A stretch of 64,000 bases of DNA. Origin: Phlyctochytrium arcticum (taxonomy: Eukaryota; Chytridiomycota; Chytridiomycetes; Chytridiales; Chytridiaceae). The stretch lies in contig JAHLKI010000005.1 in NCBI GenBank assembly GCA_025602905.1, forward strand, positions 1,178,001 through 1,242,000, written 5' to 3'. A program made the translations under genes and the position numbers. Positions 1 through 64,000 of this stretch are shown here, piece after piece. Every line of letters begins with the position of its first letter. The stretch's first letter is position 1. The notes under the pieces were generated by a model. It was given only the letters and a program-made list of their open reading frames with translations. It searched no databases and was not told the DNA's origin.

Positions 1-239
1 TTCCTTTGTGCCATCCGTTCGGCCATTTGTCCCCGCATTAGTTAGCCTCATCAGTTAGAATACCTCGTAGTTTTCACCTTCTCCAACTCTGTAGTTTTTG
101 TTATACAAGCCGCCGTTGTACGGGCTCCCCTTTGATGGACAAGCTGCCTTCAATACATCTTACTTTAATATCTCTACTTTGTCTTTCCACAACTCTCGAC
201 TCCTCCGAGTCCTCGCGGTGATCCCTTTACTTGCCTCTT

Positions 240-268
240 GTATGCTGAGGGTTTACCGAAGTGTTGTC
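240..268 (+). repeat. Direct repeat copy near the left edge
   Basis: TGCTGAGGGTTTACCGAAG and a few following bases recur at 5248-5277 with small insertions, in the same orientation. The two copies flank the broken gene at 1399-4434 and its inverted repeats by about 1 kb on each side. They could be remnants of an element's ends or of a duplication. No function is claimed. Confidence 0.45.
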
Positions 269-1003
269 AACAAAATTTGAGCACCCGGGCCAAAAACCTA
301 ACTAATCTTACAACGTGACTGTGCCATGCTGCTTCCATGCCTTTGCCCCCACAAAGCCTTAGATTAATCGCCAAATTCCTGACTTATACTACACCCTCTG
401 ATTGGTGGCAAGATTAGCGCAAACCACCTTCATGTGCATCGATTTCCCTTCTAGCCCTTCTATTCCCCGAGCATCTGAGCAATGCCAGACGTTAGGGGAC
501 TTTGACCGCGGTGACTGACTTGGTGACTGCTACTCCAAAACGTTTTTCTATTCCTGAATACATCTCGAGCATCCGAGGAGACAGGCACCAACCAAGACAA
601 ACCGACAGCAAACTACAACCGACAAAGGACAAGCCTCTTACTCATACTCACCGTACACAGATTTTCCTGCACTGATGACTTCCAAAACAACACTTTCACA
701 TACACGGCCTCAAATCTCCCAAAAAAAGGAAATACAAAGGAAGCCCAAAAAGTTACAGATGAGAGACAAAGGACAAACTATAATGTCAAAGAGAATATGG
801 GTGATTCCTTGCGTGATTTATCACATTTCATATCTTCCTCAGTGGCCCAGCCTCCTGAGTACTGACATTGAATCAAGTCAGCATCTTTTATGTCACATTT
901 GGTCCGAGTATTGCGATATCTGAGTACACCTGGGACTACACTTCGTTCGCATCACACGGTGCGTTTTACTCATCCTACCGAGCATGTTTCCAACTTAGCC
1001 CCC

Positions 1004-1045
1004 CAGCACACAACTGCCTTTTTCACCGAAATGAACATACCAGCC
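1004..1045 (+). repeat. Left arm of inverted repeat flanking the 1.4-4.4 kb gene
   Basis: The 42 bp beginning CAGCACACAACTGCC match the reverse complement of 4826-4867 at about 36 of 42 positions. A further short match (TTAGCC) lies just outside. Arms on both sides of a gene that lacks a host-gene look suggest terminal or subterminal repeats of a DNA element. No clean target duplication was found next to them. Confidence 0.55.
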
Positions 1046-1398
1046 TTGCTGAGGTAATCAGAGTTTTGACGCGCTCTGCCAACTCAACTTGCGAAATCAA
1101 TATGGACCTGTCAGTGCCCAAAAAATGTAGTAAAGTTGCGCTTAAACCTCCCGAAGTTCAAATATGAGTATGCTAGTTTAGAGATGTGACAATTTGGGCG
1201 GGAAACTGTAGCCATGACATCAGTTGTGTGCACTTTTTCGACCGCAATTGCCATTTTAGATGACCCCCCCTTCCAGGACCTGTAACTTGGTTGCACTGCA
1301 CAGTGAGGTGACGAGAATACTCAGATCCTCCCAACCACCACCTAACCTCGCTCTCTTTCAATTTTCAAGCATATTCACCGGGACACATCCGAGCAATC

Positions 1399-4300
1399 AT
1401 GGCGGGTAGCCCCCCCAAAAATCAGTCGCCGCTACGACGTGGAGGCAGATTTGTCTCACCCAACGGTGCTGCATCATCACGCAAATCAAAAACTCCCGAT
1501 CGTAAACGAACGGATGCCTTCGCCCCTGGGTGTATCAAGTGTAGGACCAAGAGCAGTCCACAATTCTATCATCGCGATCTAGCCCTACTCAGTCATATCC
1601 AAGCCGAGGGCATCAAATTTCACTTTAACACTGATGCTGGCCACGAGAAGGCCTCGCTATGCAAGACGTGCTGGGTTTTTCTGGATCGAAATCATCCGCA
1701 CCCACTTCTCAGATCCACCCAAGAACAACCTCAAAATCCGTTTGCCGACGTAGAGATTATTTCCGATGTCGGCCGCCAAGATCAAGTAAATGTCGAGTTG
1801 AATCTAGAATGTGAGTGGGCCCGTTTATTATGATGGAATCTGTTACCAACAGTATACCAGCAGCTACCGGTCCCATTGCTGTCAACAAGACCTTCCAATC
1901 GACTTCCACGCAAACCACATCTTCTTCTTCTCTCCCAGTTGAACTTGTGGATCAACTTCATTTCAACAGCGGTGTTCAGAAGCTCGCAGATTCCGAGTTT
2001 GAGGGTAAAATGCCCTTTTCAACAGACTTAGAGGGTTTTATCAAACACCTTGATACTTGCGACCAACTTGCTACAAAGACAGCAGTTGATTTGCATCTTT
2101 CAGGTATTGTGTGATCCTTCATCTACCAGAAAATCTCACTCTAATCCGTATTCTCAGCCAATGACTGGAAATTAACACTCTCGGAAAGGCAAAGAAGAAT
2201 GATTGCTTCCCTCACAATTCAAAAGGCAGCCTTTCTTAATCCGAGCATCAACTTTATGAAAGATGCGGTGTTGTCGACAACGTTAGGGATTTCGGATAGC
2301 AGTCGCAGGGTTCTGTCGTCCTTCAACCTAACCTACAGTCCGGATGTCGCTAAAGAAAAAATGAAGATGGCTAATGAAAACGCGTACAAGGAACTGACAC
2401 GGGAGATGGGTAGCGGAACAGTGGTCCCTGTCATCAAAATGGATGACTTTAACCGTGTTTCTATACACGGAACCCCTGGTTCAGCCAACTCTGGGAAATT
2501 CTCCACTTGTCACATGCAAGCCAACCTGGCCGTGAAGTTCTACCCGAAAGGGGAATCATTCTGGGATGAGAATGATCGGATTGTGCAGCAAGCGCTGCCG
2601 ATGCCATTCCTGGCCAGACCGTATGTCGGCTGGGCGGCTCTCAATTCCGACGCAAAGAAAAAGATGTACGTGGCACCGATATTTCACCAAGATGAAATGA
2701 ACGCTACCATCGCGTCCACATCGTACGGAGATTGACTTGTCAGCAACCCAAAATTCCGATCATTATTTAGATTTGATATGTCGACTACCGCCGCCGAACT
2801 CAAACGATTCCACATTTTTGGTGCAGTTCCCAACCGGATGAAATCTGCTGAAGAGCTCAAATTTCTAATGGTTGACGTCAGCAAATTTGTAAAGCATTAC
2901 AAGGACGGGGTTGTGTGGATAGTTGGAGACTTTTATGTTTGGCGAAATGTCATGAAATTTCTGTGGGCCCAAAGTTGTACACCAATGACCCAAGACCACA
3001 AATGGCTGAAGGATCTGCTCTTTCCTTGGCCGGATGGAATGCATATCGCTCTCAATGCGCTGCAGGGTGAGTGAGTTTGTGTTTTGCTCTGACATGAACG
3101 TTATTAACTGACCTGTTTTGTTTCACAGCATTAATCGAACATAACTTTGCTATTTTTATGCCCATCTGGTCTGCAGCTTTTCCAGGGTTTGCCGTTCAAT
3201 TGGTCAAGCTCTGGCCCGTGCGGCGACTGATGCTGCTGACAATGGCTTTCTGGGCCTGGAAGAAGAACAGAGTGGCAATCATAGCGCTAGTGAAGAACAG
3301 CCAAAAGGAATTACCCCCCATTCAACAGGTTGCCACCCAGTCGCTTGTTCGGCTGTTTGATGAAGAGTTGCCGCTAGTTTTGGATGCGGCAACAGCCATG
3401 GCCGCTGGCAATGTCTCTCTCCACAAAGAAGTCATGCAGCGCCTGTTGCCCGTATTCATTCGATACCGGAAAAAGAACTACGTCACAATTGTAGTTCACA
3501 TACTCTCGGTAATCCAAGATATCGAGTCTCGTGGCGATCTGGACTTGTTGAGGGCGTTCCAAAGCAAGCTTCCGTTGGCAAGTTCGGAAGACTTGGAAGT
3601 GTTTCACTCGTTGCTCCGAGCTTCCATCAGACCCCACGACTCTGAATCGGCTGCAACTCTTAAAACACTCTTTCTCTCCGCCAACCGAAACCGTGAGAAG
3701 ACAGGAAGCGGCGGACACCTGGCGCCCATCTACAAGGCAGATTCAGTATCCACTCGTCTCGGCGAGTGCTGAGTCCTCGAGACTTGTATTACGACCGCCA
3801 CCTCACAATCATGTCCGCTGCTCTCCTCAGCATGTTCCAAAAGCTGGTGGTTAACTCCGACAATATATATATCCATGGCGAGATGATATTCTCCCATTCC
3901 GCTTCCAAGAAAAAGGTCCGCGGATATCAGGTCCGGTACAAGGTCGCCCCTGAGCAAAGTGATTCAGAGTCCGCGTCTGTGGGAAAAAAGAGGAAGAGGG
4001 CTAACACCAAGATTGCCACATTCATGAATCCAGCACCTACCATCATTGTCACGTTTTGCGAAAGACTTCTCCCACTTGCATTGTGGGGTGATAAAAAGGT
4101 TTCCCTCAACCTTGACACCGATATCAGCAGCTTTTCCGCCATTGAAGAGAAGCGGGTCCCATTAGAAGATATCACCAACAAAAGCAAGACCGCAAATAAG
4201 AAGAAGAATGAATTTTTTACAAAAGAGTCAGTGTTCGAGAACCCAATGGTCGGCTCGGCACACCCGCATGCCAAATGTTCTGTTCTGGATGGGGGCATTT

Positions 4301-4434
4301 GTTCTCATCTCCAACAACATATCGTGGAGCAAAGCTTTATATGGTGGATGCACAACCTGACAATTCCACTCGACAAAAAAGATTTTGTTAGAGAAGAAGA
4401 AGAAGATGTGGAGATTACTGAAGAATTATGGTTA
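1399..4434 (+). pseudogene. Broken multi-exon gene of unknown function, DUF6589-like pattern
   Basis: Not firmly recognised. The ATG at 1399 opens a basic N-terminus followed by paired CxxC motifs (CIKC and CKTC, about residues 45-95), which suggests a zinc-binding head. Introns fit at about 1810-1860, 2104-2157 and 3067-3128, all GT-AG and in phase. The central part has a stretch reading IVGDFYVWRN, then about 30 residues later PWPDGMHIALNA. That order (GD motif, then a W/H-containing motif) resembles DUF6589-type proteins found near mobile DNA in fungi; this is a pattern match only. A basic and acidic C-terminal part continues to a GT-type junction near 4434. An in-frame TGA at 2733-2735 and a frame change near 3766-3772 break it. 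Inverted repeats at 1004-1045 and 4826-4867 suggest the gene belongs to a degraded DNA element. Confidence 0.5.
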
Positions 4435-4825
4435 GTGTTCATTGTACTCTTCAGCACATTTTCATGTCACTGATATAAGCCCAGAACAAAATCACTGTCA
4501 AGCACCATATCCACCCCACTCACAGCCTTGAGCTCATCACATATCCTATAACACATATAAAAGAACAATATACATCATTTTCAGCCAATTCCACCGGGAC
4601 ACATTTTTTCTACAACCGTTCATAAGCTGGGGGCCTCCTATTTGCTGTCCCAAAATGCCTCAAAACGCTACACTTTTGGTATTGTTTTGGGTCCCCGGCT
4701 GCTACAACATAAACTTTAATCAATATAGAAGGATACCAGTCATATTTGGCTGCTTGTCTGGCAGGTTTCAAATAATAGACTTGCCTCCAGAAAAACGTCC
4801 AGGGAAAAGATCCGGTAGGTCAGGT

Positions 4826-4867
4826 GGCTGTGTAATTCATTTCAGTGAAAAAGGCAGTTGTGTGCTG
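4826..4867 (-). repeat. Right arm of inverted repeat flanking the 1.4-4.4 kb gene
   Basis: This is the reverse complement partner of 1004-1045 (about 36 of 42 positions identical). The two arms enclose about 3.8 kb and the broken gene at 1399-4434. Confidence 0.55.
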
Positions 4868-5203
4868 GGCTTAGCCCATCCCTCTACGCACGTGTTCCCT
4901 AGTATAGCAATCACAGATGGAAAAACACCAGCAATACGTACAGTATACAGTAGCTGCCTGATTGACCGGTTGCCAACGAACACCAGCGTGCACTGGAGAG
5001 ATCAAGAGTTAAAGATAGAGGACAAACATGGAAAGAAGTGCAACAATAGTTTCATAGCATGTTGCCAGGCCCGCAAGCGAGAGACTGTGCAACCTTCTCA
5101 ATACATACATATAGCTTCCTGATTCTGCTGCAAACTCTATAGTACGTATACCTAAAGCAAACTCAAAGTATCTATAACTAGACCTACTGGTATACTTGTA
5201 AAC

Positions 5204-5277
5204 CCTCAGCACTGTTGGTTTGTCGCGCAGCACAAAGCCCAGGATAATGCTGAGGGTTTTAACCCGAAGTGTAGTAC
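5204..5277 (+). repeat. Hairpin-forming repeat and second copy of the left-edge repeat
   Basis: AAACCCTCAGCA at 5204 and TGCTGAGGGTTTT at 5248 are inverted copies about 32 bp apart. The second arm continues into ACCCGAAGTGTAGT, the partner of 240-268. Confidence 0.45.
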
Positions 5278-5339
5278 GCATGCACCACTAATCCAAAAAA
5301 AAAGAGTCATAAATGTGACTCGTTAAGACTCATTTCTTG

Positions 5340-6143
5340 AAAAATCAAACAATGAAAGTAAGAAATGAGAAAAAAAAGAAATAAATCAAGCAAGGAAGAA
5401 ATGAGATGAAATAGATATAATTGATGGCATAAGTAGGTATCTTCATTAGACCACGAAGCATAGCTGGAGAATCAAAGCAAGAAAGGAAGAATTGAGATAC
5501 AATAGAGACAATTGATGGAAGAAATTGGTATCTTATTAGACAAAGAAACACAGGTGGATCTGATTCTATCTCCCTTTCAAGTCCACGGAATGAAAGATCA
5601 CAGATCATCAAACGAGGACATGCATGAATGATCAAGACATAGTGAACAAAGGAATCAAGGTGTTTCAAAAGAAGCATGGAAAGAACAAAAATGAATGAAT
5701 GGGAGGGATAGAGCAAAATTTAAAGAACAACTCAGCATATTTTGAAAAGGTAAGGCATAATAAAGGGGCAGAGCAAACAGATATGATACAAAAGAAATAA
5801 TAACAAAATATTGCTGCAACATCAAATACGGTAAGGACGGGAATTCAGAAAGCACAGAACGAAAATCAAATAAAGAACAGAGAAATGAACTCATTTCTTC
5901 AAAAGAAAATCAAACAAAATCAAAGAATGAAAGGATGAAATGACAAAAATAAAGTTAGAAATCGAGCTGAAAAATCAAAGCAAGAAAAGAAGAAACCAGA
6001 TAAAATAGAAATAATTGATGGAATATGTTGGTATCTTCATTGGACAAAGAAACATAGCTGTATCTGACTCTATCTCTCTCTCAAGTCAACGGAATGAAAG
6101 ATCACAGATCATCAAACAAAGACATGCATGAAAGATCAAGACA
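5340..6143. repeat. A-rich degenerate tandem repeat, about three copies
   Basis: Blocks beginning near 5387, 5471 and 5970 share the order AATTGATGG..., GGTATCTTCATT or GGTATCTTATT, GACAAAGAAACA, a run of TCTGA/CTATCTC, then GGAATGAAAGATCACAG, GACATGCATGA and GATCAAGACAT. The third copy stops at GATCAAGACA (6143), where the Helitron begins; the second copy continues past the same point as TAGTGAAC. No gene is visible. The long minus-strand open frames here only reflect base bias. Confidence 0.65.
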
Positions 6144-8624
6144 TCCTACTACTAAAAAATATTGGTTGCGACATGACTCATCAGGTGGCTTGGCTGGCTG
6201 CCGTAATCAATTAATGTCCGGACAGGGCCAGCCTTCGGACACGCAGTATATAAGGCAGAGCTCCCTCCGCTCCCCTACTCTTTATCACAAAATTATCACA
6301 AAACAATACATACACACACACAAAGACTTTTACTATGGCTGTTGCGATTTGCTCTATTGAGCAGTTTCGGGACAGTGCAACTCTGTTTGATGCGGGCGAT
6401 ATGAATTGCGAGTACAGAAGCTGCGGCGCATTCAGGTGGAAGGCCGAGAAGGCTTCAATCTGCTGCCATAACGGCAAAACCAAAGGTGATGATGTAGGCC
6501 ATGTTTCCCCACATGCAGCTTTACAGCCGTTGTTTTCAGGAGCCACGAACGACTCTAATGAGTTCCTCGCGCACATCCAAAAATACAACCAAGCCTTTGC
6601 GTTTACAAGCATGTCCAGCATTCTTGACTTGAACTTGGCAAGCGACCGGGATGGCATCTACACTTTCCGGGTCAAAGGTGAGCTGTATCACCGGATTGGG
6701 GATGGATTGGAGGCCGAAGACGGGGAACTGCCCAAGTTTTCTCAAACTTACTTTTTGGACGCAGAGGCTCAAAGCTCTCGATGTTTGGAGATTTTCTCCG
6801 ACCTCCGGTCTATGGCGGTGGCAACTATCCAAGACGCGATGCAGACTGAGAACGCCTTGGTTCAACAGTTTGTTGCAGCGCGAGAAATGGCTCAGAGTAC
6901 TACTAACATTGTTCTTAGTATCAACGGGTCCGCTGTACCAGCTGGTGAACATCCCCGTCGTTATAATGCGGCTGCTGCTCCGGAGGTCGCTGCTGTATGG
7001 CTCAATGACGAGCATGTTACAAACCGGGACATCGTACTTCGCAAGCGTGGTGGTGGCTTGAAGCGGATCAATGAATGTCATCCCATGTACGATGCCCTAT
7101 CATATCCATTGTTCTTTCGGCAAGGTATGATTTAAATTTGCTTTCATGTTGCTGAGCTTGAAAAGTGCGGATTTTCTGATACGGCGTTCTTGGCACGGTT
7201 GTAGGTAACCAGGGTTGGTGCATTCCATTCAAAGAGGCTACCGGTGTAACTTTGAAAGCATTTGTACAATACCGCATGCAGTGCCGTTCTTCACCCAATG
7301 TCCTGCACATGGGGGGCAAGCTGTTTCAGCAATACATTGTTGATCAGTACCTGCGAGTTGAAGCCCAAAACTTGCAGTTCATTCGTCACAACCAGAAGCA
7401 ACTTCGAGCCAAAGGTTACCAAGGGATTGTTGACGCTCTTGACAATGGTGATACCCGTACCATTGGACGACGCATTGTTCTTCCTGCAACAACAATCGGG
7501 TCACCTCGGTACATGCAGCAAAGGTTCCAAGATTCTATGGCTTTGGTTCGCAAGTTTGGCAAGCCGGATCTGTTCATTACAATGACCTGTAACCCGAAGT
7601 GGCCCGAAATCACCCGCCTGTTGCTTCCTCACCAGAAGGCACAGGACCGTCCCGACATTGTTGTTTGCGTCTTTCACATGAAGTTCCAAAACATGTTGGA
7701 CGACATTGTGAAAAAGAGTGTCTTTGGCAAGGTGCAGGCTTATTGTTACACCGTTGAGTTCCAAAAGCGTGGCCTTCCTCACACACACCTTTTGGTTTGG
7801 TTGGAATCAAAGCCGACCGAGGAGCAGTATGACAGCATGGTATGCGCAAAGATCCCAGATCCCGAAACTCAGCCCCGACTGTACGCCTCCATTAAGGCAC
7901 ACATGGTGCACGGTCCATGCGGACGCGACAATCCGCAAAATGTCTGCATGGCCGACGGTGCATGCACCAAAAAGTTCCCAAAGGCTCTTGCTGAAAGTAC
8001 GACTGTCTCTGACAATGGCTTGATTACATACCGGCGACGAGGTGGTGGTCCTCAAATCCAAAAACGTGTGCGAGGTACAGTCGTGGAGCTTGGCAATGAG
8101 TGGATCGTTCCATACAACCCGTACTTAACCGGGAAGTATGACTGCCATATCAACGTTGAAATCTGCAACTCGGTGAGCTCAGTAAAGTACTTACACAAGT
8201 ACATTTACAAAGGACAGGACCAAGCTGTCCTCGAGGCGGGTGAAGATATTGACGAAATCAGTCAATATCTAGAAGGGCAATACATTTCCGCCCAGGAAGC
8301 CTGCTGGCGCATGCTCAGCTTTGAAACGAACAGTATTAGCCACAATATCGTTCGGCTTCCAGTGCATCTGCCTGGTCAGCAGTATGTCACGTTTGATGCG
8401 GCTGCCCCTGAGGCTGCCGTATAGAACATTGAGCGCACTATGCTCACCGAATTCTTCCGTACAAACCAAGAGCTCCAGCAGCAAGCGGGTAAAGGTCTTA
8501 CTTATTGTGAGTTCCCCGAGCACTATTGGTGGAACCAAGGTCCAAAAACTTGGACATGTTGGAAGAGGGCATGGAAGGTCGTGGCTCGCATGACCATGGC
8601 TCCTCCTGGGAGCGACCGTTTTCA
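6144..8624 (+). mobile_element. Helitron, 5' part
   Basis: The element encodes a Helitron-type Rep (6335-8624). Its 5' end is placed at 6144 because TCCTACTACTAAAAAAT fits the TC-start, A-rich 5' end of many Helitrons and is preceded by A, the expected insertion between A and T. In addition, an older copy of the flanking repeat (about 5631-5648) reads on without the element at that same point. The element is cut at about 8625 by MULE5. The helicase domain and 3' end would lie beyond the right edge. Confidence 0.7.
6335..8624 (+). pseudogene. Helitron Rep (HUH) N-terminal half, interrupted
   Basis: Rolling-circle replication initiator of a Helitron, acting in the nucleus to nick and transfer a DNA strand. 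Exon 1 is 6335-7124 and a GT-AG intron 7125-7204 rejoins it in phase at 7205. The order matches Helitron proteins: a YPLFFRQG...GW block, then PDLFITMTCNPKWPEI, the HUH motif in GLPHTHLLVWL, a CMADGACTKKFPK zinc-like block, and YLHKYIYKG carrying the active tyrosine region. An in-frame TAG at 8422-8424 interrupts the frame, but the homologous frame resumes at once (TMLTEFFRTN...CEFPEHYWW). It is then cut by the MULE5 terminal repeat. The helicase is absent from the window. The family is clear, and the copy is inactive as it stands. Confidence 0.88.
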
Positions 8625-8720
8625 GGCGGCTGCCAAATCTGCACCCCCGGATTGCCATACTTGCACCCCTGCTGAGTCATACCCCTTGTTGGCATGGCGC
8701 TTCATAGTCAGCACAGCCAC
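8625..8720 (+). repeat. Left terminal repeat of MULE5
   Basis: It is a GC-rich block with GGCTGCCAAATCTGCAC at the start and CAGCCACCTGGCG near the end. In order and spacing it is similar to the 97-bp MULE2 TIRs. The inner end is approximate because the partner is outside the window. Confidence 0.5.
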
Positions 8721-8829
8721 CTGGCGTTAGATCTGGACATCAAGTCCGAACGCTCTCATCTATACTCCCCACACTTCCCACACTTTTACGTGCGGACTCT
8801 TATGTCGTCGATAGATAGCACGTTCAAAA

Positions 8830-9025
8830 ATGTCTAGCAGCAACAACGGAATGTCCAACCCCGTCCACCCTAAAACTGTTGAAGAAATGATTGAAGAGCA
8901 TACTAAGATGGTTGCTCAAAAGTCCACTGAGTTGATGGCACTGATGCAGGTCACCCCGAGTATGATGCAAAAGGCCATGCGGGCAGCCCAGCTTGTTGAG
9001 ACTCACATTCACGTCTCGCCCGAGG
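8830..9025 (+). CDS. MULE5 transposase exon 1
   Basis: First exon of a Mutator-like transposase. The ATG at 8830 is followed by a serine/asparagine-rich start and a short amphipathic segment (residues about 15-45, EEMIEEHTKMVAQKS then LMALMQVTPSMMQKAMRAAQ). This aligns by eye with the MULE2 start (LVEEHNEASRKLSQ, ALTPVTPTLMQTALRAVQ). The exon ends at a GT donor at 9026, in phase with the acceptor at 63669. MULE3 inserted 2 nt into this intron, so the exon itself is undamaged. Confidence 0.7.
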
Positions 9026-9036
9026 GTAACTTTGAA

Positions 9037-9160
9037 GGCAAATTACACAAAATAGGACAGTTTCAAACCAAAATTCACAAAATAGTACATTTTTTCACAA
9101 ATTCACAAAATAGGACGGTTTTGGCGGTTATAAATTAACATTGAGGGATATAAACTCTTA
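9037..9160 (+). repeat. MULE3 left terminal inverted repeat
   Basis: 124 bp, nearly identical to the reverse complement of 63484-63607. It contains three spaced copies of CACAAAATAGGAC or a one-base variant, plausible transposase-binding sites. The outer end is GGCAAATTACACAAAATAGG. Confidence 0.92.
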
Positions 9161-9233
9161 GAACATGACCTTGAATGACATTTTACCGCGAGTAAACAAA
9201 AGACTATTACATGAGAAAACTTCAGACCAGAAC
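9161..9233. other. MULE3 3' untranslated DNA
   Basis: A short stretch between the left TIR and the transposase stop. Nothing else is visible. Confidence 0.5.
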
Positions 9234-9424
9234 TTATACAACAAAGACAGTCAGGCAATGGCCAAGAAACAGTCTCAAACGTGAGATTCCCTGCATGTGC
9301 GCCGGTTGTGACCGGGCGACTGCGTATGTTGCCTTGTATTCATCAGTGGTATAACATCTGTGTGCCAAAGAAATCGGCGCAGTCTTCACATAGCTTGCAA
9401 ATGCCCATACATGGCGACATGGTA
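9234..9424 (-). pseudogene. MULE3 transposase, C-terminal end of SWIM finger
   Basis: Reading leftward from the mariner, the frame is IPCRHVWAFASYVKT...CYTTDEYKATY. This is the CxH half of a SWIM zinc finger and the tail typical of Mutator-like transposases. The CxC half is on the other side of the mariner (10960-11090), and the frame is continuous across the TA target. The remaining codons to a stop near 9234 carry no further motif. Confidence 0.85.
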
Positions 9425-10959
9425 CTCCTCTGTGCGGGAAAGTTCTGTCCGTTCCACAAGATGTACCTGTAGAAACAATCCAAATGTCAAATGTGGTTCG
9501 AATTAAAATCTTGTGGTCTTGCCCTCGGCCTCCCACACAGAATTTATAGCTCTAGTCTGCCTATCGTAGAGATAATCTATGTAATCTACTGATAGTTTCG
9601 CCCATTCTTCTTGCAGGGCTTTGATGAGGCCGGCCTTCCCCGAAGGAAGGGGACGTCTCTCCCTAACTGCTTTCTCCAGAGTGTTCCAGCAGTGTTCTAT
9701 TGGGTTAAGATCTGGAGAAGTTGCAGGCCATTTGGGCTGCAGCAGCCGCATTTGCTGATCATTCTTCCATGCAGTAGTCGCCTTGCTGACATGGCAAGAA
9801 GCGTTATCCTCCTGCAAAAGGAAGCAACTGCGGTCGAATGGGGAAAAGTCTTTCAACCAGGTCTGATAAACAGAGAGGATGTTGTCGCAGTAATAGACGG
9901 AGTTGATTCTTGCTCCATCACAAATCACAAGTGGCCCAACTCCCCCATGCCAAATAAAGCTCCAAACCATGACCCCTCCACCGTTCTTTTGCACTCGTGG
10001 GATGCAATTTTGGATGGCGTATTTGTGGGTATCCCCCGGCTCACGCCAAATTTTCTTTGTTGCAGTGCCGAACAACGTAAAGAAGGACTCGTCCGAAAAA
10101 ATCACATGCTGCCAGTCTTCTTTGGCCCAATGACGCTTGTCCTGGGTCCATTGATGTCTGTAGGCAATGGACTTTTCAGACAACAACGGTTTCCTAGATG
10201 CAACGTACTTCTTCAAACCGGTCATTGTGATGAGGTTTCGAAGCATGTCCATGCTAAATTTCCTACCCATCATCTCCAAGATGAGCAGGATTTCTTTCAG
10301 AGGTGATCTGTTGTTCGTGACCATGACATGGTAGATTAGAGCAACATCATCATACGTCCATTCTTTCGGGCATCCGGATTTGGGTTTTTTGATCACCGAG
10401 CCCGTTTCCTTGTATTGCTTGAGAATGCGGGCGACCGTCCGCACACTGCAACCAAATTGTTCAGCAATGCGCTCGCTGCTTGCTTCAGCGAGCCACATTC
10501 CGACCATTTGGTTGCCGGTGTCCCGGTACAGTAGTTCTCAGAGTCCGGCTCTTCTTCCTTTGGCACTTTCCGCTTTCTATTGAACTCCACAACGTCATCC
10601 GTGTCATCGAATGGTTCTGCAGTCATCGAATCTGCAAGACTAATGGGGTCGCTGAACAAATCACCCAAATCACTCATGGTGCAGGTGAGGATCGCGCTCT
10701 AAAAGTATGTTTTTGTAGTGATGTTGGCAGCAAATGCGCGTCAAAAAGTACTGGACAATTCAAGATGGCAACAAGTAAAAAGTGAACGCGCGTTATACGG
10801 CCTATAGACGGCCTGACGCGATAAATGAACTACATTATACCTTAAGAGGCAATTATGAAACCGGAGGCAACCATGTGGATGGAACTTTGGCTTGATGGTT
10901 GAAATCAACCAAAAAATACACCTCTTGTGGAACGGACAGAACTTTCCCGCACAGAGGAG
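9425..10959 (-). mobile_element. Tc1/mariner-type transposon with TIRs and TA duplication
   Basis: Perfect 37-bp terminal inverted repeats (9425-9461 and 10923-10959, starting CTCCTCTGTGCGGG) are flanked by TA on both sides (9423-9424, 10960-10961). The element is 1535 bp with one transposase gene on the minus strand. It sits exactly between the two halves of the MULE3 SWIM zinc finger and shows no internal deletion, so it is one of the better preserved elements here. Confidence 0.95.
9503..10507 (-). CDS. Tc1/mariner transposase, DD36E
   Basis: Cut-and-paste transposase of 334 codons from the ATG at 10507. An N-terminal helix-turn-helix pair (residues about 5-60, ERIAEQFGCSVRTVARILK) is followed by a second HTH region. 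The catalytic domain has D in VIFSDESFF, D in LQEDNASCH and E in SPDLNPIEHCW. There are 36 residues between the second D and the E, two more than the 34 of classical Tc1; the extra pair is in LLQPKWPATSP. Upstream on the same strand an open frame from 10677 (MSDLGDLFSDP, acidic) overlaps in another phase. It could be the native N-terminus joined by a small frameshift, so the start at 10507 is a minimum. Otherwise the frame is intact. Confidence 0.9.
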   Translation of the reverse strand: MVGMWLAEASSERIAEQFGCSVRTVARILKQYKETGSVIKKPKSGCPKEWTYDDVALIYHVMVTNNRSPLKEILLILEMMGRKFSMDMLRNLITMTGLKKYVASRKPLLSEKSIAYRHQWTQDKRHWAKEDWQHVIFSDESFFTLFGTATKKIWREPGDTHKYAIQNCIPRVQKNGGGVMVWSFIWHGGVGPLVICDGARINSVYYCDNILSVYQTWLKDFSPFDRSCFLLQEDNASCHVSKATTAWKNDQQMRLLQPKWPATSPDLNPIEHCWNTLEKAVRERRPLPSGKAGLIKALQEEWAKLSVDYIDYLYDRQTRAINSVWEAEGKTTRF

Positions 10960-11090
10960 TATTAGCAAGTTCCGGTAATACTTACAACTACAAGTTCCAA
11001 CATGTTGCTCTACACACGGGAGCTGAACGACTTGCTGGCGGCGGCTACTAGCCATTATTACGACCCCGGAAGTGGATTCTGCCGGCGTGA
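10960..11090 (-). pseudogene. MULE3 transposase, CxC half of SWIM finger
   Basis: The minus-strand frame reads ASSRRQQVV, then HVGTCSCKYYRNLL, giving the first two cysteines of a SWIM zinc finger. It joins in frame to 9424 (IPCRHVW) across the mariner. Its upstream end joins in frame to 22550 (ELQAARGYQ) across the 11.4-kb element. Both joins restore a normal MULE C-terminal region, which is the best evidence that these pieces are one gene. Confidence 0.88.
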
Positions 11091-11112
11091 CCTGGTAGCC
11101 AGATTTTATAGG

Positions 11113-11153
11113 AGATAAGTATAGTATAATACCACGTGCGTATACGTATAGTC
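11113..11153 (+). repeat. Left TIR of the 11.4-kb transposon
   Basis: AGATAAGTATAGTAT, then ACGTGCGTATACGTATAGTC; 38 of 41 bases match the reverse complement of 22489-22529. The outermost 11 bp (11102-11112) are less conserved between the two ends. Confidence 0.88.
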
Positions 11154-11310
11154 AAAATATGGTTTGCTAAGTACAAACGTACGTGTTTTAGAGGTCAATT
11201 AGAAAAGAGGCACGTGATGTGGCTTGTCCCTCATGTTCATATACGCGCAACGATCTGTAAAAATAAAATCCTACCCACAATCGCGATTAGATCAGGGCTA
11301 CGAACGCAGT

Positions 11311-14300
11311 ATGGCCGACCCGCAAGACGGCATTGATCTCACTATTAGTGACGGTGAGGATGTAAGGGATAGTTCTACTTCATTTTTGTTGGAAAAGCTT
11401 GTGCTAAACTGTTTCGAAATGTGTAGGGACAACGCATCCGTGAACGTAACGATCAGCAAGACAACAATGATTTCAATGTCCGCCGGGTCCGCCGCGATGT
11501 TCAGGTAGGAGATGGTGCTACTTGAATGTTGGTTGGTAAAAATTTGTACTAAAAAGAAGCTGTTTCGAATATGGTATTATTAGTGATCATAACGATCCGG
11601 AAGACGAGAGTGACCTTACGGTGGGCGACGGTGTTGAGGTACGGGATGGCGCTGCTTACTCTTGGTCGCACAGCTTGCATTAAGCTTTTTGGAAATTGTA
11701 GGATCCGGCCACTGGTGATGATGATAATGAGGACGAAGAGCAGGAAGGTGCGCCAGACAGGGGACAGACCGCCAATAAGTGGGTAAACAAAGATACTAAC
11801 AATTTTGGAACAGCAGAGCTGGAAGTGAAGATCCAGATTTTTATGAGGACTTTTGTGGAGAAAGTCATCTACACTGCGGAACCGATGGAGTATCCCCCAA
11901 CGTCTGCAGAAGGGATTGCGGTCGTTTATGATGTATCTGCTTGGGACACGCCAGCTGCCGCTTTTCAGGATAATCAATACGCGTCCGGAAGGCCTGGAGG
12001 AGGACCCGTTGAGGTCAACTGCAAGTACCTTGGCTGCAAGGTCAATAGAGATGCAAATTGATGCGAGTCAGCCAGAAAATAAAATGAATTGTAGGTTAAG
12101 AAGGAAACCCGCACATGCCAAGGCATCAAATGTGTGAATATGTAGCCGACAACTTGCGTCAAATGACCCATTGCTCAGTCGACCCGAATGATCCCGTGTT
12201 CCAACCGTTGCTAGAACTAGGAGACTTGTTGCCATCTCCTGAGGAATCGATCAAGTTTCAAACCAAGGCGTGAGTCCTATTTGCTTCAATCCTGATTTCA
12301 TTTTTCATCATACTAAATCATGAATTTTTCTCGTTTTTAGTTCCTTCATCGCAGCAAAACAACGAGGTTGCCCTCATGATGACGGAAAATGTAAGGGCCT
12401 TCTTGTGCTGAAAAAGTTTAAGCAGGTACTGTACTATTGTGTGACTGGCAGGATCTTTTTTGATTTAACTTCTCAATCCATTACAACAGCAAGCACCTGC
12501 CTTTATCGTTGCTGGCTTATGGAGCAAATACTTTTATAGCTGCAGTGAGTGGGTCCACGGACAAACGCATACCTACGTCAAAGTCCCGGAGTCCCACGAC
12601 ATCGAATTTGTGAAGAGGCTGATTGCTCACGAAAGTCAACCCAGAGAGCGGCCCCCCCAAAATGCCCAGGCTCTAACACGCTGCAGTACGGTGCTACCCT
12701 GTTCGTCGAAACAGAAAGAATGCTGTGAGTGTGGCTGACAATTGTTTTTCATTCCTTTCCTAATGACATATTCTTTAAGTCGATTTTCACCGTCTGGACA
12801 ACGATGAGATCATGGCGGCAAAAGTGGTGCGCAAAGAGTTTTTGGTGACGTTCACAAAAATTACCCCTTTGGACCAGAAGGCGTTTCCGTTTGTGATCCT
12901 CCTCTCGCATGGTGTCCATACCCATCCCCCTCCCCCTCCTGTCAAGATCCCTACTGACATTCGCAGCCAATTACAAACATTTCTGGCTGGTACCAGCAGC
13001 AGTATACTCTCAGTGCGTGCCATCATTGGTGGACGCTACCTGCAGACGTGGTTTGGGTGAGCGTGCCATGTTTTCTTCTCTTCATTCTAGACGTTTCTCA
13101 TGGCTCATAATAGACGTTTACTGGAATCTATCGCGGCGGACATTCACTTGAGTTTCAATGACTTGTTGTCAGTGAGAAGGCTGACGGCGGCAGAGAGCCG
13201 CAGACGGGACCCCTTTGGGGAGTCAGTTTTGGGAGTCATGGCAGAAATGTTCACTCAGTATCAAAAAAGAGATGAAGAGGATACTCTGTATATCCGCAAA
13301 GCAGGTACGTCTCAACAAACTCGACTTGTCTCTGCAGGCACCGTTCTAATTCGGATATAGAATACACCCCGTCCAACAAGATGATCGTACTGTGCGCGCT
13401 GGAGCGCCAACTACTAGGTTTGAAGAAGGGAGGCGCGGTATTAATCGATATGACATTTAAAGGAATCCGAGGGGACTTCAATGAGTGGGAGATAGCCATG
13501 ATGGAGCGTGGCGTTGCTGGCAAGAACGCTATGGGTATGTGTTGCGCTCAAATTCCCGCTTGCAATCTGCCCACTAAACTTTATTCCTCATTCTAGTGAT
13601 GGCAGCCGTGCGAATTTACACAGATGGGAAAGACGCCGATGTTTATTGTCGCGTTTTTGAAATGGTTAATACCCTTTGCCGCGACGAGACTGGTCAGGGT
13701 CTGCGGTTTCGCCATGTCCACGGTAATGTGGACGGGTGCATAACCGTAGTCCTGTCTGATCTCGACCCCGGTCAGTACAAAGGTCTCGGGCTTTTTTTGG
13801 AGAAGATGACCGCGGATACGACCAAAATGACTTGGTCCGAGCATCTTCAGCATGTGCTAAAGTCGTGCAAAGTGCATTTTGACAGGTAAACATGTCGCTG
13901 CTATTTCCAATATGGCAATTCTAATTGTTCTCGATGTTACAAGAAATGTTAACAAGAATGCTCCTGGAGAGGCGAGGAAGGGATTGCGTGCCTTGATGAA
14001 GCAGATTGCAATTGCCGACCAACCCGCTACCTTAGGGGCTCTGTTCAAGCAGATAGTTGTGGTGAGAGAAATACCAGATGTCAGACTTTGGTTTATCGCA
14101 GGAATTCACACAATCACGCAGGTCGGTGCGCAACGCGGTCTCCAGTTAAAGGATTGGGTGTCCTTGTATCAACAACCCTACATTATTGCGTCCCTCTATC
14201 CAGCTTTCTCAAAAATTCCGCGAGATATATGGGCGATCACGATGTAAGTTGTGACAGCCGTTCCGTTCGTGAAAATCAAACTAATTGGAACAAAAGGACC

Positions 14301-14954
14301 GATACAAACCAGATTGAGGGCATGCACAAAGATCAAAACCGTAACTTTATGGCTGGCAGCCTACTGCACTGCATTTGAGAGCGTCAGATGTATGACCGGC
14401 GTCGCTGGTGCCAATCCGTGGTAGGAAAAACGAAGGGGGTGCGGTACAAGGCCATGAAAACCACCACCCAGACGGAGAAGAACAGGCAAGCCGCGGCTGC
14501 GAGGCGTGCGGCCAAGGCCGAAGGGGAAGGACCTGCTAAGGCTGGTGGTCCCGCGCCCGAGTCAATCCCCGCCGCCACAATTCCCAGTCGTCCTGGAGTC
14601 GCGTCAGGCAGTGGAACGGCCGCATTCCCCGCAGCGCCCGTGGTTGCCGATGCCCCCGTGTTTGCCGATGCCCCCGTGATTGCCGATGCCCCCGTATTTG
14701 CCGATGCCCCCGTGGTTGCCGATGCCCCCGTGCTTGCCGATGCCCCCGTGTTTGCGGATGCCCCCATTGCCCGCGTACCCGTCCCTGCGTCCCTGCCTGC
14801 GTCCGCAGTACCAGCAGCCACTACTCCCGCCGTGTCGGAATTAGATGAAATTGATATCGCCAATGCGGCCATTGCCGCCCGCTCCGCCAAGTTACGGGAA
14901 CAAATCAAGTTGCTTGAAGAGGAAACGGAACTGCACAAGAGTTGGAGGAGTTGA
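11311..14954 (+). pseudogene. DDE-type transposase gene of the 11.4-kb element (FNEWE family), slightly degraded
   Basis: Multi-exon gene with introns of about 45-80 nt; splice sites are visible, for example GTAAG at about 11362 and TTTTTAG before 12341. Conserved blocks in order: acidic N-terminus; CKYLGCK and following cysteines (zinc-like, about 12022-12130); FIAAKQRGCPHDDGKCKG (12345-12400); a C-rich segment before 12722; HGVHTHPPPPPVKIP (12910-12955); the core LIDMTFKGIRGDFNEWEIAM (13440-13500) with likely catalytic D and E; GNVDGC (about 13722); and DTNQIEGMHKDQNR (14305-14345), probably carrying the last acidic catalytic residue. The order and the F/K-x-I-x-G-x-F/x-N-E-W-E block match a distant MULE-like transposase group common in mushroom genomes (recalled family pattern). 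An in-frame TGA at 14376-14378, frame slips near 12130 and near 14940, and a hexapeptide repeat tail follow. Confidence 0.72.
14640..14765 (+). repeat. 18-bp minisatellite coding V-x-A-D-A-P
   Basis: Seven units of GTGGTTGCCGATGCCCCC or close variants encode repeats of VVADAP / VFADAP in the C-terminal tail of the transposase reading frame. The tail goes on to a helical segment (IKLLEEETEL). Only third positions and the second residue vary. Confidence 0.9.
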
Positions 14955-16474
14955 AAAAGTTGCGGGCCATGCAATTGGCAACCTCCACCATCTGAGACAC
15001 CTTGTTTGTATGCTTTTCATCTTTATCGTTTTCGTTTATCAAGGATCATTATCCCCCGTCCTCTGTCGAGACTCGAGATCACCCACAATTTGGGCTAACT
15101 TCAATTTTTTTTAGGCTACAATTCACGTCGACGTGTTCCCGCTGACACGCATTTTTTGTCTTTTCGTGTGCGCGTCCGTACCACGGTATTTCCTGACCAC
15201 GGGGTGCTGGACTTGATTGTTTCTGTGAACCTGGCAAGCAACCCCAAAGCAACCCGGCGTCGGGACAGTGCAGGCGGAATCAAGTTCAGTACTCCGAGGT
15301 TTTGAACTTCGTGACATTTTGATTATAGAATACAGGAGAATACAGTAGCTTTAGTTTTGTCAAAATTGATTGTTACCAAAATATAGGTTACTCGAGTACA
15401 TTACTTCTTCTTGACATGAAACTCCGTCTTATCGGCGGCATGCTGCCTACTGTACTTCGAATTACGCAACAAGGCAGCTTGTGTTTCCCCCAACTTTCAA
15501 AAAAAAAGGATCTTCGTACAATCTACATTGAAGCAGAAACGGATGACATTGTGCTTAGAAACAGAAATCGACAAACACGCATAGATAATGTATGGATTCG
15601 GGGGGGTCCCTAATGGGAGATTACTGCACTCGTCCGCGCTGTTGAGCCAACCATCTCCGATTCAGAACTGGCATGGAACAATGAGAGGTACACATGTCGG
15701 ATGCGTATGGTCGGAGAGCTTACATTCGGGACAACCTTGTCCGCAGCCACAGCAATGCTACATATAACAATGGGGATCAATGCAAAAAGATAATTTCGAG
15801 ACGTTCTCCAACTTTCTCACGACGGAATAATTCTTTCTTATTTTATTCCACGGTGCCAAGAAAGGTTTATCTTTAGGGTGTTAGTGTGATCGTATTTTCC
15901 GCAGACCCTTTTTCTAATGGAAGCTTTTTTTATGTGTAGAAGGGCCTTTTTGAGTCAAGTTTGAGCTTCCCCACCGACGCTGGCAGGGGGACGTTTGTCT
16001 TGATGACAATGAAAAGGCAAGCGAACATATTTTACAGCGATATCTGCCCCATAACCTTTGCCAAGGGAAGATTTCTCTATTTGTGAGGATTTTTTTGAGT
16101 CAAGTCTGCTTTTCCCCTCCGACGCTAGGCCAGCGCGCCGGGTGAAAATTTTGAACCTCCTATTGAGGCACAAATATATTCACCTGTATTTGTATCGTTC
16201 TCCGGGAGCATAGAGTAACGTTTTATGGAGCTTTTTTTTTCTGAACTGCGATGTTCTTTTGTATGGTTTCAAGTTGTTTATTGGTGTTCGGCAAACGGCG
16301 TCAGCGTTAGGCACTCGGAGACACTCCCGGAGACACTTTGATACAGAGAGCCAGTGCCCAGTGGCACAGTTTTTTTGTTGCGTGGGTGATCCATCTCAAA
16401 TTGCTTCAGAAGAAATAGCTGGCCCTGGACTGTATACTGACTCGTGGTCCATTATCCTGTCAACATTTGATTCA
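14955..16474. other. Intergenic DNA inside the 11.4-kb transposon
   Basis: No supported gene. It holds two of four dispersed copies of a GC-rich motif: near 15968 (CCACCGACGCTGGCAGG) and near 16117 (CCTCCGACGCTAGGCCAGCG). The other two lie at about 18760 and 18931. The last 200 bp precede gene A and may hold its promoter; an open frame extends upstream of the chosen ATG to 16259. Confidence 0.5.
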
Positions 16475-18072
16475 ATGAGTTCGCGAGAAAGCAGACTACA
16501 AGGGCGTATTGCAAAACATCAGAGCGAGGATTGCTTTGTGCTTTTGAGCACAGAAAAAAAAACTTTACAGGAGGAGGTCGAGGTAAATCATCAGAAGGTT
16601 AATTTGTTGCACTTTGATTCATATCACCGCTTTTCTGGCAGAGGCTAACAGTCTACGTGCAAGAGCTAGAGGATAAGCTGGAGGTTCAGGAGCACCAGTT
16701 TTTCGAAAGAGTTTCGGAAATAAAGGATGCATTGACTAAGGTAAGGTGTTTGATCACTATGTGCCATTGGATAGCATCTGACAAGATTCGAAAAGGAAAT
16801 TGAACGTCTAGCACTGAGTAACGAAAAATTGAATAATGAAGTGGTTGCGTTGGAGCATTCGGAGATGGACCTGTCCATCCATGTGGAGCGCCTTGAAAAG
16901 GAACTGAAGGAGTGGGAAGAGAGGGATCTGAGGGAGGGCAGCATGAATGATCAAGTTGAAGGATTCGCGAACGAGGGCAGGAGTAGTGTTACAACGGAGG
17001 AGAATGATGAGGAAGGGAAGGAGGGTAACGAGGAAAATAATGTGGTTGAGGGGGAGGAGGAGGAGGAGAGTGCGGTTTCCTCGGAGATGGATGAGGATGA
17101 TCATGGCGCACAATCTGAGCCAAGTAAAGTAGGCCAGGTGGACAAAGGGCTTCGAAGACAAAGTCAACGGAAACGCCAAGTAATTTGTTGAGAAAGCAAA
17201 GATTTTGATTGTCCGCAAGAAATTGAGGTTGTGAATGTTAAGGAATTTACTGCTCTCGTGAATGATTATTTGGTATGACCTGAATGAAACTACACGCAAA
17301 ATCATTTTACGCTAACTTTGCTGTTTTCTAGACCCATGAGCCATTTCAAATACACCCGAACGCAGTAAAACACAACCGAACGATATTGAATGCGATTAAA
17401 AAGGCAATGCCGGACGTGGATGTCAGCATGTTAAAGACGCTTGCCCAGGGAGTAAGCTCTGCCTTTTTCGCTGAGAAGGCAGCAAATGCTGCGTTCTTGA
17501 CCCTTCTCCAGCATGTTTTTGCAGCCGCAAGCGCCGCGATTTCCTTCCGGCAATTGGCCACGCTTTGTCACGATAAATACCTTGCGGGTAGGAGACGCAA
17601 ACTTGGGAAACAAGTGGGACCCACGCATATTGCATCGTTAATGTTCCAACGAGGTTTCAAGTCAGTGGTTTTCAAGAAAATGAAGGAAGCTAATTACGCA
17701 GCATGCACGGCTTTTGACAAAAGCAACGTTCATCACGAAAAGAACTTTTCCAAATGTGTCGGCGTTGGGCAGTTCATCATCGATTTGGTAGATACGGTTG
17801 GTCCAGGGGTGGCCTTCCGGTTCCTGAGGGAAAGCAACCTCTCATACTCGTCTCTACAAACAATGACGACTGGACAGGCCAGCAATCATTATCTGGCTGG
17901 TTTGCAAAAGGATCCATCCCGCCAAAGATGCAGTGAGGTGTATTCGTCTGCGGATGCAGCGGAGGCCACGGAGAAAGCATGGACGGAGCTGGGGTTCAAA
18001 CAGCTGCACTCTATGTCTTTTTCTGACGTTGTTGCGAGATTTGGAGCTACAGCTATGAAAAATTGGACTTGA
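16475..18072 (+). pseudogene. Coiled-coil gene A of the 11.4-kb element, one in-frame stop
   Basis: Not a family I recognise. Exons fit at 16475-16582, 16642-16740, about 16775-17272 and about 17331-18072, with GT-AG introns. The N-terminal third is heptad-rich coiled coil (VYVQELEDKLEVQE, RLALSNEKLNNEVV, VERLEKELKEWEE), followed by a strongly acidic run (EEEEESAV) and a basic patch. The C-terminal 240 residues form a conserved globular-looking domain: LAQGVSSAFFAEKAANAAFLTLL, FRQLA, GVGQFIIDLVDTVGPGVAFRFLR, SLQTMTTGQA. Gene B at 20467-22173 has the same exon layout and domain. In-frame TGA at 17189-17191 with homology resuming in the same frame suggests recent inactivation by a point change, unless it is read through. 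Confidence 0.65.
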
Positions 18073-19419
18073 CGATATCATTCTTACAATACAAGACAAC
18101 AATGTAAAAAAACTCAATTAGCGGCCGCTGATGACGTATTTAATCATTTGCTCTCTTAGTCTGTTCCACTTTTATTATGTATTCTTCTCCTGTTATGTTT
18201 ATCCGTTTCGTCTTTGCCTATGATATATTGATATGATACTCTTTTGATCAACCAACAGAGTTCCCGCAAATAGAAAAGTTTCCAATATAGCTTCAATTGA
18301 AGGTCATCTTTCAGACTCTCACTTGCCATGACAAGTTCCAACTTAAGGATCACATATTGCATAAAATCTACGAAGTAATCTTTCACCTATTGTTTTTGAT
18401 ACTATGCGCGATGGACACTTCGTCTGGTGAACTATCACAGGCAGGTTTTTTAAGCAATGCAATAGCGTTGACATCCGAAAAGATTACCATTAAATCTTCC
18501 TCAGATATCCTTCTTCCCAGAAATAGTACAAATGGTACAATTTTCGAAGAAATTGTTGTGAAGGTTTTGTTTTATTTTGAATGGCCAAAAGAAACCACGG
18601 GGAAATTTGAGAAGGTCTCTATATACTTCTTTCGAAAACACAACACTAATTAAAGGACTAGTTACTGTAGCGTCGGAGTAGAAGTGCTCAGTAATTCTTC
18701 ATGCAATTGAGAAAATAGTTTGAACAGTTTGGGGACTATTCCCTCTCATATGGGCATCCCCTCCGGCGCTGGGCCAGCGCGCGGGGGGAAAGTTGAGAAA
18801 GTCTATACTTTTTTCGAAAACACAGGATTAATTAAACTACCAAGTTAGCGTCGGAGTAAAAGTGCTCAGTGATGCTTCATACAGTGGAGAACTCATTCCA
18901 TACAGGTTGGATGATTTTATTAGGGCATTCCCTCCGATGTTGGCCAGCGCGCCAGTAAATCCTCTATCCACTTTCTCTGACCTACAAAATGATTATTTTG
19001 AGATAACAGCGTTCAAGAGCAAGTCCTCACTGATTTTAGAGTGGAAAAAATGTTTTTTGCTGGTTACGGCATCCCCTCCACAAAGTCCCAAAATTAAATT
19101 GGAGCAACAAAATGAAATAATTTGAAGTTCAAGGGCAAGTCCTCAGTTATTGCTTGCCGACTTGACTACAGAATTTTATTTTACTTTGTGATGTTTTTAA
19201 GCCTAGCTAACGCATTATTATGTCTGAAAGCCAAAAAGTTGTTTCCTTTCAAGCTTGAAATATGTAATTCAACTGCGTCCAGATTTTGGGAAGTTAACAG
19301 GCAATGTGCGCAAGAGATGAAAAAAATTAGAGATACAGTTTCTTTTACTCTTGGGTGGGGCCGATTGAACATCTATCGGTGTGGTGTTTAAATTTCGTTG
19401 AGACAGCTGAGTAGAAAGT
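18073..19419. other. Spacer with a 184-bp tandem duplication
   Basis: No gene supported. From about 18609 and again from about 18793 the same order occurs: TTGAGAA-GTCTATAC, CGAAAACACA, ATTAA, AGCGTCGGAGTA-AAGTGCTCAGT, then a GC-rich CCTCCG...CTGG-CCAGCGCG motif. The open frames at 18297-18653 and 18862-19125 run through these repeats and show no domain. Confidence 0.5.
18609..18976 (+). repeat. Two-copy tandem repeat, about 184 bp per unit
   Basis: Copy 1 is about 18609-18792 and copy 2 about 18793-18976. The clearest shared blocks are GCGTCGGAGTA-AAGTGCTC and GGCCAGCGCG. The second block also occurs at about 16117-16140 and, shortened, at about 15968. Confidence 0.6.
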
Positions 19420-19665
19420 TGCGATGCAAAGTACTATACTGAGGATCGCATCCTTCTTTTAAGCACTGAAAAAGAATCTTTAGAAGCGGAGGCGCATGTA
19501 GCTCAATGGGTAATTGAGGTTCAAGACACACTTTCGTGGCGTTTTAGGTTCAGAGAAAGTGTTGCAAAGCTGAGAACGCAAAGAGTCCCACACTAATGGT
19601 TACATGCCAAGTTTGAACGAACCAGTCAAGTCGATACGAGACGTCAATTACCAAGACCGCTATCC
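19420..19665 (+). pseudogene. Remnant of a third coiled-coil gene copy
   Basis: GAGGATCGCATCCTTCTTTT, then AGCACTGAAAAAGAATC, parallels the end of exon 1 in gene B (20695-20754) and in gene A (16525-16582). The following intron and exon 2 region can also be followed in degraded form (TTCAGAGAAAGTGTTGCA...GATACGAGACGTCAATT, compare 20821-20905). No conserved C-terminal domain follows. Confidence 0.65.
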
Positions 19666-20192
19666 CACTTCCTTCGTTTCACACTGACATCTTATCTTCT
19701 CTTGCCACTTCCGCTTAATCTAGAATCCGCTCCTTTATCAACCCGGCTACTTGTGGAATATGTTTATGTGCAAAAATATCTTGCGCAAGAATCTATCAGA
19801 CAACTATTCAAGGACACCGGTATTTATCAAAGCAAGTTTTACAACCTTCGACGAAGTTGTTGGAAATGGACGGCTGGATGGACAGTCTTCTGAACAAAGG
19901 TAACTGAAAGGCATGTATTAAGAAGGAGGGGCGGGGGATGTCCTCTTTTATAGAGTCGACAAACTCCCCCAAATCACCCATACAAATGTATAGGACATAA
20001 AGAAAAGAACATGCGCTGCTAGCGTTCAAAGCTGTGCAAAGGGAATACACATGAAATATGGGTAAAGGAAAGAAAGATAGAAGATAATGTACAAATGTTG
20101 GCATAAATGGGTCAGGGATTTCGTTGTCGTGGATCCCAATGAAAGGAACGAAGCAACGAAGCTGAAGCTACTATGTAGAGTTCCAACAGAAG

Positions 20193-20273
20193 TGTAGAGT
20201 GGTTGAGTGGATCACTACCGAGCGTGTAGCGGCGGGGTCTAGGTTCGAAACCCGCCCCGATGGGGCTTTTTTT
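20193..20273 (+). ncRNA. tRNA-like RNA polymerase III unit
   Basis: An A-box TGGTTGAGTGG (20200-20210) and a B-box GGTTCGAAACC (20242-20252) stand 42 bp apart and are followed by T7 (20267-20273). The B-box is framed by a GGCGGG/CCCGCC stem. An acceptor stem cannot be formed from the flanks, so this is not a normal tRNA gene. It may be a tRNA-derived unit or a SINE head. It lies about 200 bp before gene B. Confidence 0.4.
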
Positions 20274-20466
20274 ACCCTTCAAAAGTTTTATCTTTCCTAC
20301 GTCGATACATATATTTTTTCTTATGCAAGAAAGAACAATAGAATGTTCAACTTAAGTGCTAAAACTATAGAAAACGAACACTCTTATCAAACAGTTCCTA
20401 TATGTGAAAGCCAAAAACACATTTGTTTCTAATTGCATCCCTCTCTGTTGACAAATTATTTGTAGT

Positions 20467-22173
20467 TTGCGATATTCAATGAAAAATGTAAGGTACGTAC
20501 ACAAGGGATTAAAAAAAAAAGTAGCAATACGGTTTTTTTTTATGGTGGCGTGGGGCTCATTCGGCACCCTGTCGCTGCATTCTAAAATTTCTCGAGCCCC
20601 CCGTAGATATTTCCCACAAAATCAGTCTGGAAAGACTCGAAATGACTTTGCGAAATACTGTAATAGAGTAAAAAATTGCAAAGCAAAGTACCATGCTGAG
20701 GATCGCATCCTTCTCTTGAGCGCTGAAAAAGAGTCTTTACAAGCGGAGGTGAAGGTAAGTTGCTAGAAAAGACTTCAATGGGTGGTTGATTGAGACTCAA
20801 CGCATACTTTCTTGACGGCAGAGGTTAACAGAAAGAGTTGCAGATCTCGACACTCAGAACACTGGTTTAGAGGAAACGGTCCAATCGATAACAGACGTAA
20901 GTTGCCAAGCTCGTGCCGGCCGGCAGTAGTTGATGTGAGTTCCTAGAAATTTGAGAACGAAATATTGATGATGAGAAGGGAGAACAAGAGACTGAAATCA
21001 GAAGGGGTCGCGTTGAAGCGTCTTGAATTAGAGTCAGCTGCGAAAGTTACGCAGCTGGAGGAACAACTCAAGGCGCGGGAAATGCGGGATATTGTACATC
21101 TGGACGGAAAACGCGGAAGGGAAGAGGCGGCCGTTGAGGAAGAGGACGATAGGGAAGAAGAGGAAGAGGAACAAGAGGGAGAGGGGGAGGGGGAGATGTT
21201 CGATGAGGAGAAAGAGGACAATGCCAATGGAGTTGGCAAGCTGGCCAGACGCGTAGCCAAGACCAAATCGCGAGGCCCATCAGTTGGCAATAAGTTGACG
21301 AGAAGTTACATGCGTCTTGAAGACATTGAAGTCGTGAATACAGATGAATCTACAGTTCTTGTCAATGACTACATCGTAAGTTCAGAGTGATGCTACTACA
21401 AGATGTTTCTCGTTAACTTTCGTATTGGCCAGACTCATAAACCACATAGAGCGAAATCAAGCAATATAGCATCAAACCGGGCCATATACAAAGCAATCAA
21501 AAACTCTATCCCGAGTCTGGATCCCCAGGAGCTATCAACTCTCGTCCAAGGAGTAGGCTCGGCGTTCATGGCGGAAGATGCTGCCAATGCTGCCTTCTTG
21601 ACGTTGCTTCAACAAATTTTCGCTGCCGCCAGTGCAGCCATCTCCTTCAGGCAGTTGGCAGTGAAATGCCGAGACCAATACGTTTCCAATAGGCAACGCA
21701 AACTGGGAAGACGGGCTGGATCACCAATATTGGCGAGGCTTGTGGAACAACCAGGGTTCAAGGCCGTTGTTTTCAAGAAAATAAAAACCGCCAATGAGGC
21801 TGTTTGTGGCGCCCTTGCCAGAAACAACAGGTTCTATGACAATAACTTTCACAAATGTGTCAGTGTTGGACAGTTTGTCATCGACTTGGTGGATATAATC
21901 GGCCCAGGAGTGGCATTCAGATTTTTGAGAGATACCAACCTCTCATACTCTACCCTTCAAACGATGACCACTGGACAAGCAAGAGACAGCTATCTGGCCG
22001 AATTGCGAAGCGATCCATACCGCCAAACATGCAAAGAGGTATATTCATCTGCGCGGGCGGCGCAGGCAACGGAAAAGGCCTGGAAAGATTTAGGATTCAA
22101 ACAGCTGCATGGTATGTCTTTCTGCGAAGCTGTTGCTAGACTTGGAGCTACTGCCTTGAAAGAGCTCGAGTAA
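20467..22173 (+). CDS. Coiled-coil gene B of the 11.4-kb element, frame intact
   Basis: Function unknown. Exons: up to 20754 (start uncertain; the open frame begins at 20467 with a non-ATG codon and has no obvious ATG homologous to gene A), 20822-20896, 20947-21375 and 21433-22173, all with GT-AG introns in phase. The N-terminus is coiled coil (LSAEKESLQAEVK; ADLDTQNTGLEETVQ; MMRRENKRLKSEG; VTQLEEQLKARE), then a long Glu-rich run, a basic patch and the 246-residue C-terminal domain. That domain is about two thirds identical by eye to gene A (LVQGVGSAFMAEDAANAAFL; CVSVGQFVIDLVDIIGPGVAF; LQTMTTGQAR). No catalytic signature, signal peptide or membrane segment is seen. A structural or DNA/protein-binding accessory role in transposition is inference only. 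Confidence 0.7.
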
Positions 22174-22488
22174 CGATAAATGTACATTTGGAAGTACATT
22201 CAACAATCAAATGTTGTCGGCTAATGTTTGCAATAGTTTTTTTCCAGCTAATGCCTTGTCCAGCGTTAAGATGCTTCGTAGTTCTGCAATGATAACTCTC
22301 GTGGCCTCCAGGTACCGAACAAACAACAGTGGGCACTCGGACTGAGTCTGGCAGAGAGTTGTTGGTCCTGCTGTTCGTCTGGTCAAGTCTTGAAATGCTG
22401 GTGCGTTTTGCTGCGTATAGATGGCGTGGTGCGTATTTTGGGCAGATGCGTATACTGTGACCGATGTGGCGCAGTTCCGTAATGTGGC

Positions 22489-22529
22489 GACTATACGTAT
22501 ACGCACGTGGCACCATACTATACTTATCT
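22489..22529 (-). repeat. Right TIR of the 11.4-kb transposon
   Basis: Partner of 11113-11153, with three mismatches (the stretch AATACC versus GGTGCC). It is followed by 9 less conserved bases and the 11-bp duplication at 22539-22549. Confidence 0.88.
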
Positions 22530-22549
22530 GCGACGTACCCTGGTAGCCA

Positions 22550-22871
22550 CGAGCTGCCTGCAACTCCCTTTCAAATCTGGCGAGGGGTTGTGGGGGCAGC
22601 GGTGTTTCCAGTATTTCGGCGGCTGCTTTCCTTTCGAAAAACTTTTCCATCTGATGCCGATACATAGTATCAAGCATCTCATGAAGGGGCAACTCCCGGG
22701 CTATTCGAAGTGATGAATTTGCGATCTCGGCTAGGTTTGAAGTGCAGTGCCCGAATCCTCAGGCTTCCATGGCGTAAGTTGCCCACTGATTGTGGCAAAT
22801 GGCTAACACATATTCGGCTGCTCTCTCGTTCAGTTCCTTGAGTTCTGCAATCCGCTCATCAAAGGCAGTTC
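22550..22871 (-). pseudogene. MULE3 transposase, region of the third catalytic residue
   Basis: The minus-strand frame reads AFDERIAELKELNERAAEYVL, then HNQWATYAMEA, an in-frame TGA (22759-22761), then GFGHCTSNLAEIANS and ELPLHEMLDTMYRHQMEKFFER, ending ELQAARGYQ. This is the C-terminal part of a Mutator-type DDE domain; SNLAEIANS probably holds the catalytic Glu. It continues upstream across gypsy1 at 62320 and downstream across the 11.4-kb element at 11090. Confidence 0.85.
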
Positions 22872-23098
22872 GTGTAGCGTTTTCGGTTAGGAGTTGGTAT
22901 GGACGGTAATGCACCTTCCCAGGGTGCGAGAGTCGGGGTAGTGTTATTAGCTTTAGCGCAGAGGAAGAGAAAAAGCGTGAAGAGTAAAATGTACAGTGCA
23001 AGGGAATGATATACAGAAGAAAACAAGAAATATACACGTGACGATGCGCCTTAGCGCAGTCGTGCGGTCAATGCTCATCAAACCACGAGCCTGCCGCA
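22872..23098 (-). repeat. gypsy1 3' LTR (L1)
   Basis: 227 bp, TG...CA on both strands, preceded on the element strand by a purine tract (CTGAGGGGGG). It differs from the LTR at 53156-53381 by about six substitutions and one base indel. Confidence 0.9.
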
Positions 23099-23575
23099 CC
23101 CCCCTCAGACTCGGTGCTGAAAAAGGTGGAAGAAGCGAGTTTCAGATCAGGGTTCGTGTGTCAGCAGGAAGAGTGGAATGTCAGATCACCAGCACAACCT
23201 CACCGGCCATCACTATACACCGAACGTCGCCAGACATGTATAGGTGTCAACGGTGCAAGGGAACAAACCGAACAACGCCTGACGTTTGAGCACTTGAATT
23301 GTGTTGGATCCCCTCGAAACCAGCCTTCTGATGTCCACAGGCATGAATGCTGCTGGATGCAGTTCCCGCGACTCTCGTTGCAAAGTGTGCAACCTTCCGT
23401 GTCCAAGTTAATCACGGGCATAGAGGTAAGAGTGTGTTTCCTTGCGTGGAGGGTAGTTACGCGTAATAACGGAGATAAATGTTTCCCCGGTCTCTCATCA
23501 CCTATGCATAGATGATGCATCAACTCAGCTCAGGCTGATCAGGCTTACCGGAGTTCTGACGTGCGAGACGCGTCG
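23099..23575. other. gypsy1 3' untranslated region
   Basis: Sequence between the pol stop and the polypurine tract/LTR. No gene is seen; the short open frames lack domains. Confidence 0.5.
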
Positions 23576-26500
23576 TCAGCAAGGGGCAACCTTGGATGTG
23601 AGTCTCAAATTGTTGAGATGGTGCGCGCGCATAGGTAGTATCAAGATATGGGATGGGAGGTCCCGAAAAGTAATAAATGACGTAGAGAGTGTTTGCAAGA
23701 GGACACTCCTTGTTTTGATAGCAGTCAATGAGGTTGTCTCGTGTTGAGAAATAGGTGATACTTGAAAATATGAAACACATCTTCCTTGAGAACGTTTCGA
23801 TGGGGTATCGGCGGTAGACGTCGTGTCGGTTGCCGGGGCTTCTTTCTGGGCTTTCTTTCGTTTGGAACTCTTGGGTGCTGAGGGACGTGCTAGTTCCCAT
23901 GCTTTCAGCGCGTCGGTTTGCTCAAGGTGTTCCCACGGTTCCCAAGTTGAGTCCTCCGGCCCAAAGCCTTCCCATCGAACTAGGTATTTCCGCTTCTTGT
24001 GACGGATATGCTCGTCCAGAGTACGGTCGACGAGCCAAAGTTCCTTGCTGTTGACCAGCACAGGTTCCGGCGCGTCCTTCGTGGCACGATGGACAATAGA
24101 GCCAGGTTTGTGCCACGGCTTCAGAATGTCGACATGAAATGTCGGATGTACCATACGCATTGGGTGAGGTAATTCCAGCGTGTAGGTATCAGGGTGCGGA
24201 CCGGTTTCTTTGACCTTGAATGGACCGAGCCAATCTTGGCGAAGTTTCTCCGGAAGCTTGCCCAAAGCTGGAATGTGGATTCCCTTGCGTTTGAGTAAGA
24301 CTGAATCGCCCTTCTCGAAGATGAGCGTCCGCCGACCCTTGTCATGGTTCTGCGCTTGCACATCTTGTGCATTGCGTAACCGTTGTTGTACCACCCGTTC
24401 GATCTCATGGAGAGTGTCCACAAACTTGACAACTTGCTGGTTTGTTGGCTGTGAAATCTCCTGCAGGCCTTCCCTGGTATGGTGTCCACCATTGACCTGT
24501 GGGAGGCGGCCCTTGTCGATCATGAACGGGGCATAGCCGGTATTCGATGGTGTTGAGTTGTGGTGAAACTCAATCAAGGGTAGAATGTCAACCCAGTTCT
24601 TGCCATCGCCGTCTATGTAGGCCTTCAGCACGTTCTTGACAGACTTGATTTTGCGTTCGCACTTGCCGTCTGTCTGCTGATGTCGAGCGGTCGCCACCTC
24701 TAGCTTGATACCGAGAGCAGCGGTAAAGGATTGCCAAAATTCGGCTAAGATCCGGCTATCGCGATCGCTGACAATGACCTTCGGAGCACCGTCGTTTTTC
24801 AAGAAGTGCTGGATGAAGAGGTACGCAAGCTCTTGACTCGAAATCTCCATGTTGCATGGGATGAGGTACACACGTCCTGACAGGTAGTCGACTATGACCA
24901 GGGCGGCATCGTAGTAGTCGCCGTTATGGCTAGGTTTCCCCCCCCCCCCACGATTCCGTCCTAGGTAGTGAGACTAGATCCATGCCGATGGTGTGCCAGC
25001 GCTTATCAGGCACTGGGAGCGAGCGTAATAGTCTGACACCTCGTGCGGGACTTCGGAAGCGTTGACAAGTTGCACATGTGCGAACATAAGCTGCAACGTC
25101 GCGTTCCATAGTGGGCCAATGGTATTCTTGCAGTAGACAACCGTAAGTCGAATGTTTACCAGTGTGGCCACCCGTAACCAACGTATCGTGATATCGCGTG
25201 AGCAATGCACTACGGAGGGCATCGGGTACGTACAGGCGATCTTCGTAACGGAGCAAGGTGAGGGTTTCCCCGTTGTTGCCTTTCTCCGGAAGGACTTCCA
25301 CGGAATAACGCCGTTCAGGGACCGTCAAGGTATGCGGCGCCGATGCCTTGTCTTCAAGTGTCTTCTGCATTTGAAGAGCGAAGTCGTCTGTAAGCAACAA
25401 TTCGGCCCAAACCTTCAGGTAAAGTGTGAACTCGAGTTGTTGTGTTGCCTGTGCCAGTTGTTTCTTGGCACGTTTAGCGTTTACCGAAACCACAAGGTTA
25501 GGCTTGTCGAGAGGTATGCTGGCAGAGTTCACGGCGATGGCGTTGATCGTAACACGCTGGGCGCAATCAGCACATCGCGGTGCGTAGTAGGGGTTTCTGC
25601 TCAGGACATCGGCTACTGTATTCCATTCACCAGGGAGGTACTCAATGTCGAAGTCAAACTGTTGAAGGAACTCAACCCAATTCGCCTGTCGCCGACTCAA
25701 ATGCTGCTGATCTTGTAAATAAATCAGCGATTTGTGGTCAACAAACGCACGAAAGTGACGTCCGAGAAGGAATGGTCGGTTGGCCTTCAACATTTTGACG
25801 AGCGCGAGTAGTTCCTGTTCGTGAACTGGGTATCGTGTCTCCGCATCTTGCATTTTCCGAGAAAAGTACAAGACGGGTCGCAATTTTGGCAGGTTCTTGA
25901 ATCCATGTATCGTCGTTGGTAACGGGGATGGCATGGGATCGTCTGCGTCAACTGGCTGAGCAAGCCATCCGCCGGTGGCGAAGCCGGATGCGTCCGAAAA
26001 CACATAGACTTCTTTCGCAGGATCGAACGGCGTCAAAACTGGAGCCGTTGAAATTTTTCTCCTTCAAGGTGTTGAATGCTGAAATTTCTTCATCACCCCA
26101 CTTCCACGCATTCTTGCCAGACTGGAGTTCCGAGAGAGGGTGAGCGATCCGTGCGTAATCATCGATGTATGATGATAGGTAGTTGGTCAAACCCAGGAAA
26201 GATTGAATGTCTTTGAAGTTCTTGGGAGTGGCGAAATTGTTCACGGCAGTAACTTTGCTTTCAGCAATTCGCACACCGGATGATCCCAGCATATGACCAC
26301 AAAATTCAACTTCCTGTACGGCCCATGAGCACTTGGATGGTTTGACGTAGAGAGCGCTTGCTTCAAGGCTGTTCAAAACAGTTTCGACGTGCCGTTGATG
26401 TTCCTCAAGCATATCTGAAAAGACGAGAATGTCATCAAGGTACGAGATAACAAAGTCATTGTACATGCTTCCAAAAACCTTGTTCATGATACGTTGGAAC

Positions 26501-28208
26501 GTTGCGGGTGCATTGGTCAAACCGAGGGGCATGACAACGTACTCGAAATGTCCGAAACGCGTCTTGAAGGCAGTCTTTTGGATATCACCTTCGCGAATCC
26601 GAACGCAGTGATAGGCATCCTTGATGTCAAGAAGAGAGAAGTACTTTTTGCCGACAGTGCGATGTCGCAATTCTCCGAGATGCGGCAAAGGAGTCCGGTC
26701 TTTTTTCGTTTGTTTATTCAACCCCCGATAGTCGATACAACAACGAAGAGTGCCGTCCTTCTTTGGAGCAAAGAGAACTGTTGCACCCCAAGGACTGGTC
26801 GAATGTCGGATCCAGCCTTTGGCAAGCAATGCCGTGATTTGCTGCTTAAGTTCTTCCAGTTCACTCGGACCCATTGGACGCAAAGGTACCGAATGAGGTC
26901 GTTCTACGCCGTCGATTTCAATCTTGAAGTCGTCCTCGCCACGCGGTGGCGGGAGGTTGCGTAGCTCCGTGAACACCGTCTTCTTGAATTTTCGTAAAAT
27001 TGACAGTAACAGGTTGTGATGCCAGAGGATCTTCGTCCGGCACTTTTGGTCCCAAAGTCGCGGTGCTGGAACTTGCAGCCGCGGTAACTCGCGCGGAGGC
27101 TGGAGCAGCTCGCACACGCCCGTCACCGTCGATCCACTCGAGTACGTTAACTTGAACTGCATAGACTGAGGTAAACTCCTTTTTCCGCATCATGCGTAAG
27201 AACTTCTCGGCTTTGAGGTGAATCTTGAGACCTTGTACCGAAGCCAGAGGCGATTGAAGTCGTGGAGATTCGAGTCTGCAGTCGAACGTACGTAGGTGGG
27301 CTGCGTTGCAAAAGGGATTTTGTTCCCGTTTCCGTGAAACCGGTCTTGCTTCGCAAAGGTGTCGAACGCCGTCAAGCATGAAAGACATGCGGGGGAGTTG
27401 GTCAATCTCGTCGATCTGGAGTCCTTTGAGGGAGAGGATGAAAGAGAGGCCTACAATGGTATCTACGCGTAGGGGCACATCAATGAACGGCAGTTTGCCG
27501 AATGAACATTTGGTGCGGTCGCAGTACATATCCAAGGCTCCTAGCATCATTTGGTCCGCCTTGAAGGATTCTCCGTTGTCACGCCATTATACCTCGATAG
27601 TAGAGGTGGGTCGATAGGGAGAAAATTTGTGATGCCGGACCCATTTGTCGTTGATCATGAGGGTATCGCACCCGGTATCAATGAGAATGCGGGCCATTTT
27701 GCCATTCAGTTTCGCATGAACGACAAAGGCATTTGGCGCAATGGCCGGTTCAGGTCCACAAGCTGTACGACGCGGAGCGTAACGATCTTCGCCAGGGGAA
27801 CTCCCAATCGGTGCAGCCCGAACAGCGCCAGACGGCTGCATCGGAGTTGAGAGTTCCTCGGGTTTTGATCGTAGGTCTTCTTGTCGAATAGCTTGGGATT
27901 GCTGAACTTCATCGGAGACAATGGACACAGTATTGATGGAGACCGTATTATGTGAATTAGAGTTATGTGTAAACAAAGTTGGGCTATCTAATTTTACGGG
28001 TCCATCCTTTGGCATACAACCTGCGTTGTTATTGCATGCCGAGACTAGTTTTTTGATGACGGTCGGTGATTGGCACCGGCACAACGGCTGGCAGGGTGCC
28101 CTTCTTTGCCGCAGACGAGGCACCAGGGAGGCCGCTCATCTTGACGGTCATCGTGCCGGTTGTCGTCACGGCGGGAATCGCGGCGGTTGTCGCGCCGGTC
28201 ATTGTACC
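23576..28208 (-). pseudogene. gypsy1 gag C-terminus, protease, RT, RNase H, integrase, chromodomain
   Basis: Polyprotein of a chromovirus, read leftward: an arginine/aspartate repeat and zinc knuckle CLVCGKEGHPASRC (about 28060-28205); protease ILIDTGCDTLMI (about 27660); RT with YLDDILVFSD (about 26440); RNase H (FSDASGFATGGW, DHKSLIYLQD); integrase zinc finger (HTGKH...CATCQRF); a catalytic core with IVSDRDS and QTDGKCERK; and a C-terminal chromodomain (KKRKYLVRWEGFGPEDSTWEP, about 23960). Frame breaks occur between protease and RT, at the RT/RNase H junction (about 26040) and at a 13-C run (24942-24954) just before the integrase core. Inactive as it stands. Confidence 0.9.
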
Positions 28209-28211
28209 TTA

Positions 28212-28337
28212 TGTTTCAATGGATGGTATTATTTACACAAAGGTCTGGGTAAACTAGACTATCTATGCAGCTACAGAAGAGGCTTGGCTACTGATGACGA
28301 GGAGTGCTCAGCACTACCAACATTAAACGATCCAACA
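28212..28337 (-). repeat. copia1 3' LTR
   Basis: On the element strand it starts TGTTGGATCG, preceded by GAGGGGAGGG as polypurine tract, and ends GAAACA. The part 28212-28313 matches 45826-45932 with few changes. The first 24 bp (element strand) have no counterpart in the truncated 5' LTR. Confidence 0.82.
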
Positions 28338-28352
28338 CCCTCCCCTCAGCAA

Positions 28353-28475
28353 GGGAGGTCCTAAATTGCATGGGCTTTTTGCTAAATTTGCTACCCCCCT
28401 TAGGGTTACAAGGAGTTGTCCAGGAAACATAGAGCTTTCACAGCCACCAAAGGGGTTGCACGTTGAAACTCCGAC
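28353..28475 (+). repeat. MULE1 left TIR
   Basis: Matches the reverse complement of 40418-40540 with few differences, including the shared blocks GCTACCCCCCTTAGGGTTAC and GAAACATAGAGCTTTCACAG. Confidence 0.9.
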
Positions 28476-28540
28476 TGTCCGACATTCTGCATTCTGTGTA
28501 CATACTTTTCTTGGTTAACAGTACAGACTTACGCAGAGTA

Positions 28541-28843
28541 ATGTCCAGCGCCAGTGGATCTCACGATCCCCCCAATTAAAACTCTGCGGAAGCAAATCTG
28601 TCGCTTGATGCTATCCAAAATCTTGTTCAGCAACAGCAAGAAGCCAACTTGCTGTTTAATCAGGAATTGGGTCTACTAATGTCACAAGTGCAAAATACCA
28701 ATGAGAGCAATGCCAGTGAGTGTGTTTCAGAATGTGGCATTGAAGGTACATCGAGTGTACCCAATTCTGTCCTTTCACAAAGCCAGGATAAATAAATGGC
28801 CTTCTATGAGACTAATTGCCTGGGTTCAGGTGACATTTCCAGC
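28541..28843 (+). pseudogene. MULE1 transposase, N-terminal part
   Basis: Begins MSSASGSHDPPN, then an in-frame TAA, then a helical segment (LSLDAIQNLVQQQQEANLLFN) comparable with the starts of MULE2 and MULE5. A GT junction follows ESNASE. It is cut by the hAT insertion at 28844-28851. Confidence 0.65.
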
Positions 28844-28862
28844 AACGCGATTAGGAATGGCC

Positions 28863-29203
28863 GCGCGTTTTTGTTTGGTTTGTTTCGATCCTCAAGAACC
28901 ACGTCTGTTTGCTTTTTTAAATTTCAAAACCAAGCAACACTTAATAAGAGGGTGGCACAGGTGGCACAGTCATAAGAAGCGGGTCCTTGACCGTCCTTCA
29001 GTGAAGTTCAATCATCCTTGTTCAGGCTGATACATTGCTCATCATCCCCATTGTTGGGGCAGTTGTATACGCTCAGATTGCAACAAAGAAGTCAGCCTTT
29101 ACTTTACAAGCTCCGTGAATGAGATAGGTAGTGAATTGAGAAATAAATAATAACAATTGAATATAACCACTGACAATATGTGTGACTATACTAGATTTTC
29201 TAC
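28863..29203. other. hAT 3' non-coding region
   Basis: Between the left TIR and the transposase stop codon. No gene is seen. Confidence 0.5.
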
Positions 29204-29298
29204 TTAGTTGGCTGTCGTTGTCTCGCTATCCTCTTCAAAGTCGCCAGTCGATCCTTCCGCATTCTCCCATGCCTCCAAATCCTTGTATACTGTACCTG
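29204..29298 (-). pseudogene. hAT transposase, last 31 codons, stranded by gypsy2
   Basis: The minus-strand frame VYKDLEAWENAEGS...DSETTTAN ends at a TAA (29204-29206). It joins in frame to the main hAT transposase at 35184 (YINRHAFAG) once gypsy2 and one ACCTG are removed. Its acidic nature fits a hAT C-terminal tail. Confidence 0.85.
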
Positions 29299-29640
29299 TA
29301 TGACAAGTAACAGGGACAGACGCTCTGGGTCGATGATATGGTGGTAAACGATCAATATGTATTATAGGCGGTCAGGGTCCCCGTTCCCTCCTTCGGGGCG
29401 GGCCCAGGCTACCTTTTTATAAGAATGTATACAATAGGAGAACTGGCTAAACTACTTGACTAATAGAACCCCGCACATTGCGGCGGCTGAACAGTGCTAA
29501 GGAAGTTCCCACGATCTACGCGCTCTGGCGCGATTTCGGCAGAACAGCTATGCTACGAAAGGCCGCTCCTACCAGGACTCAAGTCCTCGGGGCTGCAACG
29601 CTACAACTAATGAATACAGACATATCACCGAGATGTCACA
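29299..29640 (-). repeat. gypsy2 3' LTR
   Basis: 342 bp, five differences from 34842-35183. Confidence 0.96.
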
Positions 29641-32600
29641 CTCCCCCACTTAATTCCAGGCGTCGCTGTTCTTCAAACTCTCGGACTAGGAATGCGGGCA
29701 GGTTTTTGGGGGGTTCCCAGGTGTTGTCGGAGTGTGGCCAGCCTTCTCACTTGACGAGGTATTGTTTCTGGCGACGGTGGTGGCGGACGTCTAACAGTTC
29801 TTCGACGATGTAGTAACGTTCTCCATCAACGATGTCGGGAGGTGGCTTGCTAGGGACTGGGTGAGTGGGAAAGTCTTGGGTCGGTTCGCGGTATCGTTTC
29901 AACAGGCGGGCATGGAAGACTGGATGTACCTTCATGGTGGCTGGTAGTTGGAGGGTGTAGTTGTCAAAGTCGGCCTTGCTGGTGATCTTGTACGGTCCCA
30001 GCCATTGAGAGAGGAGTTTGTCCGTTGGCCGTTGCGTTTCTTCTGCAATGTTGATTCCTTTTCGCGCTAGTAGTACTTGGTCGCCGACGGTGAACTGGGG
30101 TGCTGGTCGTAGGTGTGCGTTCGCCTTGCGGGCCTGTTCTTGCTGGGCATATTGCATCTGGTCGCGGGCTACCTGAAGTAGATCTTGCATGTATTGGTAA
30201 AATTCGGCAGCCGGTGGATGTGCGGCCTCTAGTATGTCGGCTGGCGGTGTATTGGGTGTGCGCGGGTGTTGCCCGGTCTCCAGGTAAAATGGTGTGAAAG
30301 TAGTCGATGCTGCTTCGCTATTATTGTATGCAGATTCCGCAAACATCAATAGTTCTGCCCAGTTGTTCATTCGGTAGTTGACAAACGCGCGAAGATATGT
30401 CTTGATGGTTTTCACGGTGATCTCCGACTGGCCGTTTGTCTGTTGGTGCCGAGCAGTAGCCATGGTTAAGTCGCATTCCAAAAGTTTCATCAAGGCCGTC
30501 CAGAATGCGCTGGTAAATTTAGTATCGCGGTCCGAGATAATCCGTTCTGGTACGCCATGGTGTTTGAAGATTTCCCGTAAGAATAGTTGTGCGATATCAT
30601 GAGCAGTAGCAGTCGATTTACACGGGATGAAATGGCATCGTTTTGATAGTCTGTCAATTACCACTTGAATCACATCAAATTTTTCTGGTCCTGACGGGGG
30701 TAGGCCAACGATAAAATCCATCCCGATATCACTCCACCTCTTTACTGGATCCCGGTTGGGATGAAGGAGTCCGGCTGGAAGTTGTTGACTTGGTTTATTA
30801 CGTTGACATGCATCACAACTCAGGACAAATTTCTTGACATCGCAATACATTTGGGGCCAGTAGTAATCATTTGCTAGCGCGGCATAGGTTTTGGTTACCC
30901 CAAAGTGTCCCACATAATGTCGGTCATGATGTCCTTCCAATAACTGTAGTCGCAACTCAGGACTATCTGGGACATAAAGACGGTTTTGGAAATACAAGAG
31001 TTCGTTGCGCATGGTCACGCCTTTCATCAGTGATATGAACTGTTTGGGGACCACTTTTCTGGGGTTCTTGAGAAAATTGCGTATCTGGATCAACTCGTCA
31101 TCATGCTTCGTCGCCTCAACAATAGCTTTGCGGAACTCTGATTCATTTGCAATCCTGGCCTGGATAGCATTGATGGCAATTTGGTCTGTCGGGGGGTCCA
31201 CAAAAGCTTTGCATTTTACACATCGCGGCGCTAGATCTGGGCGCCGAGATAACACGTCGGCTACGGTATTGAACTTTCCTGGTCCATATCCAATCTCAAA
31301 GTCATATGACTGGAAATTCATTACCCATCTTGCTTGGCGCCGAGTGAGAAAATTCTGGTTCTGCAACCATTTCAAGGACTCATGATCGGAGAGGACTTGA
31401 AACTTCCTCCCTTCCAAGTACGGACGCCATACCCTAAGTGCATAATGGATGGCCAATAACTCTTGTTCTCTTGTATCATATCGCGTTTCCGCCGGAGTCA
31501 GCTTGCGTGAATGAAAGGCCACGGGCCTCATTCCCGTTCCATCATCCTGGCCAAGCCACGCTCCCACGGCGAAAGCAGAGGCATCTGGGCTAACCACGGT
31601 AGACAAATCAGGGTCAAAGTGGCGCAAAACCGGCGCCGAGGTAACAAGTCCCTTCAAATGGTCGAACGCTTCCTGTTGGGGCGGTCCCCATGACCAACTC
31701 GTGTCGTTCTTCAAGAGATCCGTCAACGGGGCAGCGACCTTAGCCAAATCCTTCAAGAAAGTATGGAAATAATTCACCAGACCCATAAATTGGCGCACTT
31801 CTGTTACGCTCTGCGGTACAGGCCAATCGCGGACTGAGTTAACTTTCTTTGGATCCAGCTGGAGTCCCTTATCCGACACAACATGGCCCAAGAAGTCGAC
31901 TTCCTGCTGGACAAAAGCACACTTGGATTTATTGGCATACAACTTGTGTTCCCGCAGGACTTCCAGGACTTCTTGTACGTGTTGTCTGTGTTCTTCCAAA
32001 TTTCGAGAATAAATCAATATATCGTCAAGGTACACGATTACCGATTTATCCAGGAAACGGGGCAGGACGGTATTCATCAAGGTCATAAAGGTCGCAAGCG
32101 AGTTTGTCATTCCAAAAGTCATTACAAGAAATTCAAAATGGCCATATCTTGTGCGAAACGCGGTCTTCGGTACATCGTCAGGGTGGATACGGATCTGATG
32201 GTACCCTGACTTCAAGTCCAGTTTGCTAAAAACAGTGGCGCCTGCCAGTCTATCCATGAGTTCATCAATTCGGGGCAAGGGATAACGGTTCTTGACCGTC
32301 AATTTGTTCAGTGCACGATAGTCCACACACATGCGGAGGGTTCCCTCTTTCTTCTTCACGAACAAAATTGGTGCTCCGAACGGACTCTTGGATGGCTGGA
32401 TGAGCCCACTGTTCAACAGTTCCGTCAATTGTTTCCGCAATTCTTGCAGTTCTAAGGCGGACATATGATACGTGGGTCGCCAGGGGGTTTGTATGGGATC
32501 GGTCATCTCGACACGATGGTCTACTGTCCTTTCGGGTGGCAATCCCGGAGGTAGGTCGTCTACAAACACATCAGCGAACTGGGCCAATATATCGTCGATG

Positions 32601-33330
32601 CTGTTTGTAGCTTCCTCCCCTGGTTGCTGGTTCTCTTTCAATTGGGCAACAAATATCCTTGCTTTTCGTTTCAAACTCCGAACCAAACTTTTGGCGGAGA
32701 TCAGGTTTAGTTCTGGGTGCTGGTTTCGTGTTTGAGTTTCTTCTTTGTCTTGTTGGGTAAACCATCGTACGCGGGGGTGGTGTGTTGTTGTGAACTGGAC
32801 AATCCCTTTCTGATAATTGATTTGCGGTTTGCGCCATGCAAACCATGGAATTCCTAGGATGATATCGTACTTGAGGTTTGCCACAACGAAATTTGCCTTC
32901 TCTTTGTAGGTGCCAACGGAATAATATAATTCTGGGACATATGCACATCCTTTTTGTATGGATGCATCAGCCATGGAGATTTCTACATCAGGGAGGGGAA
33001 CAGTCTTCAAGTTGGCTCGGCGAACTAAACTAGAGCTAACGAAAAATTGGTCTGCGCCGGTATCAAATAATATGTCCACAGGTACGCCGTTTACTTGTCC
33101 TTTCACTACTAATAAACGACTATTTACTGGGCGGGGTTCTGGTTGGTGAGGGAAAAGCAAAGTGCTCGGAGCCACCTCAGGTTCGAGGGGCTCACGGGTG
33201 GTGGAAGCATCTTGGTTTTCTTGCTGGTCTTGGTCTTCTTGCTGGTCTTGGTCTTCTTGGTGGTCTTGGTCTTCTTGGTGGTCTTGGTCTTCTTGGTGGT
33301 CTTGATCTTCTTGCTGGTCTTAAGTTGGGG
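29641..33330 (-). CDS. gypsy2 pol: protease, RT, RNase H, integrase, chromodomain
   Basis: An almost intact polyprotein. Reading leftward from a TAA near 33322, a linker of QDHQED hexapeptides (33211-33318) is followed by protease VDILFDTGADQFFV (about 33070); RT with the catalytic YLDDILIYSR (about 32015); RNase H (SPDASAFAVGAW, DHESLKWLQN); integrase zinc finger (HFGVTKTY...CDACQRNK); a core with IGMDFIVGLP, ISDRDTKF and QTNGQSEITVK; and a C-terminal chromodomain. No ATG opens this frame, so Pol is probably made by frameshift from gag. The only clear lesion is TGA at 29747-29749 where the chromodomain should read YLVKWEGW; the rest of the chromodomain (HSDNTWEPPKNLP) stays in frame to 29645. 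Confidence 0.93.
33211..33318 (-). repeat. 18-bp minisatellite in the gypsy2 gag-pol linker
   Basis: Six units of CTTGGTCTTCTTGGTGGT or variants on the plus strand. In the pol frame they code for QDHQED/QDQQED, an acidic, Gln-rich linker. Confidence 0.9.
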
Positions 33331-33479
33331 GTGGTGGGATAACGGTGGACGAGAATATCGTCAGGCCATTGATCTCGCCAATAGTTCGGGGGTGTCGTGC
33401 GGCCTCGGTTGTCAGGTTGTTGTTTGTAACGGGAGTGTTTACCAATGTTTCATCGACGGGGTGGGATTGTTGATTGTCC

Positions 33480-34427
33480 CTATCAGGGCCCACGGCCACT
33501 AATAGGTCTGTCTGCCATTTCCCTGTTCCTGCTGGGGTCGTCGTAGAGGGCAATTGTGGGCCATGTGTCCGGGGCGGCGGCACTTGAAGCATGCGCCCTT
33601 GGCGCTCAGCTCAGCTCTGTCTTGTCTTCTTCCGTTAACCGTTGCAGACGGGGTTGCCAGCTGGTGATATTGTCGAGTTCCATTGGTACGAGGCCATGTT
33701 GGTTTGGGCGAAAGTCGGGTCTGTCGGAGTTGTCGAATGTGCCATGTTTGTCGATCTTCTCAAACTTGTACTGAACTTGGTCCACGTGATCCGCGACCAT
33801 GACGAGTGATTTGAGATCCATGACACTGGACGGGTTCAAAGCCAGTTGGACCTGAACGCGCGGCTTCAACCCTCGGGTAAATTGGTACATCTTCTCCGCT
33901 TCGCTCAAGTCGTCAATTTCCAGGCACAGATTGTTGAAGATGTGGAGGTAATCTTGGACGGACCCGGTCTGACGAACTGCGGCTAGGCGATCTCTGGCGA
34001 CACGGGCGGCATTGACGGGGGTAAAAGTAGCTTCTAACGCGGTTTGGAGTTGGGACCAGGTACTGATTCTTTCTTTGGACCCAATAGGATTGTTAGACGT
34101 GTGAGATGTCCACCAATCTTCTGCAAAAGAATCCAGGTGCATGACGGCCACTTGAAGTTGTTGTGCCTGGTCGAAGTGGGGCGCCGCCACGAAATACTCG
34201 TTCAAACGTTTGATGTAAGTGCGGAGGTCTCTGAAGTTTCGGGTTCCAGTGAAGGTTTTCAACTTGCTCCCCACAACCTTCAACAGATTGGGGTCGACAC
34301 GGGGACCATCTTGGACGGGTACGGCTTGAAGTTGGGCAACACGGAGGTCAAATAATTGTTGTCGCGCTTCTTGCTCGGTCAACTCTTCGATGGTGGCAAC
34401 TAATTGTTCGTGAGACAGAGACATCAT
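33480..34427 (-). pseudogene. gypsy2 gag with a 5-nt duplication before the zinc knuckle
   Basis: Structural capsid/nucleocapsid protein. The frame begins MSLSHEQLVATIEELT at about 34424 and contains a Ty3-type capsid region (FTGTRNFRDLRTYIKRLNEY, DSFAEDWWTSH, LQTALEATFTPVN, GLKPRVQVQLAL). It stops at 33606 because TGAGC is tandemly duplicated (about 33601-33610). The next frame gives the zinc knuckle CFKCRRPGHMAHNC. The duplication would shift translation just before the nucleocapsid. Confidence 0.88.
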
Positions 34428-34476
34428 GCAAGTTTTTAGGGTGCAAGAAAGGGTTGGGCCAAAATGTTTGCAGGGT

Positions 34477-34797
34477 TTAGGTGCAAGCAGGGGGGGTTTC
34501 CTTCTTCTTCTTTGGTGAGAGTAGTGTTAACGGCCGGTTGACTGAGAAGTAAAATTGCTCGATTTGGTGTTTTAGGGCTTCAAGGACATAGTCGGACACG
34601 GCGTTGCGGGAAAATACTTCAAAGGTCTGTTTCAGTTGACCCAAGTGTTTGCTGAACTCTTGCTTGAGTACTACGGGTAGTGGACGTTTGGATGCGCCAA
34701 GGAAAGTTTCTTTCGGGTGCCACTCTGTCTGGGTGTGTTGGTCAACAAGTTGGGGTTGTCGGTCACGGGTGTATGGTCGGTATTTGTCAACAGGCAT
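34477..34797 (-). CDS. Small ORF in the gypsy2 leader, 106 codons
   Basis: ATG at 34797, between the PBS and gag. It is a basic protein ending PKKKKETPPACT with helical stretches (LKQEFSKHLGQLKQTFEVF). No family recognised. It could be an extra leader ORF or an N-terminal part of gag separated by a frame change. Confidence 0.35.
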   Translation of the reverse strand: MPVDKYRPYTRDRQPQLVDQHTQTEWHPKETFLGASKRPLPVVLKQEFSKHLGQLKQTFEVFSRNAVSDYVLEALKHQIEQFYFSVNRPLTLLSPKKKKETPPACT

Positions 34798-34828
34798 GTG
34801 GTGTCAAAGGGGTGGTGCTGGTGTTGGT

Positions 34829-34841
34829 GGTGGTGCTACCA
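34829..34841 (-). promoter_or_regulatory. gypsy2 primer-binding site
   Basis: TGGTAGCACCACC on the element strand, directly next to the 5' LTR. It is complementary to a tRNA 3' end ...GGUGCUACCA, like initiator tRNA-Met of fungi. The same sequence marks copia1 and gypsy3, with a variant in gypsy1. Confidence 0.85.
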
Positions 34842-35183
34842 TATGACAAGTAGCAGGGACAGACGCTCTGGGTCGATGATATGGTGGTAAACAATCAATA
34901 TGTATTAAAGGCGGTCAGGGTCCCCGTTCCCTCCTTCGGGGCGGGCCCAGGCTACCTTTTTATAAGAATGTATACAATAGGAGAACTGGCTAAACTACTT
35001 GACTAATAGAACCCCGCACATCGCGGCGGCTGAACAGTGCTAAGGAAGTTCCCACGATCTACGCGCTCTGGCGCGATTTCGGCAGAACAGCTATGCTACG
35101 AAAGGCCGCTCCTACCAGGACTCAAGTCCTCGGGGCTACAACGCTACAACTAATGAATACAGACATATCACCGAGATGTCACA
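34842..35183 (-). repeat. gypsy2 5' LTR
   Basis: 342 bp, partner of 29299-29640. Confidence 0.96.
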
Positions 35184-36960
35184 ACCTGCAAACGCATGTC
35201 TGTTGATATAGAGAAACGCCAGCTTGTTGACCTTGTCCGTTCGAAGGCGCGCTCGCCTTTTGCTGTGGATAATGTTTTGGATGGAAAAGGCCCTCTCACT
35301 GATGACAGATGTGGTGGGTAGTTTGAAAACCCAAACTGCAAGTTTACCAAGCGCTGGGGCAAACCTTACAGCTAAGGTCCAAAATGCAAGGGCGTCGTCC
35401 TTTAGGTGCCATATGGGTTGGTCCTTGGCAAAGTTGTCCACGAAGCCGCTGTACGAGGAGAACTCTTTGAGCAGGTCGTGTGGTGTCCCAGCGCCATAGT
35501 TGCCTACTCTGCTCATGAATATTTGCAGGCTGTTGTCGACTTGCTGGCTCTCGACGTACTTCGGATCAAGGTGATAGGCGAATGTATGGGCATCTGTGCA
35601 GAGATACCGCCATCGTCCATCGACCTTCCCCACAGCTCCGCTGCTGGCAATTATTGGGTCTACTGCAGCCAGGTTGCGAAGACTGACGCGCATCATCGCC
35701 CAGTCCAGAAACGTGTCTGCAACATTGTAACCGTTGCATTCGGACTTTCGGATGGTGTGGTCCATTTGTTGTAAGAGTGTGGCCACCCAATCCAGAGCAC
35801 CCAAAACTCGAAGTTTTGCAGTCGAGCGCAAAGTTTGTCGCTGAGATCATTCAGAGGGTTGACCGCATACGCTTGCATGGCTGGCTTCAGTTCGTTCAGC
35901 CGCTTGATCATAGCAAGCTGGCTTCCCCACCGGGTGTCGACAGCTTTGACGAGTCCGAGCGGTTGCTGTCGCCCTTGACTTTCCTGGGCGGCTTTCACAT
36001 GTGCAAATTGCAAGGGTGATTTAGTGAAATGCGCAACGATCGCCGATGCATCCTTGAAAGAGGTGTGGAAGGCCGGCAGCTCCAGGACATCCTTGATAAA
36101 TAGTTGTCCAACATGGGCGGCGCACCCAATGGCAAATACATGTTTGGGGTCTGGGTCTTGCTTGAGGATTTCCCACATAGCCTTCATGGTGCTGCATGTA
36201 TCAGTCGCGTAGCCGTTGATGCGGCTCAGGTCTCCGCAAGAGACTTCCAGCACATCTTTTTTGAAATGGGCAGCTAGGTTGACTGCTGTATGGGACTCGT
36301 TTTGGGTGTCGTAGTTTTTCCAGTAGTAACTTTTCCCCCCCGCAATAAATGAAAAGTTGATGATGCGTTCTTTGCGGATGTTGTCGGATGCATCGGTGGT
36401 AACGCATAGAAAAGGTTCTTTTGACAAAATGTCGTCGACTTGCTTCTTGGTGCCTTCATAGGCACACTCCAGAAATTTCCCACCCAGTTGCTTTCGTGAT
36501 GGCGGAACAAAGGCAGAATTTAAGGCAAGGAGGGCTTTCTTGATGCTGGGTTGTTCGTACAGAGTAAATGGTAGTGCCCCTAATAATGATTTCTTTTTAG
36601 TCTCAAACATCAAGATAAATAAATAAATTCAAACCTACTGTACCATCATAAGTTGCACTTGCAAATAACTGCTGCAATTTCTCTTGCTGACCAGAAGCCA
36701 TTTTTTGAACAAAGTTCAAAAATTTTGAACTTGAAGAGGGAGTAGTTGAAAGGGTTGATGATGACGATGCCTTTGAGATCCCAGAAGTTTTTGGGGCCAG
36801 GAGAGTTGGTCTTCTTGCGAGAATATCTTGATATACTTGACAGTCCTCCAGATGTGCCTTCATGCGCACGCATATTTCCAGTCGAGGCAATGGCGACATT
36901 CGACCGTGTCTGTTTGTTTGTTGGGCTCTCTTTTCTTGATGAATTGTCGGTTGGTTTCAT
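35184..36960 (-). pseudogene. hAT transposase, main part
   Basis: Read leftward: a BED-like N-terminal piece (MKPTDNSSRK, then MKAHLEDC), an intron or frame change near 36610, then the catalytic region (CVTTDASDNIRKERIINF; INGYATDTCSTMKAMW; FAIGCAAHVGQLFIKD; AVDTRWGSQLAM). A 1-nt frame slip near 35825 precedes the rest (LDWAMMRVSLRNLAAVDPIIA) and the C-terminal dimerisation block (LGKLAVWVFKLPTTSVISERAFSI...KRRARLRTDKVNKLAFLYIN). It is then cut by gypsy2; the last 31 codons are at 29204-29298. Family assignment rests on the RW and C-terminal hAT blocks. Confidence 0.88.
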
Positions 36961-37774
36961 GATCTATTTGGGCACCCATGATGCGGTTGTTTGTTGAAGG
37001 ATCAAGAGGGGAAGGCAGGCAAGTTGGAGAGGACTTGAGGAAGATGATGGGGTCGGTCGGGAGTGCACTTTATATAGGAAATCTGAGTGTCCATACCCAC
37101 ACCCAAAGGTGACAAGTGTATCATACAAATCCTGCACAGATGCTAGATTACCCTATCGATGATTTCCCACCGACTGTTTGTACATCATGCAAACTTTCGC
37201 CAAAGCTTTTAAAGTATGAGGCAGTATTATTTTTTTGTGTGCCAAATCAATCTTGCAACTTTGCTTGATTAGATTGGTCTGTGAGAAAAAGAGCTGAAAA
37301 TTCCCATCACATTTGGAAGTACGCCCATGCAATCTTCTGCAATCTTTTGCCAAAGTGTTCAAAGCAGTGAGAGAGTGCTGTATTTTTTTTTGTGTCAAAC
37401 ATCAATCTTTCAATATTGCTTGATCAGATCTGTCAGTGGGAGAAAAGAGGCGGACACTTCACGCAATTCAAATCATTCAAAAAGCTCAAAAGTAGGCGAT
37501 TAAAAAAATTCTCTTTGGCGGGATGCGAACCCAGGGCGTCAGATCAATGGAGGACACAAGAGAATTTCCGCGTCCACACCACCAAGCTACGCTGGCCATC
37601 TGGGATGCCAATCGCGCAAAACTGATAATATAGTTCCAACCACTAGCAACCAGAAGTGACACAGGACAACCAGAGCGCAGCAGGGCGCAGTGGGGCGCAG
37701 CGGTTCTGGCTTTGGTTTTGATCATTTTGCCTTGTTTTACCATGTTTGGTATAATACTTATAAAACCGGTTTTT
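36961..37774. other. hAT 5' non-coding region
   Basis: No gene supported. Two loosely repeated segments (around 37160-37260 and 37340-37420) share TTTTTTTGTGTG-CAAATCAATCTT and CTTGATTAGAT-type blocks. GCGCAGCAGGGCGCAGTGGGGCGCAGCGG lies near the right terminal repeat. Confidence 0.45.
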
Positions 37775-37793
37775 GGCCATCCCTAAACGCGAT

Positions 37794-40286
37794 CAGCCAA
37801 GAACAACAAGGCACCAGTAATGTAGAGACAGATAGTTTGCAATCATATGGTAAGCGTCCTCGTGCAAATCAATCCGAGAGTCATCTGTATAAAAATGCCA
37901 TGCAGCTTGGACTCCACCACCTCTTCCAACCGAAACATTTGAAACGTGGGAAAAAGCGGATCACGTGCTCAAACAATTTGCCTTGGACAATGGGTTCGCA
38001 TTCAGAAATGGAAGCTCAGAGAGAATCGCTGGTCCTAGTACTCCGATTCGCAAGATCTGGCGACCTTGTGTTTGTTACGGTAACTACATTCCGAAAGACG
38101 ATGGTATCCCACTGCGCAACAGGGGCAGCAAGAAAACTGGTTGCCAATACAAGGCCGTCAGCAAGGCAGAAGTTGAGGATGGGAATATTGGTCGTTGGAG
38201 CGTACGCCTCGCGCAATCATCGGACGCAGGAACCCACACAGGCCATCGGCAGCTTTCGAACAATGGCCTGCGGTCTGTATTCCAGGCGCGAAGATTATTT
38301 ACCCAGTCTCAACACGTCTTGGCTGAGGTGCAGAGCATGGTTAAAGCCAAAACAAAGCCTCGCCAAGTGCTAGCAACCATTAGGGGGCATGCGGAAAACC
38401 CACTTGTGATCAGCAAAGATATCACAAATCTCACTCAAAAAAATACGCGCAACGTGCTCGCTGGCCGCTCCCCTTTGATGGCTCTATTGGATGAACTTTA
38501 AAATGAAGTCAACAGCGGCGTTGCTACCGATGTGATCCGAAATGAGGAGAACGTCATGACCCATCTGTTCTTTCAGACCGATGTAAGTGGCATCAGCCGT
38601 GCTTCAAACTACAGTATCTATCCTTGACGGACTTGTCCTTCCACAACTTAGGAAAAAATGGTCGAAGTACTTAGGAGATTCGGGGACGTCCTAATCATGG
38701 ACTGTACATACCGAACGAACCGTCACAACATGCCTCTGCTCCACGTAGTCGGAATCACGGACATATCATCTTCTTTCTCGGGTGCATTCATGTTAATGGC
38801 AAACGAGAAGACAGAAGACTATATCCTTGCTTTGCGAAGATTGACTGTCTTGCTGGACCGCCCACCTGCTTTGGTAGTCATTGACTGCGATACTGCGTTC
38901 ATTGCAGCAGTGAGAGCCGCGTGGCCAGCAACCAAAATTATTCTTTGCCGATGGCATCTCTGGCAAAATGTGAAGAAAAATTGCATGAAGAGATTTGTCG
39001 ATCCAGTAACAAAGAAGCACGACGCCGCCGCATGGCACGTTCTTAAATCGTACGTTGCTGACAGGAAAATTGAAATATCTCAAAGTACTCAAAAAAAAAT
39101 TGTGCTTGTAGGGCTTGGGAACAAATTCAGCATGCACCTACAGAGGAAATGTTTTGTCAACTATGGGAAGATTTGAAAAATCTCGTCGATTCAGACACTT
39201 ATAAGTATCTGCAAAAGAATAAGATCCCTCTTCGGCAGCACTGGGCCGCATACCTGATAGACAAATACCCTAACCCGCATACCTGATAGACAAGTTGCAA
39301 CATTTGGATGCGGTTGTAACTTCAAGAGTCGAGGGGGAGCATTGGAGCAACGTTAAATCGAATGGTTCGGCGAAGTCAACCATTCTTACTTTATGGACAA
39401 CCATTAAGGACAATTGCGCTCAGCAAATGGAAAACTATCAGACCGCGGTGGAGGAGGGCGCCAATACCTTACATCGATTTTTAACAGCAGGACCCGTTGT
39501 GAACGCACGAGTCGTTAACAACAAACCATTCCAACCTGGGGTCCAAGTGAAACCCTTCTACCGAGATGTAGTTGGGCGGCTCTCGCGGCACATCCTTCAG
39601 GGCAGCGGATCAAGGCAGACAGGATTGCCAAATCCAATGGTCCGGGGGGAACGGACTCAGTGCTTTGCGACAATTCACCTGCTTTGGAGCCCTGTAGCGG
39701 GCGTCATAGGACAGTGCTGGGTATTCCTTGTGCCCATGAAATTCTAGAGATGCGCCGCACAAACTGCAATTTGCAAATGTCCGACTTCCTTCAAAGATGG
39801 CATTCAAGGGTCACCCCTCCTTCCTGATTTGAGATCAGTGAGCCCCCGGTCGGTCGCTTTGTCAGTGTAGGCCATACTCGTGGCAACAAGCGATTGAACA
39901 CCGGTGCCGAACATATTGAAGCGGAGATGCGCGCTGCGCAGCAGCAGTGTGGCCATTGCCAAGAACACGGCCATCATCAGGGGGAATGTCCAACAGCAAT
40001 TCTTGAGTCCATGGCACAAGAAATTTTCGATCATGAATTTGACCCAGATGTGGATTACTTTGCCAATCAGGTCATCCCCAGTCAGAGCACCTCCACCGCA
40101 GGTCAAGATGAATTACAACCGGTCAGTACTCAAACCAGGACTCAAACTGCCCTCCCCCAGGTGACGCCCACTGCACAACCAGAAGACAATAGTCAACAAC
40201 AGACCCCAAAAAGAGCTCGTGCCCCACCTCGATGCTCACGTTGCTCATCCCTTGCCCACACATTCCTAAAATGTCCTCTCAAATAA
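37794..40286 (+). pseudogene. MULE1 transposase with SWIM finger and two CCHC zinc knuckles
   Basis: After the hAT: a FAR1-like/N-terminal domain (LKQFALDNGFAFRNG, IWRPCVCYGNYIPKD, KKTGCQYKAV); a helical linker; TAA at 38499-38501; an intron at about 38585-38651; the DDE core (VLIMDCTYRTNRHNMPLLHV, ALVVIDCDTAFIAA, KIILCRWHLWQNVKKNC); VEGEHWSNVKSNG holding the third acidic residue; a SWIM finger (LGIPCAHEILEM); and then retrovirus-like knuckles CGHCQEHGHHQGEC and CSRCSSLAHTFLKC. Several frame changes break it. MULE2 is its close relative in the opposite orientation. Confidence 0.87.
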
Positions 40287-40417
40287 CACTTTCTGGACGG
40301 GATATTCTGTTTTCAAATGTTTTTGATCTTGTCCTTTATGTGCTGCGTATGACATTTCTGTTAATTGTTAATCGTTTATGTATATCACACAGTGTGCCTT
40401 TATGGACAGCAGGAATG

Positions 40418-40540
40418 TCGGAGTTCCAACGCGCAACCCCTTCGGTGGCTGTGAAAGCTCTATGTTTCCTGGACAACTACTTGTAACCCTAAGGGGGGTA
40501 GCAAATTTAGCAAAAAGCCCATGCAAATTTAGGACCTCCC
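40418..40540 (-). repeat. MULE1 right TIR
   Basis: Partner of 28353-28475. Confidence 0.9.
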
Positions 40541-40571
40541 CTGAGAACTCCGATGCGTCAAGGTCCGTGAA

Positions 40572-43500
40572 TTATCTTAAGGTAACTACCCTCCCTGGCT
40601 TTAATGCCAACTCAACTGATCCCCAAATGCCCATTGCCAGTTTGAACTCATGGAACTTGGGGCCTGGTAAAGGTTTCGTGAAAATGTCCGCAACTTGATC
40701 GTTGGTATCCACGCGTGCTAATTCCACACTCCCTTCCTTGACCCATTCTCGCAAACTGTGGTAGTGGACGTCCAAATGAGTCGCGCGGTCGTGGTCAATA
40801 TTATTTCGGCTCCAGGCGGCACATCCAGTATTGTCTTCATAAAGTTTGGTAGGTGGTCGCTTCCCGTTCAACAGCTTGAGTTCTCCTAAAAGTCCTCTTA
40901 GCGCTATAACCATCTGGGCTGCTTTCCAAGCTGCATGGAATTCCGCCTGCGTGGAACTAGTCGCTACCCGTTTCTGTAGTTTTGATCGTGCATATACAGT
41001 ATGATGCCAATGCCCAGCGTCCAGGCAACTCCTGTGGTTGAACGGCCAGTCTCTGCATCGTCACCCAGGCTGGAATCAACAAAACCCCTTAAAATCTCCC
41101 CATCCTCCCCAGCCTTCACCCCCAACTCCATCCCCTCATCCTTCACACCGTCCAGATATGCAAGAATCCGGAGAGCTATTTCCCAATGCTTCCGTGTATG
41201 GCGGTGATTAAATCGGCCGACATAACCCACTGCAAATTGTATTTCCGGGTGGGTGTGGGTAGCGTGAATGAGTGATCCGACTAACTCTCTGTACGGGACA
41301 TCTGTGATCACATCGGCGTCTGGGATCTTGGAGGCAGGAGTCTTGTCCATTTGACTTGGAAGCATGGGCGTGTGCGGGGAGGGTGGTGTAGAGGCCAAAT
41401 ACTTTTGGAATCTTAGGGCCATGTCGGTAATGTAACCAGATTGCTTGAGTGTGAATGTGTTATTGGGGTTTCTAGTGATTTCCTTCTTCAGGAAGTAGTG
41501 AACGTTTCCTTGTCGAGTCAATTGGTGCTTAACCGCAAGCTTCTCCTCGATTTCCATCACCTTTGCCACTGTCGGAGCAAGCAGTAGACAGTCATCAACG
41601 TGGGATAGAATGGCCGCCATTAAAGAACCGTCGGTGTGGTACTGCATCCACATGCAATCATCCCATTTACTCTTCACGAAACCCATTGAGGCAATGTAGG
41701 CCGATAAATTCAAATACCACAGGCGACCACTCTGCTTCAACCCATAGAGTGCCTTCAGCAACATGAACCATTCGTTGTCCGAACATAGACTTTCATATCC
41801 TAGTGGTGGTTGGACAAACATTTTTTCACCACTGATCTCCGCGTTCAAAAAAGCCGTCTTCAAATCAATTTGGCGGACAGACCAGTCCTTATAGGCCGCA
41901 AGCGAAAGCAGGATATTCATTGAGGAAGTTCGCGCAACGGGAGAAAATGTTTCTTTATAGTCCCGTCCATAGATCTGCTCGAAACCTCGGACGACTACCC
42001 GCGCCTTAAAATGGATGATGTCACCATGGGCGTTCTTTTTCAGATCATAGACCCACTTCAACCCAAGTGCCATGTGTCCTGGGACCTTCAAGTGCCGTAC
42101 CCAAGTGCCGTGCTCGCCTATGGAATTCAGCTCATCATCCATGGCGGTCTGCCAATGGGATGAATATGCGCAGTTTGCACCCATTGCCTCTTTATATGAT
42201 TGGGGTATGAGAATCCGTCTGGCTTGCTCCGCAGTGAAGATAATATCTGCGGCCTCCTCCGCTTCCTTCATTTCGGCCAACTTGGCTATACCCGCGACGA
42301 CCGCATCAGCATGGGCCACCATCGCACTGTCTCGCAAGTGGGCAGGGGCAATTCTTGAACGGCCAGACCGCCGAGGGGGTGCAGGTGCAGGGGGGGTAGT
42401 CTGAGCGGGCGCAATCAGAGTGGGGACTTCAGGGGAGTGGATAGGTAGACGATTTGGTGCAACAAGGGGCAAAGTGTCGAGGCTTTCGATGGCCTCAGCA
42501 AGAGGTTTGGGCTGTCCGTCAGTCACAGGCGTGGGGTCGGCAGTGGCGTCTTCATCGTCGGCATCTCCTAAGGCCTGCAGCTGTTTCATGTACTCGTCAT
42601 CAGCGGCCTGAGTGGCTTTGTTGAAGGTCCAACCACTCTTGGTCTCATCCGCCACAAAGTTCCGCTCGGATGTTATCTTGCGAGACGGGCCGTCAGTCCG
42701 CAACACCAAGATCGCGCCTCGAATGTTTGGGTCGTATCCCACCATCATCCCTACCCAATAGTTCTGGCGAGCTTTGGCACCCTTGGCTTTTCGGTTGTCT
42801 AACACGTAGACGCGGCAGCCAAAAACGCGGAGATGACGAATATGAGGGATGCGACCAGTCTTCTCTTGATAGGGACTGATCATCTCGGGAAGGGCACGGT
42901 GGGGTAGTAAGGACTTGGTATAGCATGCTGCTTGATGGGCGTATCCCCAAAACGCCAGGGGGAGACGGAAATGAGCGAGCATGGCACGGACCATTGTCCA
43001 AATGGTGCGCATGGGACGCTCCACTCGGCCATTGGTAGGGGAGGAGTTATAGACAGAGACGGCATGGTGTATGCCTTTTTCTTTGAGCTAGTTGCGAAAT
43101 GCCTGGGTGCCCACAATTTCCCCGTCTTGGCCCGAGCGGATCTCAACCACCGTGTGCCCTGCGCGGTCCAGTCGCGTGATACGGGATTTGAGACAGGCTT
43201 CAGCGTCGTTCTTATGCTTGAGCTCTTGTCCCGTTGTTTCGCAAGTTTTATCGTCAATAATCAGCATGCCGTATTGCTCGCCACTAAAAGACCGATGTTG
43301 CACTTTCCCCGATAAGTCAACATGTATGATCTTGCCGTATGCATCAGCACGGTCTGGGTTTGCAGGGAACGGATTCTGGTGGATTTTTGCAGCCACGCAC
43401 GGCTCACAGATCTCATTGTCCTTCAAGACACATTTGATTTGCGCATACGTGCCATTGCCATCTTTCTTCGGGATCTGTGCGGTCTGTTTCTGCCATCACA

Positions 43501-45735
43501 CCAAGTTCCGGTGACTGAGATGTCCAGCGCGTGCATGCCAGGTGCGGCTAGACGCCTCAGGCGTGGTGGCTAGCCATGCTGCGGGTCGAGCATCAGTTGA
43601 TGGGGGTGCACTAACGCTACGGTCAGAGGAGCCACCGGAGCCAGGAATGTGGCAAGCTTGGGCATAGGTCCGCTGGGCGATAACGGACGAAGCAATCTCA
43701 AAACGGGCATCGAATGTGGGCAGTTGCGTGGCTTTATCGACATAGCCCTGCAAGAGAACTTGGTGATCCTGCTCGCTACGGATCTCAAACCAGTCGCGTT
43801 GTTGATGGACATAGACAGGTTGTTGCATAGTCAGTTTCGTAGAGGAAATCAAATTGTAGCCAAGACTGGGGACATGAAGAGTATTGTGGATGTGGAGCCG
43901 CTGGTTGCGTTCGGGATTGTGGAGCACGACCGAACCAATACCAATCGCTTTGACTGTGGAATTGTTAGCGCAAAGCACGGTACTGGGCCGTTGCAGTTCC
44001 GTATAGGTCACGAAGTACTGTTTCTGGACCACCATGGAACTGGATGCGAAGGAATCAGAATGAGCCAAGTAACAAAGACCAGGGTAGTGGGCAGAATCAT
44101 TTATTTGTAAATTTCTGGGGATAGTTCCTAATGCTACACGGCTATCTGCACTATCTGAGTCAATGCCATACCCAGCGCCACTGACAACATTGGCATACTG
44201 TCGCTGACGGGCGGCCTTTTGCGCATTGATCTGCATCTGAAGGTCGTGACCATCTGTCTGGTGGTTGACAGTGGCATTGCAGACGGCGCAATGCCATCTG
44301 CCTGGGCAAGTCCAGGACATATGGCCTACCCCCTTGCACTTGTAACAGCTGTTGTTGTTATGCTTGGGATCGTTGTGGTTGGGGGTACCGCCGGGGTTGA
44401 CACGGGGTGGGCCGCTGTAGGTGGTCGCTGCCTGGGCACGTTCGGGCTTCCCACCAGACCCGTACTGAGAGGAGGAGGACCCACTCCGGCTCCCAGTGAC
44501 GGAGTGTCCCGTTTTCATCTTTTCGAACCGATCTAATTCCTTCCGGCGCTGCTTCTGGGTGTACTTGGTTTGAACATCCCGGGTCACGGTCTTGGCGCCT
44601 TCAAGAGAATGGCATGAGAGACCACCGGCGTCCAGGACACCAATGGATAGGCCGGTGTGCAGAGAATTTCACCAGTGCTTGATGACGTCAATTGGTGCAG
44701 GGCAGTGAAGAGGTCGAAGGCGGCGTCGAAACGCTCCTCGTAGGTTTCCAAATTCTCATCGTTGCGCATCAGCAGTGCATCCCACGCTTCACGGGCCGTA
44801 GCGCCATCAGAAGTACGAAAGAACTCATCCCGCAAAAGATCGGCAAGCGTTTGCAATGGGTACGCTTTCCGGAAGGCGTCGCCTCCCAACTGGGAGGTTT
44901 TGCGCAATGTCTCCACAAAGCGGGCCGCTCTGCCATCCAAACCCCGCTCTACCATGATCAGCCAAAACTCCGCTGTGGTCAGTTGCTGGGTTTCGGCGAG
45001 GATCGAGAGGCCATTTTCCCCTTCGCGGCGCCATTTGACATACATCGCCCTTCGGTCGCCATTGGCCTGGGTTTCCTTGCCTGTAAAGATGGTAGGCTTC
45101 CTTACGATGTTGTCCACATATTGTGAATTTTTCGGGGTCGGGGCTGCGGCCGCAGCGGTGACATTTTGAGATCTAGTGGCGGAGGACAGTTGAGTGGCCA
45201 AGCTTGCGCGCTCGGCTTCTCCCTTTTCATTCTGAGCTTCCAATTCCACCATTTGATCTTCTAACCAAAGATTTCTCGATTGGTGCTGCGCATCGCGTTC
45301 CATCAAATCGTCATTCTGGCTCTGCAGGGCGCCATTTTCATCAATCACTCCATAAAGCTGTTGCTGGATACGGTCCATTTCAGTGGCGGATCTGGAGAGG
45401 AATTTCTTCAATTCCTCCTTGAGGTTCGCCGAGTAATGTTTACTGTTGGTCATAGTTTCTAAGATTCTGGTGACTTCTTGGCGGTATCTGGAAATTGCTT
45501 TGGTGTCCAGTTCGTTGTCATTGTTTATGATATCTGGGTCGAGTACCGCCAGTACCGTGGGTTGTGTCATGTTGTGGTCTGGCTGAATAAGCTTATCAGA
45601 ATTAACGGTAGCCTTGTGTGTGTCAATGTCATGGATTGGCTTCCCGCCAAAACCGTTGTCCTCGGTTGGAGTCTCTGGAATGCCTCCAAGGGATCCATCC
45701 ATCCCGTCTTGTGCATCAGCTGGGTCGCTAGCCAT
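40572..45735 (-). pseudogene. copia1 gag-pol
   Basis: Ty1/copia polyprotein read leftward. Gag opens at 45735 (383 codons, long coiled-coil then an LRKTSQLGGDAFRKAYPLQT capsid-like block). After a frame change come a zinc knuckle CYKCKGVGHMSWTC (about 44340), degraded protease, GAG-pre-integrase (TWHARAGHLSHRNL), an integrase fragment (IHVDLSGKV, then a frame break at 43088), RT (WVYDLKKNAHGDIIHFKARVVVRGF; YGLKQSGRLWY; HVDDCLLLAPT in place of YVDD) and RNase H (LYEDNTGCAAWS; DQVADIFTKPLPGPKF). The end abuts the right MULE1 terminal repeat. Multiple frame breaks; inactive. Confidence 0.9.
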
Positions 45736-45810
45736 GCCTGCTAACGGATCCAGCGATGCTGCGTTCGAATTCGGTGTTGATAAGTCAATGATGCTTGTTC
45801 AAAATGGTCT

Positions 45811-45822
45811 GTGGTGCTACCA
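45811..45822 (-). promoter_or_regulatory. copia1 primer-binding site
   Basis: TGGTAGCACCAC on the element strand, three bases from the presumed LTR end. Same initiator-tRNA-like PBS as gypsy2 and gypsy3. Confidence 0.75.
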
Positions 45823-45825
45823 TTA

Positions 45826-45932
45826 TGTTTCGATGGGTGGTATTATTTACACAAAGGTTTGGGTAAACTGGACTATCTATGCAGCTACAGAAGAGGCTTG
45901 GCTACTGATGACATAAGTGAGGAGTGCTCAGC
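45826..45932 (-). repeat. copia1 5' LTR, truncated
   Basis: Matches 28212-28313 (shared GGTATTATTTACACAAAG and CTATGCAGCTACAGAAGAGG blocks). Similarity stops after GTGCTCAGCA, where the 3' LTR has 24 more bases. The MULE2 target duplication AGCATTGGG begins at 45930. Confidence 0.8.
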
Positions 45933-45938
45933 ATTGGG

Positions 45939-46036
45939 GGTGATTGCCAAATCTCCAGGGGTCTTTTTGCCGAATTTCCACCCCCTGTCATGGTGACTCA
46001 CAAGGCCCTTATGAAAAGTGGGTACACAGCCACTCG
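45939..46036 (+). repeat. MULE2 left TIR
   Basis: About 97 bp, roughly six mismatches to the reverse complement of 49219-49317. Confidence 0.92.
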
Positions 46037-46315
46037 GGGTCCAAGGCCGCAAGGCTGGCCGCAAGGCGGGCTGGCAGCGCCCCTCCACGTTGCCCTGTTC
46101 ACCATCATTGTTTGAAGAAAACTGCAAAGTCCCTGTCTCCAAAGGTACACCCAACCGAACCTACCACAATCTGATAGATTACACACGCTTGACCCAATCG
46201 CTATATGAAAGCTGCTAAAAATGGCCAAGAGGAACGTAGCTCATTCAAGTCAAGCTGGCAATACCGACATGTATATATAATTGGATGGCAAAAAGTACTT
46301 AAAAAGGAAATTAGT

Positions 46316-49109
46316 TCTTCACTGCGCAGCTCTTGTAATTGTGGCCAGACGACCCACAACGGGAACATCGCGGTGTGGCCCGAATTTTGCGCGGTGGCTC
46401 TGAGCTGCTTCCTGCGGTGGGCGTGTTGGATTCGGAAATACAGTATCGTCGAACATTGACTGGGCGGCTTGCGATGCCACTTCAACAGATGGGCATTGAG
46501 TCCTGTTATGTCCGCGCGCCTGGCAAACCCCACAATGCTGTTGGCATGCTTGCAGTTCGCTTTCCGCGCGCTCTGCTGATGTGCGCCGCCTTTTGTTCCC
46601 ACGCTCGTGGGTGACCTTGCTGAATCGACCAACTGGAGGTTCTAGTACCTCCGTGGATTTTGTGACCGGTTGCAAGTGCCACCTTTGGATAAAGTCGGAC
46701 ATTTTCAATGCACGATCGTCCTTCCGCATGGCAAGGATTTTGTGGGCACACGGCACGCCCATTACTGTCCTATGCCACGAAGTGCATGGCTTCAAGACCA
46801 GCGAGCCTTCACTCAATATTGTGGCAGTATCATTGGCTTTGGTGATCCTGTCCGCCTTAATTCGTTCGTTGTCAACCATGGTTAGTAGGTGAAGTGGAAG
46901 GCGTTGGTTAATTTTTGCGTAGAAAGGTCGGATTGTTACGGGAGTTCGAAACCTTTTTTGAGCTTCAGGTTGAATATCATCACAGCTCAGGAAACGGTGG
47001 ATGGTGCTTGCGTCCGATCCCACAGCCGCCCGATAATTGGCCATTTGTTGGGCGCAATTTCGGCTTATAGTACGATAGTGGGTGAAGATGGTGGAGTTGG
47101 CAGAACCATTGGACTTGATCGATGCCCAGTGCTTGCCTTCCACCCTAGACGTCACGGTGGCGCTCAAATGCTGGTATTTGTCAATGTATGCACTCGCCCA
47201 GTGTCGTCTTAGAGGGATTTGGTTCTTCTCCAGGTAGTTATAGGTATCCTTGTCGACATCTTTTTCCATTTGCTCCCAAAGTTCTAAAAACTTTTCCTCA
47301 GTGGGTGCCCGTTCCAAGTCCATCCATATCCTGTATAAAAAAGTCTTAGCAATGCGAAAGACGACCTAGGTTTGAAGAAGGAACATACATTTTGAAAGCT
47401 GACCACGCTAGCGCATCATACTTCTCATCATCATCAACAAAGTTTTTTTGACAGTTTTTTTTGATGTTTTGCCATAGATGCCATCTGCAAAGAATGATTA
47501 TAGTGTTGGGCCATTTGCCCTTCACCGCTGCAATAAATGCCGCGTCAGAATCAATGACCACTATGCCTGGCGCTTTTGGTAGGGACACTGAGAGGCGGTC
47601 CAGGGCAAGCTCATAGTCTTCTGTGGTTTCGTTTGCCATTAACATAAATGCACCTGAGAAAGAATGGGCAGTGTTGGTGATTCCAACAACATGGAGTAGG
47701 GGCATCTTGTGATGGTTTGTGCGATAAGTACAATCCATGATTAAAACATTGCCGAACTTGGTGAGTAGCTCCGCCATATACTGCTATATATCGTGCGCGT
47801 TTTAACAAAGGATCACAAAGGTTTGGGTCATCGGAACTGACATCGGTCTGGAAGAACAAGTGCGTGAGGACCTTCTGTTCATTTTGAATGACATCTGTGA
47901 CGACTCCTTGGTCTACAGATTGGGCCAGGTCGTCCAGTAAAGATGTCAGAGGGGAACGGCCTTTCAACAGATCTTCCAAATTTTTCGATTTTTGGTTTGT
48001 GATCTCCTTGATCGTCACCAAAGGCTGGGAGGTAAGACGTTTGATAGTAGCTAGGATCTCCCGAGGTTTAGAGCCAGCCTCGATCATGTTGTTGATCTCA
48101 CGAGCGACGCCGGCACTCTGAGTAAATCGACGTGCCTGGAAATAAGGCATCAAGCCCTCCTTTGTCAGCTGTGGATGACCAGAATGGGTGCCTTTTCCGG
48201 CCCCGTCCGACAGCTTGATGGTCCATTCTCCCACCACACCTTTCGCAACAGTACCCTTCAGGATAGCCATATATTTACAGCCTACTTTCTTGCTTCCTCT
48301 CTTGAGCAACGGGATACCTTCATCCTTCGGCTTGTATTGTCCGCCACATGCACAGGGGCGCCAGATCTTGTGGACCGGAGTTCCTCGCCCGGCAACACGC
48401 TCCTCTCTCAGGTTGGAAATGGCGAATCCATTTTCCGTTGCAAACTGCTTTAACGCACGGTCAGCTTCTGCAGATGTAGCAAAGGGACCGGAAGGGGGAA
48501 GAGGCGGGGTCCATGCTGCGCAAAGAAATTATTCAGCTATCAAACATTTTCCACCTTTGGGTAATCATACCATCGGAGACTGTAGCATCGTCAGGGGCGT
48601 TTGACTCTGATTGATCTTGCAATTGAGTGACATCTTCAGCATCGGTTGCGGTGTCATCCTTATTGCTCACATCACGTTCAACCCAACAATGGTTTCTAAA
48701 GATGATAATGAGCATTGGATTTTTTTATCAATTGAACAATAGAGAGGAATACTTTACCTTCAAGCTGAACTTGACCACTACTCTGTGTATAGGTCGAGTC
48801 GTTGTGAGTCTCGTCGGTCGCGTTCAATCTAATACTGATTTCTGCTAAGAATATATAATGCGTATGAGATTTTCCATGATTCATCATTTGCTTCAAGGGT
48901 GTAGAATTACCCTCAGACAAATTGGGAGCCCTATGACCCACAGGCTGTACTGCCCGCAACGCTGTTTGCATGAGAGTTGGAGTAACCGGGGTTAATGCCA
49001 TCACGTCTGCCATCTTTTGTGATAGCTTTCTGCTGGCTTCATTATGCTCCTCTACTAATGCACGCATGGCATTATAGACATCCTCAGACTGGGTGCCGTT
49101 GGAGGACAT
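46316..49109 (-). pseudogene. MULE2 transposase with SWIM finger and CCHC zinc knuckles
   Basis: ATG at 49109. Exon 1 (DVYNAMRALVEEHNEASRKL) is followed by introns near 48895, 48700 and 48520. A FAR1-like segment follows (WTPPLPPSG, LKQFATENGFAISN, IWRPCACGGQYKPKD), then KKVGCKYMAILKG, a linker, and the DDE core (VLIMDCTYRTNHHKMPLLHV, IVVIDSDAAFIAA, IIILCRWHLWQNIKKNC). An intron lies near 47330-47395. Next are VEGKHWASIKSNG (third acidic residue), a SWIM finger (MGVPCAHKILAM) and knuckles CGVCQARGHNRTQC and CSRCGSSGHNYKSC. A frame slip near 46385 precedes the last knuckle. It is the best-preserved MULE gene in the window and the model for MULE1 and MULE5. Confidence 0.85.
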
Positions 49110-49218
49110 GTCTTTTATTGAGTTTGTGTGGACGTGGTGGGACGTTGTATTTAGGTCTTTTTGCGCGTAAGGGAGGGCAAAATGGATCTGAGCCAAGAAA
49201 TGTCGGACTTTTGTCCGG

Positions 49219-49317
49219 GCGAGTGGCTGTGTACCCACTTTACACAAGAGCCTTGTGAGACACCATGACAGGGGGTGGAAATTCGGCAAAAAGACCCCTG
49301 GAGATTTGGCAATCGCC
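49219..49317 (-). repeat. MULE2 right TIR
   Basis: Partner of 45939-46036. Confidence 0.92.
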
Positions 49318-49326
49318 AGCATTCGG

Positions 49327-49587
49327 TGGTTGGCGAGGCGCGTGTTGGCGCGCCACTGGCGCCAGGTGCCTTTGGGGACCGCTTAATTGGCGCAACTGGC
49401 GCGGTTGTCTAGGTAACAACATCATATATCCTGAAATGGTATCCCTTTGCGCAGGGCCTGTCCGCTCCCCGGAGCGTGACCCAAAATGAAGTACACAGCC
49501 AGGACGCGTCGCGTATGTCACAACCAGCATCTTGTTCAGCATTGCGATCTTCTTTCATCACCAACAAGACACAAGCTTGATAACTGG
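49327..49587. other. Unassigned segment between MULE2 and gypsy4
   Basis: Starts with a GC-rich stretch with palindromes GGCGCGCC and TGGCGCCA. It has no match to the missing end of the copia1 LTR or to gypsy1 gag in the window, and no gene is seen. Confidence 0.4.
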
Positions 49588-52049
49588 ACTCATATAAGCT
49601 GTTCGAGTGCAACAAACGCAAACGGCATATTAAGGAAGGAAAGCTCAAACCTTGGGTGAAGAAACACGGAAATTTTCAGCCAAGATTACACTATATGATG
49701 GAGGAAGCTGCCAGTTCCGATGACGAGGAACTAGCGTATTTGCACTACGACGAAGAAAAGAAACTAGTGACAACTCCCTCCACGGCTTCAACTATGATTT
49801 TGAAACCGTCCCCCGAGGCAGATGCTGTTGAGTGCGACGCGCTACCTTTACTCAATTCCCTCCTACCGATTGAACATCACACAACTGTGTTGGTCCCCTT
49901 GGTTGAGCCTGATTTGGAATCGCCCGATGGACATGCATGTCTAAAAGTCATCTCGCGCTCCACCCGCACCTCGCCCCGGCTTACTTTCCTCGGAGATGTA
50001 GTTCTTAGTCCAAACGATGATGTTGCTAATTGTCAGTACTTTTTAGACACTGGCGCCACCCATTGTTTTATTTCCGAAAGTTTTGTTCAACAACACGACA
50101 TTCCCGTCACAAAGACACCTGGTACTGTTACCCTTGGAAACGAGCAGGTCGCGAAATCACTTGGGAAAGCTGCCGTGGAGATGCAATTTGCCCGTTTTTC
50201 AGACTCCATTGTTGCGACCGTCCTCCCATTCAGCCACGCGGACATCATACTTGGTTTGGACTGGTCCAAGCGTAACTCGGTCACTACTTCTCACCAACCG
50301 GAACAGGATGTAATCGTATGGCCCGACTCTCGTACCAATCAGATCCATACGATTGTCATCCCTACCGCAACAAAGACAACCCCCAACAACCAGATTAGCC
50401 CTGCAAATCTCTGTAGTATCGACTTGGACAGAACCCGTTCGGAAATCACCCCGGTCTATCTCAGCGCTAATCAATTTAACAAGTTGTTGCAAAAACAGCC
50501 GGAACAATGCTTTATGGCAATGCCCACCTCCGACCCCGTCCTCGTTCCGACCATGCACCTGCAATCTCTCGTCACTCGCGCTACCACAGCTTTGTCGGCT
50601 TCTGCCGCCCCTACAAAGCCACTCAGGTCCGCTGCTGGGACTGCTTTGTCTACCGACGTGTTTGACCCCCGTCAGCTTCCCACCGCTTTGGCTGCGGTTG
50701 TCGCCAAGTACAAGTCCTTGTTCGCCGACTTCAACCAGATCCATCCGTATGAGGCCGCGGACGATTTCAAGGTCACAATGCAAATGACGGACAACCACCC
50801 GGTTCAATCAAACCCTCGCCGCCTTTCACCTGCCGAGGAACAGGAACTCCGGGAACAGCTCAACCTTTTTCTCTCAGCCGGATTCATTAAGGAAGCTCCG
50901 CCTAATTGCGAATGGGCGTCCCTGATCCTATTTGCTAAAAAGCCCGGAGGTGCCGGATTACGACTTTGTATTGACTATCGTGCCCTCAACCGCAAGACTA
51001 TTAGAGACCGTTTTGCATTACCCCACATTGGTCGCATATTGTCTGCTTTGAGCAGCGCAACTGTTTTCACCTCCCTGGACCAGCAAAAGGCTTTTTACCG
51101 CTTATCAAAGGACAAATCTAGCCAGCATAGAGACAGCATTTACCACTCCATTAGGCAACTACTACTGGCTCGTCTTACCCTTTGGGCTGACCAATGGTCC
51201 ATCGGCATACCAACGGTTTATCAACCATGCCCTGGGCGATCTGATTGGAAAGTTTGCTTTTGCGTACCTGGATGACATACTTATTTTGAGCAACTCCATG
51301 GAAGAACACCTCCAGCATGTTGATCTCGTTTTGCAAAGACTCGAAGCAGCCAAAGTCCACCTTTGCTTCGAAAAGTGTAAATGGGCCCAACCATCGTTGA
51401 AATATCTTGGATTTATTGTTGAGTCTCATGGGATTAAACCTGACCCATCCAAGATCGCAGCGAGTGAGGCTATCCCTCCCCCGACCACTCTTGGCGAGCA
51501 TCAAACTTTCCTAGGCATGTGCGTCTATTTCCTTCAGCACATAAAAAACTTTGCCCAACTCGCCGCTCCCCTTTATGAGGCTACTAAGGGTTCTCGCGTC
51601 CTTTGGACTACGCAACAGGATTTAGCTTTCCACAAACTCAAGACTGCCCTGACGACCGCACCGGTGTTAGCTCGTCCAGATTTTACCAAACAGTTCATCG
51701 TGGACACCGATGCCTCTGACTGGGCTCTCGGTTGCGCATTGCTTCAAGTGGACGCAAATGGGTTAGAACGTGTGGTCGCATATCACTCCCGGAAACTATT
51801 GAAGTCCCCAAGCCCAAAAAGTTTCAAGTCAATCGCTACAGTCTTGTCATTGTCGTCGGCCCCGGCACCTTCCCCGATTCTTACGTCCTCAAGGACCTCG
51901 CTGGACAGCAGTTAAAGGCTCAATATCATGAATCAGTTGCGCCGGGCGAACCTTGCCGATGGAGAGCTGCAACGACTGCTGCAAGGCCAAGTCCCCTGGG
52001 TCTATCGACCAAAGACGGAGAAGAGCGACAATAGCGACAATCCGGTATA
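49588..52049 (+). pseudogene. gypsy4 gag end, protease, RT, partial RNase H; integrase deleted
   Basis: Order: KEGKLKPWVKKHGNFQPRLHY (gag/protease linker), protease FLDTGATHCFIS (about 50045), RT (FAKKPGGAGLRLCIDYRALN), frame breaks between about 51100 and 51290, AYLDDILILSNS (about 51270), and RNase H start (DTDASDWALGCALLQ, AYHSRKL). It then goes directly to a tail reading PKPKKFQVNRYSLV...FPDSYVLKDLAGQQLKAQYH, normally found after the integrase. The rest of RNase H and all of the integrase core are missing. Gypsy3 is its nearest relative here. Confidence 0.85.
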
Positions 52050-52270
52050 GTTTCGATGGCTTACTACTGCGTATTCTCGGCGTATTCTTGTGTCCTTTAT
52101 CCCCTTCCCTGTTATGTTGTATTATGACCTCCCTTTCCTATTTGTATGGGGGCATGTCCTGGATGTGGCTTGGCCCTGCGCCATACCCACGCCACTCCCC
52201 TACATCTTGTATAGTCCTCCCCGGGACACCCTCTTACTGCCCAGCTAATATATACTTACTCTGACTATAC
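49588..52270 (+). mobile_element. gypsy4, truncated Ty3/gypsy element
   Basis: Starts abruptly inside the gag zinc knuckle (KLFECNKRKR). It encodes protease and RT related to gypsy3, jumps from RNase H to the post-integrase region, and ends with an LTR-like tail (about 52090-52270) sharing GATGTGGCTT and CTAATATATACTTACTCTG-type blocks with the gypsy3 LTR. It lies against the gypsy1 gag C-terminus (GELRWQ). There is no 5' LTR. Confidence 0.75.
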
Positions 52271-53082
52271 TGCCACCTCAGTTCTCCGGTCAACCGGTTG
52301 AAGCCAGACAGAAAGGTGGCATAGTTGTCACAGGCAAGCTGATTCAACTTCGCCACAATGCCATCGCTGGGCTCGTCGGCGAAGGTCAAGGACTTGAACC
52401 AAGCCTTGGCCGTGCCCTCAAGAAAGCCTTTGAGGTACTCAACACACTTGCGGCCGTATCGCTGGTCGGCATTATCGGTTGAGTTGTCCAAAAAGAGAAA
52501 GTGTCGGTCCAAAAAGTCCCGAATTCTCTTGTGGGCATCCTCGTCCGTGCCGTCGCCATTGAAAGTGGCCTCATCCGCACTGCGCTGCATAGACTTCAGC
52601 ATGGAGTTTTGAAAGAAACTACCATCTAGGGGGACGCCCGCCTTCGAAATCAACTGCTTCAGTTGTTCAACCTCTTGCGTGAGGGTTTCGAGTCTTTCGA
52701 CGTCCGGGCCGGTGTTGGTCGCAACAAGGGGAGTTCCTCCGAGAACCTGGCCAGCAGGGTGAACGTTGCCCGAAAGGGACAACGTTGCACCGCCGGAAGG
52801 TTCTTGAGGGGTAGGCTTGTCGACCTCCATAGGTACGACACCGCTGTCCTCTCCCTTGTTGTTGCCCTCAGCGCCGCTATCTCTAGCGCTGGGACGGCCC
52901 TGCTCGCTGCTATCTCTAGCGAGAGGGTTTTCTTGCTCGGAGTCGGAGGCAGCGGAATGCTGTCCCTCCTCAACGTCCGAGTTTGCTCCATCCATAGGTT
53001 TGGAGGACAATTCGCTCCTGACGGGGCTGTCCTCGGAAACCTTGGTGGGCTTGCGGCTGCTCTTCTTGGATCCAGAACCCAT
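52271..53082 (-). pseudogene. gypsy1-family gag, N-terminal part
   Basis: Starts MGSGSKKSSRKPTKVSEDSP at 53082, followed by an acidic, serine-rich region, a coiled coil (VERLETLTQEVEQLKQLISK) and a capsid-like domain (FNGDGTDEDAHKRIRDFLDRH, GTAKAWFKSL, FLSGFNRLTGELRWQ). It stops where gypsy4 begins. The zinc knuckle and protease of this family are at 28205 and leftward. By the recombination model this gag comes from the second family member (Y). Confidence 0.8.
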
Positions 53083-53141
53083 GGTGAAGAAGTAAGAATA
53101 AGGTTAAGTTGAAAATAGAGTTGAGGTTAGTAAGTCGAAGA

Positions 53142-53155
53142 GGGTAGTGCTACCA
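53142..53155 (-). promoter_or_regulatory. gypsy1-family primer-binding site
   Basis: TGGTAGCACTACCC next to the LTR at 53156. It differs from the other PBS at one of the first ten bases or just beyond, and the first nine are the same. Confidence 0.75.
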
Positions 53156-53381
53156 TGTAGCGTTTTCGGTTAAGAGTTGGTATGGACAGTAATGCACCTT
53201 CCCAGGGTGCGAGAGTCGGGGTAGTGTTATTAGCTTTAGCGCAGAGGAAGAGAAAAAGCGTGAAGAGTGAAATGTACAGTGCAAGGGAATGATATACAGA
53301 AGAAAACAAGAAATATACACCTGACGATGCGCCTTAGCGCAGTCGTGCGGTCAATGCTCAACAAACCACGAGCCCGCCGCA
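53156..53381 (-). repeat. gypsy1-family complete LTR (L2)
   Basis: 226 bp, about 97% identical to 22872-23098. Its right edge interrupts the gypsy3 integrase region. Confidence 0.9.
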
Positions 53382-56300
53382 TGCAGGGCGGGTCAAAGGG
53401 TGAAGCGGGGCGTTAGCCGTTAGGTTGCGAGGGGCGCAAACCTGACACTTGGGACAAAATTTCGTAATAGATCGCAGCGAGTTGGGCAGTCCTGGCCACT
53501 AGACACGAGCCGATATAATATCACGTAACACTTTACCACCCAAGTGGCCACGGTCCTTGTGGAATTTCACGATTGTGTTGGCACGGCAAGCCAGAGGGAC
53601 ATATGGTGTGTCGTTAAAGAGGAGACAATCATCCGCGTCGAGAGAGAAACTTTCCACTTTAGCACTGCAAGTATTGCGAATAGACTCCTCGACGGGCAGA
53701 TGGCGAATATACTGCTTGGCACGTTGGTAGTCAACTTGTCCCGTACTGAGGCGGGCCTGGAGTAAGACTTGCTGGATCCACTCAGGCCACTCAGATTCCC
53801 AGGATGGCGGGGATGGGGGTTTGTTGCCAGGGTTGTCTTGCAGAGCGCTCAAGCGGGGGGCCAGTTCGTCCTGTTCGCCAATTTTTTCGGCGAGTCGAGT
53901 TTTCCAGAGTAGGCGTGAGAGGGCATCGGCGATTTTTTGCTGACTACCCTTGCGGTATTGGATCACAAAATCGTACTCGGTGAGGACCATGACCCATCTA
54001 GCCATGCAGCGGGAGAGAATTTTCTGGGTTAGTAAGTGTTCCAACGATTTGTGATCCGTACGAATCAGAAAAGTCGGGCCTTCAAGGTAGTGTCTCCAGA
54101 TGCCCAGAGAATGAATAATCGCCAGCAGCTCCTTCTCGTGAATGGGGTAATTTCGTTCGTGGGCATTGAGCTTCCGGGAATGATAAGCGATGACGTGTTC
54201 TTGATCTTGAGCGTTGCGCTGAAGGAGAGCGCAACCGAGAGCCCAGTCGGAGGCATCAGCATCAACAATGAATGGCCGGGAAAAATCTGGATGGGCCAGG
54301 ACGGGGGCAGTGCTCAAGGCCGTTTTAGGGGAATGAAAAGCGGAATCCTGTTGCGGCGTCCAGACCAGGCGACCACCCTTAGTGAATTTCCCCAGAATAT
54401 CCTTCAGTGCGGCATTTATGAATCGTTGATAGGAGGAAGGGCCGTTGGTCAGACCGAAGGGAAGGACCAACCAATAGTAGTTTCCCAAAGGCGTGGTAAA
54501 TGCAGTCTTCAAACGACTTTCAGGATCCATGAGCAAACGATAAAACGCTTTCTGCTGCTCGAGCGACGTGAAAACTTGTGCGCCCTGTAAAGCTGAGAGG
54601 ATACAACCGATGTGCGGAATAGGAAAACGGTCCCGGATTGTCTTCTTGTTCAGCGCGCGATAATCGATACACAAGCGCAATCCTGCACCACCCGGCTTCT
54701 TAGCAAACAGGATGGGAGATGCCCATTCACAATCCGGCGGGGCTTCCTTGATAAATCCAGCGCGCAAAAAGAGGTCGAGCTGTGTGCGCAGTTCGGCTTC
54801 CTCGGCGGGGTGTAGACTGGACGGGACTGTCATCGGTTGTCGAAATGCGTACCGTGAATTGGTCCGTCTGGTCGTGCGGGTGAACAGCATTAAAGTCAGC
54901 GAAAAGCGATTTGTACTTGCCGACAACGGGGCGCAGGTCCTCAGGCAGTTTGCTGGCATCGAAGGAATCAGAAGACAGCGAGGGACCGGCGGCGGATTTG
55001 AGCGGCTGTGGTGGGGGGCCGGACAGTTGATTTGTGGCCGATGTCACCAAGGACTGCAAACGTAATACTGGAGCGGCTGGGCGGTCGGAAACGGCAAACG
55101 CCAAATAACACTCATCCGGCTGGCGCTTCAAGAGATGGTCAAACTGCTTGGCGGACAGGTACAGTGGAGCGACGTCATAGTCGGAACGTTTTCGCTGTGG
55201 ATCGATGCTAAGTAGACGCGAAGAACGGTCTGCTGAGGAATTGGTAGGGATAGTGATCGTGTGAAGGCGGCCAGTCCGAGCATCAGGCCAAACAATAACA
55301 TCTCGGTCCGGTTGACTATTAGTCATGACATAGTTCCGTTTAGCCCAATTGAGACCGAGAATAACGTCGGCATGCGTGAAGGGGAGGACAGTGGCGAACA
55401 GGTGATCGCGGTTTCCGGCAAATTCAACGTTGACAGAGACTCTGCCGCGGGACTGCGCGGTATGTTCGTCGCCGAGGGTAACCGTACCCGAGGTCTCTGT
55501 AATATCAATGCCGGCAAGCTTAGCAAAACGCTCGGAAATGAAACAGTGAGTCGCACCGCTATCCATGAAAAAATTACATGCGATGGGGCTGCCGTCGCCA
55601 CAAGTCAGAGAACCAACAAAAGTCATGCGTGGAGAGTTGCTGGTGGAGCGGGAAATGACCTGGAGGCATTCCGCAGCGTTGGGCTCTTTGCGACGATTCC
55701 CGATTGAAGGCAAAGGGGAACTGACCATAGCAGCTGGAAACGGGTCGGCAGGCAACATGTAATCAAGCACAGGGTAGGTATCCAAAACCACTTGCGTCGC
55801 TTCGGGGGTAATCGCCAACGCGCGGGGTCCATTGGAAGTACTTGTGACGGTGGTAGTGGTCTCATCGTACTGCAAGTAAGAGAAAACTGAGTTGTTGTTG
55901 ACTCCTTCGTCGTCGGAATCTTCAGCCTCATCCATCATGAAATGCAGGCGAGGTTTGAAATCACCCTGCTTGCGCGTCCAACGCTTGAGTTTGCCTTCTT
56001 TGATGTCACTCCGTCGCTTTCGGCACTCAAACAGTTTGTGACCTGGCTTTTGACAGTACCAACAAGTCTCCGGGGTACGGTCACGGTTGGGCTGATTTCG
56101 TAAAGCTTGAAGGCGAAGGTGGTCCACTTCCATGTGATCCGCGGGTGGGACGGGGACGTCTGTAGGCGGAAACACAGGGGCTGGAAGGTCCCGATCGCGA
56201 TTGGAGGAAGGATTGTAAGAATACGCAGTGTGAATAGTGGGGATCAACGGGGCGCGATTAACGGCGGGATTGAGCGAAAACTCCGCCAACTGGGCGTAAC

Positions 56301-57262
56301 GAATAGCATCATTCAAGGTTTTTGGGTCGCGTTGTTCGACAATGGGGCGGATCTTGATGTCGAGCTTGCGTTTGAACAGGTAAATTGTTTGCGTCTCGGG
56401 CAGATCCTTCATTTGCCCTTCTGATGCAGTGAACTTATAGATATGATCTTCAATTTGTCCAAAGGTATGCGTCAAGGTCAAAAGCGCTTCATAAAGATGT
56501 TCCTCGTTGTTTACACGAACAAAACGCTGTTTGAACGCTCGAACAAAGGTTTCCCAGTCAATGATCAACGGATCCTGTTCAGTGCTGGCAATACTGTATG
56601 TACGCGTTCCGCCGCGCTGATTGTGTCGACAGGCATGTGGAGACGTAGTAGATACACATCTCGTTGTTTGATCTTGCTAAGATACCAAGTGCGAGCAATA
56701 CCGTCCAGGGCATCCATGATGACGGTAAGTCGTTCTTGCGGCGCGGTACGGTCTTTTCGAAAAGCCATTTCCACTGAGATCAGCCAACTATCAACGTCCT
56801 CGCCGGCCAGGCCTTTACTGTATATTGATAACAGCGGAAGTAACGCCCGGTGCCGGTGAAAGGTGTTGGGAGATCCGAGTTGCGGTCCTCAGGAAAGGCA
56901 TTTCGACGGTGAGATTGCTGCTGCTGCTGAGATATCTGAACCGGGCTGAGATCACTACGCACAGTATCGACATGGTCGCGGACAACGGCGAGATTTCCAG
57001 CGATATCAATAATCCTTTCGTCGAGATCACGCACTTCATGGCAAATGGGGGCGATGGCTGCGTTGATGGCCTCGTGTACGGACTGATTCAAAGAATTGAG
57101 CAAGGATTGCTGCTGCTCTTGCATCAAAGCCTGGAGCTGCTCGAAGGTCACCGCTTGAGTCCCCTCGGCCATCCTGAGATCTTGAGATTGGGTGGGAATT
57201 GTCTGGGCAAATTTCGATGTTGGGAAATGTTTTGCTGGGTCCGGAGAAGTCCGCCTGAACAA
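53382..57262 (-). pseudogene. gypsy3 gag-pol, lacking the RT active site and integrase core
   Basis: Gag opens near 57262 with frame changes at about 56780 and 56570. A knuckle CWYCQKPGHKLFEC lies at about 56050. Protease FMDSGATHCFIS is at about 55565. RT starts LFAKKPGGAGLRLCIDYRAL and continues to DILGKF, then jumps to TKGGRLVWTPQQD: compared with gypsy4, about 95 residues including the YLDD motif are missing in frame. RNase H follows (DADASDWALGCALLQ, DHKSLEHLL), then the integrase HHCC finger up to the L2 junction. It cannot be active. Confidence 0.88.
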
Positions 57263-57316
57263 ATAGCCTTCCTGCCGTGGAGGATGTGACTATGTGAAAG
57301 GATCGAAACTCTCACG

Positions 57317-57328
57317 GTGGTGCTACCA
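57317..57328 (-). promoter_or_regulatory. gypsy3 primer-binding site
   Basis: TGGTAGCACCAC directly next to the LTR on the element strand. Confidence 0.82.
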
Positions 57329-57498
57329 TGAAAGGTAGAGTAGAGTCACTATATTGTATTAAGCCTAGCGACTACTTTACAGGAATGAGGAGACCGGGTA
57401 ATCCCAGGGTGGTATGGTGCAGCCTCACGAGATCTGCCTAGGCTAAGCCACATCCCAGACAGGCTTAATACAATATAGTGACTCTACTCTACCTTTCA
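57329..57498 (-). repeat. gypsy3 5' LTR with 38-bp perfect terminal inverted repeats
   Basis: 170 bp. 57329-57366 and 57461-57498 are perfect reverse complements over 38 bp (TGAAAGGTAGAGTAGAGTCA at one end). Ordinary LTRs have only a few inverted bases. Confidence 0.88.
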
Positions 57499-57615
57499 CC
57501 ATAGGCCGCAGAACCACATTTGTTTAGGATAGATTGGGGACTGAAACCTATATAAGGCATCTCATGTATACCCTTTCCCTTTAATGACTACTGTACCTAG
57601 TACCGATTTTCAACA
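57499..57615 (+). repeat. copia2 5' LTR, truncated
   Basis: Matches 62148-62263 with one substitution and a 2-nt indel. Confidence 0.9.
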
Positions 57616-60600
57616 GGTTCTGAGCATTGTTAGCACTAACAATACTTCTGCAATTATGTCGAACAACACTACCAATCATATTGATGCGGACCTTACCTCC
57701 ATTCGACTTGAGAAAGTCAGCGAACAACTCTATAAAAAAAAACATTCCGACTCTGTCCACGGTCGGTACCGCTGAGGATGTCAGCTACAACCTACTAGTT
57801 TGGCTTCAACATATCGAAAACTGGCTTCCCATGGCCATCGACCACAGCGGAGCCCGATGTGCACTCATTAAATCCAAATTGGACGGCGAGGCCAGCAACC
57901 TCCTACGAAGAAACACCTACACCACCGCGGCGGAAACTATTATCATTCTGAAGGATACATACGCTGCAAAAGGGACGGACTACTCGATTTTCTTTCAACT
58001 CTGTAACCTCAAACAAGTATCAACAATCTCGGAATATACACAAAAATTTAACGAGCTACTACAAAAAAGAGAGGAGCGACTCTTACCTACAACAACCGTT
58101 GCTCTATTTTTGCAAGGACTCCGGACCAACATCAAAATTCCGACACTGAACAAAGTCAAGCAGGGAAAGATTTATACACTCGACCAAGTTCAGCAATTTG
58201 TTGATACTTACGAAGTTGACTCCAAGGGCTCAAAAAGTACGACTTACGAGCCTCCCGTCGAACAACTCCAATACGCAACAGCGCACACTAAATTTAAGCC
58301 TAACACAAGCTTCAACAAAGCTAAACCTTTCTTCAACAACAACAAAACCAACAACCCTGCTGTGTGCCAAATTTGCAGACGCACTGGACATTCGGCAGAC
58401 CAATGCTACTGCATCGAGCGGGCTCAAGACTTTATCAACAAAAAACGACCCCGCGCTGAGATGGAAAAGCACACAACATTTCCACTCAAGAAGAGGCCAA
58501 CCACCAAGATGACAACGGCGCCGCAATCGAGTCAGACAGCGATTGACTATATGGCTGCTCCACAGACGTTACACAACCATGGCTTCTGGATTCTGGCGCA
58601 ACTACGATTTTAAAAGTGATTTAACAAACCTAAAAACATCCTGTAAACGCATTTGTGTCAGTAATAATCAAATTGTTCAAAAATGCTTAGAGGGCGACCT
58701 CACCCTTACTCTTCCGGGCACCAAAAACATTGTAAATCTGCCCACCACCTTACAATCCAACGAACTGGGTGCGCGCCTGATCTCCGTCTCAAAACTTGCC
58801 AGAGCAGGCATTTTTATGTTATTCACCGACCCTTCTGCCATACTGTACTTCTTGATGCCAAATCCTTTCCGCCAGAATTTGCTCAACAGATCTTGGATTC
58901 TTATCAACTCGCCTCTTACCCGATGGACGATGCGGGCACTTATCCACTACCTACGACAACGGCAGCCCCCACAATTGAGACAGCTATGGCCCTCACAACC
59001 TTTACCAAAGTACACACTCGTCTCAGACATGTCAGCAAAAAATCACTACTTCGCATGATTGACCAAGGTCTTAATCTACCGGATATTGACCCTACCAGCA
59101 TTCCTGAGCAAGCGGATTGCCATGTGTGTGCGCAGGCAAAACTATCCCAGAAACCGTTTGGCATCGCGGAGCGCGAGACATTGGGCACCCTGCAAGTTGT
59201 CCAATCAGACCTAGTTTTCCCTCCACGAAGTACGCCTGGGCCCCACAAATGTCTGATATCATTTGTCGACAGACACTCTCGATATGCGTTCGTGGCTCCC
59301 TTAACGCACAAGACACAGGAGCAAACCCACAGCGCACTTATTTCCTACTATACTGATGTGGTCGCTCCCAAGGATGGAAAAATCATGATATTAAGGACCG
59401 ACGGTGGCAAAGAATACAACAACGGACTCTGGAAGAAAACCCTTGAAGAGAAATACATCCGTCACGAGCAGACATTGACCGACACCTCCCAGCAGAACGG
59501 AGCAGTCAAACGCTTCAATCGGTCCATCATGACCATTGTTCGTTGTCTCTTACACCACGCCAGTGACCTCCCGCATGAATTTTGGTCGTACGCCGCAACA
59601 TATGCCTGCGAGTTATACAACGCTCGCCCACATTCCGCTCTTCCCAAGTGCATCACTCCATACGAGGCCTTCCATGGAACGAAACCGGACTAACTCAATT
59701 CCACACCTTTGGCGGCTTTCTGTATTATCAATCCGCCGGAATCGATCTCAAGAAATTCACACCACGCGCGCAACGAGGCCGTTTTCTCGGGTACGCCCCA
59801 CGACAGGACGGTATTTACGTTCTGGATGAAGCCACCAAGAAAGTTGAAGTGACTCGCGACTTCAAATTCATCTCTCCAGCAATTGTCCGACGCGAAGACC
59901 TGCAGGAACTTCACTCTGTAGATCATATTGAACAACTGCTCTCGCTGGTGGACGAAACCCCTGAACCAAAGACATACGCTTCTGCGGTTGCTCCTACAAA
60001 TCCGGAAGCTGAACAATGGCAAGCGGCCGTCAAATCGGAGCTGGACTCCTTAATCGAGAACGAGACCTGGGAATTACTGTAGTTCCTCGACCTAAGGGCC
60101 GGCGCATTATTTCTTGTCGATGGGTTTTCAAGAGGAAACGTAACGCGAATCGACAAATATCGCGACACAAAGGCCGAGTCGTGGCTCGCGGCTTTGAACA
60201 AGAATACGGCATTGACTTCGTGGAAACATTTTCGCCCGTTGTCAAAATCCAGACCTTACGATTTGTCTTGGCACTTTCGTTGATTTTGGGTTTTGATGTT
60301 GACCAAATGGATGTAGTCACCGCTTTTCTCAACGGGCTCCTGCAGGAAGAAGTTTACATGACGGTTCCCGATGGTATAGAGGCTCCTCCTGGATTTGTGT
60401 GCCGTCTCAAACGATGCATTTATGGCCTAAAACAAGCGCCGCGCGAGTGGAACCGTCGCCTTCACAAGTATTTGCTGTCTATCGGATACATTGCCAGTCA
60501 AGCGGATCCATCTCTCTATGTCAAGCTGGAAAACGGGGTACCGGCCGTGCTCTTAGTTGTCTATGCGGACGACATTTTGGTCGCTGCCCCAAAGGCTGTC

Positions 60601-61551
60601 CGTGCGGGGGTGAAAGCCCAACTGACTGCAGAGTTCAAAATGACCGACAGCGGGCCAGTTCACTACATACTGGGCATAACGGTGACAAGAACGGCCTCTG
60701 GATTCACGCTGGATCAACGAGGTTACATTGACACCATCTTGGAAAGATATCTCGGTCCTCGGCTCAATGCTCGAAGTATGCACGACACACCGGCTTTAGC
60801 CTCAGCACCACCACCAACTAAAGAAGATATGCAACCGGCTCCCGCAGACACGCCATACAGGGAGACAATCGGAGCACTAATGTATGTTATGACCAGTACA
60901 AGACCAGATATCGCATATTCCGTTTCTGTCGCTGCTCAGAAAATGGCTTCACCCACAGTCGGCGATTGGCGTTCTGTAGTTCGCATTTTGAGATATTTGA
61001 AGCGGACACGAAATCTCGGTTTAAGCTTCAGCAAATTAGATCCTTCCGCGATTCGGTCTGTCCTTGGGTATTGCGACTCGGATTGGGCGTCAGACAAGGA
61101 AACAAGGCGATCAAGGACTGGTTACGTGTTCTTTTTGGGAGACATTTCTTCGGACTACCAAATGACAAACTGCTTGTCGTGGCAGAGCAAGCGTCAAGTT
61201 TCCGTGGCATTATCCTCTACCGAGGCGGAATACATGGCTGCAACGCAGGCTACAAAAGAAGCTTACTGGTTCCGGCAAATATTGTCTCAGATCAACCTCC
61301 CGCCAAAAGCACCCTCAACAATTATGATCGATAATGAACCAGCCGAACGCTTAGCCAAGAATCCCATCAACCATTCGAGGACAAAGCATATCGATATTCA
61401 ACACCATTTCATACGACAGGCGGTTGAGACAAAAAATGTTACACTTCAGCATGTTCCAACAAACGACAACATTGCGGACATTTTTACCAAACCTCTCCCT
61501 ATTGGGCAATTTCAAAAGTTAAGGCGTTGCATAGGACTTGTCGAATTATGA
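57584..61551 (+). pseudogene. copia2 gag-pol
   Basis: Gag starts at the ATG at 57584. A run of nine A (57736-57744) shifts the frame, after which gag continues (NLLVWLQHIENWLP; FQLCNLKQVSTISEYTQKFNEL; zinc knuckle CQICRRTGHSADQC at about 58366). Protease WLLDSGATTIL is at about 58585. GAG-pre-integrase is followed by integrase: VQSDLVFPP, ILRTDGGKEYNN, then QNGAVKRFNR, where the catalytic Glu is replaced by Lys. RT (VETFSPVVKIQTLR, YGLKQAPREWN, VYADDILVAAP) and RNase H (GYCDSDWASDKETRRS; SLSSTEAEYM-like; NDNIADIFTKPLPIGQF) are intact in one frame to 61551. Frame breaks also occur near 58610, 59692 and 60079. Confidence 0.92.
57612..57630 (+). promoter_or_regulatory. copia2 putative half-tRNA primer site
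   Basis: ACAGGTTCTGAGCATTG directly after the LTR end resembles ACAGGTTATGAGC, the copia-type site that pairs with the anticodon half of initiator tRNA-Met. Two or more mismatches make this tentative. Confidence 0.45.
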
Positions 61552-62099
61552 TTAGCATTAGCAGTAATGAATTTATGTATAGCTTTGAATCAAGATCACA
61601 AATCTGTATCTGTTCAACAAAGAAATATTCTTCAACAATTTATCGAACTTGAAAGACAGTGCAACAACACTTGTCATCGAACTTGAAACACAGTGCAACG
61701 ACACTTGTCATCGAACTTGAAAGGCAATGCAACGACACTTGTCATCGAATCTGAAAGACAGTGCAACGACACTTGTCATCCATGAAGGCGGAGCGGAGCA
61801 CTACTCGATCCTATCTAGAGCGGAACAACATCTACCACACGGCCACAAACATCATTGAGACTGACATTGCGCGATACTAGAACACGATTCTGCAGCTCAC
61901 AAATGATGGGTGGACCGATGCGGAGAGTTGTGGATACACCCGGCTTAAAGAAGGACAAGGGGGGCACGACTTCAGTCAAACAACTTCAACCTGAAAGACA
62001 GTATTTATTCTTCGATTTCTGAGAACAACTCAAGAACGATTTCAACTACTGGACCGACACATTATCCTCAAAGCATTGGACTGTAGCCGTGCGGGGGTG
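61552..62099. other. copia2 3' untranslated region
   Basis: Holds the 34-bp tandem repeat (61643-61778) and ends in a GCGGGGG purine tract before the LTR. No gene. Confidence 0.6.
61643..61778 (+). repeat. 34-bp tandem repeat, four units
   Basis: Units of TCGAACTTGAAAGACAGTGC plus AACGACACTTGTCA, with a few substitutions, in the copia2 3' untranslated region. Confidence 0.9.
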
Positions 62100-62263
62100 T
62101 GTTAGGATTCAGGATTCACAGCCACATCCAATGCTGCGCTATTCGGCCATAGGCCGCAGAACCACATTTGTTTAAGATAGATTGGGGACTGAAACCTATA
62201 TAAGGCATCTCATGTATACCCTTTCCCTAATGACTACTGTACCTAGTACCGATTTTCAACAGC
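62100..62263 (+). repeat. copia2 3' LTR
   Basis: Complete, TGTTAGGATTC to TTTTCAACA; carries a TATATAAGG box at about 62197. Confidence 0.88.
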
Positions 62264-62314
62264 CTTAGCGCAGTCGTGCGGTCAATGCTCATCAAACCAC
62301 GAGCCCGCCGTAGT
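62264..62314 (-). repeat. gypsy1 5' LTR fragment (L3)
   Basis: 51 bp matching the end of 22872-23098 (GCCTTAGCGCAGTCGTGCGG onward). It is followed by GTTCG, the same 5 bp that precede 22872. This marks the true right end of gypsy1. Confidence 0.85.
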
Positions 62315-62319
62315 TCGTG

Positions 62320-63350
62320 TGTCCGCATACGCACACTGCCAAAATTTGCTTACAGAATGAAAAAGAAGTCAAAATTAGCTCAGTTTGTCACCACGGAGCC
62401 ATGAAGAAACAGAGACGTACTGTTTAGCGGCCAAGCCGAATTTGGTCTGCACGTTGGAAGCAATATGCCAGCAGCAGAATGCATTGAAAGTATCGGGTAA
62501 GACGGAGGCAACTGCATTGATGAGACTTTTCTCCCGATCGTTAATCACAACACAAGTTGTAGAGTCGGTCGACATCGGGGTGTGCTTCTTTCATGGCTGT
62601 CAAGAACCAAGTCCAGGTATCCTCAGATTCGCTCGGTACAACAGCCCACGCCAGGATCACAAGGTTATCATTTGCATCCATACCCACCGCCAATAGCAAC
62701 GTCTGGATAAAGCGGCTCTTCGTGAAGGTACCATCATGTGTTGAAAAGCATTCCGGGCCGCACCCGTAGCAATGAAAATGCTGTGGAACCGACGTACGTT
62801 TGGATCTTGCCTTGTGACCGCTTGTGTTTGCAATTTGACAATGGCCAGAGGGTCCACATGCTTGAGATTCTGAACGTACGAATTAATAAGTGTGAACTGC
62901 TTTCTTTGATCCTCGGCTGTCTCATTCAATACTGCTTCTAATGCCTTGTGAGCGGTGGTATACGGTACAGTCAATCCGAGCGGAAGTTGGAAGAATTCTT
63001 GGACACTTTTGACCTTGGTGTCCTTATTCACAGGAAACCCGGCCTCAATAAGTGCCAGCAGGTATTCATGATCTGTTTGACTGGAGCGTGCCTTGCCGAG
63101 GGATCCCTGACAACTGTGAACATCATAGAATTTGCTCACGACAATCTGCTGGGTTCGGAGGGAACACTGGATTCTGATGTAAGCGCTACAGTCCGTCCCC
63201 TTGCATTTCAAGTAGGCTCGTTGCTTGTTTCGCTCTGCCACCTTGAATGATGTCAGATTTCCCTTGCATGTTCGCGTGCGGCATTAATTGCGTCGTCCAT
63301 CGATCCATATATCTGTCCTTCGGCGATTGCTGGGAGTCTCCCAAGTGCAG
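62320..63350 (-). pseudogene. MULE3 transposase, N-terminal and central part
   Basis: Read leftward from an ATG near 63346: MTTALGRLPAIAEGQIYGSM, a frame slip near 63255, a zinc-like LKCKGTDCSAYIRIQC, VPYTTAHKALEAVL, HVDPLAIVKLQTQ, FHSIFIATGAARNAF, a frame change at about 62745, the catalytic HDGTFTKSRFIQTLLLAVGM and DTWTWFLTAM, a further slip at about 62575, and VVINDREKSLINAV...AFCCWHIASNVQTKFG. After an intron near 62350-62440, FWQCAYA runs up to the gypsy1 target GTTCG; the frame goes on at 22871. At least three frame slips; inactive. Confidence 0.87.
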
Positions 63351-63483
63351 TGGTCATTTTGTGATTCCTTGAAGTTGTGTCTTTTCGAGTATCCTTGAGC
63401 AAAGTATTCAAGAAACAACAACCCAAACCCAAGTCTGCACCCGAGTCGAGTTTTTTGGTCCAATTAACCCATTTTGTACTTAA
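63351..63483. other. MULE3 5' untranslated DNA
   Basis: Between the MULE3 start codon and the right TIR; no other feature. Confidence 0.5.
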
Positions 63484-63607
63484 TAAGAGTTTATATCCCT
63501 CAATTTTAATTTATAACCGCCAAAACCGTCCTATTTTGTGAATTTGTAAAAAAACGTCCTATTTTGTGAATTTTGGTTCGAAACTGTCCTATTTTGTGTA
63601 ATTTGCC
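63484..63607 (-). repeat. MULE3 right terminal inverted repeat
   Basis: 124 bp, partner of 9037-9160; followed by AACTTTGAA (63608-63616). Confidence 0.92.
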
Positions 63608-63669
63608 AACTTTGAAACGTTTCTCATGTAACATCATAACAGTATCAATAAATTGTTTACCCTGAATAG

Positions 63670-64000
63670 AAGCTATTGTCAGTTGCAGCAGCAGTGAAGT
63701 CCAGAATAATGTTGCGTCTGAGCAGAGTGAAGGTACAACAATTCTCTGTTGGATGCTGCAATGGAGTAATTTTGTCTTACCCTTGGAATGGTAGAAGAAC
63801 ACTCGCGCGGATTCCATGAAGTGGGTTTTGATGGCGCTGGCAACCTCGCCAACGCAGCCGGCAAGCCTCGATCAGGAGATGATCAATCGGTCTGCGATGA
63901 CACGGGCGGACCTAGAAATGGTATGCAAATATACTGATGCAGCAAAGGTTCTTGCTCTGAATGATGGCGATTGCGCAGTATGGACGCCCCCACTTCCCCC
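63670..64000 (+). CDS. MULE5 transposase, following exons, cut by the window edge
   Basis: The acceptor at 63669 continues exon 1 (ends 9025) in phase. Exons about 63670-63739 (AIVSCSSSEVQNNVASEQSE) and about 63792-63912 (acidic/glycine-rich, HSRGFHEVGFDGAGNLAN) are separated by short GT-AG introns. The last one opens with WTPPLPP near 63980, exactly as in MULE2 before its FAR1-like domain. No lesion is seen in the visible part; the catalytic region is outside the window. Confidence 0.6.

Follow-up and report, generated by a model that had tools for sequence, protein, structure and literature searches.

Two-gene Mutator-like elements are already known, and some Mutator-like elements (MULEs) lack terminal inverted repeats (TIRs). 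The maize element MuDR encodes a transposase (mudrA) and a second protein (mudrB) and produces a target site duplication (TSD) of 9 bp, the length given for MULEs being 8–11 bp; the biochemistry of mudrB is described as obscure, and the gene is apparently needed for integration (PMC6446971). In Arabidopsis, VANDAL21/Hiun also encodes a second protein, VANC, and the non-coding regions of these elements are rich in short motifs; binding and demethylation by VANC were shown experimentally, and the motif and the protein evolve together (PMC5735166). The fungal Mutator-like element Mutyl of Yarrowia carries a second gene, mutB, with a reported DNA-binding role (PMC6446971). In this source, the mode in which such second genes help their elements is an open question, and few examples are described.

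Here, a window of 64,000 nucleotides from the chytrid Phlyctochytrium arcticum (contig C5, positions 1178001–1242000) was analysed, and genome searches were made in the 31.5-Mb assembly of 91 contigs. Window positions 11102–22540 are best read as a cut-and-paste transposon of Mutator type, now decayed, with two kinds of gene, one for a transposase and a second one here called gene B. No description of this element was found in the titles and abstract openings of the open-licence PMC papers that literature searches returned. It shares with MuDR a transposase gene, a second gene and the 9-bp TSD, and differs from it in host, ends and second protein; element-restricted repeats do not figure in the description of MuDR used here (PMC6446971). 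With VANDAL21/Hiun it shares a second protein encoded by the element and short motifs concentrated in its non-coding parts. However, VANDALs lack TIRs (PMC6446971), which the chytrid element possesses; VANDAL motifs form dense arrays, whereas the chytrid motif is a near-palindrome in two to three copies; and the activities of VANC were shown by experiment, whereas those of gene B are predicted from sequence. Mutyl, another fungal element, has a similar TSD (9–10 bp) and differs in its ascomycete host and its 22-bp TIRs (PMC6446971). The likeness of gene B to mudrB, VANC and MutB is drawn from published descriptions of these proteins.

The Element Is Present at Two Places and Is Flanked by 9-bp Duplications

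The element (11102–22540, plus strand, 11,439 bp) was delimited by its homology to a second copy on contig C2 (C2:1279929-1315262). Window positions 11102–14582 and 14696–22540 are matched by this copy in five blocks of 95–98% identity, and a variable minisatellite fills the gap between the two aligned stretches. The flanks of the C2 copy are unlike those of the window copy, and it has its own 9-bp TSD, GTTGTTGCT. The C2 copy is interrupted by three insertions of 4.0, 7.0 and 12.95 kb; the first has an 8-bp duplication and the second a pair of LTR-like repeats, each about 244 bp long. At a further similarity to the left end, on contig C21, neither a transposase nor a gene B match was found in a 10-kb stretch. 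The element is real and is present at two places in the assembly.

The window copy is flanked by TGGTAGCCA at 11093–11101 and again at 22541–22549, as indicated by the ends of the second copy, by a scan of end pairs and by joining of the flanks. In the scan (starts 10900–11300, ends 22300–22800, up to one mismatch allowed in a 9-bp flanking repeat), a score of 5.81 was obtained for the pair 11102/22540, against 2.84 for the runner-up. The original prediction had claimed an 11-bp direct duplication. The repeat itself exists, but its length is 9 bp, because the homology to the C2 copy ends exactly at 11102 and 22540; the extra CC is the element's own right end, which matches the flank by chance. 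The predicted TIRs of 41 bp were reproduced by alignment and by the scan (11113–11153 on the plus strand against 22489–22529 on the minus strand; 38 of 41 positions, 93%). Both start 11 bp inside the element ends, and the outermost 11 bp of the two ends agree at 4 positions. The search for other copies with these TIRs that had been proposed yielded one, which does contain the coiled-coil genes, with a TSD of 9 and not 11 bp. It had also been claimed that removal of the element restores an interrupted MULE3 reading frame. When the flanks were joined, a neighbouring minus-strand frame stayed open through the junction, but the same frame has a stop further upstream and an uninterrupted insertion site was not found in the assembly, where only its two halves matched, so that this claim is weakly supported. 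The 9-bp TSDs of both copies lie within the MULE range and the TIRs are present as in MULEs; the Pfam MULE family (PF10551) does not recognise the transposase.

The Transposase Gene Is Decayed and Lacks a Pfam Match

The transposase gene was modelled with nine exons on the plus strand (12133–14953); putative earlier exons would begin at about 11311. As predicted, these exons carry an FNEWE motif; they also read LIDMTFKGIRGDFNEWE, VVLSDLDPGQYKGL and TNQIEGMHK. Transposase-like proteins with a NEWE motif are possessed by mushroom-forming fungi. Read by eye, the motifs LIDMTF, LSDLDPG and NQIEGMH follow one another in a plausible D, D, E order, which may be catalytic.

Three forms of the transposase matched no Pfam family at E values of up to 1, nor did three transposase members at values of up to 10. 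Profile comparison (hhalign) with the two MULE domains of the window gave a probability of 0.3%, a PDB sequence search with the transposase profile gave no match, and the predicted structure was too poor to use (mean pLDDT 30.6). Among 902 candidates in nr and metagenomes, chosen by shared 5-residue words that distant relatives may escape, only three proteins were related, all from P. arcticum. A Mutator-like, RNase H-type fold is putative for a protein that the Pfam MULE model does not detect.

Compared with its C2 counterpart, the gene in the window copy is interrupted by an in-frame stop at 14376 and lacks 1 bp at 12128. Neither of these, nor an in-frame stop at 17189 in the first gene B copy, had been noted in the original prediction. 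In the C2 copy, the transposase gene is split by the 4.0-kb insertion and its exons contain 5-bp insertions.

Gene B Encodes a Predicted Coiled-Coil Protein Found in P. arcticum

Two copies of gene B and a remnant follow on the plus strand, in agreement with the original prediction. The first copy (B1, 16475–18072) has four exons (16475–16582, 16642–16740, 16775–17272 and 17332–18072) and bears the stop at 17189; in the C2 copy, B1 shows different frame damage and the 7.0-kb insertion. The second copy (B2, 20542–22173) has supported exons at 20822–20896, 20947–21375 and 21433–22173, whereas its first exon (to 20754) is disrupted where 5 bp have been inserted at 20656; in the window copy and the C2 copy alike, B2 is damaged at its 5′ end. 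The remnant at 19409–19500 resembles gene B exon 1.

The predicted product consists of a coiled-coil N-terminus, an acidic run of 55 residues (net charge −18) and a basic, probably helical C-terminal domain (246 residues, net charge +14). For four sequences, 0, 1, 3 and 38 of 500 shuffles matched the observed heptad score.

The B2 domain is identical to DFS34DRAFT_692289 of P. arcticum in nr. Gene B was not found outside this species: four proteins among 4248 candidates in nr and metagenomes, and six from an alignment query against the best 7996 candidates by shared words (one being the window's own), were all from P. arcticum, these searches depending on shared 5-residue words that distant relatives may escape. 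Among viral contigs, five stretches fitted the search pattern and none of the five encodes a relative. All Pfam matches fell under the cut-off, and a PDB sequence search with the single domain gave no match. Seven PDB matches of the gene B profile (E 0.16–1.7) were regarded as chance, and the predicted domain structure was too poor to use (mean pLDDT 40.1).

Gene B Recurs Downstream of Divergent Transposases

The gene B exon has twelve matches in the assembly, including the window copy, the C2 copy, C2:1392209, C4:1326392, a fragment on contig C49 and some weaker matches. Members of a divergent subfamily lie at C2:42213 and C2:669849 and on contigs C37 and C17. At C2:1387082-1392967, a second element shows the window's order: its transposase is followed by three repeats and then by gene B. 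The same order was observed at a degraded locus (C4:1323153-1326682), where a transposase remnant is followed by a pair of palindromes and a gene B that is truncated. The short remnant (C4:1323153-1323557) is 44% identical to P0007 and 38% to the window's transposase. The closer gene B homologues with sufficient flank all follow a transposase of this group; no such transposase was found within about 1.5 kb of the C49 fragment or of the divergent subfamily members C2:42213 and C2:669849, so that at these places gene B might be an ordinary host gene. The ends of the second element were not found within C2:1384001-1398000. The second copy and these two further loci support the prediction of a DNA transposon that carries a transposase gene together with a coiled-coil gene in duplicate.

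Within this transposase group gene B is optional: of the 26 places of the transposase exon in the assembly, the genome search showed it beside only 3. In one copy traced downstream from a transposase family of eight places, gene B is absent and an ABC-transporter-like ORF (identified by reading) was found instead. Two gene-B-free relatives were also traced downstream. One loses homology to a gene-B element at the first repeat; in the other (C3:505 kb) homology stops within about 40 bp of it, and a degenerate palindrome is retained, interrupted by about 350 bp. The ends of the relative at C3:1290 kb were not found.

These borders in both comparisons are what would be expected if gene B and its repeats formed a separate mobile or exchangeable cassette moved between transposons, as is the fact that gene B is much closer between the window and the second element (70% amino acid identity over exon 4, 79% DNA identity) than are the transposases (45% amino acid identity). 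We regard this as very improbable: given the palindrome kept at C3:505 kb, a deletion beyond it explains the border, slower evolution of gene B would also explain the identity gap, and ends or duplications of such a cassette were not identified.

The C-Terminal Domain of Gene B Is Under Purifying Selection

For the C-terminal domain, dN/dS was 0.20 between B1 and B2 (dS 1.47), 0.21 between B1 and the second element (dS 0.89) and 0.19 between B2 and the second element (dS 1.53). Between B1 and the second element the introns are 77–84% identical and thus less diverged than dS would indicate, so that dS may overstate divergence. The domain is under purifying selection, with dN/dS of about 0.2, and the dS values suggest that the B1/B2 duplication probably predates the split of B1 from the gene B of the second element. 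Between the window and C2 copies, where counts are small, dN/dS was 0.26 for B2 exon 4, 0.70 for B1 exon 4, 0.61 for B1 exon 3, 0.79 for B2 exon 3 and 0.69 for the transposase; values of 0.61–0.79 are as decay would give.

Because gene B comes after the transposase in elements that have diverged and its domain is under purifying selection, it was interpreted as an accessory gene rather than a chance passenger. The label "passenger" in the original prediction thus understates a gene that recurs in divergent elements together with an accompanying repeat. That gene B was captured and has no role in transposition is improbable: Mutator-like elements do capture host sequence (PMC6446971), and gene B is missing from most relatives, but no host source gene was recognised in the assembly or in nr, and neither the low dN/dS across elements nor the recurrence with a common repeat is expected of a captured passenger.

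A Near-Palindromic Repeat Is Confined to Elements With Gene B

The repeat, made up of TTTTTTGAGTCAAGTCTGC followed by a near-palindrome centred on CGCTNGGCCAGCGC, lies at 16091–16140 on the plus strand, and a degenerate copy was found upstream at 15947–15981 (plus). A further near-palindrome (18757–18781, plus) is located between B1 and the exon remnant. The repeats contain TGAGTCA, which we take to be a bZIP (Gcn4/AP-1) site. The stretch 16091–16140 differs from its counterpart in the second element at only one of 50 positions (49 of 50 identical), whereas 20 shuffles gave 27–30 of 50. With up to three mismatches, all seven sites of the repeat in the assembly lie inside gene-B elements (reversed control, 0), the seven representing three element copies (window, C2 copy and second element) of which two are the same element. 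The same holds for the exact core (4/4; control, 1) and for the other half (5/5; control, 0). The degraded C4 locus has two weaker versions of the palindrome. At three loci the repeats stand 0.2–0.9 kb upstream of the start of gene B, and one also precedes the exon remnant of the window; no repeat of its own was found within about 1.7 kb upstream of B2.

Because the repeats co-occur exclusively with gene-B elements, the gene B protein may bind them. The position of the repeats at the three loci is also usual for promoter elements, so that gene B, conserved as its domain is, could be a mudrB-like helper acting at the transposase or the ends, with the repeats serving as its promoter bound by a host factor. 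This explanation is rather unlikely, since neither half of the repeat occurs elsewhere in the assembly, which would be odd for the target of a host factor, although a long search pattern misses short sites.

Excision Footprints Account for Part of the Damage

The two copies differ by nine 5-bp insertions that change TA to TAC(A/T)GTA, seven in the C2 copy (at window positions 13005, 13282, 14226, 16177, 17855, 18182 and 20462) and two in the window copy (18663 and 20656). Two of the nine had been split 1+1+3 by the aligner and were rejoined by eye; the list holds no further 5-bp gap. Footprints of this type are left by Sleeping Beauty, a Tc1/mariner element (PMC3432063). The nine differences are thus read as Tc1/mariner-type excision marks, which would partly account for the gene damage. 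A Tc1-like element at 9423–10961 has ends reading TACTCC and is therefore not the evident origin of TACWG footprints. The gene B of the second element has a stop near the gene end and that of the C4 locus is truncated; no intact gene B or transposase was found among the copies examined.

A Possible Function of Gene B

Overall, gene B probably serves the transposon that carries it. We consider it somewhat favoured, with a probability of roughly 0.55, that it is an accessory factor of a Mutator-type two-gene transposon and acts through the near-palindromic repeats. The transposase would act on the element ends, leaving the 9-bp duplications that were observed. The gene B product, with its coiled coil, acidic linker and basic domain, would most likely bind the repeats, and this binding might, as the least certain step, raise expression of the element or aid transposition, as VANC or mudrB do in plants. 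Among the observations that weigh against this reading, most relatives do without gene B, B2 has no close repeat, and the seven repeat sites come from three element copies.

Gene B may also have a role in relation to silencing. We suggest only tentatively that a VANC-like self-recognition, serving self-activation or anti-silencing, arose in an early-diverging fungus independently of plants. It is equally tentative that such a system would consist of a sequence-specific factor borne by the transposon and its own near-palindromic target repeat, with a protein family unrecognised outside P. arcticum. Here, a protein family without recognised relatives is paired with a DNA repeat found in these elements only. 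If the proposed function is true, self-recognising accessory factors would have arisen more than once among transposons of the cut-and-paste type, and fungal elements may be among their carriers.

Footprints Separating the Two Copies of the Element

The window copy of the probable Mutator-type two-gene transposon (11102-22540) and its second copy on contig C2 differed by nine 5-bp insertions of TAC(A/T)G at TA. Two of these lay in the window copy, at 18663 and 20656, and seven in the C2 copy, at sites matching window positions 13005, 13282, 14226, 16177, 17855, 18182 and 20462. Their sequence is the one that a Tc1/mariner element leaves behind when it excises.

Sequences Within and Beside the Element

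Directly left of the transposon, a Tc1-like element (9423-10961) had roughly 40-bp inverted repeats at 9423-9464 and 10920-10961 and contained an open reading frame (9503-10507) matching Pfam DDE_3. The 7.0-kb insertion that interrupts the C2 copy has LTR-like repeats of 244 bp, and the right flank of the window copy was 82-83% similar to these at 22873-23040. At about 20200-20275, after the exon remnant and ahead of the second copy of the putative accessory gene B, lies a tRNA-like stretch with a GGTTCGAA box, perhaps a SINE, which neither ARAGORN nor Rfam reported.

The related transposases P0006 and P0007 start with tandem (I/V)(I/V)D(L/V)(D/E) motifs, which resemble SUMO-interacting motifs, and the corresponding site in the window (about 11311-11360) reads GIDLTISDGED. 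The last transposase exon carries an in-frame minisatellite with an 18-bp unit (14583-14695), whose repeat number differs between the window and C2 copies, since this interval is absent from their alignment.

Related Loci and Mutator Content of the Genome

A divergent gene-B-like subfamily was located at C2:42213-42797 and C2:669849-670436 (L020, L021), C37:157721 and C17:44388. Two members share about 950 bp of DNA at 90% identity, and their flanks are rich in repeats; no transposase of the element's group was recognised in the flanking stretches covered for L020, L021 and L024.

The Pfam MULE domain had at least 151 matches in the whole 31.5-Mb assembly, including two in the window (38688-38969, forward strand; 47466-47747, reverse strand), and our impression is that P. 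arcticum is unusually Mutator-rich for a fungal genome. Read from the nine footprints, heavy cut-and-paste traffic would be one cause of the element's decay.
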